Source: Aquimarina amphilecti (GTDB lineage: Bacteria; Bacteroidota; Bacteroidia; Flavobacteriales; Flavobacteriaceae). Taken from it: a DNA stretch of 64,000 nucleotides. Below, in pieces: positions 1 to 64,000 of the stretch; the stretch's first letter is position 1; each line of letters begins with the position of its first letter. A program made the position numbers and the translations under genes. The notes beneath the pieces were generated by a model, which saw only the letters and a list, made by a program, of their open reading frames with translations, had not been told where the DNA came from and did not search any database. The stretch spans positions 434,001 through 498,000 of the forward strand of contig NZ_FOAB01000002.1 of the NCBI RefSeq assembly GCF_900109375.1, read 5' to 3'.

Positions 1-676
1 AAGTTTCCTCATCTGGATTGGCATAAGTTATTTTTTTCTCTAAAATATCGCTTAATATGGCCGCAACATCATAATGAGTATATGATTTTGAACCAGTTAA
101 GACATGTGTTTCTTTGTTTTTATTCTTATCTAATAATAATGCACTAATAGAAGTTCCTATATCGCGTGAAGAAACAAAAGAAGATTTTCCTTCTCCAGCC
201 GGAGAAAAAAGGATAGCTCTATCCAGTATGTTTTCACGTTCGTAGTTGGCAAAATTTTGCATGAAAAAACTTGGTCGAACAACATTCCAATTTAATGTTG
301 AGTTTTTAAATTTTTCTTCCATTTTTTTATGGAATGGTAATGATTCTAGATTTTCCATACCATTTCCAGATAGATATACTATTTTGCCTTCATAATTATT
401 GTCCTGTAGATAATTTATAAAAGGTTCTAATAATTCATAAAGCTCTAGATTTAAAGGTGGTCCAAGGACAAAAATTCCATCAGAATTTAAGGCGGAATTA
501 TACGTTTTTTCATTTTCATAATCAAAATGAACCGCGGTTACTGAATTATTAAAGAGATCCTTTGTCTTTTCGGGAGTACGTGAAGCCGCAATGATTTTCT
601 CCCCTTTTGCTGTTAAGGAATGTATTACTTCGCTACCAATAGTGCCTGCTGCACCTGTTATAAAATATGTTGACAT
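1..676 (-). CDS. NAD(P)H-binding NmrA/QorB-like oxidoreductase (3' end outside window)
   Basis: The ATG is at 676 and the reading frame stays open to the left edge, so about 225 residues are seen and the C-terminus is missing. The N-terminus carries a Rossmann dinucleotide motif (TGAAGTIGSEV, about residues 6-16), and later stretches (GPPLNLELYE; YLSGNGMENLE; WNVVRPSFFMQNFA) are typical of the atypical short-chain dehydrogenase subfamily that includes QorB/YtfG quinone reductases and NmrA-like sensors. It is cytosolic, with no signal peptide. It is divergent from an HxlR-family regulator 124 bp away, which is the classic qorB/qorR arrangement, so I infer control by that regulator. The exact substrate (quinone, or none) cannot be told from sequence. 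Confidence 0.82.
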   Translation of the reverse strand, partial: MSTYFITGAAGTIGSEVIHSLTAKGEKIIAASRTPEKTKDLFNNSVTAVHFDYENEKTYNSALNSDGIFVLGPPLNLELYELLEPFINYLQDNNYEGKIVYLSGNGMENLESLPFHKKMEEKFKNSTLNWNVVRPSFFMQNFANYERENILDRAILFSPAGEGKSSFVSSRDIGTSISALLLDKNKNKETHVLTGSKSYTHYDVAAILSDILEKKITYANPDEET

Positions 677-727
677 AATTATTCTATTTTATGAAGCAAG
701 TTATTATCTTTAGTATCTATTGGCAAG

Positions 728-737
728 TAGGTACCTA
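728..737. promoter_or_regulatory. Palindromic operator candidate between qorB-like gene and hxlR
   Basis: A perfect 10-bp palindrome TAGGTACCTA sits in the 124-bp divergent intergenic region, within a longer stretch (AGTAGGTACCTAAAAGTAAG) that repeats GTA-type half sites. HxlR-family regulators bind inverted repeats in front of divergently transcribed oxidoreductases. The assignment is inference from position and symmetry. Confidence 0.4.
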
Positions 738-800
738 AAAGTAAGATACTATTTTAAAATATACTATTGTTGATAATCAGTTATTTAAAAATAAAAATTT

Positions 801-1148
801 ATGAATTCTTTAGGAAATGACAAATGTAACTATCTAACTGAGTGCCCAGTAATGACTACATTAAATGTTATTGGAGGTAAATGGAAACCAGGAATATTAT
901 GGGAATTACAGAACAATGAAATACTTCGTTTTGGTCAGTTAAAAAAGAAATTAGAAAAGATTACACAAAAAATGTTAACTCAACAATTACGTGAGTTAGA
1001 AGCGGATAATATTATCATAAGAAAAGTTTATCCAGAAGTTCCACCTCGAGTAGAGTATAGACTATCTTCTTATGGGAAAAGTTTGTATCCCCTTCTTAAT
1101 GAAATGGCTAATTGGGGATTTAAACATATGGCAGCGACTCAAAGTTAA
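801..1148 (+). CDS. HxlR-family winged-helix transcriptional regulator
   Basis: At 115 aa this is the usual size for a single HxlR (DUF24) winged helix. The family signature is complete: a conserved Cys in the sequence ECPVMTTLNVIGGKWK (about residues 14-29), then the recognition region (RFGQLKKKLEKITQKMLTQQLRELEADNII) and the wing (YPEVPPRVEYRLSSYGKSL). In QorR, YodB and related members the Cys before the first helix senses quinones, diamide or other electrophiles. The divergent oxidoreductase supports the same role here. It probably represses itself and the neighbour until that Cys is modified; this is inference from the family. Confidence 0.9.
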   Translation: MNSLGNDKCNYLTECPVMTTLNVIGGKWKPGILWELQNNEILRFGQLKKKLEKITQKMLTQQLRELEADNIIIRKVYPEVPPRVEYRLSSYGKSLYPLLNEMANWGFKHMAATQS

Positions 1149-1196
1149 TCTTCTTTATTTTAAAAAATTGAATGAAAAAGAGAGCATAATGTTCAT

Positions 1197-1204
1197 TAAC
1201 TTTG
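1197..1204 (+). promoter_or_regulatory. Bacteroidota -7 element upstream of queD
   Basis: TAACTTTG matches the Bacteroidota -7 consensus TAnnTTTG and lies 22 bp before the queD ATG. No TTG was found at the expected -33 spacing, so the promoter is only half supported. Confidence 0.4.
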
Positions 1205-1226
1205 CAGAAAGGTTATAAAGCAACAG

Positions 1227-1679
1227 ATGAGTAAGATTAGAATTACTAAACAATTTTCTTTCGAAACAGGTCACGCATTATATGGATATGATGGTAAGTG
1301 TAAAAATGTTCATGGCCATAGTTATAAGTTAAGCGTCACCGTCATAGGAAGTCCTATTACAGATACATCTCACGTAAAATTGGGAATGGTGATTGATTTT
1401 GGAGATTTAAAGAAAATTGTAAAAGAAGATATAGAGGATGTCTTTGATCACGCTACCGTTTTTAATAAAAATACTCCGCATGTTGAACTAGCTGAAGAAT
1501 TACAAAAAAGAGGTCACAATGTTATTTTAGTAGATTATCAACCTACTAGTGAAAATATGGTAATTGATTTTGCAAAGAAAATTAAAGCTAGACTTCCTGA
1601 GAATATTTTACTCCATTCTCTAAGGCTTAAGGAAACCGAAACTTCTTACGCAGAATGGTATGCATCGGATAATGATTAA
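1227..1679 (+). CDS. queD: 6-carboxytetrahydropterin synthase QueD (6-pyruvoyl-tetrahydropterin synthase family)
   Basis: A 150-aa protein of the T-fold PTPS/QueD family. Zinc ligands are visible as His16 (FETGHALYG) and the HGH pair His29/His31, with the catalytic Cys25 in GKCKNVHGH. The C-terminal half carries the conserved pterin-binding Glu region (LKETETSYAEW). QueD converts dihydroneopterin triphosphate to 6-carboxytetrahydropterin, the second step of the queuosine/preQ0 pathway in the cytosol. In Bacteroidota this family member next to lpxH is the usual single QueD copy. A biopterin-type PTPS role is possible but less likely because of the CxxxHGH spacing. Confidence 0.9.
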   Translation: MSKIRITKQFSFETGHALYGYDGKCKNVHGHSYKLSVTVIGSPITDTSHVKLGMVIDFGDLKKIVKEDIEDVFDHATVFNKNTPHVELAEELQKRGHNVILVDYQPTSENMVIDFAKKIKARLPENILLHSLRLKETETSYAEWYASDND

Positions 1680-1721
1680 TAATGAATGTTTTTTCACTTT
1701 TTTAGTATTTAATAACCGAAA

Positions 1722-2498
1722 ATGAAACGTATAAATTTATCTGAAGGTAAAAAAGTATATTTTGCATCTGATAATCATTTAGGAGCTCCAACATCAGAAA
1801 AGAGTTTTCCTAGGGAACAAAAATTTGTACGATGGTTAGATGAAGTTAAAAAAGATGCTGCCGCAATATTTTTATTGGGAGATCTTTTTGATTTTTGGTT
1901 TGAATATAAAACGGTAATCCCAAAGGGTTTTACAAGAACTTTAGGGAAATTGGCGGAAATTACTGATTCGGGAATTCCTGTATATTATTTCGTAGGAAAC
2001 CACGATCTATGGATGAATGGATATTTCGAAGAAGAATTAAATATTCCGGTATTTCACAAACCGCAAGAGTTTATATTTAATGATAAAACTACATTTCTTA
2101 TAGGACATGGAGATGGATTAGGTCCTGGTGATAAGGGATATAAACGAATGAAAAAAGTGTTTACTAACCCTGTTGCAAAATGGTTTTTTAGATGGTTACA
2201 TCCAGACTTAGGGGTGAAGTTAGCTCAATACCTTTCGGTAAAAAATAAATTGATCTCTGGTGACGAAGATGTTACTTTTCTAGGAGAAGATAATGAATGG
2301 CTGGTACAATATTGTAAACGAAAGTTAGAGATAAAGTATACAGATCATTTTGTTTTTGGTCATAGACATCTTCCTATGGAAATTGATTTAAACAATACTT
2401 CTAAATATACCAATCTTGGAGATTGGATTGTTCACTATACGTACGCTGTTTTTGACGGTAATGAAATGAAGATGAAGCGGTATACCGAAGAAAAATAA
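1722..2498 (+). CDS. lpxH: UDP-2,3-diacylglucosamine diphosphatase LpxH
   Basis: A 258-aa calcineurin-like metallophosphoesterase with all motif blocks: ASDNHLG (Asp17, His19), LLGDLFDFWFEYK, GNHDLWM, IGHGDGLGPGDKGYK and GHRHLPM. LpxH cleaves UDP-2,3-diacylglucosamine to lipid X and UMP, the fourth step of lipid A synthesis, at the inner face of the cytoplasmic membrane. The length and the insert rich in basic and aromatic residues after GPGDKGYK fit LpxH rather than LpxI or general phosphodiesterases. It follows queD by 42 bp in the same direction and probably shares its transcript. Confidence 0.93.
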   Translation: MKRINLSEGKKVYFASDNHLGAPTSEKSFPREQKFVRWLDEVKKDAAAIFLLGDLFDFWFEYKTVIPKGFTRTLGKLAEITDSGIPVYYFVGNHDLWMNGYFEEELNIPVFHKPQEFIFNDKTTFLIGHGDGLGPGDKGYKRMKKVFTNPVAKWFFRWLHPDLGVKLAQYLSVKNKLISGDEDVTFLGEDNEWLVQYCKRKLEIKYTDHFVFGHRHLPMEIDLNNTSKYTNLGDWIVHYTYAVFDGNEMKMKRYTEEK

Positions 2499-2531
2499 AA
2501 AAGCGAACAATCATTACGATCATCCGCTTTC
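2499..2531. terminator. Convergent terminator between lpxH and T9SS protein gene
   Basis: The inverted repeat AAAGCG...CGCTTT encloses a partly paired loop. On the minus strand it is followed by a long T-run, which suits the end of the gene at 2555; the plus-strand tail is A-rich and weaker. Confidence 0.55.
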
Positions 2532-2554
2532 AAAAATCTAAGGACTGATATTTA

Positions 2555-4096
2555 TTACTTTGCTATTTTTTTAGTAATCACGGTATCATCCAATCGTATT
2601 TTTATAATATAAAGTCCACTAGAACGCATATTTTGTTTCATTTCATTTAATGAAATAGATTTTGTACCAGATTCCATTGGACCCATATTCTTTCTAGCGA
2701 TACTATTTCCTTTTAGATCTATAATTTCTACCGAAGAATAGGTTACTTTTTTAGGTAATGAAATCGTCATGTTTATATTATCAAATGTCAGAGGAACTGG
2801 ATAGATACTAACTGAGTATGGCGCAGTATCTCCTTTAATTACTTCATTTAACCTGTTTGCATCTAAACCTTTGATTATAAATTTTTCCCAAGCACCAATC
2901 GCGTCTCTATTACAATTGATAGCTTTGTTACCATCTTCGTGACTTACATATTTACCATTATTCCCTTTAATTGCGTAAAGGTCACCTCCAAGAGATTCTA
3001 AGGTAAACTTTTCCCAAGATCCAACAGCATTTCTATTACAGTTCATGGGTTTACTTCCATTTTCAGAAGCTACGTATTTACCATTACTACCTTTAAAACT
3101 TACAGTTCCGTTACCCGCAGATTCAACTATGAATTTTTCGTCTGCGCCTGCGGTATTTCGATCAGCTCGCATGGTTCTTGTACCACCTTCAGAACTGACA
3201 TATTTGTTAATGCTTTGTCCTAGTATTGTAACAAAACCATCTGTTCCATTATCGCCATTACCAACTGTAAATGAAATAGTTTTAGTCGTTTTAGCTCCTT
3301 TATTATCTGTGGCTTCAGCTTTTAGGGTGTAACTTCCCTCTGGTAGATTTTTTAGCGCATTATCCTGATTATTATTATTCCAAGTATAAGGACTAACGTT
3401 TTCTTGTCTAATAAAAGAGTCATTAAGATATAAGCGTACACTACTTACACCATCATTATCTGTAGCAGTAACTATTGCTTCTATAGTTGCAGGGGCTGAA
3501 AAAGTAGCATTGTTTGATGGAGTTGTAAATGAAGTGTTAGGGCCATTATTTTCTCCGTTTCCATCGCCATCGCCGCCAAATCTAGGTCTGGAACTTAACC
3601 AGTCCATATCGAATTTAGGTCCTTTACATTGACAGCCTTTACTACCTTGATCTACACGACCAGGACATACTTTTTCATCTTTAATTAGCTTACCTTGTAT
3701 GTTAATTGCATCTTCATGTCCAGGTTCGTTACCACATTGTATCGTATTGTACCTGGGATCTCCGTTTGCTAGATCCCTGTAACTAGGATGTTTTTTAAGC
3801 TCATCACAGATATCTTTGATATTTCTCCCTTGTCCATTAATATCGATTTTAAAATTACCAACACCATGATCAAAAGAAGATTTACAAAAACAAAAGCCAT
3901 TTGCCTGATAGCTGTCTTTCCATGAATTCGCATTAGGAACAATTCTTACACCTTGGTCAAAAGTGTCTTGACCAGTGCAACCTGTATCAGCGACGTTGAC
4001 TTTAGAATTATCCGTTGGACTTGGTTGTTGGGCAATTGCAATGTTAGCAAAACATAAGAATGCTAAGGTTTTTAAGATTAATAATTTACGTTTCAT
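2555..4096 (-). CDS. Secreted T9SS protein with Ig-like and fascin-type beta-trefoil domains
   Basis: A 513-aa protein. Residues 1-23 are a Sec signal peptide ending near AIAQ. Residues 35-170 form a Cys-rich module (about 12 Cys, e.g. GFCFCKS and GCQCKGP). Residues about 188-278 look like a bacterial Ig-like domain (TATDNDGVSSVRLYLND). Residues 285-412 hold three copies of a fascin-like beta-trefoil repeat (GKYVASENG / GKYVSHEDG followed by NRNAVGSWEKF). Residues 425-513 are a T9SS type A sorting domain (SVSIYPVPLTF, GLYIIKI, KKIAK). It is therefore exported through Sec and then T9SS to the cell surface or medium. No catalytic domain is recognised; polysaccharide or actin-like surface binding is the likeliest role, by analogy to accessory modules of algal polysaccharide enzymes. 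Confidence 0.85.
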   Translation of the reverse strand: MKRKLLILKTLAFLCFANIAIAQQPSPTDNSKVNVADTGCTGQDTFDQGVRIVPNANSWKDSYQANGFCFCKSSFDHGVGNFKIDINGQGRNIKDICDELKKHPSYRDLANGDPRYNTIQCGNEPGHEDAINIQGKLIKDEKVCPGRVDQGSKGCQCKGPKFDMDWLSSRPRFGGDGDGNGENNGPNTSFTTPSNNATFSAPATIEAIVTATDNDGVSSVRLYLNDSFIRQENVSPYTWNNNNQDNALKNLPEGSYTLKAEATDNKGAKTTKTISFTVGNGDNGTDGFVTILGQSINKYVSSEGGTRTMRADRNTAGADEKFIVESAGNGTVSFKGSNGKYVASENGSKPMNCNRNAVGSWEKFTLESLGGDLYAIKGNNGKYVSHEDGNKAINCNRDAIGAWEKFIIKGLDANRLNEVIKGDTAPYSVSIYPVPLTFDNINMTISLPKKVTYSSVEIIDLKGNSIARKNMGPMESGTKSISLNEMKQNMRSSGLYIIKIRLDDTVITKKIAK

Positions 4097-4306
4097 GGTT
4101 TGTTGGTTTTAAGAGTAAATATTTAATAAGATAATAATTTGGTTATGGCAGTTTTATAGTATCTACCAACTATAAAGGTAAGGTAATAAGGTGAATTCGA
4201 AGAAGGAGAAATAGAATCCGTAGAGGACTAATTAGTCTGCGTCATATCTGGTTAACCAAAAAATTAAGGATGTTTCCACATTTAGAAAATGAGTCATCCA
4301 AAACAA

Positions 4307-5281
4307 TCATTTTTTTGCTCTAGATGTAAGTATTTCTTGAGAAACCTGTATTCCTATTTCTTTAGAATTTTCTATTCTATATGGATGTTCAATAAAAATA
4401 ACTTTATTGTTAAAAACGGCTTCGATCAGATAATGATTTCCGTTAAAATAAGATTTTTTTACGCTAGCTTTTAGATCAGAATTTTCGACAATTTGTAATT
4501 CATGAGGGTATAATAGAATTGTATGATCATTTTCAAAACCTGATAAAAAGGCAGCGGTTGGTAATTGGTTTACTTCTCCAAAAAGAGAAGCGATATAGTA
4601 ATTTTCTGGATTGTTATAGATTGTATGCGTATCATTTTTGTCAATAATCTCACCATTATGAATTACAATAGTTTCTTCTGCGAAAGAAAGTATATCTGTT
4701 TTGTCATGAGTCGCAGTGATACTAGTAATTTTATTTCTTTTTAGGTAGGCAAAAAGATTTCTTCTTAGTGAACTCCTTCTAAAGTTATCAATATTGCCAA
4801 AAGGTTCATCTAATAACAATAGTTCTGGTCTTTTAGCAAGCACTTTTGCTAGTGCTACTCGTTGTTTTTGACCACCACTCAAATTTTCAACTTTAATGTC
4901 CTTAAATGGTAGCATTTCTACTATTTCCAAAAGTTCGTTTACACGACCAATTTTTAGTTCAGGTTCAAAGTTAGATAGATATTGGCCTATATTTTCAGCA
5001 ACTGTTCTATAGGGTTGTAATTCAAATCCTTGAGACAGATATTTCATATTCTCTTGACCAGGAACTAAATTGTAAGCTGGACCTAATATTTTTTGATTAT
5101 CCCAAAATAGAGTTCCTTGATTCGTGTCTAAAAGCCCGTAAATAATTTTTAACAAAGTACTTTTGCCACAACCACTTGCTCCAATAAGAGCTATATGCTT
5201 CCCTTTTTCAATAGTAAAATTGATGTTTTTTAAAACAGGGACGGTATTATAAGCAAAGGAAACATTTTTAAGTGTAAGCAT
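4307..5281 (-). CDS. ABC transporter ATP-binding protein, orphan
   Basis: A 324-aa cytosolic ATPase. Walker A is GASGCGKST (about residues 34-42), the signature is LSGGQKQR, Walker B is LLLLDEP and the H-loop is ITATHDK. The C-terminal 100 residues after the core resemble a TOBE-like regulatory domain, so the overall plan is that of MalK/PotA-type ATPases. No permease or binding protein lies beside it: the neighbours are an S9 peptidase and a T9SS protein in separate transcription units. It must pair with a permease encoded elsewhere, so the substrate cannot be assigned. Confidence 0.85.
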   Translation of the reverse strand: MLTLKNVSFAYNTVPVLKNINFTIEKGKHIALIGASGCGKSTLLKIIYGLLDTNQGTLFWDNQKILGPAYNLVPGQENMKYLSQGFELQPYRTVAENIGQYLSNFEPELKIGRVNELLEIVEMLPFKDIKVENLSGGQKQRVALAKVLAKRPELLLLDEPFGNIDNFRRSSLRRNLFAYLKRNKITSITATHDKTDILSFAEETIVIHNGEIIDKNDTHTIYNNPENYYIASLFGEVNQLPTAAFLSGFENDHTILLYPHELQIVENSDLKASVKKSYFNGNHYLIEAVFNNKVIFIEHPYRIENSKEIGIQVSQEILTSRAKK

Positions 5282-5305
5282 ATTTCAAATATAAATAACT
5301 TCAAT

Positions 5306-5337
5306 AAAAAAATCCGTTTCTTTTTAGAAAACGGATC
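5306..5337 (-). terminator. Rho-independent terminator of the S9 peptidase gene
   Basis: A perfect 8-bp stem (ATCCGTTT at 5312-5319 with AAACGGAT at 5329-5336), loop of 9, followed on the minus strand by TTTTTTT. It closes the transcript of the peptidase gene ending at 5361. Confidence 0.8.
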
Positions 5338-5360
5338 TTTTATTTTTATTATATAAAAAT

Positions 5361-7529
5361 TTATCCTTTTACTTTATCACTTACCTGTTCTGGTAACACT
5401 TCATATCCCATATTGTATAGGGTAAAACCAAATATATCAGCATATTGCTCAATTGTTTTAGCAACCGGTGTACCAGCTCCATGACCAGCATTAGTTTCAA
5501 TTCTTATCAAAGTGGGATTACTGCCTTGCTGTTTTGATTGTAATTCTGCAGCAAATTTAAATGAGTGTGCGGGTACTACTCGATCATCGTGATCTCCCGT
5601 AGTTACTAATGTTGCTGGATATGACACTCCTTCCTTTACATTGTGCACTGGAGAATATCCTTTTAGATATTCAAACATTTGTTTGTCGTCTTCAGCGGTT
5701 CCATAATCATATGCCCATCCCGCACCAGCAGTAAAAGTATGATATCGAAGCATATCCAATACACCAACTGCAGGTAGAGCTACTTTCATCAAATCAGGAC
5801 GTTGTGTCATTGTTGCACCTACTAACAATCCTCCGTTAGAACCACCTCTAATGGCTAGATATTCACTAGAAGTATATTTGTTTTCAATTAGATATTCAGC
5901 TGCAGCAATAAAATCATCAAATACATTTTGCTTTTGCATTTTTGTTCCTGCATCATGCCATTTTTTACCATATTCTCCGCCACCTCTTAGGTTAGGAACA
6001 GCATAAATTCCACCTTGTTCCATCCATACTGCATTAGCTATACTAAAAGAAGGTGTAAGACTAATATTAAACCCTCCATAAGCATATAATATTGTTGGGT
6101 TTTTACCTGTAAGTTCAATTCCTTTTTTATGAGTAATAATCATTGGAACCTTAGTACCATCCTTAGAATTATAAAAAACTTGCTTGCTTTCATAATCTTC
6201 TGGATTAAAATCAATTTTAGGTTTACGATACAATTCAGAAGTGCCTTCAGCAATATTGTATTTGTAAATACTTCCTGGAGTTTTATAATTAGTAAATGAA
6301 TAGTATAATTCCTTATCTTCTTTTTTAGCTCCGAAACCACCGATACTTCCAACTCCTGGTAGTTCTACATCACGAACTAATGTTCCTTCATAATCGTATT
6401 GTAATACCTTGGATACTGCATCTACCATATATTCTGCAAAAAAGTAGCCTCCACCTGTATTCGGACTTAATACATTTTCTGTTTCAGGAATAAAGTCTTG
6501 CCAGTTTTTTGGTATTGGATTAGATGCATCTACTGTTACAATTTTTTGGTTTGGAGCATTTAGATTTGTAACCAGATATAATTTAGAGCCAACATTTTCT
6601 ATTACATAAGTGTCACTCTCTGTAGTATCTAAAATAGTAATTAATTTATCACTATTGCTAGTTAAGTTTTTAATGAACAGTTTATTCCCTGAAGTAGAAG
6701 TACTAGCAGAGATAATTAAATATTTATCATCTTCGGTTACACGACCACCTACATATCTATGTTTTTCTTCTGGAGTACCTCCAAAAATTAGTTTATCTTC
6801 TTTTTGAGCAGTACCAAGTTTATGATAATATACTTTATGCTGATCTGTTTTGGCAGAAAGTTCACTTCCTTTTGGTTTGTCGTAGCTGGAATAATAGAAA
6901 CCTTCATTTCCTCGCCAAGACATGCCGGAAAATTTAATATCTACAAGGGTATCTTCTATAATTTCTTTGGTTTCTGCATTTTTAACAATGACTTTTCTCC
7001 AGTCACTACCACCTTCAGAAATAGAGTAGGCTAATAGTTTTCCATTTTTTGAAAAACTAACTCCTCCAAGTGAAGTTGTACCATCTTTACTAAAAGTATT
7101 AGGGTCTAAAAATATCTCAGGCTCATCTCCTTCATTTTTAAATCTGTAAATTACATATTGATTCTGTAGCCCATCATTTTTATAAAAATATGTATAATCA
7201 CCTTCTTTAAAGGGTGATCCAACTTTTTCATAATTCCATAATCCTGATAAACGTTTTTTTAACTGATCTCTAAAAGGGATACTATCTAGATACCCAAAAG
7301 TTACTTTGTTCTGTTCAGCAACCCAGCTTTCAGTTTCTTTACTACGGTCATCTTCTAACCAACGGTAAGGATCTTTAATCTTAGTATCAAAATAAGTGTC
7401 AACAGTATCTACTTTTTTAGTTTCTGGATAATTCAAGGGAATGATAGTTTTAGCAGTTTCTATTTTAGTTTCGTTTTTGCATCCTATAATAGAAGCCAAC
7501 AAAAATAATGTTAAAAGTGTTTTTTTCAT
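5361..7529 (-). CDS. Prolyl oligopeptidase family serine peptidase (S9A), lipoprotein
   Basis: A 722-aa protein with a lipoprotein signal (lipobox SIIGC, Cys17), so it is probably membrane-anchored in the periplasm or outer membrane. Residues about 35-430 correspond to the seven-bladed propeller of S9A enzymes; the C-terminal alpha/beta hydrolase domain carries Ser564 in GGSNGG, the Asp in GDHDDRVVP and the His in NAGHGAG. Upstream motifs RGGGEYG and AYGGF are also typical. It cleaves short peptides after proline. The length matches bacterial prolyl oligopeptidases (about 700 aa), and lipobox-bearing versions are common in Flavobacteriia. It forms its own unit with a strong terminator downstream. 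Confidence 0.92.
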
Positions 7530-7660
7530 GATGAATTAAATTTTACATAATAAATAATTAAATATTAATTATTCGTTTTTATTTGATATAGCTAATAAGG
7601 CTGAGTAGGGTAGTTGACAAAATTATCAAAACTTATAACTGTAAGTGCTAAATAAAGCAT

Positions 7661-7758
7661 AAAAAAAGACTGCTCTAGCAATGATCATATAGTTATTACA
7701 CATTTAAAGCGTTGCTTTGGGGTTTAGCAACTCTGTTGATCATTTTAGTAGAGCAGTC
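7661..7758 (-). ncRNA. Long structured hairpin element with T-run (terminator or small RNA)
   Basis: A 9-bp outer stem (GACTGCTCT 7668-7676 with AGAGCAGTC 7750-7758), a second paired block (ATGATCA 7681-7687 with TGATCAT 7737-7743) and an inner hairpin (GTTGCT 7711-7716 with AGCAAC 7726-7731). Read on the minus strand the structure is followed immediately by seven T. It lies 69 bp beyond the stop of the DoxX gene. It is larger and more branched than a plain terminator, so it could be a terminator, a 3'-derived small RNA or a MITE remnant. The rest of the 297-bp gap 7530-7826 shows nothing recognisable. Confidence 0.5.
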
Positions 7759-7826
7759 GGAATTTTCCGTCCTCTAAGAAACGAAAAATTTTACTTTTAT
7801 ACCAGTAATATTATAGAAGTAGCTTG

Positions 7827-8198
7827 TTAAAATAAACTTTTGAAAGTGTTCCAATTTGTATAAATCAAGAACGCGTTTATAAGAAAAACAAATGCTCCAG
7901 GTCCTATATTTGCTGGATCAAGGGTTGCGTGAAATAGAATAATGTTAACAGAAATAGGTGCCATTAATACCAAAGCAAATGGTACAGCTTTGTTGCTAAC
8001 TAATAACAATCCAACTATTATTTCTATAAGACCAACTGTTTTAAGAATGTAACTACTGGCAAGAGCTCCAAAAAGGACTCCAGCATCTGGATTTGCAAAT
8101 TCAAAATCAGGTAAAAAACCTAAGAATTTATTGCTTCCGAAAACTATTAATAAGATTCCTAATAGGATTCTTAAGGCTAAAATTATTTTAGTATTCAT
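7827..8198 (-). CDS. DoxX family membrane protein
   Basis: A 123-aa protein with four predicted hydrophobic segments (about residues 6-22, 45-66, 70-86 and 98-118). The first segment and following loop (LGILLIVFGSNKFLGFLP) match the DoxX/YphA-type start. DoxX proteins are small inner-membrane proteins; some are subunits of thiosulfate:quinone oxidoreductases or part of redox-stress complexes, but most, like this one, have no proven function. It is a single-gene unit, followed by the hairpin element at 7661-7758. Confidence 0.78.
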   Translation of the reverse strand: MNTKIILALRILLGILLIVFGSNKFLGFLPDFEFANPDAGVLFGALASSYILKTVGLIEIIVGLLLVSNKAVPFALVLMAPISVNIILFHATLDPANIGPGAFVFLINAFLIYTNWNTFKSLF

Positions 8199-8341
8199 TG
8201 TTTGTTTTTTTATGATTAAGTGATGTATTAGAAGGTTAAATGTTAAAAACCTTACAAAAGTTGCTAATAACTGAAGCTAAAAAAATACCTTACGTCTTCT
8301 GAAAACGAACTAATTGACCTAATTTTTTAATCTTATAACTA

Positions 8342-10888
8342 ATGAAGACCACACAACTTCTCACATTCTCTTTTTTACTCTTTTTATTCTCGATATCATC
8401 TATCTTAGGACAGGATTATTTTTTTAAGGATAAAGCTCCTTTTATTTCTGAAATCCCAACACCAGAAGAATTTCTTGGATATCCAATAGGTGAGCAACAC
8501 ACGAGACACGATCAAATTGTAGCGTACTTAACTAAGCTAGCCGAAATATCAGATAGAGCTTCTATAGATAGTTATGGAAAAAGTCATGAAAATAGAAAAT
8601 TGACAATACTTACAGTTTCTAATCCTGAAAATTTAAACAATCTACCAAACTTAAAAGAACAACATCTTGCGTTTACCAAAGCCTCAATTAATCCGACAAA
8701 TTATGATGATGTACCTATTTTTGTTCAATTAGGTTATAATGTTCATGGTAATGAACCTTCTAGTTCGGAAGCAGCTATGTTAACTGCTTATACATTAGTT
8801 GCTTCTAATAGTTCTGAAGTAAAAGCATATTTAGAAAATGCTGTTGTATTTATTGATCCTACGATTAATCCAGATGGTCGAGATAGACATACGCAATGGG
8901 CAAATCAGTTTAAAGGTAATCCATTGGTTAGTGATCAGTATGATGCAGAACATAATGAAGGATGGCCTCGTGGTAGAACCAATCATTATTGGTTTGACCT
9001 TAATAGAGATTGGTTATTAGCCATAAACCCTGAGAGTCGTGGAAAATTAAAATGGTATCATGAATGGTATCCTAATGTGGTTACCGATTTTCACGAAATG
9101 GGTACCAATAGCACATACTTTTTTGAACCTATGAAACCTATTGGATCTTTTGATCCAATCATGCCTAAAGAAAATTATGAAGATTTAAATAACTTATTTG
9201 CTCCTTATTTTTCAAAAGCATTAGATAATATAGGGTCTTTTTATTTTACTAAAGAAGCTTTTGATGGGACATATCCTGGTTATGGATCATCATACCCAGA
9301 TTTACAAGGAGCATTGGCACTATTGTTCGAGCAAGCTAGTTCCAGAGGACATTTGCAAAACACTGATTATGGAACAATCTCGTTTCCATTTACAATTCGC
9401 AATCAATATGTTTCTAGTATAGCTACAATCAAAGCTGCAGTAGAAAATAAAGCTAGATTGAGAAAGTATCAGCAAGGTTTCTTTAAAACGGCTGAGGCTG
9501 ACGTTTCTAAAAATAGTTTTGTTGGATATGAGTTTGGAGATGCTTATGATAATAATAGAAATAAAGCTTTTATTGACAAACTATTACTTCATAAAATAAA
9601 GGTTTATAAAAAGGGAAATCGATATGTAGTTCCTGTAAAACAAGCTCAAAAAAGAATGGTTCAAACAGTTTTTGAGACATACAATAAATATAGAGATAGC
9701 GTTTTTTATGATGCTTCTGCCTGGAGTGTTGCCAATTTTTATAACATGAAGTATAAAGGGTTAAAATCTATTAGCTTAGGAGAAGAGGTTACTTCTATAG
9801 AGCGTATTGTAAATATTTCAAAGGTTTCAAAATCAGAGTATGCCTATATCATGGACTGGGATGATTACAATGCACCAGCTGCACTTTATTATATGCAATC
9901 AAAAGGATTATTGGTGGCCTCCGCATTTAAACCATTTAGTATTACTACTTCGATAGGAAATAAAAGTTTTAATTATGGAAGTGTTTTAGTTCCAGTAAGT
10001 AAACAGAAAAAAAATATTGATGAAGTATTTGCTATCATAAAAAAAGCGCAAGAAAAATTTAGTGTACCTATTTTTAGTACCAATACAGGGTTTAGTTCAT
10101 CTGGAATTGATTTAGGAAGTGGTAATTTTAGAAAATTAGAAACACCTAAGGCTTTATTGTTAATCGGAGAAGGAGTAAATTCTTATGAAGCTGGAGAAGT
10201 ATGGCATTTATTGGATACTAGAGTCCATATGCCAATAACTAAATTAAGAATGAGCAGATTTAATACTGTTCCGTTAAAAGATTATAACACGTTAGTTATG
10301 GTATCTGGTAGATATTATCAATTAGATTCTCTTCAGCGAAAAAAAATAAAAGAATGGGTTGCTCACGGAAATACGCTAGTTACTATTGCAAATGCTTCTA
10401 AATGGGCCATTGATAAAAAAGTGGTTAAAGAGCAACTAACCAAAAAAGAAAAAGATACATCGAATACTAAAATTGTAAATCGACTACCATATGTTGATGC
10501 CGGCGAAAATATTGGAAGAGAACAAGTGGGAGGTGCTATTTTTGAAGTAGATCTTGATATCACTCATCCTTTAGGTTTTGGATATAGGGATAGTTCACTT
10601 CCTGTATATAAAAATAATGAAGTGTTTATTTCTCCAAGTAAGAATCCTTATGCTACTGTGGCGAAGTATACCGATAAAGCGCATATTGATGGGTATATAT
10701 CTATTGATAATTATGAGCATTATCTAAAACCATCAGCCTCACTCGTTGTAAGTAGTATAGGAAGTGGTCGTGTTATTCTATTTGCCGACAATCCTAATTT
10801 TAGGGGTTCATGGTATGGTACCAATCGTTTATTTATGAATGCTTTATTTTTAGGGAAACATGTATATGTTCCTAGAGTAAGAGAATAA
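8342..10888 (+). CDS. Secreted M14 family zinc carboxypeptidase
   Basis: An 848-aa protein with a signal peptide (about residues 1-24, ending SSILGQ). The M14 zinc site is visible: HxxE in NVHGNEPSSSE (His135, Glu138), the substrate-binding region NPDGRDRHTQW and DLNRDW, and the third ligand region VTDFHEMGTN. The C-terminal 350 residues resemble the glutamine-amidotransferase-like accessory region seen in large Bacteroidota M14 peptidases (ending FADNPNFRGSWYGTN). There is no T9SS tail, so it probably acts in the periplasm. It is expected to trim C-terminal residues from imported or cell-wall peptides. Confidence 0.9.
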   Translation: MKTTQLLTFSFLLFLFSISSILGQDYFFKDKAPFISEIPTPEEFLGYPIGEQHTRHDQIVAYLTKLAEISDRASIDSYGKSHENRKLTILTVSNPENLNNLPNLKEQHLAFTKASINPTNYDDVPIFVQLGYNVHGNEPSSSEAAMLTAYTLVASNSSEVKAYLENAVVFIDPTINPDGRDRHTQWANQFKGNPLVSDQYDAEHNEGWPRGRTNHYWFDLNRDWLLAINPESRGKLKWYHEWYPNVVTDFHEMGTNSTYFFEPMKPIGSFDPIMPKENYEDLNNLFAPYFSKALDNIGSFYFTKEAFDGTYPGYGSSYPDLQGALALLFEQASSRGHLQNTDYGTISFPFTIRNQYVSSIATIKAAVENKARLRKYQQGFFKTAEADVSKNSFVGYEFGDAYDNNRNKAFIDKLLLHKIKVYKKGNRYVVPVKQAQKRMVQTVFETYNKYRDSVFYDASAWSVANFYNMKYKGLKSISLGEEVTSIERIVNISKVSKSEYAYIMDWDDYNAPAALYYMQSKGLLVASAFKPFSITTSIGNKSFNYGSVLVPVSKQKKNIDEVFAIIKKAQEKFSVPIFSTNTGFSSSGIDLGSGNFRKLETPKALLLIGEGVNSYEAGEVWHLLDTRVHMPITKLRMSRFNTVPLKDYNTLVMVSGRYYQLDSLQRKKIKEWVAHGNTLVTIANASKWAIDKKVVKEQLTKKEKDTSNTKIVNRLPYVDAGENIGREQVGGAIFEVDLDITHPLGFGYRDSSLPVYKNNEVFISPSKNPYATVAKYTDKAHIDGYISIDNYEHYLKPSASLVVSSIGSGRVILFADNPNFRGSWYGTNRLFMNALFLGKHVYVPRVRE

Positions 10889-10908
10889 TTCCTTCTTATA
10901 AAAAAGAT

Positions 10909-10943
10909 AAAGCCCTTGTTATTTTCATGTAACAAGGGCTTTT
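10909..10943. terminator. Bidirectional terminator between M14 peptidase and asd
   Basis: A 13-bp perfect stem (AAAGCCCTTGTTA with TAACAAGGGCTTT, loop of 7) with T-rich tails on both strands serves the convergent genes. A separate 14-bp palindrome (ACTACTATAGTAGT, 10946-10959) follows it at the end of asd. Confidence 0.88.
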
Positions 10944-10962
10944 ATACTACTATAGTAGTTGA

Positions 10963-11955
10963 CTATCCTACTAAATTATTTTCTACTAGGTATTCCCCTA
11001 TTTGTACAGCATTAGTAGCGGCTCCTTTTCTTAAGTTATCTGCTACAATCCACATGTTTAATGCATTTTCTCTTGAATGATCTCTTCTAATTCTACCTAC
11101 AAAAACATCATTTTTTCCCTCAGCATATATAGGCATTGGATAGGTATTAGTATCTGGATTATCCTGTACAGTAACTCCAGAGGTGTTATTTAAAATCTGT
11201 CGGATTTCATTTTCCTGAAACTCACTTTCAAACTCTAGATTTACACTTTCACTATGCCCTCCTACAACAGGAATACGAATTGCAGTAGCAGTAACGGCTA
11301 TAGTACGATCATCGAGAATTTTTTGAGTTTCGTTGACCAGTTTCATTTCTTCTTTAGTGTATCCATTTTCTTGGAATACATCACAATGAGGAATAGCATT
11401 ACGATGGATTGGATAAGGATAAGCCATTTCACCTTTGTCTCCAGCGTATTCATTTTCTAATTGCTGAACTGCTTTTACTCCAGTTCCGGTGATGGATTGG
11501 TATGTAGAAATAACAGCACGTTTGATTTTGTAAGATGAATGTAATGGACCTAGTGCCATTACTAATTGTATGGTTGAACAATTAGGATTTGCTATGATCT
11601 TATCTTCTTTGGTTAATTCTTTAGCATTGATTTCTGGTACTACCAATTTCTTGGTTGGATCCATTCTCCAGGCAGAGGAATTATCAATTACGGTAATTCC
11701 AGCATCTGCAAATTTAGGAGCCCACTCTAGAGAAGTGCTTCCACCAGCAGAAAATAATGCTATGTCAGGCTTCATTTCTATGGCAGTAGCTAAACCAACT
11801 ACAGAAAATTCTTGATTTTTGTATGATATTTTTTTTCCAATAGATCTTTGTGAGGCAACAGGAATTAATTCTGTTACTGGAAAATTACGTTCTTCTAATA
11901 CTTTTAACATTACTGTACCTACTAATCCAGTGGCACCTACAACAGCTACTTTCAT
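10963..11955 (-). CDS. asd: Aspartate-semialdehyde dehydrogenase
   Basis: A 330-aa enzyme. The NADP motif GATGLVG is at residues 7-13, the catalytic Cys126 is in NPNCSTIQ, and downstream ISTYQSITGTGVKAVQQ and the HSESVNLEF region carry the substrate-binding and active-site His. It reduces aspartyl-4-phosphate to aspartate semialdehyde, the branch point to lysine, diaminopimelate, threonine and methionine, in the cytosol. The length matches the bacterial gram-positive-type subgroup common in Bacteroidota. It lies downstream of mscL on the same strand but 238 bp away, with a terminator between, so it is probably transcribed alone. Confidence 0.95.
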   Translation of the reverse strand: MKVAVVGATGLVGTVMLKVLEERNFPVTELIPVASQRSIGKKISYKNQEFSVVGLATAIEMKPDIALFSAGGSTSLEWAPKFADAGITVIDNSSAWRMDPTKKLVVPEINAKELTKEDKIIANPNCSTIQLVMALGPLHSSYKIKRAVISTYQSITGTGVKAVQQLENEYAGDKGEMAYPYPIHRNAIPHCDVFQENGYTKEEMKLVNETQKILDDRTIAVTATAIRIPVVGGHSESVNLEFESEFQENEIRQILNNTSGVTVQDNPDTNTYPMPIYAEGKNDVFVGRIRRDHSRENALNMWIVADNLRKGAATNAVQIGEYLVENNLVG

Positions 11956-12102
11956 CTGCTTAATTTATTAATGACTTTTATAGACACAAAAATCGGTCTT
12001 TTTTTTAGATTCCAGCAAATGTGCTGATTATTTATAATAGTTTTATATTTTTTAATAAAATAATATCAATTTAAACATTTTGTTATATATGAAACAAAAT
12101 GT

Positions 12103-12135
12103 AAAAAAGAACCACCCAATTTCTTGAGTGGTTTA
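12103..12135 (-). terminator. Terminator downstream of mscL
   Basis: AACCACCCAA pairs with TTGAGTGGTT (one mismatch, TTTC loop). On the minus strand it is followed by CTTTTTTA, and it lies 59 bp past the mscL stop. Confidence 0.7.
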
Positions 12136-12193
12136 GTTAGAATATGTAGTATAGCGGTAGCTATAGATAATTCATTTCGTACTAAGTTAGATT

Positions 12194-12601
12194 TTATTTT
12201 TTAAGTAAATCTCTTATTTCTGCTAGTAACTCTTCTTGAGTTGGTCCAGCTGGCTCAGCAGGAGCTTCTTCAACTGGCTTTTTAGTTTTATTGTATGCTT
12301 TAACAATAAGAAACATTACGAACCCAACAATGATTAAATTAATAATGGTATTAATCCAAGCTCCATAAGTTATTGCATTTTCAGCGGTGGTTATGGCACC
12401 TGTAGCATCTACAACTGCTTCTTGAAGAATGATTTTTTTACTGTTAAAGTCCATTCCTCCTGAGAAATAACCTACAACAGGCATTACAATATTGGATACA
12501 AAACCTTTGACAACGCCACCAATTGCAGTTGCCATAATAACAGCGACAGCAAATTCAACGACATTACCTGTCATTATAAATTCCTTAAATTCTTTAAGCA
12601 T
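12194..12601 (-). CDS. mscL: Large-conductance mechanosensitive channel MscL
   Basis: A 135-aa protein of the expected MscL size. The N-terminal amphipathic helix plus first membrane segment (EFIMTGNVVEFAVAVIMATAIG) has the family hallmark pore-lining pattern, a periplasmic loop follows, the second segment is about residues 82-103, and the C-terminal bundle ends in an acidic/basic helix (EELLAEIRDLL). It forms a homopentameric inner-membrane pore that opens on hypo-osmotic shock. Start chosen at ATG 12601, giving the canonical LKEFKEFIM N-terminus. Confidence 0.95.
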   Translation of the reverse strand: MLKEFKEFIMTGNVVEFAVAVIMATAIGGVVKGFVSNIVMPVVGYFSGGMDFNSKKIILQEAVVDATGAITTAENAITYGAWINTIINLIIVGFVMFLIVKAYNKTKKPVEEAPAEPAGPTQEELLAEIRDLLKK

Positions 12602-12703
12602 GATTATTTTATTTTAGTTAGTATTATTGATAACAAAATACGTAAAAAATAAATCAATATTTAAAAAAGTGTTAAAAAAAATAGGTTGTAAATTCGATCA
12701 AAA

Positions 12704-13816
12704 TCAATTATTGTCGATAATAACACGTTTTACTCTCGGAGAAATAGCTGTAAGGAGCTCATAGGAAATTGTTCCTGCACTTTCAGCAATTATAGAGGCA
12801 GAAGAAATGTTGTCGAATATAATTACTTCATCTCCTTCTTTACAATCAATGTCCGTGATATCCACCATTACCATGTCCATGCAGACATTACCAATGATAT
12901 AGGCCTTATTTCCATTTATTGTAAAAAACCCTTTCCTATTTCCATATTGTCTTCCGATTCCATCCGCGTGACCGATTGGTATGGTTGCCGTTTTGGTATA
13001 ACCATTAGAAACAAAAGCTCTGTTGTATCCTAAAGTTTCACCAGGCTCTAGTGTATGAATCTGTGAGATAATCGACTTAAGGGATGCTATAGGTTTTAAA
13101 TGAGTATCGTAATCTGCATCATTCCCATAACCATATAATCCTATTCCGGCACGAACCATATCAAAATGCGCTTCGGGATAATTCAATATTCCCGAAGTAT
13201 TACATTGATGAAGTATAGGTGTATAACCTAATTTATTAATAATATCTGAGGTTATTTTCTTAAATGAGTTGACTTGACTCATTGTAAACTTTTTTTCATT
13301 ATGGTCCTCACTTGCTGCAAGGTGAGAGAATAGAGATTTTACTTTAATAGCATTGGTTTGATGTAGACAGCTTATTATATAATCGACATCGTTCTCCCAA
13401 AACCCCAATCGATTTAAACCCGTATTAAACTTAACATGTACAGGATAATCTTTTTGATTTTCCGCTTCAGCAACCTTTATGAATTCTCGTATAATTCTGG
13501 GACTATATATACTAGGTTCTAAATTATATTCAATTAGTGCCGAAAAATTTACGGGTTGTGGGTGTAGTACTAATATGGGTGTTTTTACTCCTGCTTTTCG
13601 TAAAGTAATTCCTTCTGAAACATAAGCAACAGCAAAATAATCAGCTCCTATTTTTTCTAAATGCTTTGCTATTGTTATAGCATCACTACCATATCCGGCT
13701 GCTTTTACTACAGCTAATAACTTAACTTTTGAATCAAGCTTACTTTTTAAGTATGTGTAATTATGAGTAAGATGAGTCAGATTAATTTCAAGAACTGTTT
13801 CTTTTACTTTACTCAT
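12704..13816 (-). CDS. alr: Alanine racemase
   Basis: A 370-aa fold-type III PLP enzyme. The PLP lysine is Lys38 in [10 protein letters not shown]; the second catalytic base Tyr is in [11 protein letters not shown]-phosphate contacts ([32 protein letters not shown]) are all recognisable. The sequence after the lysine is KAAGYG rather than the commoner KADAYG, as in many Bacteroidota. It supplies D-alanine for peptidoglycan. The start overlaps the 3' end of tdk by 8 bp, so the two are translationally coupled. Confidence 0.93.
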
Positions 13817-14456
13817 CAGATTTTTTAGAATTTTCAGATAATTCTTTGGGATCGGTAACTTCTATTTGTTTTACTTTTTCTTTTAAAGAAGCTTTATAGT
13901 AAGCTGCACGACTTAAAGGTTCGTATTCATCCGTTTCACCAAGTAGTACTAAATCATCTTTTTTAGATTTTCGATAACTAAATTGAGCAAGATTACCAGT
14001 TCTTGTACAAACTGCGTGGACTTTGGTTACGTATTCTGCTGTAGCCATAAGTGCTGGCATAGGTCCAAAAGGATTTCCTTTAAAATCCATATCCAAACCT
14101 GCAACGATAACCCGAATACCTTTATTCGCTAAGTCATTACAAACACTTACTATTTCATCGTCAAAAAATTGTGCTTCATCAATACCTACGACATCACAAG
14201 TATCCGCAAGGATTCTAATATTTGCTGCTGCAGGAACAGGAGTAGAACGAATTTCATTGGCATCATGAGAAACAACCATCTCGTCATCATATCTGACGTC
14301 GATAGCTGGTTTAAAAATTTCAACTTTTTGTTTAGCAAATTGTGCGCGTTTTAATCTACGGATCAATTCTTCGGTCTTTCCCGAAAACATCGAACCACAG
14401 ATAACTTCTATCCAGCCAAATTGCTCTTTATGATTTACTGTATTTTCGAGAAACAT
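13809..14456 (-). CDS. tdk: Thymidine kinase (type II)
   Basis: A 215-aa enzyme with P-loop GSMFSGKTE (residues 21-29), [11 protein letters not shown] catalytic/Mg region and the thymidine-contact segment [15 protein letters not shown]. It phosphorylates thymidine to dTMP in the salvage pathway. Of the four Cys that bind the structural zinc in the usual lasso domain, only one is seen (HAVCTRTGN); the second pair is replaced by [15 protein letters not shown], which otherwise aligns with the family. The gene overlaps alr by 8 bp. Confidence 0.93.
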
Positions 14457-14629
14457 TTTGTATTTTTCAGCATCAATTAAAAGAAACCCTACTCTTTAAT
14501 AATACCAATTGAATTTTGAGATGATAATGGAAATAATCCTTCATTTCATTTTTACTTTTTGGTATTGCTTTAAAGATGAGGTAAATTTATTAAAAAACAA
14601 AAAGCATAGCCCAAACGAATAAGAAAGTT

Positions 14630-15433
14630 ATGAAGAAGAAATTGGAAGCAGAATTGATAAGTATTGCACACAGGATACTGCAACTTAAAGATAGATCTAC
14701 CTTACCGCAATTGCAGGAAGAGGCAAGGTTGTTATATGAAAAATTAAGTGTTTTGAATTTTGCAGAATCTCATTTTGCAGATATTCAACCTACAATAGGG
14801 ATTATTAAGGAGGCTTTAGAAGTAACAGATACATCGGATACTCATACAGAAGATATTTCAGATGAGATTAAACCTAAACCAATTGTTAGTTTAGATCAAG
14901 AAATAGAAGCAAAGGAAGTTGCGGAGACTATGTTTAGTCTGGAAGATAAAGTTACTGAACCAATACCTGAAGTAGTTGAGGAACAAAAGCCAGAAATCGT
15001 AATCGAAAAGATTAATGAGAAAGTTACAGAAGATCTTTTTGTCCCTGCTCCTAAGTTTACAGAAGAGAATGTTTCTTTATCCGAACCTGTTTATGAAAAA
15101 AATGATATGGAAGAAATAGGATCAGTACCTCAAAGTATGCCTATTTTAGAAAAGATGAATGATATAGAAGAAAAACCAAAATCACTAAATGATCAATTAA
15201 AAAGAGGAATCAATATTGGATTAAATGATAGATTGGCTTTTATAAAACATTTGTTTGATGGAAGTTCTACAGATTATAATCGTGTACTTTCACAATTAAA
15301 TACACTTAATAGTAAAAGTGGAGCGAGACAATTTATTATAAATATGGTAAAGCCTGATTATAACAATTGGCAAGGAAAAGAAGAGTATGAAGAACGTTTT
15401 ATGGAGATCGTAACAAATAAGTATGAATTCTAG
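14630..15433 (+). CDS. Conserved flavobacterial protein of unknown function
   Basis: A 267-aa soluble protein without a signal peptide. Residues 1-70 form a helical N-domain (KLEAELISIAHRILQLKD). Residues about 75-185 are acidic, low-complexity and probably disordered, rich in Glu, Pro and Val. Residues 186-267 are a compact conserved helical domain (RGINIGLNDRLAFIKHLF, then NTLNSKSGARQFI and KPDYNNWQGKEEYEERF). I recognise this as a family widely kept in Flavobacteriia between tdk and rsmI but with no assigned function. The architecture suggests two interaction domains on a flexible linker. Confidence 0.8.
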   Translation: MKKKLEAELISIAHRILQLKDRSTLPQLQEEARLLYEKLSVLNFAESHFADIQPTIGIIKEALEVTDTSDTHTEDISDEIKPKPIVSLDQEIEAKEVAETMFSLEDKVTEPIPEVVEEQKPEIVIEKINEKVTEDLFVPAPKFTEENVSLSEPVYEKNDMEEIGSVPQSMPILEKMNDIEEKPKSLNDQLKRGINIGLNDRLAFIKHLFDGSSTDYNRVLSQLNTLNSKSGARQFIINMVKPDYNNWQGKEEYEERFMEIVTNKYEF

Positions 15434-15489
15434 GTAAGGATTCACATTCTTTTGTTACTAATAACCTTAATAAAAATAAAACTATTTAT

Positions 15490-15837
15490 ATGAAAATTAT
15501 CTACTGGATTGCCACGGTAGCGATGTGCGGAATTATGTTGTTTTCTGCGCAGATGTACTTTAGAAATACAGAAATGGTAAGAGGCTTTTTTGAAAGCCTA
15601 GACTATCCAACATACTTAGTTATTCCTCTAGCAATAGCAAAAATAGTAGGTATTATAGTGATTCTTACTAATAAAGTAAAATGGTTAAAGGAATGGGCGT
15701 ATGCTGGATTCTTTTTTGATATGGTACTTGCTTTTACCGCACATTATATGAAAGATGATGGGCAAGGATTATTCGCAACTTTAGGATTAATATTCCTTAT
15801 TATATCATATACAATAGGAAAAAAAGTAAGACCTTAA
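15490..15837 (+). CDS. DoxX-like four-helix membrane protein
   Basis: A 115-aa protein with four membrane segments (about residues 4-22, 43-60, 68-86 and 93-110), and the family features YLVIPLAIAKIVGII and WLKEWAYAGF of the DoxX-like (DoxX_2) group. Function unknown. It is 57 bp after the preceding unknown gene and only 3 bp before rsmI, so it lies in the same plus-strand operon. Confidence 0.75.
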   Translation: MKIIYWIATVAMCGIMLFSAQMYFRNTEMVRGFFESLDYPTYLVIPLAIAKIVGIIVILTNKVKWLKEWAYAGFFFDMVLAFTAHYMKDDGQGLFATLGLIFLIISYTIGKKVRP

Positions 15838-15840
15838 CGT

Positions 15841-16512
15841 ATGTCCAAATTATTTATCGTTCCCACCCCAATTGGTAATTTAGAAGATATGACTTTTAGG
15901 GCTATTAAAGTGCTAAAAGAAGTGGATTTAATTCTGGCCGAAGATACTCGTACTAGTGGTAAATTGTTAAAGCATTTTGAAATCACCACACATATGCAAA
16001 GCCATCATATGCATAATGAACATAAAACTACAGATAGTATTATTAGAAAATTGCAAAGTGGAGAAAATATAGCGCTAATAAGTGATGCGGGAACACCTGC
16101 AATTAGCGATCCTGGATTTTTATTGACGAGGGCATGTGTAGAAAATAGTATTGATGTAGAATGTTTACCTGGAGCTACGGCATTTGTTCCTGCTTTGGTT
16201 AATAGTGGTTTGCCAAATGATAAATTTGTTTTTGAAGGGTTTCTTCCAGTAAAAAAGGGTAGACAAACTCGATTGAAAATATTAGCAGAAGAAACAAGAA
16301 CCATGATATTTTATGAATCTCCTCATAAACTCATTAAGACTTTAGGTAATTTTGTAGAATATTTTGGAATTGATAGGATGGTTTCTGTATCCAGAGAGTT
16401 AAGTAAACTACACGAAGAAACGGTTCGTGGGACTACACAAGAAGTATTGTCTCATTTTGAAAATAAACCTCCTAAAGGCGAAATAGTTATTGTTGTTGGA
16501 GGAAAAAAATAA
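15841..16512 (+). CDS. rsmI: 16S rRNA (cytidine(1402)-2'-O)-methyltransferase RsmI
   Basis: A 223-aa tetrapyrrole-methylase-fold enzyme: IVPTPIGNLEDMTFRA at the N-terminus, LAEDTRTSGKLLKHF, the SAM-binding ISDAGTPAISDPG, and CLPGATAFVPALVNSGLP. It adds a 2'-O-methyl group to C1402 of 16S rRNA together with RsmH, tuning the P-site. It is about 60 residues shorter than the E. coli protein because it lacks the C-terminal extension, as is usual in Bacteroidota. Tightly packed with the genes before and after (3 bp each). Confidence 0.95.
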   Translation: MSKLFIVPTPIGNLEDMTFRAIKVLKEVDLILAEDTRTSGKLLKHFEITTHMQSHHMHNEHKTTDSIIRKLQSGENIALISDAGTPAISDPGFLLTRACVENSIDVECLPGATAFVPALVNSGLPNDKFVFEGFLPVKKGRQTRLKILAEETRTMIFYESPHKLIKTLGNFVEYFGIDRMVSVSRELSKLHEETVRGTTQEVLSHFENKPPKGEIVIVVGGKK

Positions 16513-16515
16513 TAT

Positions 16516-16863
16516 ATGAATATATCTGATTTTATTAAGAGACTTAGAAAAGATCCTGAAGGAATTACATTTCAGAATACACTAGATGTAATTGAAGCTC
16601 ATTACGATTTTAAACCTGCTTCGTTTGTTAATGGAAGTATAACTAATGATGTTGGGCAAAATTCAGGTTCCTGTAAGTTGTTCTCCTTTGCAAAAATTCA
16701 AGGCTTAGAAGAAGAAGATACATTAACGTGTTTTGGAGAGTATTATAGAAACGTGGTACAATATCCAGATGGAACTGATCACCAAAATATTCGTAATTTT
16801 ATGAAAACAGGATGGAGTGGAATCTCTTTTAAAGATCAGGCGCTTACTAAAAGACTTGCGTGA
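16516..16863 (+). CDS. HopJ type III effector family protein
   Basis: A 115-aa protein matching the HopJ family along its length: FIKRLRKDPEGITFQNTLDVI, the conserved HYDFKPASFVNG, NSGSCKLFSFAKIQGL, then TLTCFGEYYRNVV and HQNIRNFMKTGW. The name comes from a Pseudomonas effector, but the family is spread through free-living bacteria and no type III system is visible here, so an effector role should not be assumed. It is 3 bp behind rsmI and probably co-translated with it. Confidence 0.85.
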   Translation: MNISDFIKRLRKDPEGITFQNTLDVIEAHYDFKPASFVNGSITNDVGQNSGSCKLFSFAKIQGLEEEDTLTCFGEYYRNVVQYPDGTDHQNIRNFMKTGWSGISFKDQALTKRLA

Positions 16864-16869
16864 TTTGAT

Positions 16870-17187
16870 TTAATTGTTTCTTAAATTTTCTTTGATGTCT
16901 TCCAAGGTTTTTAAATTAACCTTCGCTAAGGAATTCTTAGATTTAAATTCTAAAGATAGATAAGGCTTATATATTGGCATTATAGGATCAGTATCATTAA
17001 TGAGCGTGTTTTTTATTTGTTCATCTAACTTGTAATTTGGTTTGTATACGGGCATAGTGGATTTTTCTGACGGAGATTTCTTGTTTGAAAAAAACGCTTC
17101 TTCTGTAACTTTTTCCTGACCATACATACCAATAGTTAGGAAGCAAACTAGAATAGAAAGTAGATATTTGTTTTTTGGAGAGTTCAT
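16870..17187 (-). CDS. Small exported protein of unknown function
   Basis: A 105-aa protein with a signal peptide (about residues 1-23, ending GMYGQ). The mature part contains two copies of a short motif (MPVYKPNY near residue 45, MPIYKPYL near residue 69), each preceded by an acidic/hydroxyl stretch, and ends in a Lys/Asn-rich helix. I do not recognise a domain. It is convergent with the HopJ gene (6 bp apart) and divergent from the M50-like gene. Confidence 0.6.
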   Translation of the reverse strand: MNSPKNKYLLSILVCFLTIGMYGQEKVTEEAFFSNKKSPSEKSTMPVYKPNYKLDEQIKNTLINDTDPIMPIYKPYLSLEFKSKNSLAKVNLKTLEDIKENLRNN

Positions 17188-17299
17188 AAGAATGATTTTT
17201 GTGAATTTGAAGTTACAAATTTTGCCTTTATACTATAAACTGTAAAATAATTTAAAAATTACAAGTATCTCTAAACGTTTCGATTATACTATAATTATC

Positions 17300-17965
17300 G
17301 TGGCTATTGTTGTAGTAATATTATGGCAATTACCATATTTTGGGTGGTTTCAATATCCATTTAGATTATTGGGGACTTGGTTCCACGAAATGGGTCACGG
17401 TCTTATGGCGGTATTACTAGGAGGTAGTTTTGAGCATTTAGAAATTTATGAGAATGGAGGTGGTGTTGCTTACTACCATTTAGGAGGAAGCTATGTCTCT
17501 CCTTTTATAGGTAATGCCTTAGTAGCGGCAGGAGGATTATTAGGACCAGCTGTGATTGGAGCTTTATTAATAATGTCTGCAAAATCGCACAGAAATTCTA
17601 TGATAGCACTTAGAGTATTAATAGGAGTTATGATACTTTCGTTGTTGTTATGGATTAGATCTTTTTGGGGAGTATCTGTAATGAGTGGTTTTGCAATCTT
17701 TTTATTTGTTATTACCTTATTTAAGAGTAGAAAACTCGAAGTAGTTGTTATCTTGTTTTTAGGTTTACAATCTGTATTAAGTACATATCTTCAGCTGGAT
17801 TACTTATTTACAAAACAGTTCGAAAGAGATGGAGCAATTCAGATATCGGATACACAAGCTATTGCAGAAAATACTTTTGGTACTTATTGGATGTGGGCTA
17901 TTCTGATTATACTTATGAGTGCTTATTTACTTTGGAAAAGTTTTCGATATTATTTTAAAAAATAA
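17300..17965 (+). CDS. M50-like (peptidase M50B family) membrane metallopeptidase
   Basis: A 221-aa polytopic protein. The zinc motif HExxH is present as WFHEMGHG (about residues 29-36) at the start of the first transmembrane region, followed by five or so more hydrophobic segments and a basic C-terminus. It belongs to the small M50B-like family related to site-2 proteases; substrates are unknown. The only ordinary start is GTG 17300, which cuts into the first hydrophobic helix. The frame stays open for 18 more codons (17246-17299, encoding SISKRFDYTIII) that look like the normal family N-terminus, so translation may begin upstream at a non-standard codon. Confidence 0.75.
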   Translation: MAIVVVILWQLPYFGWFQYPFRLLGTWFHEMGHGLMAVLLGGSFEHLEIYENGGGVAYYHLGGSYVSPFIGNALVAAGGLLGPAVIGALLIMSAKSHRNSMIALRVLIGVMILSLLLWIRSFWGVSVMSGFAIFLFVITLFKSRKLEVVVILFLGLQSVLSTYLQLDYLFTKQFERDGAIQISDTQAIAENTFGTYWMWAILIILMSAYLLWKSFRYYFKK

Positions 17966-17995
17966 CAACCTAAATCCAGTGATAAAGGTTGTTAT
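17962..17995 (-). terminator. Terminator downstream of the cytolysin-domain gene
   Basis: A perfect 10-bp stem (ATAACAACCT 17962-17971 with AGGTTGTTAT 17986-17995). On the minus strand it runs into TTTTTT, so it ends the transcript of the gene at 18041; its other arm includes the stop of the M50-like gene. Confidence 0.75.
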
Positions 17996-18040
17996 ATGGT
18001 TATAGAAGTGTAAGATGATTTTTTTAAATCGTTAATAAAA

Positions 18041-18373
18041 CTAACAAGAGATTTTTGCGTATTTAGGATCTAAGGTAGTACCATACACCTTATAGCATTC
18101 TGTTACGGGCTTATCGTAGCTCTTTGTAAAAATAGTTGACCATCCAAATGCCCAGTTTTCTTCCACTTTTAAGTAAATAGAAGTAGCACCTTCTGGAATA
18201 GTTTCGGATTTATTTACTCCTAAGGATATATCACCAGAGTGTTTGCTGAATTCCTTACCATTTAATTTATAAGATAACGTAAAACGGGCTACGTACCCAC
18301 CTTCACACCTTATCAGAATAGAGCCTGTTTGTTTTGCATCTAAATGAGTTAATACTGCTTCTTTTAATTCCAT
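18041..18373 (-). CDS. Stand-alone thiol-activated-cytolysin C-terminal (domain 4)-like protein
   Basis: A 110-aa protein without a signal peptide that aligns by eye, end to end, with domain 4 of cholesterol-dependent cytolysins. GGYVARFTLSYK matches the strand read GAYVAQFEV in perfringolysin; ETIPEGATSIYLKVEE matches the stretch before the undecapeptide; EENWAFGWSTI takes the place of the undecapeptide ECTGLAWEWWR; and KVYGTTLDPKY matches SIWGTTLYP, including the Thr-Leu pair that recognises cholesterol. No pore-forming domains are present here or next door. Three Cys (near residues 24, 92 and 110) are not in the toxin positions. The domain may bind lipid or another ligand; the function is unknown. 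The gene is alone between two terminators or leaders. Confidence 0.72.
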   Translation of the reverse strand: MELKEAVLTHLDAKQTGSILIRCEGGYVARFTLSYKLNGKEFSKHSGDISLGVNKSETIPEGATSIYLKVEENWAFGWSTIFTKSYDKPVTECYKVYGTTLDPKYAKISC

Positions 18374-18476
18374 GATTTATGTTATTAATCCTCTACTCTG
18401 TTTAAAATTTGGCTTTTCGAATCCGCCGATGTAATCAAAAAAGTAGCTACCCTTTAATGTGTTTTTTAATTACGCT

Positions 18477-18505
18477 CAAAAGTATTGTAACTGATTGTTT
18501 TTCAA
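18477..18505 (-). promoter_or_regulatory. Bacteroidota promoter for the D4-like gene
   Basis: Read on the minus strand: TTG (18505-18503), an 18-bp spacer, then TACTTTTG (18484-18477), matching TTG-N17/23-TAnnTTTG. It predicts a 5' UTR of about 95 nt before the ATG at 18373. Confidence 0.5.
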
Positions 18506-18601
18506 TAGCGTATAAGTATCTGTTTTTATATTTAAGTATTTACTGCAATTATGCCGTAGAATTACCTGTTTGTAAAAAGTTAATGGTAGGGTTAACGAAA
18601 T

Positions 18602-18627
18602 AAACACGTGGTAAATACGTGTTTTTT
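18602..18627 (+). terminator. Orphan terminator/attenuator upstream of the 18.7-kb operon
   Basis: AAACACGT pairs with ACGTGTTT (8-bp perfect stem, 7-nt loop) and is followed by T-rich sequence (TTTTTTAAT). No gene ends nearby on this strand, so it either attenuates the downstream operon or ends a small RNA. Confidence 0.5.
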
Positions 18628-18727
18628 AATGGTTATTACCTGTTAATACATTCATTATTAGTTCCAAAGGTGTTTTTTGTTTAGTTTTAAAGGAATAAAC
18701 CAATTTAACGTATAAATTTTCACACAA

Positions 18728-19525
18728 ATGGAACAGGCAATCCAACCAAAACAATTAATGACCTTAGAACAAGCACAGAAAATTGAACGATGGCAACAGG
18801 AAGAAGTTTTGCTGTTAGCAAGACATTTTCAACGTCTAAATGAAACGAAAGGCAGGCCTTTTAGTGGATTTTATACCAGAGCTAATTATTTTCAAATGGA
18901 TGCTGAAGATGTTGCTATACTGAATAACCTTAAAGATGATGGAAAAACTATTCAAAGAATTAAAACTCATATGGCATTAGAAATAGAAGACAAAAAGAAT
19001 TTCACTTTTGTGCCAATTATAGAAGTAGACCTAGAGGATACAATCAACAATTTGTTTTTTACTTTGATTCCAAAATATAAGGAACCGGTAGAGCCAATTC
19101 AGAATGGAACAATAGGAGATTTGGATACTGGAGGAGTATTGGTACCAGGGATTTTTAAAGAGATGATTTTAACCAATTGGAACAATCTTGAAGATAATTT
19201 GATAGATGATCTTTTTGTGGCAGTCGATACGAAAGCAAGACAAAGAGAGCGAGTAAATTATTACTTAATTGATAACATTGATATAATCGATCTTATTAAT
19301 GATTCTTTATTGGGAGAAATTGAGGAGTTTATTCTCTATCCCGGAGTTGATATGAATAAGTTTCATAAAAGAGATATGATTTCGTTTACTCCAGTCATAG
19401 GAATCACACCTGTAGGTGAAGTCATTACTGAAATTTTATCAAGACATGCGTTGTTAGAATTTACGGATGAAGAGATTTTTATAGAATATTCTAGTCCTTG
19501 TCCACCCACGTGTCCCGAAGCATAA
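18728..19525 (+). CDS. Unknown conserved protein, first gene of a two-component operon
   Basis: A 265-aa soluble protein with no signal peptide. The N-terminus is helical (LMTLEQAQKIERWQQEEVLL, FQRLNETKGRPFSGFYTRANYF); the middle is rich in acidic and hydrophobic residues (DLEDTINNLFFTLIPKYKEP); it ends in a Cys/Pro tail (SSPCPPTCPEA). I do not recognise a family. The next gene starts 20 bp later and the three following genes overlap or abut, so it is probably transcribed with the sensor kinase and regulator and may supply a signal or target for them. Confidence 0.7.
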   Translation: MEQAIQPKQLMTLEQAQKIERWQQEEVLLLARHFQRLNETKGRPFSGFYTRANYFQMDAEDVAILNNLKDDGKTIQRIKTHMALEIEDKKNFTFVPIIEVDLEDTINNLFFTLIPKYKEPVEPIQNGTIGDLDTGGVLVPGIFKEMILTNWNNLEDNLIDDLFVAVDTKARQRERVNYYLIDNIDIIDLINDSLLGEIEEFILYPGVDMNKFHKRDMISFTPVIGITPVGEVITEILSRHALLEFTDEEIFIEYSSPCPPTCPEA

Positions 19526-19545
19526 GGGACAAAAATTCAATTCGA

Positions 19546-20196
19546 ATGAGTAAAGAACTTTTTGATAGTTTACGTCTGATTTCATCTTTTATAGTGGTTA
19601 TACCTTTAATATTATCAATATTTAAATTCAAATCATTATCCGCAATCAAACTAAAACTATTTTATTTGCTCATAATCGTTTTTGTAGTTGAATTCATTGC
19701 TAATATATTATGGTATCAAAAGATTAATAATCTCCCTCTTTATCATTTTTATGCAGTGATTGAGTTTCTATTAATCATTAATATCTATAGAACCGTACTA
19801 TCGAAAATTTTTCCAAAACAGTTTTTTATTATTCTGGGGGTTACATTTACTGTTTTTGCCATAACGAATACACTATTTTTTCAAAATTTAAACACATTTA
19901 ATTCTAATGTAACGACACTTTTAGGTATCATAGTAATATTTCTTTCACTTAGTTATTTTTATGCTTTATTAAAGGAAGTAAAATACAATGCACTGGAAAA
20001 CAACCCTATGTTTTGGATCAATGCTGGTTTTTTAATTTATTTTTCTAGTAACTTAATCCTGTTTTTTATTAATAATAATATGTTTCAAGGGTCTACAGAA
20101 GCTAGTTATCTCGTTTGGGGACTCCATGCTATTGTAAACATTGTATTGACAATTTTTTATACCATCGCTTTATGGGTGAATCCGAAGAAGCCATAA
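19546..20196 (+). CDS. Seven-helix membrane protein, probable sensory partner of the kinase
   Basis: A 216-aa protein made almost wholly of hydrophobic helices (about seven), with no soluble domain. A TTG start at 19498 would overlap the upstream gene; ATG 19546 (MSKELFDSLRLI) is preferred because it avoids the overlap and leaves a clean first helix. Its 3' end overlaps the start of the histidine kinase by 25 bp. Such polytopic proteins directly upstream of short HisKA_3 kinases in Flavobacteriia are likely the sensory or membrane module; this is inferred from context. Confidence 0.72.
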   Translation: MSKELFDSLRLISSFIVVIPLILSIFKFKSLSAIKLKLFYLLIIVFVVEFIANILWYQKINNLPLYHFYAVIEFLLIINIYRTVLSKIFPKQFFIILGVTFTVFAITNTLFFQNLNTFNSNVTTLLGIIVIFLSLSYFYALLKEVKYNALENNPMFWINAGFLIYFSSNLILFFINNNMFQGSTEASYLVWGLHAIVNIVLTIFYTIALWVNPKKP

Positions 20197-20951
20197 CATT
20201 AAAGATTATTATCATTGGTATGGTAGTGATTTTTTTATTATCACTATCAGTGATTGTATTTTTTATTATTTATCAGCGAAGACTATTAGAACAACAAAAA
20301 AGGCATCAAAAAGCAGAGTCAGATTATCAAAAGGAGTTACTAAAAACGGCTATCCAAAGTCAAGAAGTAGAACGCAGCAGAATCGCAAAGGAATTACATG
20401 ACGATGTTGGAGCTATGTTAACAACCACTAAATTATATATTGGTCAGATAACGCCAGAATTAAACCCAGAAGAATTAACAACGATTGCAGACAAAATAAG
20501 CGGTTTTTTTGATGATATGATACAGAGTGTACGCAGTATTTCTAAAGATTTAAGACCTGTAGTATTAGAAAAATTGGGATTTATGGAGGCCATAGATAGT
20601 TTAGTGCAAACCATACGAGACACTGGTAAAATCAATATTTCTTTTATAAATAACACCACATATTCTGTATCTAAAACAAAAGAGCTAAATCTTTATAGAA
20701 TTATTCAGGAGTTAATTACCAATACACTTAAACACGCAGAAGCTACAGAAATAAAAATCGAAATGAAAAATGAGAGGGAGATATTAATCATTGTTTATGA
20801 GGATGATGGAAAAGGTTTAAATCAAAAACAGCTTCAATATAGAAAAGGATTAGGACTAAAAAACATAGAAAGCAGATTGTCTATTTTGTCAGGAACCATT
20901 AGCTTTTTAGAAGAAAAATCTGGAATGAAAGTATTACTCAAAATACCATAA
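20172..20951 (+). CDS. Sensor histidine kinase, NarL/DegS type (HisKA_3)
   Basis: A 259-aa kinase from ATG 20172. One membrane helix (about residues 8-32) is followed by a coiled stretch, the dimerisation/phosphoacceptor domain with the H-box ERSRIAKELHDDVGAML, and a HATPase_c domain with N-box (ELITNTLKHAEAT), G1-box (EDDGKGL) and G2 (GLGLKNIESRL). It lacks its own sensory domain, so the overlapping seven-helix protein is the probable input. It should phosphorylate the LuxR-type regulator 34 bp downstream. Confidence 0.9.
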   Translation: MGESEEAITLKIIIIGMVVIFLLSLSVIVFFIIYQRRLLEQQKRHQKAESDYQKELLKTAIQSQEVERSRIAKELHDDVGAMLTTTKLYIGQITPELNPEELTTIADKISGFFDDMIQSVRSISKDLRPVVLEKLGFMEAIDSLVQTIRDTGKINISFINNTTYSVSKTKELNLYRIIQELITNTLKHAEATEIKIEMKNEREILIIVYEDDGKGLNQKQLQYRKGLGLKNIESRLSILSGTISFLEEKSGMKVLLKIP

Positions 20952-20984
20952 TAAACGCACTCTTAACAACCTAAATAAATACCC

Positions 20985-21638
20985 ATGGAAATTATAAAAC
21001 TAGGATTAGTAGATGATCATAATTTGTTTCGAGAAGGGATTAAATCACTTTTGGATAAAATGGACAATATAGAACTGGTTTTAGAAGCTGTAAGCGGTAA
21101 AGATCTATTAGCTAAATTAAATAAACTTGTTCCAGATGTGATTCTATTAGATTTAGAAATGGAAGAAATGAATGGAGTAGACGCTACGCTAAAAATAAAG
21201 GAATCATATCCTAATATGAAAGTAATCATTCTTACTATGCATAAAGAAGAACGAATGATATCTTATTTGATGGAAGTTGGCGCTAATGGATACTTGCTTA
21301 AAGATACCAATCCACAAGAATTAGAGGATGCAATACGATCTGTATGTGATAAAGGTTTTTATTTTAATCCTTTTGTTTCTCAGGCGTTACTAAAAGGATT
21401 AAAGAATAAGTCCAACAAGCCTCCTGTAATTGGAAAAGATTATCATCTTACTACTAGAGAGTTAGAAGTGTTGGAGTTGGTGACCAAAGAATTTACGACG
21501 GCAGAAATTGCAGAAGAATTATTTTTGAGTGTTCGAACCATAGAAGGCCATCGGAAAAATTTAATGATGAAATTAGAGGTAAAAAACACTGCGGGATTGA
21601 TTATTAAAGCAGTACGAGAGAAGATTATTTCTGTCTAA
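20985..21638 (+). CDS. NarL/FixJ-family response regulator (REC plus LuxR HTH)
   Basis: A 217-aa regulator. The receiver domain (residues 1-120) shows the acidic pair VDDHN, the phosphoacceptor Asp in ILLDLEMEEMNG and the Lys in YLLKDTNPQE. The C-terminal LuxR-type HTH (about 150-215) has the canonical LTTRELEVLELVTKEFTTAEIA and SVRTIEGHRKNL motifs. It pairs with the kinase immediately upstream; target genes are unknown, though the operon itself is a common target for this class. Confidence 0.93.
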   Translation: MEIIKLGLVDDHNLFREGIKSLLDKMDNIELVLEAVSGKDLLAKLNKLVPDVILLDLEMEEMNGVDATLKIKESYPNMKVIILTMHKEERMISYLMEVGANGYLLKDTNPQELEDAIRSVCDKGFYFNPFVSQALLKGLKNKSNKPPVIGKDYHLTTRELEVLELVTKEFTTAEIAEELFLSVRTIEGHRKNLMMKLEVKNTAGLIIKAVREKIISV

Positions 21639-21650
21639 AAACAATCATAA

Positions 21651-21690
21651 AAAGACCTGTCAGGTTTTTAAAACCTGACAGGTCTGATTT
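21651..21690. terminator. Long perfect hairpin terminator between response regulator and CMD gene
   Basis: Arms 21653-21668 and 21670-21685 are a perfect 16-bp inverted repeat, and each arm contains its own small inverted repeat (ACCTGTCAGGT). A-run upstream and T-rich downstream allow use in both directions for the convergent genes. The motif type is one I associate with dispersed intergenic hairpins in Bacteroidota. Confidence 0.85.
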
Positions 21691-21714
21691 AATATTCTAA
21701 TTGTCTAAGAATCT

Positions 21715-22305
21715 CTAAACGTGTTTTCCTTTTTCCCAACCGTGTTTTCCGAGATATTGTTCGCCAGATTCAATAGCGCCTTCTTCTACGGTAGTTCCCA
21801 TAGAATCATTCCAACGATTTAGATATCCAAATAAAGAAATCACACCAAGCATTTCTACGATTTCACCTTCATCCCAATATTTATAAAGTTCTGTTTTGAT
21901 AGCCTCATCAACATTGTTAGGTACCAAAGAAGCAGCAAGTGAAAAATCTAGTGCAGCACGTTCCGCATCACTAAAAGCTGGGTGTGTTTTATATTCCCAA
22001 ATATTATCTAACTGTTCCTGTTCTGCACCATAACGTTCTGCAGCACGTATAGCGTGCGCTTGACAATATCTGCATCCTGTAGCATTACTACTTACCCAAG
22101 CAATCATACGTTTTAGAGCAGAGGTTACACGACCTTCATTTGCCATAACCGCTTTGTTAAGATTAATAAAGGCTTTAGAAATGGCTGGTCTTCGCTGCAT
22201 GGTCAATACAGAATTTGGACAGAAACCTAAGGTTTCGTTAAAGAATTCCGCCAATTCTTTGGTTTCTATATCATGATCTGCGGATAGAGGTGTAACTAAT
22301 GGCAT
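21715..22305 (-). CDS. Carboxymuconolactone decarboxylase / AhpD-like peroxidase-related protein
   Basis: A 196-aa all-helical protein with the redox-active CxxC and His of the CMD/AhpD fold in TGCRYCQAHAIRAA (about residues 77-90). The remaining sequence (DAERAALDFSLAASLVPNNV, FGYLNRWNDSMGT) matches the peroxidase-related subgroup. It probably reduces peroxides or acts as a disulfide-dependent redox protein in the cytosol; a decarboxylase role is unlikely because the pair of Cys is intact. It is divergent from recJ. Confidence 0.85.
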   Translation of the reverse strand: MPLVTPLSADHDIETKELAEFFNETLGFCPNSVLTMQRRPAISKAFINLNKAVMANEGRVTSALKRMIAWVSSNATGCRYCQAHAIRAAERYGAEQEQLDNIWEYKTHPAFSDAERAALDFSLAASLVPNNVDEAIKTELYKYWDEGEIVEMLGVISLFGYLNRWNDSMGTTVEEGAIESGEQYLGKHGWEKGKHV

Positions 22306-22433
22306 GTGTATGTATATTTTTTTGAGTTAATTTAATTTTAGCAAACCAAAATACAAAACTAATGTCAAACCGGAACGAGTAGCGATGTTTTTTGTACTTT
22401 GGTTTTTTAAATAATTTCGGAAGGATAATGCCA

Positions 22434-24119
22434 ATGAGATGGACGCTTAGACCAAAACCAAATAATACTGCAATTACCAACCTGTCAAAAGCACTTAATG
22501 TAGATGAAATCATTGCTTCTTTACTAGTTCAAAGAGGAGTAGATACATTCGATCAAGCTAAACAGTTTTTTAGACCTTCCTTAAAAGATTTACATGATCC
22601 TTTTTTGATGAAAGATATGGATATTGCTGTTTCTAGAGTAGAAAAAGCAATATCAGATGAAGAGAATATTATGGTCTATGGTGACTATGATGTGGATGGA
22701 ACTACTTCTGTAGCATTAATGTCTTCATACTTAGAAACGATTACACCTCAGGTAGCAACATACATTCCAGATCGATATGCAGAAGGGTATGGGGTTTCTT
22801 ATAAAGGGATTGATTATGCCAGTGATAACGATATTTCGTTGATTATAGCATTGGATTGTGGTATCAAAGCGATAGAAAAGGTGGCTTATGCAAAATCCAA
22901 GGGAATTGATTTTATTATCTGTGATCATCATAGACCTGGAGATACAATACCAGATGCAGCTGCCGTATTGGATCCTAAAAGAGAAGATTGTGATTATCCT
23001 TATAAAGAATTATGTGGATGTGGGGTGGGTTTTAAATTGATACAAGCTATTGCTTCTAAAAGAGGCGAATCTGTAGACGATGTACTAATATATCTAGATC
23101 TTGTTGCCACTGCTATCGGAGCAGATATTGTTCCCATAACTGGAGAGAATAGAGTACTTGCTTATTTTGGCCTAAAAGTAATTAATCAACATCCAAGGAC
23201 AGGTTTTAAGGCGATGCTTTCGCAAGTAAAAAGGAACACTCTAACAATTACCGATTTGGTATTTATGCTAGCTCCTAGAATTAATGCAGCAGGAAGAATG
23301 AAGCATGGATTACACGCGGTAAACTTATTGAAAGAAGAGAATATAGAGCTTGCTTTGCAATATGCTTCTGAGATAGAAACATACAATAGCGACCGAAAAG
23401 ATGCGGATAAAAGTATTACTGAAGAAGCTTTAGAGCAAATAATCCAAAATTCTGAAGAAGATAGATTCACAACAGTAGTTTATGATGAGAATTGGCATAA
23501 AGGGGTAATTGGAATTGTAGCATCTAGACTCACAGAAACATATTATCGACCAACCTTAGTTTTTACTAAAAGTGGCTCGAAGTTAGCTGCTTCTGCTAGA
23601 TCGGTTAAAGGATTTGATGTGTACAATGCGTTGAATGAGTGTTCAGAATATATAGAACAATTTGGAGGTCATAAATACGCAGCAGGATTAACATTGAAAG
23701 AAGAACAGTATGAGCCGTTTAAGAAAAAATTTGAAGAAGTAGTATCGCGTACTATCGATAAAAGACTATTGACCCCAGAAATAATGATAGATACAAAGTT
23801 AGAATTGGATCAGATTACTCCGAAGTTTTTTAGAATTTTAAAACAATTTGCACCATTTGGTCCTGGGAATATGGCGCCTGTGTTTATGACAGAAAATGTA
23901 AAAGATACTGGATTTGGAAAATGTGTAGGAGTTGATGAGAAACATTTAAAATGTAAGATGCAGAAAGGTGGATTAGCTATTGGTGCAATAGGTTTTAATC
24001 TAGGGTCGAAATTTAATTTGATTTCTGAAAATCAAAATGTAAAGGTAGCATACAACATTGATGAAAATGAATGGAACGGAACAGTTTCTCTACAATTGAA
24101 GTTAAAAGATATAATTTAA
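22434..24119 (+). CDS. recJ: Single-stranded-DNA-specific exonuclease RecJ
   Basis: About 561 aa from ATG 22434 (ATG 22428 is two codons upstream; an earlier in-frame ATG at 22392 lies in the probable promoter TACTTTGG). The DHH phosphoesterase core is intact: YGDYDVDGTTS (motif I), ALDCGIKA, FIICDHHRPGD (motif III) and ATAIGADIVP (motif IV). The DHHA1 domain follows (ASRLTETYYRPTLVF, SARSVKGFDVY, FGGHKYAAG) and then the OB domain (FAPFGPGNMAPVF). It degrades single-stranded DNA 5' to 3' in recombination and mismatch repair. Confidence 0.94.
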   Translation: MRWTLRPKPNNTAITNLSKALNVDEIIASLLVQRGVDTFDQAKQFFRPSLKDLHDPFLMKDMDIAVSRVEKAISDEENIMVYGDYDVDGTTSVALMSSYLETITPQVATYIPDRYAEGYGVSYKGIDYASDNDISLIIALDCGIKAIEKVAYAKSKGIDFIICDHHRPGDTIPDAAAVLDPKREDCDYPYKELCGCGVGFKLIQAIASKRGESVDDVLIYLDLVATAIGADIVPITGENRVLAYFGLKVINQHPRTGFKAMLSQVKRNTLTITDLVFMLAPRINAAGRMKHGLHAVNLLKEENIELALQYASEIETYNSDRKDADKSITEEALEQIIQNSEEDRFTTVVYDENWHKGVIGIVASRLTETYYRPTLVFTKSGSKLAASARSVKGFDVYNALNECSEYIEQFGGHKYAAGLTLKEEQYEPFKKKFEEVVSRTIDKRLLTPEIMIDTKLELDQITPKFFRILKQFAPFGPGNMAPVFMTENVKDTGFGKCVGVDEKHLKCKMQKGGLAIGAIGFNLGSKFNLISENQNVKVAYNIDENEWNGTVSLQLKLKDII

Positions 24120-24153
24120 CCTATTTTTATTTAGATTAATTATAAATAATTAA

Positions 24154-24176
24154 TATTTTTGAATCAAATATGATTC
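24154..24176 (+). promoter_or_regulatory. Promoter -7 element with overlapping palindrome
   Basis: TATTTTTG (24154-24161) fits TAnnTTTG and runs into the inverted repeat GAATCA-AATA-TGATTC (24161-24176), placed where an operator would block initiation. It lies directly before the gene at 24180. Confidence 0.4.
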
Positions 24177-24179
24177 AGA

Positions 24180-24527
24180 ATGAGTGCTATAGATAGAATA
24201 TACAGTAATAAAGTTGGGATATCTTTTTTTTGGAAGAAACAACAATTCAATAGTTCGCCCAAAGTTCAGTTAGTATTTAGGGATATTGGATTTTTACTTA
24301 CCTTAAATGAACTTAAGGATTTTTCAGATTCTTGTAGGCTTACCAAGCAATCTCAATGTTGTGATCAATGTAGTCATAATTGTAGATCACTATTACTTAG
24401 AACACCATCTGATAAAATTGATTTAGCAATAAGTAAAGATGAACTAGAACAAGTACATGAGTTAATCAACGGTACTATTTTTAGAGTAGAATTACAAAAA
24501 TGGATAACTAGTACTGGACGAAACTAA
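24180..24527 (+). CDS. Small Cys-rich conserved flavobacterial protein
   Basis: A 115-aa protein without a signal peptide. The centre holds a Cys cluster (SQCCDQCSHNCRSLLL) that could bind zinc or a metal cluster, followed by a conserved segment (LRTPSDKIDLAISKDELEQ) and an amphipathic C-terminus. It resembles a flavobacterial DUF (possibly DUF6686) but I cannot confirm the name. It has its own promoter-like element and palindrome, so it may be regulated by a specific factor. Confidence 0.7.
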   Translation: MSAIDRIYSNKVGISFFWKKQQFNSSPKVQLVFRDIGFLLTLNELKDFSDSCRLTKQSQCCDQCSHNCRSLLLRTPSDKIDLAISKDELEQVHELINGTIFRVELQKWITSTGRN

Positions 24528-24537
24528 TAGTATTTTT

Positions 24538-25470
24538 CTATCGAAGAAAATCCAAAATTTTATAAGATATTTCTTCTGCTTTAGTTTCCTGTATAAAATG
24601 TTTTTCATCTATAAAATGAATATCTGCCTCATCAATTTTCAGGGCATTCGTTACTTTAGTTTGTTGAGGAGTCCATTGTAACATGGTGTCATGAATTCCC
24701 CAAATGACTGCGACAGGAATTTCGATGTTTTCAAAAACTAAAGAATAATCAGGAAAATAATTACAAGTTCTTGTAAAGAAATAATACATTCCATCAGTTT
24801 TGCCTTCTAGTAAAGGAGTTTTGTAACCCTCTACATCAATTTCGTTTAATGTATTTTCTTTAAGTCCCTCTTTAAATAATGATTTTAGAAGTGTATTTGT
24901 TGTAACACCATTACGATAGGACCACATTGCAGCTTTAGCAGCTGGACCAGGACTAAATCGTATTGGCGGATAAAAACCTTCCTCATACAATAATGTATTT
25001 AGTATAATAAGTTCTTCAATTCGTTTAGGAGCTTGATTAAAGAGTTCCCAGGTCCATACGCCGCCTACATCATGCATTACATGTGACCAATATTCAATAC
25101 CTAATCCATCCATTAAGTCGATAAGCCTTTGTGCGTGTTCTTTTTCACTATAAATTTTATATCCTTCTGGAGAATCACTAGAACCATACCCTAACATATC
25201 AGGAACAATAACACGATAACCTCCAGCGACAAGGGGGTCAATCATTTTACGATATAACCATCCAGAAGTAGGAACTCCATGAAGAAGTACAATTGCAGGA
25301 CCACTTCCCTTATCTATATATTTAATAACGCCATCTTTACTTGGAAATGATCGTTGTTGGGTTCTGAATTCTTCATAGGTCATTTGACCTTTTCTGATTT
25401 TAGTATTCTGATATGGTTTGCACCCAAAAACAATTACTACGGTTAGAAGTAATAAAGAAAGCTTCTTCAT
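24538..25470 (-). CDS. Alpha/beta hydrolase lipoprotein (haloalkane dehalogenase/epoxide hydrolase type)
   Basis: A 310-aa protein with a lipoprotein signal (lipobox VFGC, Cys17). The oxyanion motif HGVPTSGW, the nucleophile-elbow HDVGGVW with Asp instead of Ser, the acid in WGIHDTML and the base His in DEKHFIQE make a complete Asp-Asp-His triad. The Asp nucleophile places it with haloalkane dehalogenases and epoxide hydrolases rather than esterases. Substrate unknown. Lipidation implies a periplasmic or outer-membrane location, which is unusual for dehalogenases. Confidence 0.82.
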   Translation of the reverse strand: MKKLSLLLLTVVIVFGCKPYQNTKIRKGQMTYEEFRTQQRSFPSKDGVIKYIDKGSGPAIVLLHGVPTSGWLYRKMIDPLVAGGYRVIVPDMLGYGSSDSPEGYKIYSEKEHAQRLIDLMDGLGIEYWSHVMHDVGGVWTWELFNQAPKRIEELIILNTLLYEEGFYPPIRFSPGPAAKAAMWSYRNGVTTNTLLKSLFKEGLKENTLNEIDVEGYKTPLLEGKTDGMYYFFTRTCNYFPDYSLVFENIEIPVAVIWGIHDTMLQWTPQQTKVTNALKIDEADIHFIDEKHFIQETKAEEISYKILDFLR

Positions 25471-25584
25471 TTAGATTGACAATTTGTGAGGTAGCAATTT
25501 ACTTAAAATCATTTTTTTATACTATTACATTTAACAAATATCTGACACCTCTATTTATATACTATATTGACCGGGGTGTTTGAT

Positions 25585-26223
25585 CTATTCTGTTATAACA
25601 ATACCATTTAATAATTCTTCGGCAACTGGCTTATATTCTTCTAAAAGGTTTTGAGATGTATATGCTAAAAATTGAACAGATCCTTCTTCATTCGAAAAAT
25701 AGTATCCGTAATAAGAAATCTTTATTCCTTGCATAGTGCCGTCCATTTGCATCAATAACATTTTCAATCCGTTAACCATTCTATATTCTTCCTTAACAAC
25801 TCGTATATCTGGAGCAATTTCTCTTCCATTTTCAAGTGCTAATTCTTTAAACGATTCCAGAGGAATTTCTACCTTTTCAGTAATAATTATAGCATATAAG
25901 TCTTCTCCGCGTAGTTGAAGTTCGTACTCAGCATCATCATTGTTAACCCCTTTTTTAAAAGACCATTTTTTTGGATTTAACCAAAATCCTAATTTAGTAC
26001 TGTTACTTTTTAATAAGAAAGTGGATTTTTTACTTTTTTCAAATTTCGCAGGATTTGTAGTAATTTCTGTTTCAATTACTTTATCTTGATTTAGGTATTT
26101 CCATGTACCATCGGTATATAGGATTACTTCTTCGCCAGTTTCCGTTACGGCATTTGTTTGAGCTTGTAGCGAACTACTGATCAAAAGAATAATTATAGAA
26201 AGTAATAAGTAGTAGTTTTTCAT
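25585..26223 (-). CDS. Exported protein of unknown function
   Basis: A 212-aa protein with a signal peptide ending at SLQAQ (about residue 22). The next 25 residues (ETGEEVILYTDGTWKYLNQD) are a short beta motif found at the N-terminus of many exported Bacteroidota proteins. Residues about 60-210 resemble a mog1/PsbP-like alpha-beta fold in pattern (strand-rich, with LLMQMDGTMQGIKISYYGYYF), but no family is recognised with confidence. It stands alone between the hydrolase and Gre-like genes. Confidence 0.65.
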   Translation of the reverse strand: MKNYYLLLSIIILLISSSLQAQTNAVTETGEEVILYTDGTWKYLNQDKVIETEITTNPAKFEKSKKSTFLLKSNSTKLGFWLNPKKWSFKKGVNNDDAEYELQLRGEDLYAIIITEKVEIPLESFKELALENGREIAPDIRVVKEEYRMVNGLKMLLMQMDGTMQGIKISYYGYYFSNEEGSVQFLAYTSQNLLEEYKPVAEELLNGIVITE

Positions 26224-26271
26224 TTTTACAGACCTTTATTTTATGCAAATCTATTAGATTTTATCTTATAA

Positions 26272-26772
26272 CTAAACCAAATTTTTTATTTGTATTTCAT
26301 TTCCGTTAAAGTTAAAATAATCTCCTATGGTTTTTCCTAATAGTAATTTTCCGATAGGAGTATTAGTAGCTATTGCAAAATAAGTTTTATTATTTACAAT
26401 GAGTTTTCCTGATGAAATACTTAAAAAATAATTCCCCAAAGAAGTCTCTACAATATTTCCTAATCGTATTACTTTAGAAGGTGAGTGTATGTCAATCTTA
26501 GCTAAAGTTTCCTGAAGTTTTTGAACCTCTGCCAACTGTACTCCTGCTTTTTCTCTTTCTAGTTGTAACATTGCTCTCCCGGTTTCATGTTTGTCACCAG
26601 CTGTACTTTTTGTTTCAGAATTAAGAGATTCCTGAATATTAGCAATCCTATTTTGAATACGGTTCATACGATCCTGTACAAATCGCTCGCAATGATCGTA
26701 TAGCTCTTCTTTAATATTTTTCAAAAAAATAGATTTAAATTCCAATATAGAATAAGTTCGATGATTGCACAA
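26272..26772 (-). CDS. GreA/GreB-like transcription elongation factor
   Basis: A 166-aa protein. An N-terminal coiled coil (about residues 20-95) carries at its tip AGDKHETGRAMLQ, where the Asp and Glu correspond to the acidic residues of the Gre tip (GDLSENAEY) that stimulate RNA cleavage in polymerase. The C-terminal domain ends like the FKBP-like Gre domain (ATNTPIGKLLLGKTIGDYF). It is shorter and more divergent than GreA. The ATG at 26772 precedes the usual family start (about KNIKEELYDHC); a TTG at 26724 is a plausible true start, and a -7-like TATATTGG lies between the two. Confidence 0.72.
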   Translation of the reverse strand: MCNHRTYSILEFKSIFLKNIKEELYDHCERFVQDRMNRIQNRIANIQESLNSETKSTAGDKHETGRAMLQLEREKAGVQLAEVQKLQETLAKIDIHSPSKVIRLGNIVETSLGNYFLSISSGKLIVNNKTYFAIATNTPIGKLLLGKTIGDYFNFNGNEIQIKNLV

Positions 26773-26849
26773 ATAAGAGTGCTAACTTAGACTGAGGGGT
26801 TATATACTATTGATTGGATTATTTTTTACTTAAATAGTAATTGTTGGAA

Positions 26850-27467
26850 TTAAATTTTGGGTAAGAAAACGTCTACGATACCTTCTAGATTGCCCATATT
26901 ACTATATCTAAAATCAATTATCCTGCAGTTTTCCGCAACTAATGCAATTTCGTCAATTAGGATTCTCGGATCGTCTTTAAAATAAATCTGTGTTTCTAAT
27001 GAGTGATGCCCTTTTGCAGAAATTTTATAATGAAAATGCCTTGCCCTATATCCATAAATACCGGGGCGTATTGTTTTTATTTTATAAGTTCCGGATGCAT
27101 CAGTAAAAATACATCCTGACAACGTTGTTTGCGAAGGGAAGTAAAAATTACCTTCATTATTATATGCACCTACATCATCTGCGTGCCAGATTTCGATTTT
27201 TGCATTTGGAACTATTTGTTTGTCTTTTGTGTAAATTCTTCCAGATATTATGGTAGGGATTCCAGGGAGATTTTTGGCATTTAGGTTTACAAATTTAAGG
27301 GGTTTAGAATAGTTTAGCGACTGATTTTTAGTTTGATTTGCTGAGTAATAGGGAGTTAATAAGTTGTTTTCTATCCCATTAGAGTGTTGTAATAAATTAT
27401 TATGTCTAGAACCGTTTTTCATGATAAAGAATTTTAAGGGATTTACTATAGAACAAATCACTGGCAT
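26850..27467 (-). CDS. Intradiol ring-cleavage dioxygenase-like protein
   Basis: A 205-aa protein (possibly starting at ATG 27422) with the intradiol dioxygenase beta-sandwich: GIPTIISGRIYTKDKQIVPNAKIEIWHAD, GAYNNEGNFYF, the PGIYGYRARHFHYKI region and TQIYFKDDP. The iron ligands expected as Tyr, Tyr, His-x-His can be placed in GAYNN, PGIYGY and RHFHY, but the segment between the second Tyr and the His pair is shorter than in protocatechuate 3,4-dioxygenase. No other aromatic-degradation gene is nearby, so it may act on a different substrate or not be an active catechol dioxygenase. Confidence 0.75.
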   Translation of the reverse strand: MPVICSIVNPLKFFIMKNGSRHNNLLQHSNGIENNLLTPYYSANQTKNQSLNYSKPLKFVNLNAKNLPGIPTIISGRIYTKDKQIVPNAKIEIWHADDVGAYNNEGNFYFPSQTTLSGCIFTDASGTYKIKTIRPGIYGYRARHFHYKISAKGHHSLETQIYFKDDPRILIDEIALVAENCRIIDFRYSNMGNLEGIVDVFLPKI

Positions 27468-27507
27468 TTTACCCTACCATAAAAAATGATCTTTTGGTAA
27501 AGGTTCT

Positions 27508-28182
27508 TTATTTGGAAATAGAAAAAGAGCCGTAATTACGCATTTGTAAGAGAATCCAGTTTTTTCTTTTTTTAATATAATTAGATGCTGGTTCTGCTAA
27601 ATATTTCCTTGGATTAGGAAGTATAGCTGCTATTTTTGCAGCTTCATCAGTATTTAAATTTTTGGAAGATTTGTTAAACCAGAATGTAGCTGCCGCTTCT
27701 GCTCCATAAATTTGATCTCCCATTTCGATACTGTTAAGATATACTTCGAGAATACGTTCTTTACTCCATAAGGTTTCTATTAAAAGAGTGAAATAACTTT
27801 CTAGTCCTTTACGTATCCAACTTCGTTTGGGCCATAAGAAAACGTTTTTTGCCGTTTGTTGGGAAATAGTACTAGCGCCTCTTAACCTCTTTCCTTCTTT
27901 GTGTTCTTTAATGGCTTTTTCGATAGCTTTAGTATCAAAACCATTATGTTCCAAAAAGCGCTGATCCTCACTACAGATAACTGCGAGTTGTAGGTTTTTA
28001 GAGATGTCTTTGAGGTCGACCCATTGATGTTCTGCAGAAATCTTGTTAGCAGATTGAGTATTCCTGATAACCATTAATGGAGTTACAGGAACATTGATCC
28101 ATTTATATATAAGAACCCATGTTACACTAAGAACTAAGAAGGTTAAAAAACCTTTGAAAATAAAACGAAAGATTTTTTTCAT
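27508..28182 (-). CDS. mtgA: Monofunctional peptidoglycan glycosyltransferase
   Basis: About 224 aa from ATG 28182 (an in-frame ATG at 28200 adds six residues). One N-terminal membrane helix (residues 8-25) is followed by the GT51 domain: ICSEDQRFLEHNGFD with the catalytic Glu, GASTISQQTAKNVF, RKGLESYFTLLIE, SKERILEVYLNSIEMG and YGAEAAATFWF. No transpeptidase domain is present, as expected for MtgA. It polymerises lipid II into glycan chains at the outer face of the cytoplasmic membrane. It is 18 bp after the FAD oxidoreductase gene and likely in one transcript. Confidence 0.93.
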   Translation of the reverse strand: MKKIFRFIFKGFLTFLVLSVTWVLIYKWINVPVTPLMVIRNTQSANKISAEHQWVDLKDISKNLQLAVICSEDQRFLEHNGFDTKAIEKAIKEHKEGKRLRGASTISQQTAKNVFLWPKRSWIRKGLESYFTLLIETLWSKERILEVYLNSIEMGDQIYGAEAAATFWFNKSSKNLNTDEAAKIAAILPNPRKYLAEPASNYIKKRKNWILLQMRNYGSFSISK

Positions 28183-28200
28183 AACTAATCTAAGATTCAC

Positions 28201-29313
28201 TTATAACAAATCTGCTAATTCCATACCAACCTGGCTTCCAATTGCTACACCCATGCCGCCAAGTCGAACTCCACAAAAAGTATTATTGGAAATTTGTTTG
28301 ACAATAGGTTTTTTTTGATTTCCAACACCCATAATACCACTCCAGCGATATTCTATTTCAAAAGGTGTATCCGGAATAATTGTCTGTTTTAAAATTTGTT
28401 CTAGTTTTTGTTGTACCAATTCAGTTTGATCTAGTTTTGTGGTTTCTTCGGCTTTAAAATCAAGGTTTCTTCCTCCTCCAAAAAGAATTCGATCATCAAT
28501 ATTCCTAAAATAGTAATATCCTTTGTCTAGATGAAATGTACCTTTAATATGTAATTTTTCAATTGGTTTGGTAATTAAAACCTGAGCTCTGGCTGGTTTT
28601 ACATCTTCAATACCTAAGTGCGACGCAAAACCATTAGTGGCTATTAGTACTTTATTAGTTGAGAACGTAAAATGGTTTGTTTTTATTTCTACAGAATTAA
28701 GATTATCAATAATATCCTCAACGGTGCAATTGTTTAATATTTTAATGCCAGAGGCTTCAACTTTCTTTAGTAAGGCATGCATCATCTTGCCTGTGTCAAG
28801 TTGTCCTTCAAATTGATTTACAATATAATGGGATTGAATGTTTTTGAAATTGAAAATATTTTCTTTTTTTAAAAATACTTTATCCTTAAAGACAGGTGCT
28901 AATAGGTTATTAATATCTGACATTTTAGAAATACATGTCTCATATAAGTTAAGGTCTGTTTTAGTGAAAAGTTCATAACCTCCATTAGGGATATAATCAA
29001 TAGTAGAGTCTCCTAGATTATTGCGTAGTAACCGAAGTCCTTTGCATCTTTTTTCAACTAGCTCTATAATCTCTTCTTCAGAATGTGTGCTAAGGTCATC
29101 TAAGATTTCTGACATACTCCCAAAACAAGCGAAACCTGCATTTTTAGTACTTGCTCCATTAGGAAAAACTCCTCGTTCTAATATAAGTATTTTAGCCTTT
29201 GGAAACTTTTCACGTATTCTGAGGGCACTATTAAGTCCAACAATACCACTTCCAACAATAGTAAAATCGATATTAGATAACCACGTTTTATATTCCCAAT
29301 AGCTATAATTCAT
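28201..29313 (-). CDS. FAD-dependent oxidoreductase (DAO family)
   Basis: A 370-aa cytosolic enzyme. The N-terminal FAD motif is TIVGSGIVGLNSALRI; NAGFACFGSM matches the DAO active-site region, and the C-terminal GVRLGGMGVAIGSQVG closes the FAD domain. The family oxidises D-amino acids, glycine, sarcosine or related amines; the substrate cannot be assigned. It is upstream of mtgA with 18 bp between them, a conserved pairing that does not by itself explain function. Confidence 0.85.
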   Translation of the reverse strand: MNYSYWEYKTWLSNIDFTIVGSGIVGLNSALRIREKFPKAKILILERGVFPNGASTKNAGFACFGSMSEILDDLSTHSEEEIIELVEKRCKGLRLLRNNLGDSTIDYIPNGGYELFTKTDLNLYETCISKMSDINNLLAPVFKDKVFLKKENIFNFKNIQSHYIVNQFEGQLDTGKMMHALLKKVEASGIKILNNCTVEDIIDNLNSVEIKTNHFTFSTNKVLIATNGFASHLGIEDVKPARAQVLITKPIEKLHIKGTFHLDKGYYYFRNIDDRILFGGGRNLDFKAEETTKLDQTELVQQKLEQILKQTIIPDTPFEIEYRWSGIMGVGNQKKPIVKQISNNTFCGVRLGGMGVAIGSQVGMELADLL

Positions 29314-29325
29314 TACAATAAATTC

Positions 29326-29352
29326 ATAAAAAAAGCCTCAATAATGAGGCTT
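29326..29352 (-). terminator. Terminator of the accB-accC unit
   Basis: AAGCCTCA pairs with TGAGGCTT (loop ATAA), followed on the minus strand by TTTTTTT. It lies 9 bp past the accC stop. Confidence 0.85.
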
Positions 29353-29361
29353 AAATGTTAG

Positions 29362-30714
29362 TTAGTTGTCTTTTGGTTCTTCCATCTCAAAATCCTCCAT
29401 AAACTTAGTAGTGTAATCTCCAGAAACATAATCTGGATGATCCATTAATTGTCTATGGAATGGGACGGTAGTTTTTATCCCCTCTACTACGAATTCATCA
29501 AGAGCTCTTTTCATTTTATTAATTGCTTCTTCACGAGTCTGAGCTGTAGTAATTAATTTAGCGATCATAGAATCATAATTGGGTGGTATAATATAGCCAC
29601 TATATACATGGGTATCTATACGTACTCCGTGACCACCTGGAAGATGTAAATTGGTTATCTTACCTGGTGAAGGACGAAAATCCTTATATGGATCTTCTGC
29701 ATTAATTCTACATTCTATCGAGTGTAATTGTGGGTAATAGTTTTTACCAGAGATTGGTACTCCAGCAGCAACAAGTATTTGTTCTCTAATTAAATCGTAA
29801 TCTACTACTTGTTCTGTGATTGGATGTTCCACTTGTATACGAGTATTCATCTCCATGAAGTAGAAATTACGATGTTTATCTACTAAGAACTCTACAGTTC
29901 CCGCTCCTTCGTATTTAATATATTCTGCTGCTTTAACTGCCGCTGCTCCCATTTCATCTCTTAGCTCATCTGTCATGAACGGAGAAGGAGTTTCTTCAGT
30001 TAACTTTTGGTGTCTTCGTTGCACAGAACAATCTCTTTCGGACAAGTGGCAAGCTCTACCATTGCTATCACCTACAACTTGGATTTCAATATGCCTTGGT
30101 TCCTCGATAAGTTTTTCCATATACATATCGTCATTGCCAAAGGCTGCTTTACTTTCTTGTCTAGCAGATTCCCAAGCATTTTGTAAATCTTCTTCTTTCC
30201 AAACTGCACGCATACCTTTACCACCACCACCAGCACTTGCTTTAAGCATTACTGGATAGCCTGTTTCTTTAGCAACTTTTATGCATGTTTCAAAATCAGG
30301 AATTACACCTTCACTTCCAGGAACACAAGGTACTCCTGCTTCAATCATAGTAGACTTAGCTGATGCTTTGTCTCCCATTCTGTCGATCATTTCTGCACTC
30401 GCACCAATAAACTTTATTTCGTGCTCTTCACAAATTTTAGAGAATTTAGCATTTTCTGATAAGAACCCATATCCTGGATGGATAGCATCCGCATTAGTAA
30501 TTTCTGCAGCCGCTATAATATTAGACATTTTTAGGTATGATTCGCTACTTGGTGCTGGTCCTATACATACAGCTTCATCAGCAAAACGAACATGTAAGCT
30601 TTCTGCGTCAGCAGTGGAGTATACTGCTACGGATTTTATACCCATTTCTTTACAGGTTCTGATTACACGCATTGCAATCTCACCTCTATTGGCTATTAGA
30701 ATTTTTTTAAACAT
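29362..30714 (-). CDS. accC: Biotin carboxylase subunit of acetyl-CoA carboxylase
   Basis: A 450-aa ATP-grasp enzyme: [16 protein letters not shown] at the N-terminus, ATP-binding loop [12 protein letters not shown], the carboxyphosphate site ([13 protein letters not shown]), and [14 protein letters not shown] with the catalytic Arg. It carboxylates the biotin on AccB with bicarbonate and ATP. It is downstream of accB (90 bp) and fabH, so the whole unit supplies malonyl-CoA for fatty acid initiation. Confidence 0.96.
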
Positions 30715-30730
30715 AACGTTCTAAATTTAA

Positions 30731-30803
30731 AAATCTCAAATTCCATGTTCCAAATTCCATTCTATTGGATTTTGGGATTTGTCAATTGGAATTTTAAAAT
30801 TGG
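30731..30803. repeat. AATTCCA/TGGAATT-type intergenic repeat between accC and accB
   Basis: Short repeated words (CAAATTCCA, CCAAATTCCA, GGATTTTGGGATTT, TTGGAATTTT) fill the spacer and form an imperfect inverted repeat. This composition is typical of dispersed intergenic repeats in Bacteroidota. No gene or promoter is needed to explain it. Confidence 0.5.
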
Positions 30804-30804
30804 G

Positions 30805-31299
30805 TTATGATGGGTCTATTAAGAATAATGGTTGATCAAATTCTACTGGAGAATTATCATCAGTTAAAATTTTAACAATTTTACCTGAAACTTCACTTTC
30901 AATTTCATTGAAAAGTTTCATCGCTTCAATGATGCAAAGTACATCTCCTTCTTTAATAGTATCTCCAACTTCTACAAAAGTTGGTTTGTCTGGAGATGGT
31001 TTTCTATAAAGTGTACCTATGATAGGAGATTTTATAGTAATGTATTTAGAATTGTCCTCTTCCTTGGTCGCTGCTGGCGTATCTGCAGTTGCAACTGGAG
31101 AAGTAGTTTGTACTTGGGTAACAGGTTGCGCTGCTGGGACTGCACTACCTAAAGGTATCTGTTGTACAATTGTTGTTTCTTTGTTGTCTTCTGAAGTCGT
31201 TCTGATAGTAATTTTTACATCTTCCATCTCTAACTTCACTTCGCTAGCCCCAGATTTGGCCACGAATTTGATTAAATTCTGAATTTCTTTTAAATCCAT
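30805..31299 (-). CDS. accB: Biotin carboxyl carrier protein of acetyl-CoA carboxylase
   Basis: A 164-aa protein. The N-terminal helix (DLKEIQNLIKFVAKSG) is the AccC-binding part, residues about 45-85 are a Pro/Ala/Thr-rich linker, and the C-terminal biotinyl domain (about 86-164) carries the biotinylation site Lys128 in EAMKLF with the thumb-containing fold. It carries the carboxybiotin between AccC and the carboxyltransferase. Start at ATG 31299, 28 bp after fabH. Confidence 0.96.
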   Translation of the reverse strand: MDLKEIQNLIKFVAKSGASEVKLEMEDVKITIRTTSEDNKETTIVQQIPLGSAVPAAQPVTQVQTTSPVATADTPAATKEEDNSKYITIKSPIIGTLYRKPSPDKPTFVEVGDTIKEGDVLCIIEAMKLFNEIESEVSGKIVKILTDDNSPVEFDQPLFLIDPS

Positions 31300-31327
31300 A
31301 ATGTTGGGTATTGTGTGTTTTAGTTGT

Positions 31328-32323
31328 TTAGGAGTTATAGGCCCATTTTAAGAAAATAGATCCCCAAGTAAAGCCTCCACCGAATGAGGCAAATACTATA
31401 TTATCCCCTTTTTTGAGTTGTTTTTCGTAATCACTTAATAATAATGGTAATGTTGCTGAGGTCGTATTACCATATCTATGAATGTTCATTAGAACTTTCT
31501 TTTCATCTAGGTTCATTCTATTAGCAGTAGCATCAATAATACGTTTATTAGCTTGATGTGCAACAAGCCAATCTACGTCGTCGCCAGTAATATTATTACG
31601 TTCCATGATTTTAGTACTTGCATCTGCCATATTTGAAACAGCGTACTTAAAAACCGATTTACCATCTTGTTGTACAAAATGTTGTCTGTTTGCTACTGTT
31701 TCTTCTGTTGGAGGTAAAATAGATCCACCAGCTTCAATTTTTAAAAATTGACGACCAACACCATCTGTACGTAAATATTCATCCTGTAGTCCTAATCCTT
31801 CTTCATTAGGTTCGAAAAGTGCTGCGCCACCTCCATCACCAAAAATGATACAAGTTGTACGATCTGTATAATCAATAATTGAGGACATTTTATCAGCCCC
31901 AATTAATAGTACTTTCTTGTATCTTCCAGCTTCGATATAACTGGCAGCCGTAGACATTCCATATAAAAAACTAGAACAAGCGGCTTGCAAATCATATGAA
32001 AAAGCATTTACTGCTCCTATCTCTGAAGCGGCATATGCTGCTGTTGCTGCCACGGGAAGATCCGGAGTAGCTGTGGCAAATATTACCATATCAATCTCTT
32101 TGGGATCGAGATTTTTTTTAGCAATTAAATCTTCTGCTGCTTTTATACCTAAGAAAGAACTTCCTTTTCCTTCTTCTTTAAGAATTCTTCGTTCTTTAAT
32201 ACCAGTACGAGAGGTGATCCATTCATCGTTTGTATCGACCATGGTTGCTAATATATCATTAGATAACACATAGTCCGGCACATAAGCGCCTACAGCTGTG
32301 ATAGCGGCTGTGATTTTACTCAT
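31328..32323 (-). CDS. fabH: Beta-ketoacyl-ACP synthase III
   Basis: A 331-aa thiolase-fold enzyme with catalytic Cys116 (QAACSSFLYG), His in VAHQANKRI and Asn in RYGNTTSATLP. It starts fatty acid synthesis by condensing acetyl- or branched acyl-CoA with malonyl-ACP. The 5' region between rpmF and fabH is separated by a terminator and is strongly structured (32340-32414), so fabH probably has its own promoter and perhaps leader control. Confidence 0.96.
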   Translation of the reverse strand: MSKITAAITAVGAYVPDYVLSNDILATMVDTNDEWITSRTGIKERRILKEEGKGSSFLGIKAAEDLIAKKNLDPKEIDMVIFATATPDLPVAATAAYAASEIGAVNAFSYDLQAACSSFLYGMSTAASYIEAGRYKKVLLIGADKMSSIIDYTDRTTCIIFGDGGGAALFEPNEEGLGLQDEYLRTDGVGRQFLKIEAGGSILPPTEETVANRQHFVQQDGKSVFKYAVSNMADASTKIMERNNITGDDVDWLVAHQANKRIIDATANRMNLDEKKVLMNIHRYGNTTSATLPLLLSDYEKQLKKGDNIVFASFGGGFTWGSIFLKWAYNS

Positions 32324-32339
32324 ATCTTGATTTTAGTTT

Positions 32340-32414
32340 CATCTGAATCTTTTGTTTAGTTTCAGATGGAATTCGCTAATAACTCCCTTTTGCGCCTGCT
32401 TTTCAGGAATTAGC
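32340..32414 (-). promoter_or_regulatory. Structured 5' leader candidate of fabH
   Basis: Three helices lie in the fabH 5' region: 32375-32380 with 32409-32414 (GCTAAT/ATTAGC) enclosing 32395-32398 with 32404-32407 (CCTG/CAGG), and 32340-32347 with 32361-32368 (CATCTGAA/TTCAGATG). The last is 17 bp before the ATG and could gate ribosome access or bind a regulator as DNA. Confidence 0.4.
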
Positions 32415-32540
32415 ATCAATAAATTGCTTAGTTCATTTCGTTACTTATCATACAAAATGCATAAAAAGTGGTTGAAAATACTAAATTACATGCAAATATG
32501 GCGCAAAATAACTGGATTTTGACACATATTCAACTAAAAA

Positions 32541-32568
32541 CAAAAAAACTCTCACATTTGTGAGAGTT
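32541..32568 (-). terminator. Terminator of the yceD-rpmF unit
   Basis: A perfect 10-bp stem (AACTCTCACA 32547-32556 with TGTGAGAGTT 32559-32568) followed on the minus strand by TTTTTTTG. Confidence 0.85.
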
Positions 32569-32592
32569 CTTGTTAGAATTTTAACAGTATAC

Positions 32593-32790
32593 TTAAGCTA
32601 CTTCTTCTTCAGTATTGTCAATAATTACTTGACCACGGTAATATAATTTACCTTCGAACCAATGTGCTCTGTGGTATAAATGTGCTTCTCCAGTAGTTGG
32701 ATCTGTAGCAATTTGTGGTACAGTAGCTTTATAATGTGTTCTTCTCTTATCTCTTCTTGTTTTGGAGATTTTTCTCTTAGGATGTGCCAT
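32593..32790 (-). CDS. rpmF: 50S ribosomal protein L32
   Basis: A 65-aa basic protein with the invariant start [16 protein letters not shown]. The Cys pairs of zinc-binding L32 forms are absent, so this is the zinc-independent version. It is 10 bp behind the DUF177 gene, the usual yceD-rpmF pair, and is followed by a strong terminator. Confidence 0.96.
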
Positions 32791-32800
32791 TGCTTAGCTA

Positions 32801-33340
32801 TTATTTATCGTTTAATAAGTTTTTTAATTTGTTCCAACGAGGATCAATTTCCTCGTTATTATTTTCTAATGTTTCCTCTTTTGGGCTTAGTTCGTCTAAT
32901 TTTTCTAGTATATCAGATTCTAATGTTCCATCTTCGACACCAGGATGAACTCGTTTAGAAGGAACTCCTAAAACAATAAGTTCATAAATATATTGCTGAA
33001 CGTTGATTTCATATTCTCCATAAGGAATAATAAGAATCTCTTCATTCTCGTTGTTGTACTCTTCTCCAAACTTAATTACTAAAAAGAATTCATTCTCAAT
33101 AGGTAAGTCAAAAGGTTCGTTGGTGACATCACAATTTACATTTATGGTACCATTAGCCACAAATTTAAGTTCGAGCATTGTTGTTTTTTTATTAAACTCC
33201 AAGTCAACTTTTATTGCAGATGCATTAAATTCATCATACTCAAAATGTTCGAAGAACGTATTGCCAATTTGATACTCAAACTTGTGTAATCCTTGCTTCA
33301 GTCCAACAAAAGGGATATTAAACTCTTTTAGTGGTTTCAT
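32801..33340 (-). CDS. DUF177 (YceD) family protein
   Basis: About 179 aa from ATG 33340 (MKPLKEFNIPFVGLKQG). An upstream in-frame start at 33397 is rejected because a TATCTTTG promoter element (33386-33393) lies between the two. The family features are NVNCDVTNEPFDLPIE in the middle and the acidic C-terminus DPRWNKLKNLL that is shared by YceD proteins before rpmF. In plants and bacteria this family is linked to 23S rRNA and L32 maturation or balance; the biochemical role is not settled. It has lost most zinc-type Cys, keeping one. Confidence 0.9.
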   Translation of the reverse strand: MKPLKEFNIPFVGLKQGLHKFEYQIGNTFFEHFEYDEFNASAIKVDLEFNKKTTMLELKFVANGTINVNCDVTNEPFDLPIENEFFLVIKFGEEYNNENEEILIIPYGEYEINVQQYIYELIVLGVPSKRVHPGVEDGTLESDILEKLDELSPKEETLENNNEEIDPRWNKLKNLLNDK

Positions 33341-33385
33341 TTCATCATCAGTTTCGAGTCTCTGCCAATTCGGCAAAGGCGGGTG

Positions 33386-33393
33386 CAAAGATA
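33386..33393 (-). promoter_or_regulatory. -7 element of the yceD-rpmF promoter
   Basis: On the minus strand this reads TATCTTTG, a perfect TAnnTTTG, 45 bp before the preferred ATG. A small hairpin (TGCC-GAATT-GGCA) follows in the predicted leader. Confidence 0.6.
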
Positions 33394-33507
33394 ACAAAAA
33401 ATCGTTATGAATGCATTTTTGTAAATAAAATTATATCAGAAAGTTAGTCCTTAATTAGGTTTTAGGTTAAAGATGTACGATAATTAAGGTTTTCTGATCT
33501 ATAATTC

Positions 33508-34575
33508 TTATTCTTTATTTCCTTTAAATTGAGGTTTACGAGGTTGTTTTTTTAATGGGTTCTTAGTCAAGTGACTATATTCTTGTCTGTTTTTGAAAAT
33601 TTTCAAAGAAGCAAAAACAGCTTCTTTGAAAGATCCATTATCGGCTTTATTTTTTCCTGCAATTTCAAAAGCAGTACCATGGTCTGGGGAAGTACGTACC
33701 TTATTTAATCCAGCAGTGTAATTAACTCCTTTTCCGAATGATAAGGTTTTAAAAGGAATTAGCCCTTGATCATGATAAGAAGCTACAATTGCATCAAATG
33801 CTTTATAGCTATCTGAACCAAAAAAGCTATCTGCTGCATATGGTCCATAAACTAACTTGCCAGATTCATTAATTTTTTTGATAGTAGGTTTTAATACTTC
33901 TTCATCTTCTTTACCAATTACACCATTATCTCCGCTATGTGGATTGATTCCTAGAATAGCTATTTTTGGTTTGCTGATCCCAAAATCTTGTTTTAGTGTA
34001 GTGTAAATGGTATTTATTTTTTGTTCAATTAGTTTTGGTGTTATAGAATCGGCGATATCTTTAACAGCTACATGATCCGTAAGTAAACCTATTTTTAATG
34101 TATCTGTGATCATAAACATTAAACTGTTTCCTTCTAACTCCTGATCTAAATAATCTGTGTGTCCTGGAAAATTAAAATCCTCAGATTGTATACTATGTTT
34201 GTTAATCGGTGCGGTCACAAGTACATCTATCTCATTGTTTTTTAAAGATGTAGTAGCAGCTTTTAGAGATTTTATTGCGTAAGCTCCAATTTTTTCATCT
34301 TCTTGTCCAAAATTAATATCGACTCCTTCTTTCCAGACATTAAGGACATTTATTTTACCGTCCACAATTTGAGAGACTTTATCAATACCGTGAAGATTTA
34401 CATTAAGATTGTATTTCTTTTTTAGAAAAGAAAGAATCTTAACAGACGCAAAAATTATGGGAGTACAGAAATCTAACATTCGGGGATCTTCAAAAGTTTT
34501 GAGAGCTACTTCGCTTCCTATACCATTTAGATCACCTATAGATATGCCTAGTCTTATTTTTTCTTCTTTCTTCAT
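33508..34575 (-). CDS. pdxA: 4-hydroxythreonine-4-phosphate dehydrogenase
   Basis: A 355-aa enzyme with the PdxA metal-site residues in GHTDYLDQE, LTDHVAVKDI, NPHSGDNG, and SYHDQGLIPFKTLSFGKGVN followed by RTSPDHGTAF. It oxidises 4-phosphohydroxy-L-threonine in DXP-dependent pyridoxal phosphate synthesis. The C-terminus has an extra basic tail of about 20 residues (KKQPRKPQFKG). It is divergent from ribE across 85 bp. Confidence 0.95.
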   Translation of the reverse strand: MKKEEKIRLGISIGDLNGIGSEVALKTFEDPRMLDFCTPIIFASVKILSFLKKKYNLNVNLHGIDKVSQIVDGKINVLNVWKEGVDINFGQEDEKIGAYAIKSLKAATTSLKNNEIDVLVTAPINKHSIQSEDFNFPGHTDYLDQELEGNSLMFMITDTLKIGLLTDHVAVKDIADSITPKLIEQKINTIYTTLKQDFGISKPKIAILGINPHSGDNGVIGKEDEEVLKPTIKKINESGKLVYGPYAADSFFGSDSYKAFDAIVASYHDQGLIPFKTLSFGKGVNYTAGLNKVRTSPDHGTAFEIAGKNKADNGSFKEAVFASLKIFKNRQEYSHLTKNPLKKQPRKPQFKGNKE

Positions 34576-34593
34576 TATAACCTACTTTATAAG

Positions 34594-34601
34594 TATTTTT
34601 G
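34594..34601 (+). promoter_or_regulatory. -7 element upstream of ribE
   Basis: TATTTTTG matches TAnnTTTG and is 59 bp before the ribE ATG, inside the divergent pdxA/ribE spacer. On the other strand TAAATTTG (34642-34635) could serve pdxA. Confidence 0.35.
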
Positions 34602-34660
34602 AAATCTAAAAACAGATCACAAATTTTAAGGTCACAAATTTAACTAAATAATTCGCATTT

Positions 34661-35251
34661 ATGTTTACAGGAATCATCGAAGAATTAGGAACAGTTACGA
34701 ATCTAAAAACTGATAAGGAGAATCTAGATATTACTGTTCGCGCTAATTTTACTTCTGAACTAAAAATTGATCAGAGTGTTGCTCATAATGGAGTGTGTCT
34801 TACGGTAGTGTCAATTGATGATGATTTATATACAGTTACTGCAATTAAGGAAACGTTGGATAAAACAAATTTGAGTGACCTTATAGAAGGACAGATTGTA
34901 AATTTAGAACGAGGAATGAAACTGGGTGCACGTCTGGATGGTCATATTGTGCAAGGCCATGTAGATCAGACTGCTGTCTGTACAAATATTAAAGAAGCAG
35001 ATGGAAGTTGGTATTTTACTTTTGAGTATGATCCTTCGCTTAGTAATATTACTATAGAAAAAGGTTCGGTTACTGTTAATGGAGTTAGTCTAACTGTTGT
35101 GAATTCTAAAAAGAATGAATTTAGTGTGGCAATTATTCCGTTTACATATGAACATACTAATTTTAGTACTTTTAGTATAGGGTCCGTGGTGAATTTAGAG
35201 TTTGATGTCATAGGTAAGTATGTTAAGAGAATAACCGAATTGGGGATGTAA
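34661..35251 (+). CDS. ribE: Riboflavin synthase alpha subunit
   Basis: A 196-aa protein made of two tandem lumazine-binding barrels: MFTGIIEELGTV opens the first and GHIVQGHVDQTA opens the second, with the active-site VAHNGVCLTV and SVTVNGVSLTV repeats. It dismutates two 6,7-dimethyl-8-ribityllumazine molecules into riboflavin. No FMN riboswitch is seen upstream. The next gene starts 11 bp later. Confidence 0.95.
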   Translation: MFTGIIEELGTVTNLKTDKENLDITVRANFTSELKIDQSVAHNGVCLTVVSIDDDLYTVTAIKETLDKTNLSDLIEGQIVNLERGMKLGARLDGHIVQGHVDQTAVCTNIKEADGSWYFTFEYDPSLSNITIEKGSVTVNGVSLTVVNSKKNEFSVAIIPFTYEHTNFSTFSIGSVVNLEFDVIGKYVKRITELGM

Positions 35252-35262
35252 TATCTGAGAAA

Positions 35263-36000
35263 ATGAAGAAAAGGTTTTTAATGTTATTAGTTTTATTTAC
35301 ACTTCTTTCTTGTAATAAAACAAAAAGCGTCCTTTATCAAGATAATTTCGAGACATATTTGATAGGAGAAACGCCGGGTGATCCTTGGAAAAAAACGGGT
35401 AATGGGATTGTTGTTATTGATAATGCGCGATCGTTTAGTGGTACTAAATCAGTACATTTTATAACAGGAGAAGGATATAAAAATCGTGCTTTTTTAGGAA
35501 TTGACCATGTTTTTCCACTAAAGGATAATGCGTATTACGGTAGTTTAAAAATGTATGTTCAGAATGCTTCTCCTGATGGAATCCACTGGACGATGATCCA
35601 AAGTTCTGGTAAAGTGAAGGGTGAAGATTATTCTTCGGAAATTAGATATGGTGGTCAGCATAATAAACAGTTGATGGCTAATTATGAAACGCAAGGAGTA
35701 AAAAGTGATTGTTGGAAGCACTCTAATATAAAAATACCAGAAGATAAATGGTTTGTACTACAATGGTATTTTAATGGAAATCAAGACAAGATGCAATTAT
35801 GGTTGGATGGTGAATCAATAGCGTCTCTAACTGTGGTAGGTAGTGGAGAAGGTTGTGTAGAAAATGGAACTAATGGCCAATGGAAATTTCCTGTAATAGA
35901 GAATGTTCTTCTAGGTTGGGTGGACTATCAGATTGGTGGCGGTACACCTAATATCTGGATTGATGACGTGATTATCTCTTTAGATGAGATAGACAATTAG
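35263..36000 (+). CDS. Lipoprotein with a Cip1-like jelly-roll domain
   Basis: A 245-aa protein with a lipobox (LLSC, Cys17). The mature part begins with a typical carbohydrate-binding-like opening (YQDNFETYLIGETPGDPWKK, RSFSGTKSVHF) and carries RYGGQHNKQLMANYET, SDCWKHS and the closing GWVDYQIGGGTPNIWIDDVII. This pattern is like Cip1 and related bacterial secreted proteins with a jelly-roll close to polysaccharide lyase family 7. Catalysis is not shown; it may bind or process glycans on the cell surface. It is 11 bp after ribE and probably read from the same transcript by chance of position. Confidence 0.65.
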   Translation: MKKRFLMLLVLFTLLSCNKTKSVLYQDNFETYLIGETPGDPWKKTGNGIVVIDNARSFSGTKSVHFITGEGYKNRAFLGIDHVFPLKDNAYYGSLKMYVQNASPDGIHWTMIQSSGKVKGEDYSSEIRYGGQHNKQLMANYETQGVKSDCWKHSNIKIPEDKWFVLQWYFNGNQDKMQLWLDGESIASLTVVGSGEGCVENGTNGQWKFPVIENVLLGWVDYQIGGGTPNIWIDDVIISLDEIDN

Positions 36001-36079
36001 TAAATTACAAAACACCTATCGAATCTTGCAATTACCTTAGTTGGATTAAAAATATAATGAATAAATAGAAGATGTTTCT

Positions 36080-36253
36080 CTAACTTGCGAGAATCGTATC
36101 TATCTTTTCTACTTCATTAAATCTAAATAATGAAAAGGTCTCTTCGTCTATTTTTAGAATTACACCTCCTAGGTCTTTAACATCAGAGCACGATTTAAAA
36201 TCCAATACTTTACCAAAATGTTGGCTTTTAGTATCAATTACTTTATACTGCAT
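36080..36253 (-). CDS. Small unknown protein (57 aa)
   Basis: An open frame ATG 36253 to TAG 36080 encodes 57 residues (starting MQYKVIDTKSQHFGKVLDF, ending EVEKIDTILAS). The composition and a beta-strand pattern with GGVILKIDEETFSLFRF look like a genuine folded small protein, similar in feel to short PRC-barrel or SH3-like proteins. There is no recognised family. It sits in a gap otherwise free of genes, convergent with the lipoprotein gene. Confidence 0.55.
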   Translation of the reverse strand: MQYKVIDTKSQHFGKVLDFKSCSDVKDLGGVILKIDEETFSLFRFNEVEKIDTILAS

Positions 36254-36665
36254 AATCACAAGTTTTGATTTGTATTCCCTGTATCATTATAATTGTTCTT
36301 TCCCCAAAAAACATACCATAATGTGGTGATCTTATAATGTAAATCTAATATGAGTGATTCAATTCTAAAAATTATTTTATCAAGTTTTATTAACAACGTG
36401 GATTTAACATCCTGTTTTTCAGCTGTTTTCTCTCTTTAATGCTTGGACAATAGTTAGGGTTTGGTTAATTATTTAGATCTATGCTTTCTTTGTTTTATTT
36501 TGGTACTATAATTAAAGATAAAAATCAGCATACGTAGTATTTACTTAGAAATACATTTGGAACTAGAACCAATGTATTAAGGTGTATTTATTACTGACAG
36601 GAGTCAATTTTAAAAAATAAGATTTTTATGGATCTGTGGTTTTAACTGCTTAACTATTGTCACAT
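36254..36665. other. 412-bp gene-free region upstream of the VWA/plug protein
   Basis: No open frame of interest is found. A hairpin-forming repeat (AATACATTTGG 36550-36560 with CCAATGTATT 36569-36578) lies 88 bp before the next ATG and may be an operator or leader stem. The length suggests complex regulation of the large gene downstream. Confidence 0.4.
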
Positions 36666-39653
36666 ATGAATTTACGAAAATTATTACTTTTTTTTGGTTT
36701 ATTATTACCCATAGTTCTTTCCGCTCAGTATAACATAAATATAGAAGCGTATGTAATTGATCAAAAAACGAATGAACCTATACCATTTGCTAATATTGGA
36801 TTTGTCGATAATGGAATTGGAACTGTAAGTAGAGAAGATGGGTGGTTTAATTTAATATATGATGAAGCTAGGATCTCAAAAACTACGACCATACAAATCT
36901 CAAGCATTGGATATGAAACATTAAGTTTATCTGCTAATTATTTTTATAATTTACTCACCAAAGACAATAAAATATATTTACAACCAAAAGTAGAGGGGCT
37001 AGAAGAAGCAATTGTATATGCGGATAAAAGTGTTCGAGATTCCTTGGGTTATTTTTCTTATCATTCTAATTTAATGGCATATTGGAAAGACAAAAAGGCG
37101 TTAGGAGGTGAAATAGGATCATTTATTAAGGTTCGTAAAAAAGGGAATACAAAAATCCGGAAACTAAAATTTAATATTTTAGAGAATTCAGCGGATAGTA
37201 TTTTGGTAAGAGTAAATGTTTATAGTGAGAAAAGAGGAAAGCCGAATAAGAATATCTTACTTAATAATATTTATCATACCATTGCTAAGAAACAAGGAGA
37301 AGAAACTATTGACTTAACCTCTTATAATATTAGAGTTCAAGAAGACTTTATTATTACTTTAGAGTTGATTAAAGTATATGGTGATGATATTGAGTTTGCT
37401 ATTACTGCAAGTCAATATGGAAAAGCATACTTAAGATATGTAAGTCAAGATGCCTGGAAACGATTGTATAAAAGAGGAATAGCTTTCAAGTTAGAAACTT
37501 CTTATTTTGAGTCTAATAAGCCTAATGAAGAGCGACAGAAACCAGATCATATTACGATGTATTGGGACACCTCGTTATCCATGAGAAATCGAGATTTAGA
37601 AGAAGAAAAAAAGTTATTGAAGAAGTATTTTTCTGCATTGGGAAATGTACGAGTAGATTTGATACCTTTTTCTAATAATTTACAGAAGAAACAAACATTT
37701 GATATAAGGAACGGAAAAAGTAAACAATTTATATCAGCCATAGAAAATCTAATTTATAATGGAGCAAGTGACTTTTCTAAGTTGTTCCCAGATGACTTGG
37801 ATACTGATCAATATATAGTTTTTACAGATGGTTTGGAGACTTATGGTAACCACGAACCAAAATATGATATACCGATATTTTATATTAATAGTAAAAATAA
37901 GGGAGACCATATTAGGCTACAGGAAGCGAGTCAAATTAGTGATGGTTTTTATCTTCATCTTCCTAAAATTAGTCCATCACAATCTATCACATATTTATTA
38001 AAAAACAGTGTAGATGTTTCTGTTTATAATAAAGGTAGTGTTAAAGAATTTTTGTCAGGCAAAATCGTTGCCGATCAAAGTCCTGTTCAAGGATGCACAG
38101 TGCGTGTTAAAGGCTCTTTGTTAGAAACTGAAACTGATGCAGATGGAAGGTTCGTAATTGATGCAAAATACAAAGATGTATTAGTTTTTGAGCATTTTGG
38201 GATGGTTAAAAAAGAAGTAACCTTATCAGATGTTAAAGATATAAAGATAGAATTAGTTCCTAAGTACGATAGGTTAGATGAAATAAATCTAAAAACAAAA
38301 AAACTTAATGGAGGAGAAGAAATAGTAAATAGAGGAGATCAAAAAGTTAATAAAAGAAGATTAGGGAATGGTACATATGTTTTGGATAAAGAAGATTTTC
38401 CTACATCTGCAATTTTTTTATCAGATATTATACGTGGCCGGTTTCCTGGGGTTCAGGTTATTGGTACTGGGGATCGTGTAATCTATAGAATTAGAGGACG
38501 TAGATCTATCACTTTGGAGATTCCTCCTTTATTTATAGTCGATGGTGTTCAGTTTACAGAAGCTCCGGTTTTTTTACAACCATCTATGATTGAGAGTATA
38601 TCCGTAATAACCGGTTTAGGAGGAACAGCTAGATATGGTGCTGCAGGGGCTGGAGGTGTTTTTATTATTGAAACAACACTTAATTCGTTTGATTTAAAAT
38701 CTGAAGAAGATTTGAATGCTTTGTTGGTAAAAGGAAATGATTATGATGAATCTGTTTATTTGTTAGATGCTAATCATAATAAACCAGAATACTTATCTGA
38801 TTTATGGAATAGTGCTAGTTATAAAGAAGCACTTGCGTCTTTTTATGACTTAAGAGAAACTTATTTTTCTGAAGTTTCTTTTTATATACAGACTGCTGAG
38901 TATTTTATGATATGGGATAAGGAATTTTCCGAGCAAATATTATCTAATATTGCTGAAATAGGTATAGATAATTATAAGGCATTACGTTCTTTAGCATTTA
39001 AGTTGGAGGAAACAAAACAGATTGATAAAGCTGTAGTTTTATATGAAAAATTACTGGCTTTAAAACCTAACTATGCACAGTCTTACTTGGATTTAGCAAG
39101 AATTTATACAGAAAATAAAAACTATACGGAGGCATTTGACTTATATAAATTAATGTTGGCTAATAAGAATGATAATGTAAAATTTGAAGGCATTGCAAAG
39201 CAGTTAACCTCACAAATTCAGAGTTTTATGAACGATCATAGATCGCAAGTATCATATACAGACATACCTGAAGTTTATTTAAAGGTGAAAAGTGTTCCGG
39301 CAAGAATTGTTTTTGATTGGAATGATCCTAAGGCCGCTTTCGAACTTCAGTTTGTAAGTCCTAAAAACAAATATTTTAAATGGTCTCATAATTATGAGGA
39401 TCAACCAGATGTATTATTGCAAGAACTAGAACAAGGAATTGTTTCGAAAGAGTTTGTTTTGGATAAAACATTCCAAGGTCAATGGATTGTAAATATTAAA
39501 TCCTTGGATGATAACACTTCTTCTATTAATCCTGTTTTTATGAAATATACTATTTATCATAATTATGGGTTGCCAGAAGAGACTAAAGAGGTGAAGTTTA
39601 TCAAACTTTATAATCAAAAAGAGAAAGTAAGTTTAGATAAGTTTACTATTTAG
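36666..39653 (+). CDS. Exported multidomain protein: carboxypeptidase-D-like, VWA, TonB plug (no barrel), TPR
   Basis: About 995 aa from ATG 36666 (a TTG three codons upstream is less likely). Residues 1-20 are a signal peptide ending LSAQ. Residues 22-112 are a CarboxypepD_reg-like domain (DQKTNEPIPFANIGF). Residues about 293-435 are a von Willebrand A domain with an intact MIDAS (DTSLS, later FTDGLE). Residues 461-530 are a second carboxypeptidase-like domain. Residues 572-670 match a SusC-type plug (FLSDIIRGRFPGVQVIG, PPLFIVDGVQF, YGAAGAGGVFII) but no beta barrel follows. Residues 785-850 contain TPR motifs (VLYEKLLALKPNYAQSYLDLARIY). The C-terminus is beta-rich without a T9SS tail. It is probably periplasmic or outer-membrane-associated; function unknown. 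Confidence 0.8.
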   Translation: MNLRKLLLFFGLLLPIVLSAQYNINIEAYVIDQKTNEPIPFANIGFVDNGIGTVSREDGWFNLIYDEARISKTTTIQISSIGYETLSLSANYFYNLLTKDNKIYLQPKVEGLEEAIVYADKSVRDSLGYFSYHSNLMAYWKDKKALGGEIGSFIKVRKKGNTKIRKLKFNILENSADSILVRVNVYSEKRGKPNKNILLNNIYHTIAKKQGEETIDLTSYNIRVQEDFIITLELIKVYGDDIEFAITASQYGKAYLRYVSQDAWKRLYKRGIAFKLETSYFESNKPNEERQKPDHITMYWDTSLSMRNRDLEEEKKLLKKYFSALGNVRVDLIPFSNNLQKKQTFDIRNGKSKQFISAIENLIYNGASDFSKLFPDDLDTDQYIVFTDGLETYGNHEPKYDIPIFYINSKNKGDHIRLQEASQISDGFYLHLPKISPSQSITYLLKNSVDVSVYNKGSVKEFLSGKIVADQSPVQGCTVRVKGSLLETETDADGRFVIDAKYKDVLVFEHFGMVKKEVTLSDVKDIKIELVPKYDRLDEINLKTKKLNGGEEIVNRGDQKVNKRRLGNGTYVLDKEDFPTSAIFLSDIIRGRFPGVQVIGTGDRVIYRIRGRRSITLEIPPLFIVDGVQFTEAPVFLQPSMIESISVITGLGGTARYGAAGAGGVFIIETTLNSFDLKSEEDLNALLVKGNDYDESVYLLDANHNKPEYLSDLWNSASYKEALASFYDLRETYFSEVSFYIQTAEYFMIWDKEFSEQILSNIAEIGIDNYKALRSLAFKLEETKQIDKAVVLYEKLLALKPNYAQSYLDLARIYTENKNYTEAFDLYKLMLANKNDNVKFEGIAKQLTSQIQSFMNDHRSQVSYTDIPEVYLKVKSVPARIVFDWNDPKAAFELQFVSPKNKYFKWSHNYEDQPDVLLQELEQGIVSKEFVLDKTFQGQWIVNIKSLDDNTSSINPVFMKYTIYHNYGLPEETKEVKFIKLYNQKEKVSLDKFTI

Positions 39654-39684
39654 TGATAGTTATTGTTAGATTGAAAAATGATAA

Positions 39685-39712
39685 AAAAGCCTTAGTGTTT
39701 ACTAAGGCTTTT
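39685..39712. terminator. Bidirectional terminator
   Basis: A perfect 12-bp stem (AAAAGCCTTAGT with ACTAAGGCTTTT, loop GTTT) between convergent genes, with A/T-runs on both sides. The same stem sequence recurs with one change at 49350-49377. Confidence 0.88.
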
Positions 39713-39730
39713 AAAGATTTTTATATAAAT

Positions 39731-40696
39731 TTATCGTTCTGCTCCTTTGTTTAATAGGTAGGTAACAACGTCTTGATGATTACCTCTTCTAGCCATTTTT
39801 AAGGCACTTCTTTTTTCGGAAAGTATAGAGTAGCTATCTCTTACCGATTTATTTATATCCGCACCTTTATCAACTAAAAATTTCACTATTTCTAAATGCC
39901 CGTTCCATGCAGCTCCAATAAGAGGTGTTTCGTCTCCAGAAACAAAGGCATTTACATCAGCTCCCTTGTTTACTAAGAATTTTGCTATTTCTATATGGCC
40001 TCTTCTTGATGCGGCAATTAATGGATTACCATCACGGTCACTTTTTTTGTTCACATTGGCGCCAAGACCTACAATTGCTTTGACCATGTTAAGATTGCCT
40101 CTGGATGCCGCTTGGATCAAAGCGGTTCCATCACCAATAGTTTCTTTGTCAATATCTCCATTAGAGGCAAGTAATAGTTTTAAGATTTCAATATTTCCAG
40201 AAGCTCCTGCCAATTGCATAGGGTTACCATCCCCTACTAATTCGGTATTAGGTTTTGCTCCTTTTTTTAGAAATAGTCTTACAATTTCAATATTATTTCC
40301 TTTTACTGCAGACATTAATGGAGTGCCATCACCATCTACTTTTTGGTTTACATCAGCACCTTTTGTGATTAAGTATTCTGAGAATTCGAAATGGCTATTT
40401 TGTGCTGCAATCATTAATGCGCTCGCATCATTTTTATATCTATAAGAGGTTTTAGCTCCTGCGCTAAAAAGCAGTTTCGCAACAGGTAGATTCCCGTTTA
40501 GAGACGCCATTCCTAATGGAGTTCTTGGTTGTATTAATCCTTTATATGTACAATTGGGATTAACAGTTTTTAAAAGCTGTTCGACTTTGTTTTTATCATT
40601 ACTTTTAACTGCTTTTAGGAGATCTTCACAGGTTTGAGATTTTGCGGTTAAACTAGTAATAAATAAGACGATTAAAAATGTAATTAAAGTTCTCAT
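39731..40696 (-). CDS. Exported ankyrin-repeat protein
   Basis: A 321-aa protein with a signal peptide (about residues 1-20, ending TAKSQ) and about eight ankyrin repeats from residue 50 to the end (for example DGTPLMSAVKGNNIEIVRLFL and ETPLIGAAWNGHLEIVKFLV). A Cys pair at residues about 23 and 49 could form a disulfide. Ankyrin stacks bind proteins; partner unknown. It is an isolated unit with a terminator shared with the convergent gene. Confidence 0.85.
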   Translation of the reverse strand: MRTLITFLIVLFITSLTAKSQTCEDLLKAVKSNDKNKVEQLLKTVNPNCTYKGLIQPRTPLGMASLNGNLPVAKLLFSAGAKTSYRYKNDASALMIAAQNSHFEFSEYLITKGADVNQKVDGDGTPLMSAVKGNNIEIVRLFLKKGAKPNTELVGDGNPMQLAGASGNIEILKLLLASNGDIDKETIGDGTALIQAASRGNLNMVKAIVGLGANVNKKSDRDGNPLIAASRRGHIEIAKFLVNKGADVNAFVSGDETPLIGAAWNGHLEIVKFLVDKGADINKSVRDSYSILSEKRSALKMARRGNHQDVVTYLLNKGAER

Positions 40697-40912
40697 AAGT
40701 ATTCGTTTTTTAATTTTGATTATGAGCTAAAAGTATTGTTTAGACACCTACGAAAAATATTAAATAGACCAACTTAGGTTTTCTGCAACTAGAAACTTGA
40801 TTATGACATATAATCTTTTTCATACTATACAAACAGTGTTCTGTGGGTAGTTATCAAGTGTTAAAAGGTTTGTGTTTTATTGCATAGCATTAATCTGTAT
40901 TTTTATATTCTT

Positions 40913-41986
40913 ATGAAAAACAACAATTCGTTTTTAGATAGAATTCTTCAAAATAGAATCCTTTCGCATCTGTTATTTTGGTGTTCTTTTTTAGTGATAT
41001 TTACCATATTAGGAGTTTTAGATTCAGGAACCTTTAAACCGAATGCTCTAACGAATTTAGCTATGCTACCTTCTCAAATTGCCGCGGCTTATTTTCTTAA
41101 TTATTATCAGTTACCTAAACTTCTTTTAAAAAAGCGATACTTTTTATTTTTTGTATCCATTTTTTTAAGTGTATATTTTCTATCTGCTTTTGCAAGGTTT
41201 AATGTAGTTCATATTGTAGAACCCTTTTTTAGAGAAAATTTTGAACAAGAAACTATTAAAGAAATCTTGCTAGATTTTATCTATATATTTTCTGTGTACT
41301 GTCCTGCAGTGTATACATATGCGCTTATCATGTTAGCTGTTAAAGCTATTAAAACTCGATTCGAAGAGAAACATCAAATAGAACTGTTGCAGAAAGAAAA
41401 AGCTACCAGTGAGTTAAAATTTTTAAAGGCTCAAATTCAACCACACTTTTTGTTTAATACATTGAATAACTTATATGCATTAACACTAGCGAAATCTGAT
41501 TTAGCGCCTAAGGTTGTTTTGAAATTATCAGAATTGCTTGATTTTATCTTATATCAAAGTGATCAGGCATTTATTTCGATTGAAAAAGAAATTGAACTAA
41601 TACAAGGTTTTATAGATCTTGAATCTCTGCGGTATGGTAATGCACTGGATGTTTCGTTTGAAAAGAGAGTAGATGATTTGAATACTCAAATAGCACCCTT
41701 GGTCCTATTACCACTTATAGAAAATGCATTCAAACATGGAGTGAGCAGTGATCCTAAGAATGCTAAAATACATATTGATCTATTAGTCGAGAGTGCTACT
41801 ATAAAGTTTAAAGTATTTAATACAAAACTTAATGATTCAGTAAAACAAGTAACGAATACAAAATCAGGAATTGGAACTAGTAACCTTAAACGTCAATTAG
41901 AAATTAATTATCCTAACAAGTATACATTAGAAATAGATGAGAAACGGGATAGCTATTTTGTAGAATTATTGATAGATTTGAGTTAG
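40913..41986 (+). CDS. LytS-type sensor histidine kinase
   Basis: About 357 aa from ATG 40913 (a TTG at 40880 would add 11 residues). Four membrane helices (residues about 15-150) without a periplasmic sensor domain are followed by a coiled linker and the His_kinase domain with the phosphoacceptor box QIQPHFLFNTLNNLYAL and the ATPase region (PLIENAFKHGV, SGIGTSNLKRQL). It belongs with the LytTR regulator 3 bp downstream. The same architecture recurs at 47.5 kb, so the two kinases are probably paralogues. Confidence 0.9.
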   Translation: MKNNNSFLDRILQNRILSHLLFWCSFLVIFTILGVLDSGTFKPNALTNLAMLPSQIAAAYFLNYYQLPKLLLKKRYFLFFVSIFLSVYFLSAFARFNVVHIVEPFFRENFEQETIKEILLDFIYIFSVYCPAVYTYALIMLAVKAIKTRFEEKHQIELLQKEKATSELKFLKAQIQPHFLFNTLNNLYALTLAKSDLAPKVVLKLSELLDFILYQSDQAFISIEKEIELIQGFIDLESLRYGNALDVSFEKRVDDLNTQIAPLVLLPLIENAFKHGVSSDPKNAKIHIDLLVESATIKFKVFNTKLNDSVKQVTNTKSGIGTSNLKRQLEINYPNKYTLEIDEKRDSYFVELLIDLS

Positions 41987-41989
41987 ACC

Positions 41990-42697
41990 ATGAAAATAAG
42001 ATGTATAGCCATTGATGACGAACCTCTAGCGCTCGAAATAATACAAGCTCATTTACAGCAAATTCCAGATGTAGAACTTGTTGCGAGGTATACGGATCCT
42101 ATTGAAGCTTTTGAGAAACTTAAAGATTCAATAATTGATCTCATTTTTCTGGATATCGAAATGCCATTATTATCTGGATTAGATTTTGTTAAATCACTTA
42201 AAAACCCACCGAAAATTATTTTCACAACGGCATATCGTAATTATGCTATTGAAAGTTATGAATTGGATGTAGTAGATTATTTATTGAAGCCAATTTCCTT
42301 TATACGTTTTTTTAAAGCTATCAACAAATACAAAGCATTAGTTAATACTGTAGTTATAAGAGAAGAAATTAAGGAATCTGCAATTACTAATGATCATCTA
42401 TACGTGAATTCTAATAAGAAGTTTATTAAAATTAATTTTGAAGAAATACTTTATATTGAAAGTATTAAAGATTACGTAAGAATCCACTTGAAAGATGCCT
42501 CTATTATGACAAAGGATTCGATTACTAATTTTAAACTTAAATTGCCTGATAATTTTTTAAGAATACATCGTTCATTTATCGTTAATATTATAAAAGTAAC
42601 AGCTTTTACTAAGGTTGATGTAGAGATCGGGGATAAAGAAATTCCTATTGGAGCAAGTTATAAGGAATATGTTATGAGTTTTCTATCGAGTAATTAA
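41990..42697 (+). CDS. LytTR-family response regulator
   Basis: A 235-aa regulator. The receiver domain shows IDDEP, the phosphoacceptor Asp in LIFLDIEMP, TTAY and the Lys in YLLKPI; the LytTR DNA-binding domain (about 135-235) has FEEILYIESIKDYVRIHL and LRIHRSFIVNI. It partners the kinase just upstream. It is convergent with the ABC/M1 gene, sharing a terminator. Confidence 0.92.
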   Translation: MKIRCIAIDDEPLALEIIQAHLQQIPDVELVARYTDPIEAFEKLKDSIIDLIFLDIEMPLLSGLDFVKSLKNPPKIIFTTAYRNYAIESYELDVVDYLLKPISFIRFFKAINKYKALVNTVVIREEIKESAITNDHLYVNSNKKFIKINFEEILYIESIKDYVRIHLKDASIMTKDSITNFKLKLPDNFLRIHRSFIVNIIKVTAFTKVDVEIGDKEIPIGASYKEYVMSFLSSN

Positions 42698-42752
42698 TAC
42701 TTTTTAAAAGAGTAAATCAAGATTGTCATTTTAGCTTATCGCTTTTTATAAA

Positions 42753-42782
42753 AAAGCTGCTTCTAATAAAAGAAACAGCTTT
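42753..42782. terminator. Terminator between LytTR gene and ABC/M1 gene
   Basis: AAAGCTG/CAGCTTT with an inner TTCT/AGAA helix; on the minus strand it is followed by TTTTTTAT, and it also closes the plus-strand regulator. Confidence 0.75.
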
Positions 42783-42824
42783 GTGCGAAGCTTGCTTGGG
42801 CTTAAGCTAAGTATTCTAAGATGC

Positions 42825-45800
42825 TTACTTACTTTCTTCTATCTGATATGTATTATCATCAATATTTAGCTCAATTAATAATCTTTTGGGATCGATTACA
42901 GCTTCTAGAGGAAGTTGATCTACCTCTAAAGTAAAGCTCTTTTCTTCTTTATCAATCAAAATACGTTTAGAAATTAGAAGCCGGCTTTTATCTTCAAAAA
43001 ACAAACCTATATCTACCCAATTGTATGGATTAACTTTATGTTCTTTGCCAAGACTATCAACTTTTATTTTAGAAGCATTGATGGTTATGTTTACTTCATG
43101 ATTTCCGTTAGTTAAAGTTTTATAAGTAGCTTTTTTTATACGATACTCGTATAGTGTAATTTCTTTAAACCAATCCGTTAGAAGAAACTGTAAATCGTTT
43201 GGGACTTTTGGTTGTAAATATGTTATAAAATCTAAGGTAGTTGGATAAGGTGCTCCTTTGTATTTATAAGCATTTAAAAATTCCTTTAAAGCTTCGTTTA
43301 CTTTTTCCTCGCCGATGTAGTCTTGTAATGCATATAAAACTAAACTTCCCTTACCATAATGAATATATCCTTGATCTTTAACTTTTATGAGTGGTACTTC
43401 TTTTTGTGTTTCATTACTTCTACCAGTTAAATATCTTTCGAAATCGTACGCTAAAAGTTTCTTCATTTTTAAATCATCTTTTAGTTCATTTTTCATAACC
43501 ATTAACGCAGCATATTCTGCAAAACTTTCTGATAACATTGTAGCTCCCTCTACGTTAGCACCAATTACTTGGTGTGCCCAGTACTGATGTGCCATTTCAT
43601 GTGCTACAATCGAATAAATAACATTATTATCGTTTTTGTTGGTGAGATTAGTAATAAAGCCTCCACCTTCTGTATAAGGCATTGTCCCGGGAAAAGCTTG
43701 AGCAAAATTGTAATACTTAGGTATTTCAACAATCCTTGCTTGTTTATGAAAATAAGGTCCAAAATTCTCCTTGTAATACTTCAATGATTTTTCTATTGCA
43801 TCTTGCATGATACTCACATTAAAGTGATGCGCTTTATGATAATATACTTCTATATCAATATCATTCCATTTTTTCTTAGCAACCTCATATCTTGCTGACA
43901 TAAAATTGGTAAAATTGATGGATTGATGATCATTTTTATAGTTAAAATAAACTCTACCGTCAGTAGTCCATTGTTTGATTAAAGAACCAGGTGAAATAGC
44001 TATTTGATCAGTTGTAGTCGAAATAGTAGTTTCTATATCTACCCAATCAGATGCTTTTCGAGTAATATAGTTTTCTTGTAGGTTTTTAGATTCTTTTTCA
44101 TCTAATGTGGTTGTTGATTTTCGAGGTTTCAATCCTGCCTGTTCCCTATCAGTTTTATTCATTAATTCATTATAAGGTTCGTATCCTATGGCGGGTAATA
44201 TATGAGTAGAATCAAAGAAAGTTCCGTTTTCTACAACTCTGACATTAGAGATTTCATTCTCGAAACCTTGACTTATATATTCCGTATTTACTGTAATATC
44301 TATTGTTGAATTTGGGGCTAACGGTGTTTCTAATTTAAAAATTTGATACCCTAGTTCTTTGTCATTAAGTACTAGTTTTGAATTAGGAATGTTTATTTTT
44401 TTTATCCAATTTGATTTTTGTAAATCAACATTTTCATTTCCTTCCCCTAAGAAATAATACAATGAATAATGAAGAGAATCGATTTGGGAATTACTTTTGT
44501 TTTCAATAGTTAAGATAGATGTAGAAGTTACATTTCTTTCCTTTGGATAAATATCAACATGATACTTGATTGAGACTGTTTTGGGTTGTACAAGATGTTC
44601 ATACTTTTTGTATTTTTTCTCATAAGATTCTTGCATTTTTTTAATATCGGTAGCAGTGTTATACGTATTCAGAATTTGAGTGTTATAGTATACGAAACTA
44701 GCTGTTAATCCAAATAAGAATGCACAAATAAAGAAAGTTAAACCATAGTTTTTAGTAATATGCTTTTTAGCAGATGTATATCTATTTTTGATTCCTTTTA
44801 CAGCGCCTCTAATCCAAAATAAACTTGCCGTGGTAACTAATAAGATTCCAAAAAGAGTCCAGTATACATTAAACCAGTTTTTAGCAGTTAATACGGTACT
44901 AAATCCATTCATGTCAGAATAAGTATAGCTTGGGGAAAACCCAAGATTTACCATATAAGATTTAATTCCGAGGATATCAATAACTAAAAATTCAATTAAA
45001 AAGATGAGTAATATGGATACAAAATATGTTAGATACTTGTTGTTGATGAAGATTTGAAGACTTATCAGTATGCATGACCAAATAACATATGTTGGCAATC
45101 CTGCGTATAGTAAATCTTGTAAATAAATAGTTATTTCTGGATTTGTGTACCCATTAAGCAATTGATATATAATAGAGATTACTATTAACATAATGTCAAA
45201 CAGAAGGCTAATCGTAATTAGTGAACTAATTTTAGCTAAAAGAATCGTTAATGAGACATGAGGAGTGCTGTCAATTACTTGATTAATGCCATTTTTTCTT
45301 TCTCTCCATACTAATTCTCCACTAAAAAAGACCAATATGATCATTCCCATTATCATGCTAATAGGTCGATTGAAAGCTAGAATTTTGCTCGTTAGATGGT
45401 ATGATTGTAGTCCATAATATTCGAATCCATTTATTAGTTTGTTTATTAAAATAAGTACTCCAAAAAAGAGTAATATTTTGAACGTATTGCTTTTTAAAAT
45501 CGTGTAAAGGTTGCTTCTAAAAAAACTAACATATTGCAACCAGGAATTATTAAAATTAAAGCTGCTTTTTATTTTAGGAAGGTAAAATATCTGTGTTGAT
45601 TTATTATTGTTCAACCTCTTTTTTGATGCTTTAATTTTTTGTTGTTTTTGAACAAATGAAAAAGAAAAATAAGAAACAATTAGCGTTCCTATTCCTATGC
45701 TTACCCAAAGTAATCTGTTAATGAGTAACCATCCGGAAAAAGATACTACTTGCGTATTTTTCTCAATAGGAGTAAAGTATTTGGTGTCTATCGTATATGC

Positions 45801-46454
45801 TCTTAAACCCATTACATCGGTTAACGCAGCTAAGCTTTCTGTGCTTATGTCGTTTATGAATGTACCAGAGAGTAAATAAAAAACTATAATGATAATGGTT
45901 GCAATAAATGAAATGATAGTGCTTTTCCATTTGTTTGCAATAGCAAAAATGATGGCTCCAGAAACAAACATATTAGGTAAAACAAACAACAAGAAGTTAT
46001 TGATAAATACTTTAGGCTGCATAGTTCCAATTGCTTTAGTATTTTCAATATCAGCTTCCAAACCTATTTCTGTACCAATAGAGAATCCTAAGAAGATACC
46101 TAATAAGGGTATACTAGCTAAAACTAAACCACCAAAAAACCTACCAAAATAATAACTTGCTTTATGTATGGAGGTGCTAAATAAGATCCCTGCGAAGTTG
46201 TTTTGATAATCTTTTAAAGCTGCATTGTTAAAATATGCCGTGGCAATTAGTAATGCTATAATACTTAAGTTGGCTGTATACATACTAACGACATATGGAG
46301 CGTTTTTAAAAACGTTCCCCGTAGCACCGCCAAAAGTAATATCTAAATTAACTGTACCAACAGCTGATATGATAGTAAAAATAGCTAAGAATATATAAAT
46401 CATAGGTCTCTTAAGACCTGTTACGATTTCTTTTAGAAAGAATGTTCTAAACAT
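42825..46454 (-). CDS. ABC-2 permease fused to M1 family aminopeptidase
   Basis: About 1209 aa from ATG 46454 (FRTFFLKEIVTGLKRP); a frame extension to 46505 would overlap the ATPase gene. Residues 1-580 hold about twelve membrane helices in two ABC-2-like halves. Residues about 640-1209 are an extracytoplasmic M1 peptidase domain with the zinc site HEMAHQYWAHQ near residue 950 and the third ligand Glu in SESFAEYAAL. Members of this fusion family are found mainly in Bacteroidota. It follows the ATPase gene by 13 bp, so the two make an ABC system whose permease carries a peptidase. Substrate unknown; peptide export or processing is an inference. Confidence 0.88.
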   Translation of the reverse strand: MFRTFFLKEIVTGLKRPMIYIFLAIFTIISAVGTVNLDITFGGATGNVFKNAPYVVSMYTANLSIIALLIATAYFNNAALKDYQNNFAGILFSTSIHKASYYFGRFFGGLVLASIPLLGIFLGFSIGTEIGLEADIENTKAIGTMQPKVFINNFLLFVLPNMFVSGAIIFAIANKWKSTIISFIATIIIIVFYLLSGTFINDISTESLAALTDVMGLRAYTIDTKYFTPIEKNTQVVSFSGWLLINRLLWVSIGIGTLIVSYFSFSFVQKQQKIKASKKRLNNNKSTQIFYLPKIKSSFNFNNSWLQYVSFFRSNLYTILKSNTFKILLFFGVLILINKLINGFEYYGLQSYHLTSKILAFNRPISMIMGMIILVFFSGELVWRERKNGINQVIDSTPHVSLTILLAKISSLITISLLFDIMLIVISIIYQLLNGYTNPEITIYLQDLLYAGLPTYVIWSCILISLQIFINNKYLTYFVSILLIFLIEFLVIDILGIKSYMVNLGFSPSYTYSDMNGFSTVLTAKNWFNVYWTLFGILLVTTASLFWIRGAVKGIKNRYTSAKKHITKNYGLTFFICAFLFGLTASFVYYNTQILNTYNTATDIKKMQESYEKKYKKYEHLVQPKTVSIKYHVDIYPKERNVTSTSILTIENKSNSQIDSLHYSLYYFLGEGNENVDLQKSNWIKKINIPNSKLVLNDKELGYQIFKLETPLAPNSTIDITVNTEYISQGFENEISNVRVVENGTFFDSTHILPAIGYEPYNELMNKTDREQAGLKPRKSTTTLDEKESKNLQENYITRKASDWVDIETTISTTTDQIAISPGSLIKQWTTDGRVYFNYKNDHQSINFTNFMSARYEVAKKKWNDIDIEVYYHKAHHFNVSIMQDAIEKSLKYYKENFGPYFHKQARIVEIPKYYNFAQAFPGTMPYTEGGGFITNLTNKNDNNVIYSIVAHEMAHQYWAHQVIGANVEGATMLSESFAEYAALMVMKNELKDDLKMKKLLAYDFERYLTGRSNETQKEVPLIKVKDQGYIHYGKGSLVLYALQDYIGEEKVNEALKEFLNAYKYKGAPYPTTLDFITYLQPKVPNDLQFLLTDWFKEITLYEYRIKKATYKTLTNGNHEVNITINASKIKVDSLGKEHKVNPYNWVDIGLFFEDKSRLLISKRILIDKEEKSFTLEVDQLPLEAVIDPKRLLIELNIDDNTYQIEESK

Positions 46455-46467
46455 GATTGTAGAATTT

Positions 46468-47343
46468 TTAGTTAATGGCGGAATTGATCTTTGCAAAAAA
46501 TACATCCTCTAATGTTGGGTTTACCTGCTGAAAACCTTCAGACGGTTTTTCTTCACTGAGTATGTGGATTAAAGGGCTGCCTCCAACCATTTTATTGGAA
46601 ATTACACTATAGGTATTATTGTAACTTTCTAGTTCGTTACGATGAATGAGTTTCTGCCAAACCTTATTATTTAGTTCATTTATAACTTCTTGAGGTTTGC
46701 CTTTGCAAATGATCTTACCATAATTCATGATTGCCATGTTTTGACATAGCTCTCTAACGTCTTCTACAATATGAGTAGATAGTATAACAATGACATCATT
46801 GGCAACATCTGCTAAAAGATTATGAAATCTATTTCTTTCTCCTGGATCTAAACCAGCAGTGGGTTCATCGACAATGATTAATTTTGGATTGCCAATCAGT
46901 GCTTGGGCAATACCTATTCGTTGCTTCATTCCTCCAGAGAACCCTTTTACTTCTTTATTACGCTTATCATATAGATTTACCTTTTGTAATAAATAGTTTA
47001 CCAGATCTTTTCGTTCTTTTTTTACTGATACTCCTTTTAATATCGCCATATGGTCTAACAACTGCTTGGCTGTAATTTTTGGATAAACACCAAATTCTTG
47101 AGGTAAATACCCTAAAACTTTTCTTAAGGCTACAGGATTTTTTATAATGTCTATTTCTCCTAAAAAGGCAGTGCCACTGTCAATTTCTTGTAATGTAGAT
47201 AAGGTTCTCATTAATGATGATTTTCCTGCACCATTAGGACCTAATAGACCGAACATACCACTAGATATTTCTAATGAAAGATTATCTAAAGCTTTGACTC
47301 CGTTAGCATATGTTTTATTTAAATTAGTGAGTATTAGATTCAT
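46468..47343 (-). CDS. ABC transporter ATP-binding protein (partner of the ABC/M1 permease)
   Basis: A 291-aa ATPase: Walker A GPNGAGKSS, FSGGMKQR signature, Walker B LIIVDEP with TAGLDPGERN, H-loop LSTHIVED. The C-terminal extension (about residues 215-291) ends PTLEDVFFAKI, as in drug-type ABC-2 ATPases. It precedes the permease gene by 13 bp on the same strand and is the obvious partner. The gene pair is flanked by two LytS/LytTR systems. Confidence 0.93.
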   Translation of the reverse strand: MNLILTNLNKTYANGVKALDNLSLEISSGMFGLLGPNGAGKSSLMRTLSTLQEIDSGTAFLGEIDIIKNPVALRKVLGYLPQEFGVYPKITAKQLLDHMAILKGVSVKKERKDLVNYLLQKVNLYDKRNKEVKGFSGGMKQRIGIAQALIGNPKLIIVDEPTAGLDPGERNRFHNLLADVANDVIVILSTHIVEDVRELCQNMAIMNYGKIICKGKPQEVINELNNKVWQKLIHRNELESYNNTYSVISNKMVGGSPLIHILSEEKPSEGFQQVNPTLEDVFFAKINSAIN

Positions 47344-47550
47344 TTTGTTTCGTTTTGATTATGAAACAAATAAATTCTAATTGTCAATTTCTCGCTATTT
47401 AATTTCTCGAACCTACCTTTTTGCTACGTATAAGGCATTAAATCATTGACAAACTGAGTTCGTTCATAAAAACCTCAAATTCATGGATGATTTTTGGCTT
47501 TTCATTGATTAGAATAGGTTCTTCATCCGGTGAATTCATATTTTTGTTAT

Positions 47551-48576
47551 ATGATTAAGATACATAAAAAGCGTTTTGTGATACATCTAATTATACTATT
47601 GAGTATTGCAATAGTGTTATCCATGATTGTGTTTTTTTCTTCAAAAGAAAACCTTTCGCTTAATGCTTTGCCAGAATTCTTTCTTCAAACTTCCTCTAGT
47701 ATTTTTCTTCTACTGGCACCTCCTATTTATTTTAATATTTACTGGTTAATCCCTAATTTTCTTGTTAAAAAAAAGTACCTTATTTATGGGGTTATTGTTA
47801 TTATTTTAGTTGCTATTTGGGGATATGTTTTGGGTGTTGGAGAACCTTGGATAGACAGAAATTGGTTTAATAAAGGTGATGAAAAACCTAATTATGGAGT
47901 AGGAGTTATAGGTACTGTTTTATTGCTAATTGTTACTACCTTGTTGCATATCGTTTATCGATGGTTTGTACAATTGTCTACAATAAAACAGATAGAAAAC
48001 GATCAATTACATTTAGAATTATCATCTTTAAAAAACCAAATCAATCCGCATTTCTTTTTTAATACGCTTAATAATTTATATGCATTGTCTTTAGAAAAAT
48101 CAGATCAAACGCCTTCAGTTATTTTGAAATTATCAGAAATGATGCGTTATACAATTTACGATTGCAAAGAACAAGAGGTTTCTGTAGCAGGAGAAGTAAC
48201 TTATATTGAAAACTTTATTACTTTACAAAAAGTAAGGCATCATAAAAGAGGGGTTATCACGCTAAAAAATGAAATTAATAATACCGATGTTAAAATTGCT
48301 CCTATGATTTTAATCGTGTTTATTGAAAATGCTTTTAAACACGGTTTTGATTTATTGGATAAAAAAGCATTTATTAATATAAGTTTAAAAGATGATGATA
48401 ATGCTCTTTATTTTAACATTGAAAATAATTTTAATACCCCTACAGAAGAACGTGAAAAAGGGATAGGTCTTGAAAACGTAAAAAGAAGATTGGCGTTAAT
48501 TTATCCTAATACTCATGAGCTTAAAATTGTTAAAAATGAAACGTTATTTCGTGTAGACCTAAAACTGTATTTATAA
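47551..48576 (+). CDS. LytS-type sensor histidine kinase
   Basis: About 341 aa from ATG 47551 (MIKIHKKRF; a GTG at 47530 is an alternative). Four membrane helices, then the phosphoacceptor box QINPHFFFNTLNNLYAL and ATPase motifs (VFIENAFKHGF, KGIGLENVKRRL). It overlaps the next gene at its stop codon by 1-2 bases, indicating coupling. It is divergent from the ABC ATPase, so the pair may control that operon, with a 207-bp spacer between. Confidence 0.9.
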   Translation: MIKIHKKRFVIHLIILLSIAIVLSMIVFFSSKENLSLNALPEFFLQTSSSIFLLLAPPIYFNIYWLIPNFLVKKKYLIYGVIVIILVAIWGYVLGVGEPWIDRNWFNKGDEKPNYGVGVIGTVLLLIVTTLLHIVYRWFVQLSTIKQIENDQLHLELSSLKNQINPHFFFNTLNNLYALSLEKSDQTPSVILKLSEMMRYTIYDCKEQEVSVAGEVTYIENFITLQKVRHHKRGVITLKNEINNTDVKIAPMILIVFIENAFKHGFDLLDKKAFINISLKDDDNALYFNIENNFNTPTEEREKGIGLENVKRRLALIYPNTHELKIVKNETLFRVDLKLYL

Positions 48577-49319
48577 TGAGATGTTTAATAGTAGATGATG
48601 AACCACTTGCTCACAGAGTCATTAATAATTACTGCGATAATCTTTCGTTTTTGAACATAGAAAAGGGTTGTTATTCTGCTTTTGAAGCGATTAATTATTT
48701 AAATGAAAACCAAGTTGATTTAATATTTTTAGATATCAATATGCCAAAATTAAAAGGGTTAGATTTTTTAAGAACGTTAAACAATCCTCCTTTGATTATT
48801 ATTACTTCAGCATATCAAGAATATGCTATGGAAGGGTATGAACTAGCTATTCAAGATTATTTACTTAAACCTTTTAGTTTTGAACGTTTTTTAAAAGCTG
48901 TTAACAAAGCAGTTCAACAAAAAAAACTGTTGGAAACTTCTAAAAACAAGAGTGAATTGGAGATTACAACGAAACCTTCATCAAACTCTATTTCTAACTC
49001 CGCAAGCAATCATCAAGAGCATATATTTATTAAAGGAGATAAGAAAACACATCAAGTAGCACTAGATGCTATTTTATACTTGGAGAGCATTGGTAGTTAT
49101 GTGAAAATTTATTTGAAAGATAAAACCATTGTTTCATTAGATAGATTAACAAATTTTGAAAATAAACTTCCTAATAATCTTTTTGTAAGAATTCATCGTT
49201 CCTATATAATCGCTGTTAGAAAAATTGATTTTATCGAAGGGAATCGTGTAAAAATTAATGATGTATTTGTTCCTGTCGGTAGTGTTTACAAACAAAACTT
49301 AACCAAATTTTTAAAATAA
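48576..49319 (+). CDS. LytTR-family response regulator
   Basis: A 247-aa regulator with receiver features (VDDEP, LIFLDINMPKLKG, TSAYQ, YLLKPF), a Ser/Asn-rich linker (about 125-145) and a LytTR domain (LDAILYLESIGSYVKIYL, VRIHRSYIIAV). It overlaps the kinase stop codon. It is followed by a terminator and then the tRNA gene on the other strand. Confidence 0.92.
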   Translation: MRCLIVDDEPLAHRVINNYCDNLSFLNIEKGCYSAFEAINYLNENQVDLIFLDINMPKLKGLDFLRTLNNPPLIIITSAYQEYAMEGYELAIQDYLLKPFSFERFLKAVNKAVQQKKLLETSKNKSELEITTKPSSNSISNSASNHQEHIFIKGDKKTHQVALDAILYLESIGSYVKIYLKDKTIVSLDRLTNFENKLPNNLFVRIHRSYIIAVRKIDFIEGNRVKINDVFVPVGSVYKQNLTKFLK

Positions 49320-49349
49320 GTTTGATTAGGTTTTACTACATTAAATAAA

Positions 49350-49377
49350 AAAAGCCCTAGTTTTCACTAAGGCTTTT
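49350..49377. terminator. Terminator between LytTR gene and tRNA gene
   Basis: AAAAGCCCTAGT with ACTAAGGCTTTT (11 of 12 pairs, loop TTTC) and T-runs on both sides. It ends both the plus-strand regulator and the minus-strand tRNA transcript. Confidence 0.85.
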
Positions 49378-49380
49378 CGG

Positions 49381-49454
49381 TGGTCCCACTTGGGCTCGAA
49401 CCAAGGACCCCCTGATTATGAGTCAGGTGCTCTAACCAGCTGAGCTATGGGACC
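49381..49454 (-). tRNA. tRNA with anticodon CAT (elongator Met or Ile2)
   Basis: A 74-nt cloverleaf. Acceptor arm GGTCCCA/TGGGACC, D arm AGCTCAGCTGGTTAGAGC, anticodon stem-loop around TCATAAT with anticodon CAT at 49420-49418, T arm with GGTTCGAGCCC. The discriminator is A and the following encoded bases are CCG, so CCA is added afterwards. A CAT anticodon means elongator Met or Ile2 (lysidine-modified); sequence alone does not let me separate them. It is not initiator Met: the anticodon stem lacks the three G:C pairs. Confidence 0.93.
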
Positions 49455-49510
49455 TAAAACGGATGGCAAATTTAAGTAATTGCTTCAAACACGCCAAACA
49501 TTTTTTTAAT

Positions 49511-49921
49511 TTAATTTATCTCTTGGCAAAGCTCTACCAAAACGCCATTCGTAGTTTTTGGATGTATAAAGGCAACCAGCTTATTATCAGCTCCTTTTTT
49601 AGGAGTTTTATTGATTAATTGAAATCCTTCTTTTTCTAATCTTTCTAATTCTTTTTCAATATCATCTACGTCAAAAGCAATATGATGTATACCCTCACCC
49701 TTTTTAGAAATAAATTTTCCAATAGGTCCATCCTCTTTAGTACTTGCTACAAGTTCGATTTTATTTTCCCCTACTTTGAAAAAAGAAGTGATAACAGATT
49801 CACTTTCTACTGTTTCTTGTTTATAAGGAGGAACACCTAATAATTGTTCATATAAGCGATTTGATTGATCAATATCTTTTACAGCAATTCCGATGTGTTC
49901 TATTTTGTTAATATGATTCAT
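49511..49921 (-). CDS. mce: Methylmalonyl-CoA epimerase
   Basis: A 136-aa VOC-fold protein. HIGIAVKDIDQSNRLYEQLLG opens the first half with a metal His, and GIHHIAFDVDDI with NGVLVELCQ supplies the second-half His and Glu. It interconverts (R)- and (S)-methylmalonyl-CoA in propionate metabolism; methylmalonyl-CoA mutase is expected elsewhere. Length and motifs match the family exactly. Confidence 0.92.
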   Translation of the reverse strand: MNHINKIEHIGIAVKDIDQSNRLYEQLLGVPPYKQETVESESVITSFFKVGENKIELVASTKEDGPIGKFISKKGEGIHHIAFDVDDIEKELERLEKEGFQLINKTPKKGADNKLVAFIHPKTTNGVLVELCQEIN

Positions 49922-50014
49922 GAGATGTTATTATAACTTTGGAAGTAAAAGTACAAAATAGGTATAAGGAAAGGATTTTATAGCAAAAGAAAATCAATAC
50001 ATCACATATTTAGC

Positions 50015-50022
50015 TATTTTTG
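50015..50022 (+). promoter_or_regulatory. -7 element immediately upstream of rbfA
   Basis: TATTTTTG fits TAnnTTTG and ends 5 bp before the rbfA ATG at 50028, so the predicted start of transcription falls on or next to the start codon. Confidence 0.45.
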
Positions 50023-50027
50023 CAGTC

Positions 50028-50420
50028 ATGGAAACAAATAGACAGAAAAAAATAGGTGGAGTATTACAGCGCGATGTTGCGGATGTAATACAACATGCAT
50101 TACGTGAGGCAGGAGTACAAGGGATTTTAGTTTCTGTTACTAAAGTAAGTGTTACGACTGATTTATCAATAGCTAAAGTATATATGAGTGTTTTTCCTCA
50201 TAATGAAGGAGAAAAGGTTTTGAACGAAGTGAATGCGGTAAAATCACAAATAAAACATCAAGTAGCTCAGCGAACTAAAAATCAACTTCGTCGCATGCCT
50301 GAATTATCTTATTTTATTGATGATTCTTTAGAGTATATTGATAATATCGATAAAGCAATAAAAGGAAAAGAAAACCCTTTAGAAAACCCAGATTTATTAC
50401 CACGTCGTAAGAAGAAGTAA
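50028..50420 (+). CDS. rbfA: 30S ribosome-binding factor RbfA
   Basis: A 130-aa KH-like protein: GGVLQRDVADVIQ at the N-terminus, VTDLSIAKVYMSVFP-like strand, the kinked RTKNQLRRMPELSYFIDDS and a basic C-terminus. It assists maturation of 16S rRNA 5' end and dissociates from 30S on initiation. The -7 element ends 5 bp before the ATG, so the mRNA may be leaderless. The permease gene follows at 89 bp. Confidence 0.94.
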   Translation: METNRQKKIGGVLQRDVADVIQHALREAGVQGILVSVTKVSVTTDLSIAKVYMSVFPHNEGEKVLNEVNAVKSQIKHQVAQRTKNQLRRMPELSYFIDDSLEYIDNIDKAIKGKENPLENPDLLPRRKKK

Positions 50421-50509
50421 AACTTTATCATCTTTAGAAAATAAAAATAAACCTTTATTCTATTATCTTTAATTAAAATTAAATTCACCTAAACTTAGGA
50501 TTTAACAAT

Positions 50510-51715
50510 TTGAAATTTTCTTATTACATCGCTAAGCGTTATTTATTTTCTCCGGGTAGTAGTAATGCTATTAATATTATTACTGGTATCGCAGCAGCTG
50601 GAGTTGTAATAGGAGCTATGTCATTGTTTATAGTATTGTGCGGTTTCGCTGGATTAAAGGATTTTAGTCTTCAATTTTCGTCTTATTTTGATCCAGATCT
50701 TAAAGTTTTTCCATCAAGTGGGAAAACATTTGTTTTTACAGATGCTCAAAAGGAAAAATTAACTGGTTTAGAAAATGTTGTTAGTTTCTCTGAAATTATA
50801 GAAGAGCGTGTGTTTTTAAAGTTTAAGGACAAACAAAAAACTGGTACTATCAAAGGGGTCGATACTAATTATAAGAATGTAATTCAGACAGATAGTATTG
50901 TTTTTGGAGGAGAATGGCTTACTGGTAATGATGCGCAAGTAGTTGCGGGCTTCGGAATTAGTAGAGAATTAGGAATGGGTGTTGAGCAGGTGTATACTAA
51001 TTTCTTAAACATATATGTGCCAAAACCAGGGAAAGGAATTCCTAAAGATCCTTCCAAAGCTTTTCGAAAAAAAAGTGCTGTAAATATTGGGATGTACTCA
51101 GTAAATGAAGATTTAGATAAAAAGTATGTTTTTAGTACTATTGGATTAGCAAGAGAATTATTGGCTTTACCAAATGATGAAGTGACTAATGTAGAGCTTA
51201 AATTAACACCTGATTCGGATCCAGAATCTGTAAAAAATGATATTTTAAAGATTTTTGATGATCAGGTTATTGTAAAGAATAGAATACAGCTTAATGATAC
51301 TTTGTATAAAATGCTAAATACTGAAAATCTAGCTGCTTATCTAGTAATCACCTTGATAGCAATTATAGCTTTGTTTAATGTTGCAGGAGCCATAATAATG
51401 ATGATTATAGATAAAAGAAAAAATATTAAAACATTGCATAGTGTTGGCGCATCACTACAGAATATTAGAAAAATATTTTTATTCCAGGGATCATTAATGA
51501 CTGTTTTAGGAGCCTTATTAGGATTGCTCTTAGGATTTATAGTGATTACGTGTCAGCAACAGTTTGGTCTGTTAATGATTACGCCTACATTGCCGTATCC
51601 AACTAAAATTACATTGGTTAGTTTTCTGTTAGTATTTTTTACAATAACGATAATTGGAATTATTGCGTCTTTATTAGCATCGGGTAGGATTAATAGAAAG
51701 CTAGTAAACTTCTAG
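50510..51715 (+). CDS. FtsX-like ABC transporter permease (LolC/LolE type)
   Basis: A 401-aa permease starting at TTG 50510 (KFSYYIAKRYLFSPGS). One N-terminal helix, a large periplasmic domain (about residues 45-260) and three C-terminal helices match the MacB/LolCE topology. Bacteroidota homologues next to rbfA are treated as lipoprotein-release permeases. The matching LolD-type ATPase is not adjacent. The TTG start is accepted because it gives the canonical N-terminus and no ATG is nearby. Confidence 0.88.
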   Translation: MKFSYYIAKRYLFSPGSSNAINIITGIAAAGVVIGAMSLFIVLCGFAGLKDFSLQFSSYFDPDLKVFPSSGKTFVFTDAQKEKLTGLENVVSFSEIIEERVFLKFKDKQKTGTIKGVDTNYKNVIQTDSIVFGGEWLTGNDAQVVAGFGISRELGMGVEQVYTNFLNIYVPKPGKGIPKDPSKAFRKKSAVNIGMYSVNEDLDKKYVFSTIGLARELLALPNDEVTNVELKLTPDSDPESVKNDILKIFDDQVIVKNRIQLNDTLYKMLNTENLAAYLVITLIAIIALFNVAGAIIMMIIDKRKNIKTLHSVGASLQNIRKIFLFQGSLMTVLGALLGLLLGFIVITCQQQFGLLMITPTLPYPTKITLVSFLLVFFTITIIGIIASLLASGRINRKLVNF

Positions 51716-51728
51716 GTTAAGAGTATTT

Positions 51729-52721
51729 TTATACAAATTCAAATCCGCTGAATTTTTCCTGAATCTCATCGAATGCGTTAAAGACATCTATAGAATCGTC
51801 ACTAGTGACCATTTTCATACGATATTCTTTGAAATGGGGAATCCCTTTAAAATAGTTTGTATAATGTCTTCTAGTTTCAAAAACACCTAACTTTTCTCCT
51901 TTCCAATCAATTGCCATTTGTAGGTGTCTGCGGGCTGCAATTACTCTTTCTTCTATAGTTGGTGGAGGTAAATGTTCTCCTGTTTTAAAGTAATGTTTTA
52001 CTTCTTTAAAAAACCAAGGATATCCAATACTAGCTCGTCCAATCATGGCTCCATCTAATCCATATTCATCTCGCATTTCCATAGCACGTTCAGGGCTGTC
52101 AACATCTCCATTTCCAAAAACGGGGATATGCATCCTTGGATTGTTTTTTACTGCAGCAATTGGTTTCCAATCAGCATTACCTTTATACATTTGTGCGCGC
52201 GTGCGACCATGGATTGCAATCGCTTTTGCACCAGCATCTTGTATTCGTTCTGCTACTTCTACAATTTTGATAGAGTCGTGATCCCACCCCAATCTAGTTT
52301 TAACGGTAACGGGTAAATTAGTATGTTCTACCATTGCCTTGGTTAAGGATACCATCAGGTCAATATCTTTTAGAATGCCAGCACCTGCCCCTTTGCTAAC
52401 AACTTTTTTTACCGGACACCCAAAGTTTATATCAATAATATCTGGCCCAGATGCCTCTACGATTTCTACAGATTTAAGCATGGAGTCAAGATTAGCTCCA
52501 AAAATTTGAATTCCTACAGGACGTTCTTTTTCGTAAATATCTAATTTCATTACGCTTTTTGCTGCATCTCGAATTAATCCTTCACTGGATATAAATTCTG
52601 TATAGACAACGTCCGCTCCTTGTTCTTTACACAGTGCGCGAAAAGGGGGATCGCTTACATCTTCCATTGGTGCTAATAATAATGGAAATTCTCCAACATC
52701 TATGTCTCCTATCTTTGCCAC
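51729..52721 (-). CDS. dusB: tRNA-dihydrouridine synthase
   Basis: A 330-aa FMN enzyme: LLLAPMEDVSDPPFRALC at the N-terminus, the catalytic Cys in NFGCPVKKVVSKGAGAG, TRLGWDH, IHGRTRAQMY and GNGDVDSPE. It reduces uridines to dihydrouridine in tRNA D-loops. The length and motifs match bacterial DusB. It is convergent with the permease gene (13 bp). Confidence 0.94.
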   Translation of the reverse strand: MAKIGDIDVGEFPLLLAPMEDVSDPPFRALCKEQGADVVYTEFISSEGLIRDAAKSVMKLDIYEKERPVGIQIFGANLDSMLKSVEIVEASGPDIIDINFGCPVKKVVSKGAGAGILKDIDLMVSLTKAMVEHTNLPVTVKTRLGWDHDSIKIVEVAERIQDAGAKAIAIHGRTRAQMYKGNADWKPIAAVKNNPRMHIPVFGNGDVDSPERAMEMRDEYGLDGAMIGRASIGYPWFFKEVKHYFKTGEHLPPPTIEERVIAARRHLQMAIDWKGEKLGVFETRRHYTNYFKGIPHFKEYRMKMVTSDDSIDVFNAFDEIQEKFSGFEFV

Positions 52722-52824
52722 AATCTCTGTTTGTTAGGTTATATATTATTTAAATATGTGGCAAAAGTACGAATAATGTAAGATTTATAAATAGGTGTGA
52801 TAGTTATTAAAAGTAGAATGAATG

Positions 52825-52854
52825 TTGCCTGCCTCTGAGTTTTTTCTATTTTTG
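52825..52854 (+). promoter_or_regulatory. Complete Bacteroidota promoter of the LRR lipoprotein gene
   Basis: TTG (52825-52827), a 19-bp spacer, then TATTTTTG (52847-52854) match the -33/-7 consensus exactly, 20 bp upstream of the ATG. Confidence 0.65.
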
Positions 52855-52874
52855 CGGCACCCAAAATATACAAT

Positions 52875-54272
52875 ATGAAGCATATAACTACATTTCGTTT
52901 ATCTACTTTTTTATTATTATTTGTTATTTTATTTATTTCTTGTGAAGAAGATAATGAAACAAATTTATTAACTGTTCCTGTAAAAATTGTAACAGCGAAT
53001 AATGAAGTTACTCCAAGTACGAATCTTCTTATAACTTCTGAGAATCCTAGTAATCCAGAAGAGCAATATCCTTTAAGCTTTAATGTAGAGTATAATATGT
53101 TGACATCTATAAATATAGTAGACAATGGTGGTTCGTTTTATTTTTACTTTAGAGATAGAAATCTGGGAGTCATAGAACAACGATTTACCAAAGAAGAATT
53201 ATTAACCTATACATTAGATAACCCTTTAATTTTAGAATTTGGTGGGCATTTGGCTGAAGAGGTATACACAATAACTGTAGATACGCAATCTAATGGTAAA
53301 ATAGATATGGTTACCAGATTGTTTGAAACAACATTGTATCATGTGGAGTGGGGAGATGGAGAAGATGATACTATGGAGGCTCCGATGAATGAATCTACAT
53401 TTGCTTCTGATTTTCTGAAGCATACCTATGACAATGCAGGGACGTATACAATTACAGTAAGAGCAGCAAGAAAAGATGATGTTCAGGGAATCACCTTAGG
53501 TTCTGCTGTTGAATTAAGACCGGCAAAAGTAACAGCTATACAGCTAAATGATCTGGATAATTTGGAAATTTTAAGTTTAGGATATAATACCATCCAAAGT
53601 ATTGATGATGTTATTGCTAAGTTGCCTATGTTAAAAGACCTAAGTTTACGATTTGGGGTAATGACATCTATTGATCTTACAAATAATACAGAATTAGAAT
53701 TTTTGTTACTAAATAGTTCAAGATTCGAGGAGATTAAAGGCTTGCAGACTTTGACAAAACTACAGCGTTTAGGATTGAAAATAGCCTTTAACAATGTGAA
53801 TGTTTCTAAATTTCCAGAATTAGAATTTCTTTATTTGTCAAATAATAATATAGAGATTATTGATGTTTCACAAAACCCCAAATTAGAACATATTAATCTT
53901 GGAAATAATAAGTTAACTAGTATAGATTTAAGTAATAACCCTGAAGTAAGTTGGTTATATCTTTATGATAATAATATTGAATCGGTGGATATCTCTAATT
54001 TAGAAAAATTAGAAGTTTTAAGTTTATCTTCTGCTCCGTTAAAAACTATTGATTATCCAATTAGTTTAAATTATTTAGAAAGGCTTAATTTCTCGAATTG
54101 TTTTCAGCTAGGTGGATCCAGAGGATTGTTGGATTTATTATATGCAGGTCAGGAGAATAATCCAAGAGAATCTGTGTCTATTGCTTTTCCTACAAGTTGG
54201 GGCTTTAGTTCGGAAGATATGGAGAGACTTGAGGCTTTAGAGGCTAATTTTAATTGGAGCATATCGTATTGA
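52875..54272 (+). CDS. Leucine-rich-repeat lipoprotein
   Basis: A 465-aa lipoprotein (lipobox FISC, Cys23). Residues about 30-115 are strand-rich. Residues 130-195 resemble a PKD-like fold (VEWGDGEDD, HTYDNAGTYTITVRA). Residues 215-420 are SDS22/BspA-like leucine-rich repeats (LEFLYLSNNNIEIIDVSQNP, INLGNNKLTSIDLSNNP). It is probably surface-anchored and binds proteins or surfaces. A complete promoter lies directly upstream. A frame on the opposite strand across the 5' end is not supported. Confidence 0.87.
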   Translation: MKHITTFRLSTFLLLFVILFISCEEDNETNLLTVPVKIVTANNEVTPSTNLLITSENPSNPEEQYPLSFNVEYNMLTSINIVDNGGSFYFYFRDRNLGVIEQRFTKEELLTYTLDNPLILEFGGHLAEEVYTITVDTQSNGKIDMVTRLFETTLYHVEWGDGEDDTMEAPMNESTFASDFLKHTYDNAGTYTITVRAARKDDVQGITLGSAVELRPAKVTAIQLNDLDNLEILSLGYNTIQSIDDVIAKLPMLKDLSLRFGVMTSIDLTNNTELEFLLLNSSRFEEIKGLQTLTKLQRLGLKIAFNNVNVSKFPELEFLYLSNNNIEIIDVSQNPKLEHINLGNNKLTSIDLSNNPEVSWLYLYDNNIESVDISNLEKLEVLSLSSAPLKTIDYPISLNYLERLNFSNCFQLGGSRGLLDLLYAGQENNPRESVSIAFPTSWGFSSEDMERLEALEANFNWSISY

Positions 54273-54379
54273 TTTTTGATAAACTATATAGTTACAATTC
54301 GTCTTACCTAATACAAAAATTTTGTTTTTACACAAAGTAAAATAAGTAGTGTTTACATAATTTATACTTATTAATCGAT

Positions 54380-54387
54380 TATATTTG
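54380..54387 (+). promoter_or_regulatory. -7 element upstream of the lepA leader
   Basis: TATATTTG is a perfect TAnnTTTG and predicts transcription from about 54393, giving a leader of about 135 nt before the lepA ATG. Confidence 0.5.
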
Positions 54388-54392
54388 CAAGT

Positions 54393-54528
54393 CATTACAG
54401 TAGTGGAAACTGCGTGAGGGATTGTAGAGGAAATCCCGCAGCCTGACGAAGGAAGTGCGAGGAATTGAAACGGAAAGCCCGACCTGCCTCTGGTGGGTCA
54501 CGCCCTAAAGACTAATTGAAGAGATAGC
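54393..54528 (+). ncRNA. Candidate structured RNA / 5' leader of lepA
   Basis: This stretch is distinctly G+C-rich for the region and foldable. Hairpin 1: 54410-54413 with 54438-54441 (CTGC/GCAG) stacked on 54418-54422 with 54433-54437 (GGGAT/ATCCC). Hairpin 2: 54481-54488 with 54492-54499 (GACCTGCC and GGTGGGTC, two G-U pairs, TCT loop). A competing long-range pairing joins GCGTGA (54412-54417) with TCACGC (54498-54503). Repeated GGAAA/GGAAG words lie in the loops. It does not match SRP, RNase P, tmRNA or cobalamin riboswitch signatures as I know them. It may be a cis leader or a separate small RNA. Confidence 0.5.
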
Positions 54529-56325
54529 ATGAAAAATATAAGGAATTTTTGCATTATTGCGCATATTGATCACGGTAAAAGTACGTTAGCAGATCGATTG
54601 TTGGATTTTACAGGATCTGTTACCGCACGTGAGGCTCAGGCGCAATTATTGGATAGTATGGACCTAGAACGTGAGCGTGGCATTACGATCAAGAGTCATG
54701 CAATTCAGATGGAGTACACATACAAAGGAGAGGAATATATTTTGAATCTTATTGATACTCCTGGGCACGTTGATTTTTCTTACGAAGTTTCTCGTTCTAT
54801 AGCTGCTTGCGAAGGCGCTTTACTTATTGTTGATGCTGCGCAAAGTATCCAGGCGCAGACAATTTCTAATTTGTATTTAGCATTGGAAAACGATCTGGAA
54901 ATTATTCCGGTATTGAATAAAGTAGATTTACCAAGTGCAAACCCAGAAGAGGTGACTGATGATATTGTAGATCTATTGGGATGTGATCCAGAAGAAGTAA
55001 TTCCTGCTAGTGCAAAAACGGGTATTGGAATTGAAGAAATTCTTGAAGCAATTGTAGAGAGAGTTCCTGCTCCGGAAGGGAACCCTGATGAGCCATTACA
55101 AGCATTAATTTTTGATTCAGTTTATAATTCTTTTAGAGGGGTAGAAACTTATTTTAAGGTTGTAAATGGTGAAATCAAAAAAGGGCAACAAATTAAATTT
55201 GTCGCTACAGGGAAAGATTATTCTGCTGATGAAGTGGGTACACTAAAGCTTAATCAAGTGGTTAAGAAAAGTATTAAGACAGGAGATGTTGGATATTTGA
55301 TTACGGGTATTAAGGATGCTCGAGAAGTAAAGGTTGGAGATACTATTACAGATGCAAAAACTCCAACTCAGAATGCTATTGAAGGTTTCGAGGATGTAAA
55401 ACCGATGGTATTTGCAGGGATTTATCCGGTAGATACAGAGGATTATGAAGAACTTCGTTCTTCTATGGAAAAATTACAGCTTAATGATGCTTCTTTGGTT
55501 TTTTTACCAGAGAGTTCTGCTGCATTAGGATTTGGTTTTCGCTGTGGATTCTTAGGGATGTTACATATGGAAATCATCCAAGAGCGATTGGAACGAGAGT
55601 TTAATATGACCGTAATTACTACGGTGCCAAACGTGTCTTACCATGCATTTACTAATAAGAACCCTGATGATATTATCATTGTTAATAACCCTACAGATTT
55701 ACCAGATCCGTCTTCTATGAATCGTGTAGAAGAACCTTATATAAAGGCAACTATTATTACCAAGTCAGATTTTGTGGGTTCAGTAATGTCTCTTTGTATT
55801 GAAAAGCGTGGTGAGATTACAAATCAAACCTATCTAACCACAGAGAGGGTAGAGTTGACATTTGATATGCCGTTAGCAGAAATCGTATTTGATTTTTATG
55901 ATCGACTTAAAACGGTATCTAAGGGGTATGCTTCTTTTGATTATACACCTATTGGTATGCGTCCATCGAAATTAGTAAAAGTAGATATGTTGCTTAATGG
56001 AAATATAGTAGATGCGTTATCTGCTTTACTCCATAAAGACAATGCCTACGGTATTGGTAAAAAGATTTGTGAAAAATTAAAAGAATTGATTCCTCGCCAA
56101 CAATTTGACATTCCAATTCAAGCTGCAATTGGTGCGAAATTTATAGCCAGAGAAACAGTGAAAGCTTTAAGAAAAGATGTTACTGCTAAGTGTTATGGAG
56201 GTGATATCTCTCGTAAGCGTAAGCTTTTAGAAAAACAGAAAAAAGGTAAAAAACGTATGCGTCAGGTAGGTAATGTAGAAATTCCACAGGAAGCTTTCAT
56301 GGCTGTATTGAAATTAAATGATTAA
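54529..56325 (+). CDS. lepA: Elongation factor 4 (LepA)
   Basis: A 598-aa translational GTPase: [14 protein letters not shown] (G1), RGITIKS (G2), DTPGHVDF (G3), NKVDLPSA (G4) and the LepA-specific C-terminal domain ([20 protein letters not shown]: [15 protein letters not shown]). It back-translocates or remodels stalled ribosomes. The length is standard. The gene directly follows the structured leader and ends at a very strong terminator. Confidence 0.97.
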
Positions 56326-56374
56326 TTATTTTAAGAATTAAATAAGTAAGAAAAAACTTCTATAAAATAGATTT

Positions 56375-56430
56375 AAAAAGGTTAAAATGCGTTTTTTTAG
56401 GATTAAAAACGCATTTTAACCTTTTTTTTG
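56375..56430 (+). terminator. Strong terminator of lepA
   Basis: A 22-bp perfect stem (56375-56396 with 56405-56426, loop TTAGGATT) followed by TTTTG. It is one of the longest perfect stems in the window. Confidence 0.9.
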
Positions 56431-56438
56431 TATATTTG
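56431..56438 (+). promoter_or_regulatory. -7 element downstream of the lepA terminator
   Basis: TATATTTG fits TAnnTTTG directly after the terminator and 72 bp before a 25-codon open frame (56511). No -33 TTG at the expected spacing. Confidence 0.35.
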
Positions 56439-56510
56439 TATCCAGATATAGTTATATAAAGTTTTATTTATGTATCTATATAGAACTAAACAACAATAAT
56501 GTAAAGAGCT

Positions 56511-56588
56511 ATGCAGAATTTTTTTACTAAGCAACCTATCTACGTTTATTTTTTTATCATTTCTATCGTGTTAGCTTGCATTTCTTAG
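56511..56588 (+). CDS. Possible 25-aa hydrophobic peptide
   Basis: ATG 56511 to TAG 56588 encodes MQNFFTKQPIYVYFFIISIV plus five residues ending LACIS. It has a basic start, one hydrophobic stretch and a lipobox-like LAC close to its end. It could be a membrane micropeptide or the stub of a decayed lipoprotein gene. Coding status unproven. Confidence 0.3.
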   Translation: MQNFFTKQPIYVYFFIISIVLACIS

Positions 56589-56648
56589 GGAAATACTGGT
56601 AACAGATCATTTAAAGAAGAATTTGTTTTTACAGGAAATAGATTTTTC

Positions 56649-57467
56649 CTAAATAGATTTTTTTCTTTTTGCCTCAATCATCTTAGAGAGCATATATTCA
56701 ACCCCATTTTCGTCATTACTTTTAGTAGTATAATTTGCTACAGCTTTTACATTAGGATGTGCATTTTGCATTGCAAAACTATATGTTGCTTGTGACATCA
56801 TTTCTAGATCATTATTGTAATCACCAAATACCATAGTTTCATTGGTTGAAATATTTAAGCTATTCTGAACATTTTTAAGCGCATATCCCTTATTGGCATT
56901 ATTATGGGATAAGTCAAGCCAAACTTTTCCTGAGACTTTTACTTTTAATCTGCTTTCTAGGTGCTTAAGAGCTGGATACAAATATTTTTCTGATCCCTTC
57001 TCATTACATATTGCTATTTTTAAGTATTGATCATCAATTACCTCTGATAAATCTTTTACTATTTCGTACCTGCCATAAAACTCTTCTAACATGTTTTCGA
57101 AATCCTTACCATAATCCTCTATATATGCTTTTTTTCGACCACATAGAATTACTTGAGAACCTTTAAGATCTTTTGTTGCATCTAAGAGTTCTAAATATGT
57201 TTTTCGATCAATTTCTGTTGTTTGTAATTCTTCATCTTTATGCATTGTTAATGCACCGTTTTCGGCAATAACAATCATATCATCTTTAATGGCTTTTAGT
57301 TTATGAAGAATACTGTAGTATTGTCTACCGCTTGCGGCAACAAACGTTACACCTAACTCTTTTAATTCATCAAATAAGTAAAAAAAGGATTGACTTACTT
57401 CCCCTCTTGAGTTAAGGAGAGTGCCGTCCATATCAGTAGCTACTAATTTTATTTGAGATAAATCCAT
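56649..57467 (-). CDS. Cof-type HAD-IIB phosphatase
   Basis: A 272-aa HAD hydrolase: motif I ATDMDGTLLNS, motif II AASGRQY, motif IV VFGDYNNDLEMM and the cap region between. The family dephosphorylates sugar phosphates, FMN or PLP; the substrate is unknown. It is an isolated minus-strand gene convergent with lepA. Confidence 0.9.
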   Translation of the reverse strand: MDLSQIKLVATDMDGTLLNSRGEVSQSFFYLFDELKELGVTFVAASGRQYYSILHKLKAIKDDMIVIAENGALTMHKDEELQTTEIDRKTYLELLDATKDLKGSQVILCGRKKAYIEDYGKDFENMLEEFYGRYEIVKDLSEVIDDQYLKIAICNEKGSEKYLYPALKHLESRLKVKVSGKVWLDLSHNNANKGYALKNVQNSLNISTNETMVFGDYNNDLEMMSQATYSFAMQNAHPNVKAVANYTTKSNDENGVEYMLSKMIEAKRKKSI

Positions 57468-57569
57468 ATGATAAAAGTTAAGATGACAAAGGTATTAGAG
57501 TTTACAGTAAGAATATAAACTCTTCCTGTGAAATTTGTATTAAATTGCTATTCTTAAACAGTAGATCTC

Positions 57570-57992
57570 ATGAAATTCTTTCAAAAAGAAATAAAATTAC
57601 AACCGTATTCTAGGGGTTTTCATTTGATTACAGATGAAGTAATTTCTAAAATTCCTGAGATTAGCGAAATAGTTATTGGTCAATTACAGGTTTTCATCAA
57701 ACATACTTCGGCGAGTTTGACCATTAATGAAAATGCTGATCCTACTGTTCGTCAGGACTTTGAAAGCCATATGAATCAAATGGTGCCAGAAAATCAAGCA
57801 TATTATATCCATACTTATGAAGGTCCTGATGATATGCCTGCACATATTAAAGCTTCATTAATGGGAACTTCTATACAGATACCAATTACTAGTGGCAGAC
57901 TTAATTTAGGAACCTGGCAAGGGATCTATTTATGTGAACATAGAAACTATGGAGGTTCTAGAAAATTAGTGTTAACGGTATTTGGTTCTTAG
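57570..57992 (+). CDS. YjbQ family protein (UPF0047)
   Basis: A 140-aa protein with the family signature: KHTSASLTINENADPTVRQD, HTYEGPDDMPAHIKASLMGTS and TWQGIYLCEHR. Metal-binding His and Glu are in place. YjbQ proteins show low thiamine-phosphate-synthase activity in vitro but their main role is open. Its 3' end overlaps the convergent membrane-protein gene by 4 bp. Confidence 0.92.
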   Translation: MKFFQKEIKLQPYSRGFHLITDEVISKIPEISEIVIGQLQVFIKHTSASLTINENADPTVRQDFESHMNQMVPENQAYYIHTYEGPDDMPAHIKASLMGTSIQIPITSGRLNLGTWQGIYLCEHRNYGGSRKLVLTVFGS

Positions 57993-58429
57993 AACCAATT
58001 TGCCCAAGGAATTCGGGATAACATTAATATCCAAGCTAGTGTATAAAAAATTGCTAACATTTTAAGTTTTGGTGTAGAGGTCAATTTCTTTTTATGCTTA
58101 GAATATCCTATTGTAATTAACACTACAGTTAAGATCATTACTGTTGGGTGTTCTACATTATACAATCTTAATAGAGGGTCTTTCATGATTTCGCTCATTC
58201 CGATACCTTCTGTAAACCATACAATCGTAGGAGAGACAAAGAATATAACGATACCGATCAATAGTTGAAGATGTGTAACTATTAATCCAAAAAGTGATAT
58301 TCTAAAATCTTTAGGTGCATATTCTCTTTTAGTAAAAAAACCAATTAAAGCGTTGATAGTAGCAAGGGTAACAACAAGAACAACTAGATATGCCCAATAG
58401 GAGTGAACGATTTGTATAGCTTCGTACAT
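57989..58429 (-). CDS. Small multi-helix membrane protein (possible cytochrome-b-like)
   Basis: A 146-aa inner-membrane protein with four hydrophobic helices (about residues 8-28, 43-66, 92-110 and 122-140). Conserved His lie in IVHSYWAY, IVTHLQLL and NVEHPTVM, each in or next to a helix, a layout that could bind heme, as in small cytochrome-b-like proteins of Bacteroidota. Some databases label homologues as ribosomal L27 by error. Function unknown. Confidence 0.7.
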   Translation of the reverse strand: MYEAIQIVHSYWAYLVVLVVTLATINALIGFFTKREYAPKDFRISLFGLIVTHLQLLIGIVIFFVSPTIVWFTEGIGMSEIMKDPLLRLYNVEHPTVMILTVVLITIGYSKHKKKLTSTPKLKMLAIFYTLAWILMLSRIPWANWF

Positions 58430-58470
58430 AATGATGTGTTTAGTTTATCCAAAGGTAAACATAATGTATA

Positions 58471-58501
58471 AAAAAACCTCGCTCAATTTGAGCGAGGTTT
58501 T
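58471..58501 (-). terminator. Terminator of the TonB-dependent receptor gene
   Basis: AAAACCTCGCTCAA pairs with TTGAGCGAGGTTTT, followed on the minus strand by TTTTATAC. It is 19 bp past the receptor stop. Confidence 0.85.
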
Positions 58502-58519
58502 GAATTATGGTTATATGTT

Positions 58520-61500
58520 TTAGTTGAAGATATATCTTAAACCAACTTGCATTTGCCATCTTGATGATTGTAATCCATTATCATCTAATTGCTCGATCCC
58601 ATTTTCGAAAGAAGCAGGATTAAAACTAAATTCAGGATCAGGACCAGCTTGTTCCGTTTCTAACAAACGAACGTCACTAGTAAACTTACGTTTTCCCCAA
58701 TCTTTATTTAATAAATTAGTGAAGTTGAAAATATCTAAAGATACCTGAAGCGTGTTTTTGTATTTTCCAGTATTGATATAAAAGTCTTGTAAGAATTTTA
58801 AATCAATAGTGTTACTCCAAGGGCCTCTTGATCCATTACGCTCTGCATACTGACCTCTTCTGTCTCTTAGGTAATCATTTCCTTCGATAAATGCATTTAA
58901 AGCATCCCATTGTTGTTGAGAGCTTAATCCATTTTCTCCATCAACCAATACGATTTCACTTTGGTTAGCTGGGATATAGATTAAGGCATTATCTCTAGAA
59001 TCATCATTTAAAAGATCTCTACCTTCTCTATAAATAAAAGAGTATGGAGAACCTTGATTAGCTTCATAGAAAAGAGCAATAGTAGATTTCATAAAACCAA
59101 GGTATTCTTTTTCATAACTTACATTTGCAGTTACACGAGATCCAGCTGAGAAATCTGATCTTCCTAAAGGTATGTCTGCATTCTTACCGTTTACAGTTTG
59201 TATATTTCTCCACTGAGAACTATTCTGAGAAGAAGTTCCATCAAAAATTGATTCTGCTTCTCCGTAAGAATAAGATACACTTCCTTGGAAACCATTAGAG
59301 AATGGTTTTCTTAATGTAACAGAAGCGTTATAAGAGAAACCTTCACCTGTATTTGTTCCTAATGTAATTCTTCCATATGTATTATCGATTAAATCACCAA
59401 AGCTATCGCTATAGAAAGGTCTGTTATCAGCACCATTTAAGAAGCCTTCTGCTTCTGCAATGTTTAAGTTTTCATAATAGATATTTGTAATTACATCCGT
59501 ATATAAGAAATCCGCGCTAGCAATTAATCCCCAGAATGGTAATTTTTGATCTATCGCGATGTTATATTTCATAAATTGTGGTAATCTAAGATCAGGAGAA
59601 AAGATGTCAATGTTACCAGCTAAACCACCAGTTCCAGGTGCTACTGCAACAGGCTGTTGGTTAATGTCAGGGTTAAAAGTGATTGTAGAAGGATCTAAGT
59701 TAAATCCACCTGTAAATCCACCTGTAATACCATTGTTGTTGTAAGATCCTCCAGGCCATACTAATGGGATTCTAGAAGTAAACATTCCTAATCCACCACG
59801 TATTTGAGTAGTTCTATCATTTTTCACATCCCAGTTAAATCCAATTCTTGGAGATAAATGTGCTTTAGGGTTAATTGCTTTACCAACTCTAGCTCCACGT
59901 AAATCTTTTCCAGCAGCTTCTAAGATAGGAATTGTTCTGTTGTTAAAGTCATCATTTACTGGACCATCTTCGAAAATAGGAACATCTACTCTTAAACCAG
60001 CAGTGAATTTAAAGTTTTCAGAAATACTAACTTCATCTTGAACATATACACTTGGTTGGTATAATTTAAATTCTGAAGCCCCATCAGACTCATCACCAAC
60101 AGCGTTACCTCCTACTAGAGAATAACCTCTTTGGTATTCGTCAATAATTCCAGCGTAGAAATCACTAACACTATTGAAAGTGTAATCACCATAGTTAAAT
60201 GCAAAGAAAAGGTTCTTTATTTTAGAAAACTCGTGTTGAGTACCGATTGTTATAGTGTGTTTACCACTATAGATTTCAAAATTATCAGCAATATTTAAAA
60301 CATCTTGGTCTAATAAATTTGCAGTAGAGAAAGGTTCTGCTCCAAAAGTAATAGTACCATTACCATCTCTAATATCTACAGAAGGAAAAGGATCCCCTGA
60401 TGGATCTCTGTCATCTCTTACTGTTTTGTATCCAATTAATAAACTATTAGACGCCCAGCTACCAAAAGAAGAGTTAAGCTCTAAAGTTGTTTCGTTTTTT
60501 ACACTTTCGAAAAGCTCAGAACCATTTATAAAACCGATTCTTGTATTACCACTATTTCTAGCTTCTAGGTTATCTGCGCTAACATAATTATGTTTTACAC
60601 TTAATTGGTTATTGTCGTTAATATTCCAATCTAATCTTACAGTAAATTTGTTACTTTCTAATGTTCTTGTATTATTGTCAAAACCACCTGGGTTAAATCC
60701 GTATGTAGTTTGTAAGAAGTTTGAAAGATCCTGAACTTCAGATAAGCTAGAGTCTCCTTGATAATTACTAAAGTTGAATGGTTGCGGTGTTTCAGTTTCT
60801 TCTCTTTCGTAATTAACAAAGTAGAATAATTTGTCTTTTACAATTGGACCACCTATTCTAACACCGTAAATATTAGAAGAAAAATCTGCTAATTTTTCTC
60901 TAGTTTCACCATCACCTACTAGGCTAGGAGGAGTTTTTCCTGCAAGATCCTGATTTCTGAAGTACGTATATGCCGATCCTTCAATTCTATTTGTTCCAGA
61001 TCTAGTAATTGCGTTGATAGCACCCCCTGCAAAACCTGACTGTCTTACATCAAATGGAGCGATGTTAATCTGAAATGTTTCGATCGCATCAATAGAGAAT
61101 GGGTTTACTCCAGTTTGTCCTCCATCTGTTCCAGAGCCTGCTAAACCAAATACATCATTACTTACACCTCCATCGATGTATAATGCATTGTATCGGTTGT
61201 TTTGACCTGCTAAAGAAACTGAGAATCCGTCATCACCTTCAGTAATCTGTGCTTGCGGAGTTATTCTTACGAAATCCGCTACTGATCTAGATACAGAAGG
61301 TAAAGAGTTAATTTGTCTTTCAGTAACTGTAGTTTCAGTTCCTGTTTTACCAGAATCAAATACTCCACTACGATTAGCTGTAATTACAACTTCTTCAAGA
61401 GCATTAGCCTCTTCTTTCATTTGAGTGTTAATCGCTTTAGAGCTTCCTAACTGAAGAAATACTCCGTCCTGTACGAAACCTAAAAAACCAACATAAGAGA

Positions 61501-61744
61501 TTGTTACTCTATATGGTCCTCCAGTTCTCATATTGGCGATCCTATAATAACCGTCAAAATCTGTAATTGCTCCATACTTAGTACCAGATGGTGTATGAAT
61601 TGCAATCACATTAGCACCCGGAAGTGCGGCACCTGTATTATCTGTAACTTTTCCATTCATGGAAGATTTTGTAACACCTTGGGCAGACATTTCTGCAAAC
61701 GTCGCCAAAAGAATTACAACAAATAAAAATGTAATCTTTTTCAT
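58520..61744 (-). CDS. TonB-dependent receptor with carboxypeptidase-like N-domain (Oar-like)
   Basis: About 1074 aa from ATG 61744, which gives a clean signal peptide (KKITFLFVVILLATFAEMSA); the ATG at 61795 is rejected. Residues about 22-110 are a carboxypeptidase regulatory-like domain (MNGKVTDNTGAALPGANVIA). Residues 125-245 are the plug (SLPSVSRSVADFVRITPQAQ). The rest is a 22-strand-type barrel ending QVGLRYIFN with terminal Phe-Asn. It resembles Oar-type receptors of Bacteroidota more than SusC, since no SusD partner is adjacent. Ligand unknown; it works in the outer membrane with TonB energy. Confidence 0.93.
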   Translation of the reverse strand: MKKITFLFVVILLATFAEMSAQGVTKSSMNGKVTDNTGAALPGANVIAIHTPSGTKYGAITDFDGYYRIANMRTGGPYRVTISYVGFLGFVQDGVFLQLGSSKAINTQMKEEANALEEVVITANRSGVFDSGKTGTETTVTERQINSLPSVSRSVADFVRITPQAQITEGDDGFSVSLAGQNNRYNALYIDGGVSNDVFGLAGSGTDGGQTGVNPFSIDAIETFQINIAPFDVRQSGFAGGAINAITRSGTNRIEGSAYTYFRNQDLAGKTPPSLVGDGETREKLADFSSNIYGVRIGGPIVKDKLFYFVNYEREETETPQPFNFSNYQGDSSLSEVQDLSNFLQTTYGFNPGGFDNNTRTLESNKFTVRLDWNINDNNQLSVKHNYVSADNLEARNSGNTRIGFINGSELFESVKNETTLELNSSFGSWASNSLLIGYKTVRDDRDPSGDPFPSVDIRDGNGTITFGAEPFSTANLLDQDVLNIADNFEIYSGKHTITIGTQHEFSKIKNLFFAFNYGDYTFNSVSDFYAGIIDEYQRGYSLVGGNAVGDESDGASEFKLYQPSVYVQDEVSISENFKFTAGLRVDVPIFEDGPVNDDFNNRTIPILEAAGKDLRGARVGKAINPKAHLSPRIGFNWDVKNDRTTQIRGGLGMFTSRIPLVWPGGSYNNNGITGGFTGGFNLDPSTITFNPDINQQPVAVAPGTGGLAGNIDIFSPDLRLPQFMKYNIAIDQKLPFWGLIASADFLYTDVITNIYYENLNIAEAEGFLNGADNRPFYSDSFGDLIDNTYGRITLGTNTGEGFSYNASVTLRKPFSNGFQGSVSYSYGEAESIFDGTSSQNSSQWRNIQTVNGKNADIPLGRSDFSAGSRVTANVSYEKEYLGFMKSTIALFYEANQGSPYSFIYREGRDLLNDDSRDNALIYIPANQSEIVLVDGENGLSSQQQWDALNAFIEGNDYLRDRRGQYAERNGSRGPWSNTIDLKFLQDFYINTGKYKNTLQVSLDIFNFTNLLNKDWGKRKFTSDVRLLETEQAGPDPEFSFNPASFENGIEQLDDNGLQSSRWQMQVGLRYIFN

Positions 61745-61921
61745 TATAATGAATTGAGTTAATTGTTTGGCGCAAAAGAACGAATCTTTGTGCAATCTAA
61801 GTTTATCTAAACGTTAAAATTTTTCACATAAAAATTTAACGGTTTTAAGGTAACTCTATTTCGTATTCAATTGATTTGTAATCAATTGAAAATATTCAAA
61901 AGTTATTAACCAAAATAGTAA

Positions 61922-63559
61922 TTAATTTAAATATTTTTTTAACAGTGTTTTTGTAGATGAATCGTGGTCAGAAATCTGCGAATTATCGATTTCCTTTAGA
62001 ATATTTGTAGCTAATTGCTTACCTAGTTCTACACCCCATTGATCATAACTAAATATGTTCCATATGACTCCTTGAACAAAAATTCGTTGTTCATACATAG
62101 ATACTAGTTTACCTAAACTTTTGGGAGTTAGTTTGTTGATAAGTATTGTAGAGGTAGGTTTGTTACCAGTGAAAATTTTGAACGGAATTAACTTTTTTAG
62201 TTTGTCTTCTGATAGATTTTTGGATTGTAATTCTTCAAGAACTTCTTCTTCCGTTTTTCCATTCATTAAAGCTTCTGTTTGGGCAAAGAAATTGGCCATC
62301 AATTTATCTTGATGGTTTTTATCTTCAAACAAAGAATTTTTAAAACCTATAAATTCTGCAGGAATAAGTTTTGTCCCTTGATGAATTAGCTGAAAAAAAG
62401 CGTGTTGGGCATTTGTTCCTGGCTCTCCCCAGATAATAGTTCCCGTTTGATAATCGATATGATTTCCGTTACGATCTACGCTTTTTCCATTACTTTCCAT
62501 AATTCCTTGTTGTAGGTACGCTGGCAATCTATGAAGATATTGAGAATAAGGAATAACTGCTTCACTTTCGGCACCAAAGAAATTATTATACCAAATACTT
62601 AATAATCCTAAAATAACGGGTATGTTCTCTTCAAAATTGGCAGTTCTGAAATGGGCGTCCATTTCGTAAGCACCTTCTAATAAAGCCTCAAAGTTTTTAA
62701 AACCTACTGATAAACTTATAGATAGGCCAACAGCACTCCAAAGAGAAAAGCGACCCCCAACCCAATCCCATAAAGGAAAAATATTCTCCTCTGCGATACC
62801 AAATTCGGTTACATTAGGAATATTACTAGATACTGCGACAAAATGTTTTTCTACGGCTTCTTGAGCGGCTTGTTTTATGAACCAACTTCTAGCTGTAGTG
62901 GCATTTGATAATGTTTCTTGTGTAGAAAAGGTTTTTGAAACTACAACGAATAAGGTAGTCTCCGGATCTAGATTTTTTAGTTTTTGATGGACGTGGTCAC
63001 CATCGACATTTGATATGAAATGTACTTTTAAATGATTTTTATAATACTCAAGAGATTCTGTGATCATTGCAGGCCCAAGATCTGAACCACCAATACCGAT
63101 ATTTACGATATCAGTAAATGATTTATTAGTATATCCTTTTAGCTCACCATTGACAACTTTATCAGAGAATGTTTGAATTTTGGTTTTTACGGCACCAACT
63201 TCTGGAACTACATTTTTGCTATTGACATTAATAGTTTTACCAGATGGTGCTCTAAGAGCAGTATGTAAAACGGCTCTTCCTTCTGTTTCATTTATAATTT
63301 CTCCATCAAAATAACTTTGTATTGCTTTATCCAGTTGGACTTCTTTAGCCAGTTCTATCAAAAGTTTTTTGGTAGTTTCATCAATTCTATTCTTAGAATA
63401 ATCTACGTAAAAATCATTCCATTCAATTGAGAATTTTCCTGCTCTATCTGGAGATTTCGCAAAAAGGTCTTTTAGATGAGTGTCTTTAATATTCTCATAG
63501 TGATTTTTAAGTGCTCCCCAGGCTTTTGTGGTGGTGGGATTAATAGTTGGTAGTGCCAT
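61922..63559 (-). CDS. pgi: Glucose-6-phosphate isomerase
   Basis: A 545-aa enzyme with signatures [29 protein letters not shown], the catalytic [18 protein letters not shown] and the C-terminal Lys/Gln region. It interconverts glucose-6-phosphate and fructose-6-phosphate. It starts 4 bp after the M23 peptidase stop, so the two share a transcript. Confidence 0.96.
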
Positions 63560-63563
63560 GTGG

Positions 63564-64000
63564 TTATAATATTTCTTGTTTTGGTTTGAATATAATGCTG
63601 TCTAATTTTGTTTTTAAAGGTTCGATGTGTTTGTAAAAAGCAGGGCGTAAACTATCTTTTAATGGTTTGGATGCGGGTAAATCTTGTTTAAATGGATCTA
63701 CTTCTTTTCCGTTTTTCCAGAAACGATAGCACACGTGAGGTCCACTTGTATTTCCAGTCATTCCAATAAATCCAATTACTTCTCCTTGTCTAACATATTC
63801 TCCAACCTTTACTGCTCGTCTACTCATATGTAAGTATTGCGTTTCGTAGGTTGAATTATGTCTAATTTTTACATATTTACCATTTCCTCCTCTACGTTCT
63901 GATTTAGTTACTGTACCATCTGCTGTAGCTAAAATAGGAGTTCCGATAGGAGCAGCAAAGTCTGTCCCGCGATGAGGTCTTATTTTGTTTCCGTAGTATT
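63564..64000 (-). CDS. M23 (LytM-type) metallopeptidase, 5' end outside window
   Basis: The frame is open to the right edge; about 145 C-terminal residues are seen. The zinc motif HxxxD is HRGTDFAAP, and [27 protein letters not shown] and [16 protein letters not shown] follow. The usual HxH near the end is HxC (His then Cys), so a Cys takes the place of the third zinc ligand, as in some Bacteroidota homologues. It is expected to act on peptidoglycan in the periplasm. A later in-frame ATG at 63827 is internal, not the true start. It probably forms an operon with pgi. Confidence 0.88.

Follow-up and report, generated by a model that had tools for sequence, protein, structure and literature searches.

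A stand-alone protein related to domain 4 of cholesterol-dependent cytolysins in Aquimarina amphilecti

Domain 4 (D4) of the cholesterol-dependent cytolysins (CDCs) has so far been known as the receptor end of toxins and as a laboratory cholesterol probe. In the stretch of 64,000 nucleotides of Aquimarina amphilecti analyzed here (the window), a sequence-only reading had pointed to a gene for a free copy of this domain. The gene is a real ORF and lies on the minus strand, a strand having been left unstated before (Table 1); stop codons are found throughout the plus strand of the same interval, in the same register.

Table 1. Features of the D4 locus in the window
Feature	Position	Strand	Basis or remark
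Gene of the stand-alone D4 protein (P0001), 110 aa and stop codon	18041..18373	-	ORF list, AF2 fold, dN/dS
N-terminal extension, residues 1–16, with helix 3–12	18326..18373	-	DSSP of the model, N-terminal classes
Strand GGYVARF, residues 25–31, common to CDC D4	18281..18301	-	Alignments
Counterpart of the undecapeptide loop, residues 71–81, EENWAFGWSTI	18131..18163	-	Three residues shorter, without the CDC Cys and Arg
YGTTLDP, residues 97–103, Thr–Leu pair 100–101	18065..18085	-	Domain rows of the family
Left neighbor, Peptidase_M50B-like gene, convergent, marks the insertion site	17300..17965	+	Pfam E = 6.2e-41, synteny
Right neighbor, gene of a 265-aa protein with no Pfam match, divergent, marks the insertion site	18728..19525	+	Pfam scan, synteny
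DUF805b-like element (Rfam RF02914), 16 nt before the start codon	18390..18429	-	20.3 bits, E = 0.0051 in 901 bases
GTAGCTAC palindrome upstream of the element	18443..18450		Exact in four of five loci, last base changed in the fifth; by eye

Profile, fold and composition of the protein

Taken alone, the window protein resembled CDC D4 weakly: its match to the Pfam family PF17440 (Thiol_cytolys_C; E = 0.0091, 16.5 bits) did not reach the curated cut-off of 23 bits, its best sequence match in the PDB had E = 0.085, and an NCBIfam scan of it gave no match. The profile A1, made from 40 sequences (the window protein and 39 relatives), matched suilysin over profile positions 11–107 (E = 3.6e-8) and listeriolysin O over positions 5–107 (E = 1e-7), and 39 of the 40 members matched PF17440 at E ≤ 1, the best of them with E = 1.4e-6. 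No aegerolysin family was matched by the window protein at E ≤ 1 or occurred among the seven Pfam families matched by A1 members. The AF2 model (pLDDT 92.6, pTM 0.82) was an eight-stranded sandwich with an N-terminal helix, to which CDC D4 structures gave the best fit, outscoring every other match by a clear margin; the beta-sandwich of D4, for which the sequence-only reading had asked a structural check, was thus recovered in the prediction. Both the assignment to D4 and the stand-alone nature of the protein are borne out by profile, fold, and relatives.

As had been noticed from the letters, the pore-forming domains are missing (PF17440 was the only family at E ≤ 1 in the 110 residues, and PF01289, covering D1–D3, was not matched), a signal peptide is lacking (the N-terminus is not hydrophobic, with a best 12-residue mean of 0.08 on a simple scale), and no partner gene is adjacent, five neighboring ORFs having been scanned and found to be without a CDC or MACPF domain. 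All three motifs named earlier are present; the loop was correctly placed as the counterpart of the Trp-rich undecapeptide, but it is three residues shorter and has a different end. The protein has three cysteines, at residues 23, 93, and 110. It should be added that window positions 16516–16863 strongly matched the HopJ type III effector family (Pfam PF08888, E = 2.5e-47), a name that may not mirror the function here.

The Thr–Leu pair, the loop, and the domain in larger proteins

In perfringolysin, the Thr–Leu pair is the cholesterol recognition motif (PMC3390400, PMC4810212), and D4 by itself suffices for cholesterol binding (PMC4810212). The proteins P0001–P0121 gave 124 domain rows (three tandem proteins contributed two rows each), 122 of which had letters at the motif; Thr–Leu was found in 117 of these and GTTL in 113, counts that are not independent, because the rows are related. 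Among 42 other rows, Thr–Leu occurred in three, namely, the stand-alone copy of genome G125 and two longer proteins, the peptidase fusion L050 and L051. The frequency in longer proteins was accordingly 2/41, with none in the 37 MACPF rows and none in L041 or the CDC L052.

Most rows had an undecapeptide-equivalent loop of one of two types, EEMWGFGWST or EEAWFIASWST. In P0107, P0114, and P0119, the loop was three residues longer, which is the length of the undecapeptide, and these members link the shorter and the undecapeptide-length loops inside one family; P0107 and P0114 reached 43.5 and 45.6 bits, respectively, against PF17440. When toxin Arg-468, the last Arg of the undecapeptide, is replaced, about 1% of the activity or less is left, and the coupling between binding and pore assembly is disturbed (PMC3390400). 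The counterpart of this residue is absent from the window protein, which fits a protein that has no pore-forming part and hence no need of a coupling Arg. In ribosome display, perfringolysin variants altered in these regions still bound cholesterol, with Thr and Leu enriched, and one selected variant differing at the pair itself also bound it (PMC9057304); neither the presence nor the absence of Thr–Leu thus strictly indicates whether sterol is bound.

The domain was also found in larger proteins. A protein of Croceitalea dokdonensis combined Jacalin (1.6e-9) and MACPF (2.1e-21) domains with a D4-like domain at the C-terminus, and in a set of 38 proteins that included this record, all MACPF by precomputed Pfam annotation, the A1 profile matched the C-terminus of 37 (E at most 3.1e-9, with 38 sequences searched), P0159 being unmatched. 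In these Bacteroidota MACPF proteins (L040:3369-6221, P0122–P0158), mostly with jacalin, the CDC-D4-like end had not been seen by Pfam annotation and Thr–Leu is replaced. In the window's taxonomic family, L052 (L052:3010-4488, genome G1054) encodes a full CDC (Thiol_cytolysin E = 1.2e-80), whose D4 shares 29% identity over 96 residues with the window protein and matches the family profile at 1.1e-15. A D4-type domain further forms the C-terminal piece of the 1108-aa L050, together with F5/8 C, AbfB, and papain-like peptidase domains, and of the 560-aa L041, and it is internal in the 827-aa L051. Since the MACPF fusions, the D4 of the CDC L052, and the peptidase fusion all carry the domain of the stand-alone family, there is direct sequence evidence that this family and the toxin D4s constitute one domain family.

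This distribution bears on the idea that the D4 fold was kept and sterol recognition was not, the domain serving as a glycan- or protein-binding, lectin-like module and as a general binding end of larger proteins. Its position at the end of L050, L041, and the mostly jacalin-bearing MACPF proteins and inside L051 is consistent with such a role, as are the titles of the PDB entries 4qqq and 4zgh, which name sugar binding by pneumolysin. The near-constancy of Thr–Leu in the stand-alone and tandem rows, as opposed to the longer proteins, speaks against it, and we consider a lectin-like role of the window protein unlikely, though deserving attention.

Distribution of the family and conservation of the locus

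Surveys with A1 gave hits in 4 of 395 genomes of the phylum, 3 of 395 of the window's class, 3 of 349 of its taxonomic family, and, in the classes to which two of the hits belong, 1 of 98 and 1 of 244. The center genome of each set is counted in it, the sets overlap, and the figures for the phylum, the class, the family, and the 244 genomes are lower bounds, because first-look candidates were partly scored in some genomes. Outside the genus, the surveys yielded one stand-alone copy (G125) and five longer proteins (G390, G231, G886, G922, and G1054); the ORFs neighboring the former (L042) were uninformative. Family members by name included Aliifodinibius, Cytophagaceae ABcell3, Hathewaya, Planctomycetaceae, and Streptomyces, as well as two animals, a scale insect (Parthenolecanium corni) and a rotifer (Brachionus calyciflorus). 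For the three insect copies, the longest listed contigs measured 14.3, 5.2, and 7.4 Mb, and copies on contigs of this size are unlikely to be bacterial contamination. Judging from these sequences, the stand-alone family is rare and scattered among bacteria, with at least two animals added. Tandem double-D4 proteins of 200–241 aa (P0102, P0104, and P0113) were observed in metagenomes.

Phylogenetic analysis, which had been proposed with the sequence-only reading, was performed on 138 rows and 95 columns, few for this number of rows and with a bootstrap that had not settled; rows with fewer than 75 aligned residues were left out (163 remained), and the MACPF rows were thinned to one in three (12 remaining). 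The window protein was placed in a supported set of seven with Aliifodinibius, and a second supported set, of ten, joined the three insect copies with two from Streptomyces and five further rows. The P. corni proteins that group with the Streptomyces copies (P0078, P0079, and P0089) look secreted. Some members are named 'thiol-activated cytolysin C-terminal domain-containing protein' by NCBI. A literature search on stand-alone D4s and PF17440 found no account of such a family, which is weak evidence of novelty, as subscription journals lay mostly outside the search; PF17440 is named four times in PMC7860044, on Staphylococcus and Streptococcus.

Within the genus, five of the 52 genomes, among them that of the window, have the D4 gene, against none of 39 genomes of other genera in the same survey; Aquimarina latercula DSM 2041 is a named carrier. 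In all five carriers the gene lies between the M50B-like peptidase gene and the gene of the 265-aa protein. The latter protein was matched in 27 of the 52 genomes (the window's included), and the other 22 of these gave no D4 hit either in the fetched stretch or in the genus-wide survey. For six of these 22 non-carriers, the gap between the neighbors was aligned: in five (G006, G014, G037, G018, and G029), about 220–300 bases separate the aligned neighbor ends, against about 765 in the window, and in G010 the gap is about 725 bases. A gene remnant in this long gap was looked for by tblastn, which gave no hit at E ≤ 10. Carriage by mobile elements was also considered: tblastn of P0001 at E ≤ 0.01 gave 0 matches in 50,697 phage and 72,556 plasmid records, and an IMG/VR scan with A1 returned 26 stretches, none of them a relative.

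The D4 gene is under strong purifying selection. In ten pairs, its dN/dS was 0.006–0.025, whereas in the same pairs it was 0.030–0.062 for the peptidase gene and 0.04–0.32 for the gene of the 265-aa protein (0.21–0.32 in nine of the ten); many of the dS values exceed 1 and are thus rough. Between G033 and G042 (L018 and L019), dS was 0.22 for the D4 gene, 0.33 for the 265-aa gene, and 1.75 for the peptidase gene; as the first two are much closer than the adjoining peptidase gene, a recombination boundary adjoining the D4 gene is likely between these genomes.

The window's genome (G000) contains no second match to the window protein and no match to MACPF (PF01823), and PADLOC gave no match. These results bear on two further explanations. 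The window protein might be the binding half of a two-component pore former, with a separate partner forming the pore, as in aegerolysin/MACPF pairs, and fusions of the domain with MACPF and with a CDC core do occur in Bacteroidota, as described above. With no match in the genome to MACPF, the type of partner searched for, and the same ordinary neighbors in five loci, we regard this as very improbable. Even further from credible is an immunity decoy against a CDC-type toxin, as the sequence-only reading had suggested: apart from the identity of the domain nothing speaks for it, and the suggestion found no support in a genome with no MACPF match, no second copy of the domain, and no PADLOC match, the gene having no linkage to toxin genes and the same ordinary neighbors in all five Aquimarina loci.

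Upstream element, N-terminus, and the probable role of the protein

The RF02914 match before the D4 gene was found at the same place in all five loci, with 19.8–25.4 bits, all below the gathering cut-off of 35.6 bits. The distance from the AGAGTA end to the ATG is 20 nt in all five, and 19–42 nt in 29 other elements for which a start was found. Other matches above the cut-off occurred in all 11 chosen genomes (five carriers and six non-carriers) and in none of 14 controls; weaker ones (E ≤ 1, below the cut-off) were seen in all 14 controls. Loci were analyzed for 30 elements, with a few from each genome; these are not exactly the 30 highest-scoring ones, and many are orthologs of one another. 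By eye, 21 precede a short peptide of 45–65 aa (19 with a GG-type leader and two ending in AG), six precede a lipoprotein-like protein within 90 nt and one more slightly farther, and two stand before a 269-aa protein whose start is not Sec-like. In Aquimarina, the DUF805b elements (L054–L083) mark lipoprotein-like proteins and a set of short peptides that carry leaders and mostly contain Cys. Several of the elements have palindromes (GTCGAC, for example) and a TTTTGAT block upstream of them, and one (L076) is preceded by the GTAGCTAC palindrome. Covariation was seen in the four-pair stem: across the 30 elements, 99.2% of its cells were paired and 27 had changed on both sides, compared with 7.0 after shuffling, the elements having been picked by a model that contained this stem.

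The model R1, built from the 30 elements with those of D4 excluded, gave the window's D4 element 24.6 bits, and its top five matches in 206,552 bases were the five D4 elements (E = 0.0004–0.03). The sixth, at window positions 47847–47920 inside a histidine-kinase-like ORF, came near the D4 score (23.8 bits, E = 0.041). The candidate DUF805b-type element before the D4 gene remains below threshold, and its assignment relies on position, recurrence, and spacing and not on score, in five loci that are related and not independent. The upstream block occurs once in the genome with up to three mismatches. Its T-arm look had suggested a tRNA fragment as an attachment site of the insertion; this was rejected, as the only tRNA found by ARAGORN in the window is tRNA-Met at 49379–49454 and the block fits DUF805b. 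A literature search for 'DUF805b' found no paper.

By a simple hydrophobicity rule, N-termini could be classified in 120 of 121 proteins (the window protein included): 12 were Sec-like, 67 had a short extension of 9–24 residues, 22 had none, and 19 had a longer one. In the 12 Sec-like proteins, a hydrophobic segment takes the place of the helix region of residues 1–16, and the signal of the secreted-looking members ends approximately where the short helix of the others ends, which is suggestive of an export role of the helix. A double-glycine leader ends in GG and has a hydrophobic residue at −4. The window protein has TG and a charged −4, and a G precedes the conserved G in 38 of the 67 short-extension members; with this charge and 22 of 120 members having no leader, such a leader is kept here as no more than a possibility.

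The protein could also act inside the cell, as a lipid sensor or a lipid-binding housekeeping protein of the bacterium itself. The lack of a signal peptide, the three cysteines, and a dN/dS below that of either neighbor agree with this, and the inner leaflet is what a cytosolically produced D4 probe labels (PMC4810212). On the other side stand the patchy occurrence in the genus, the secreted look of some related copies, and the distribution of PF13243 (squalene-hopene-cyclase-type), which is absent from all five carriers, the window's genome included, and was found, in a frame of 383–392 aa, in four of six tested non-carriers. A self-made hopanoid is thus an unlikely ligand, although other lipids of the cell would be compatible with the absence of one cyclase domain. 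On balance, an intracellular role appears distinctly doubtful.

The explanation we favor, with a probability of about 50%, is that the window protein is a stand-alone protein of CDC D4 fold that binds membranes containing sterol or a similar lipid unaided, through Thr–Leu and the aromatic loop, without forming pores. The pair and the loop, at one tip of the sandwich, would contact the membrane; no pore-forming step would follow, as the toxin feature that relays the binding signal to the pore-forming domains is absent. The site of action would probably be outside the cell, on membranes of other organisms. Homology and fold of D4, the conservation of Thr–Leu, and the precedent of perfringolysin D4 acting alone (PMC4810212) argue for binding; the Pfam score below the cut-off, a loop unlike the undecapeptide, and the sub-threshold upstream element argue against this reading. 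Export is inferred from the Sec-like relatives and an upstream element resembling that before exported products, and it is opposed by the lack of a signal peptide and by the 89 of 120 members with a short or no N-terminal extension. Sterol binding and the target membranes are likewise deduced, and a binder of lipid or sterol, or a lectin-like one, appears to be the best functional reading.

A more elaborate version of membrane binding is speculative and rather doubtful as a whole. In it, the protein would be an exported, non-lytic natural sterol binder, the helix being a leader cut before Ser18; the DUF805b-type element would switch the gene together with leader peptides and lipoproteins, and the mature D4 would coat or mark eukaryotic membranes (e.g., of algae or sponges). 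The gene would have moved between bacterial phyla and into animals, gaining ordinary secretion signals there.

A natural family of free D4s would show the binding domain living on its own outside toxins, and, if sterol-binding, its members would be naturally selected sterol probes with shorter loops. The family allows one to ask whether Thr–Leu without the classic undecapeptide suffices for sterol recognition, and the scale insect and rotifer copies raise the question of its use in animals.

Compared with CDC toxins, the window protein has the beta-sandwich fold of D4 in its model and the cholesterol-recognition pair (T100–L101); it differs from them in having no D1–D3 core, no signal peptide, and no undecapeptide with Cys and coupling Arg, and from CDC D4 (PF17440) in its shorter loop and extra N-terminal helix. 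In the Jacalin–MACPF proteins of Bacteroidota, the same C-terminal domain is fused to a domain of the pore-forming type and does not keep the pair, and L052 differs from the window protein in being a complete CDC, with an N-terminus like that of a lipoprotein and a divergent D4 in which Thr–Leu is not kept. Aegerolysins occur in bacteria too. They are likewise small lipid-binding proteins (PMC7763983), but a separate family, with no Pfam aegerolysin match and no MACPF partner found here. The CDC-like proteins (CDCLs), frequent in Bacteroidota genera, represent the reverse case: as described in PMC7527733, they keep the core and have no similarity to CDC D4, no undecapeptide, and no Thr–Leu pair.
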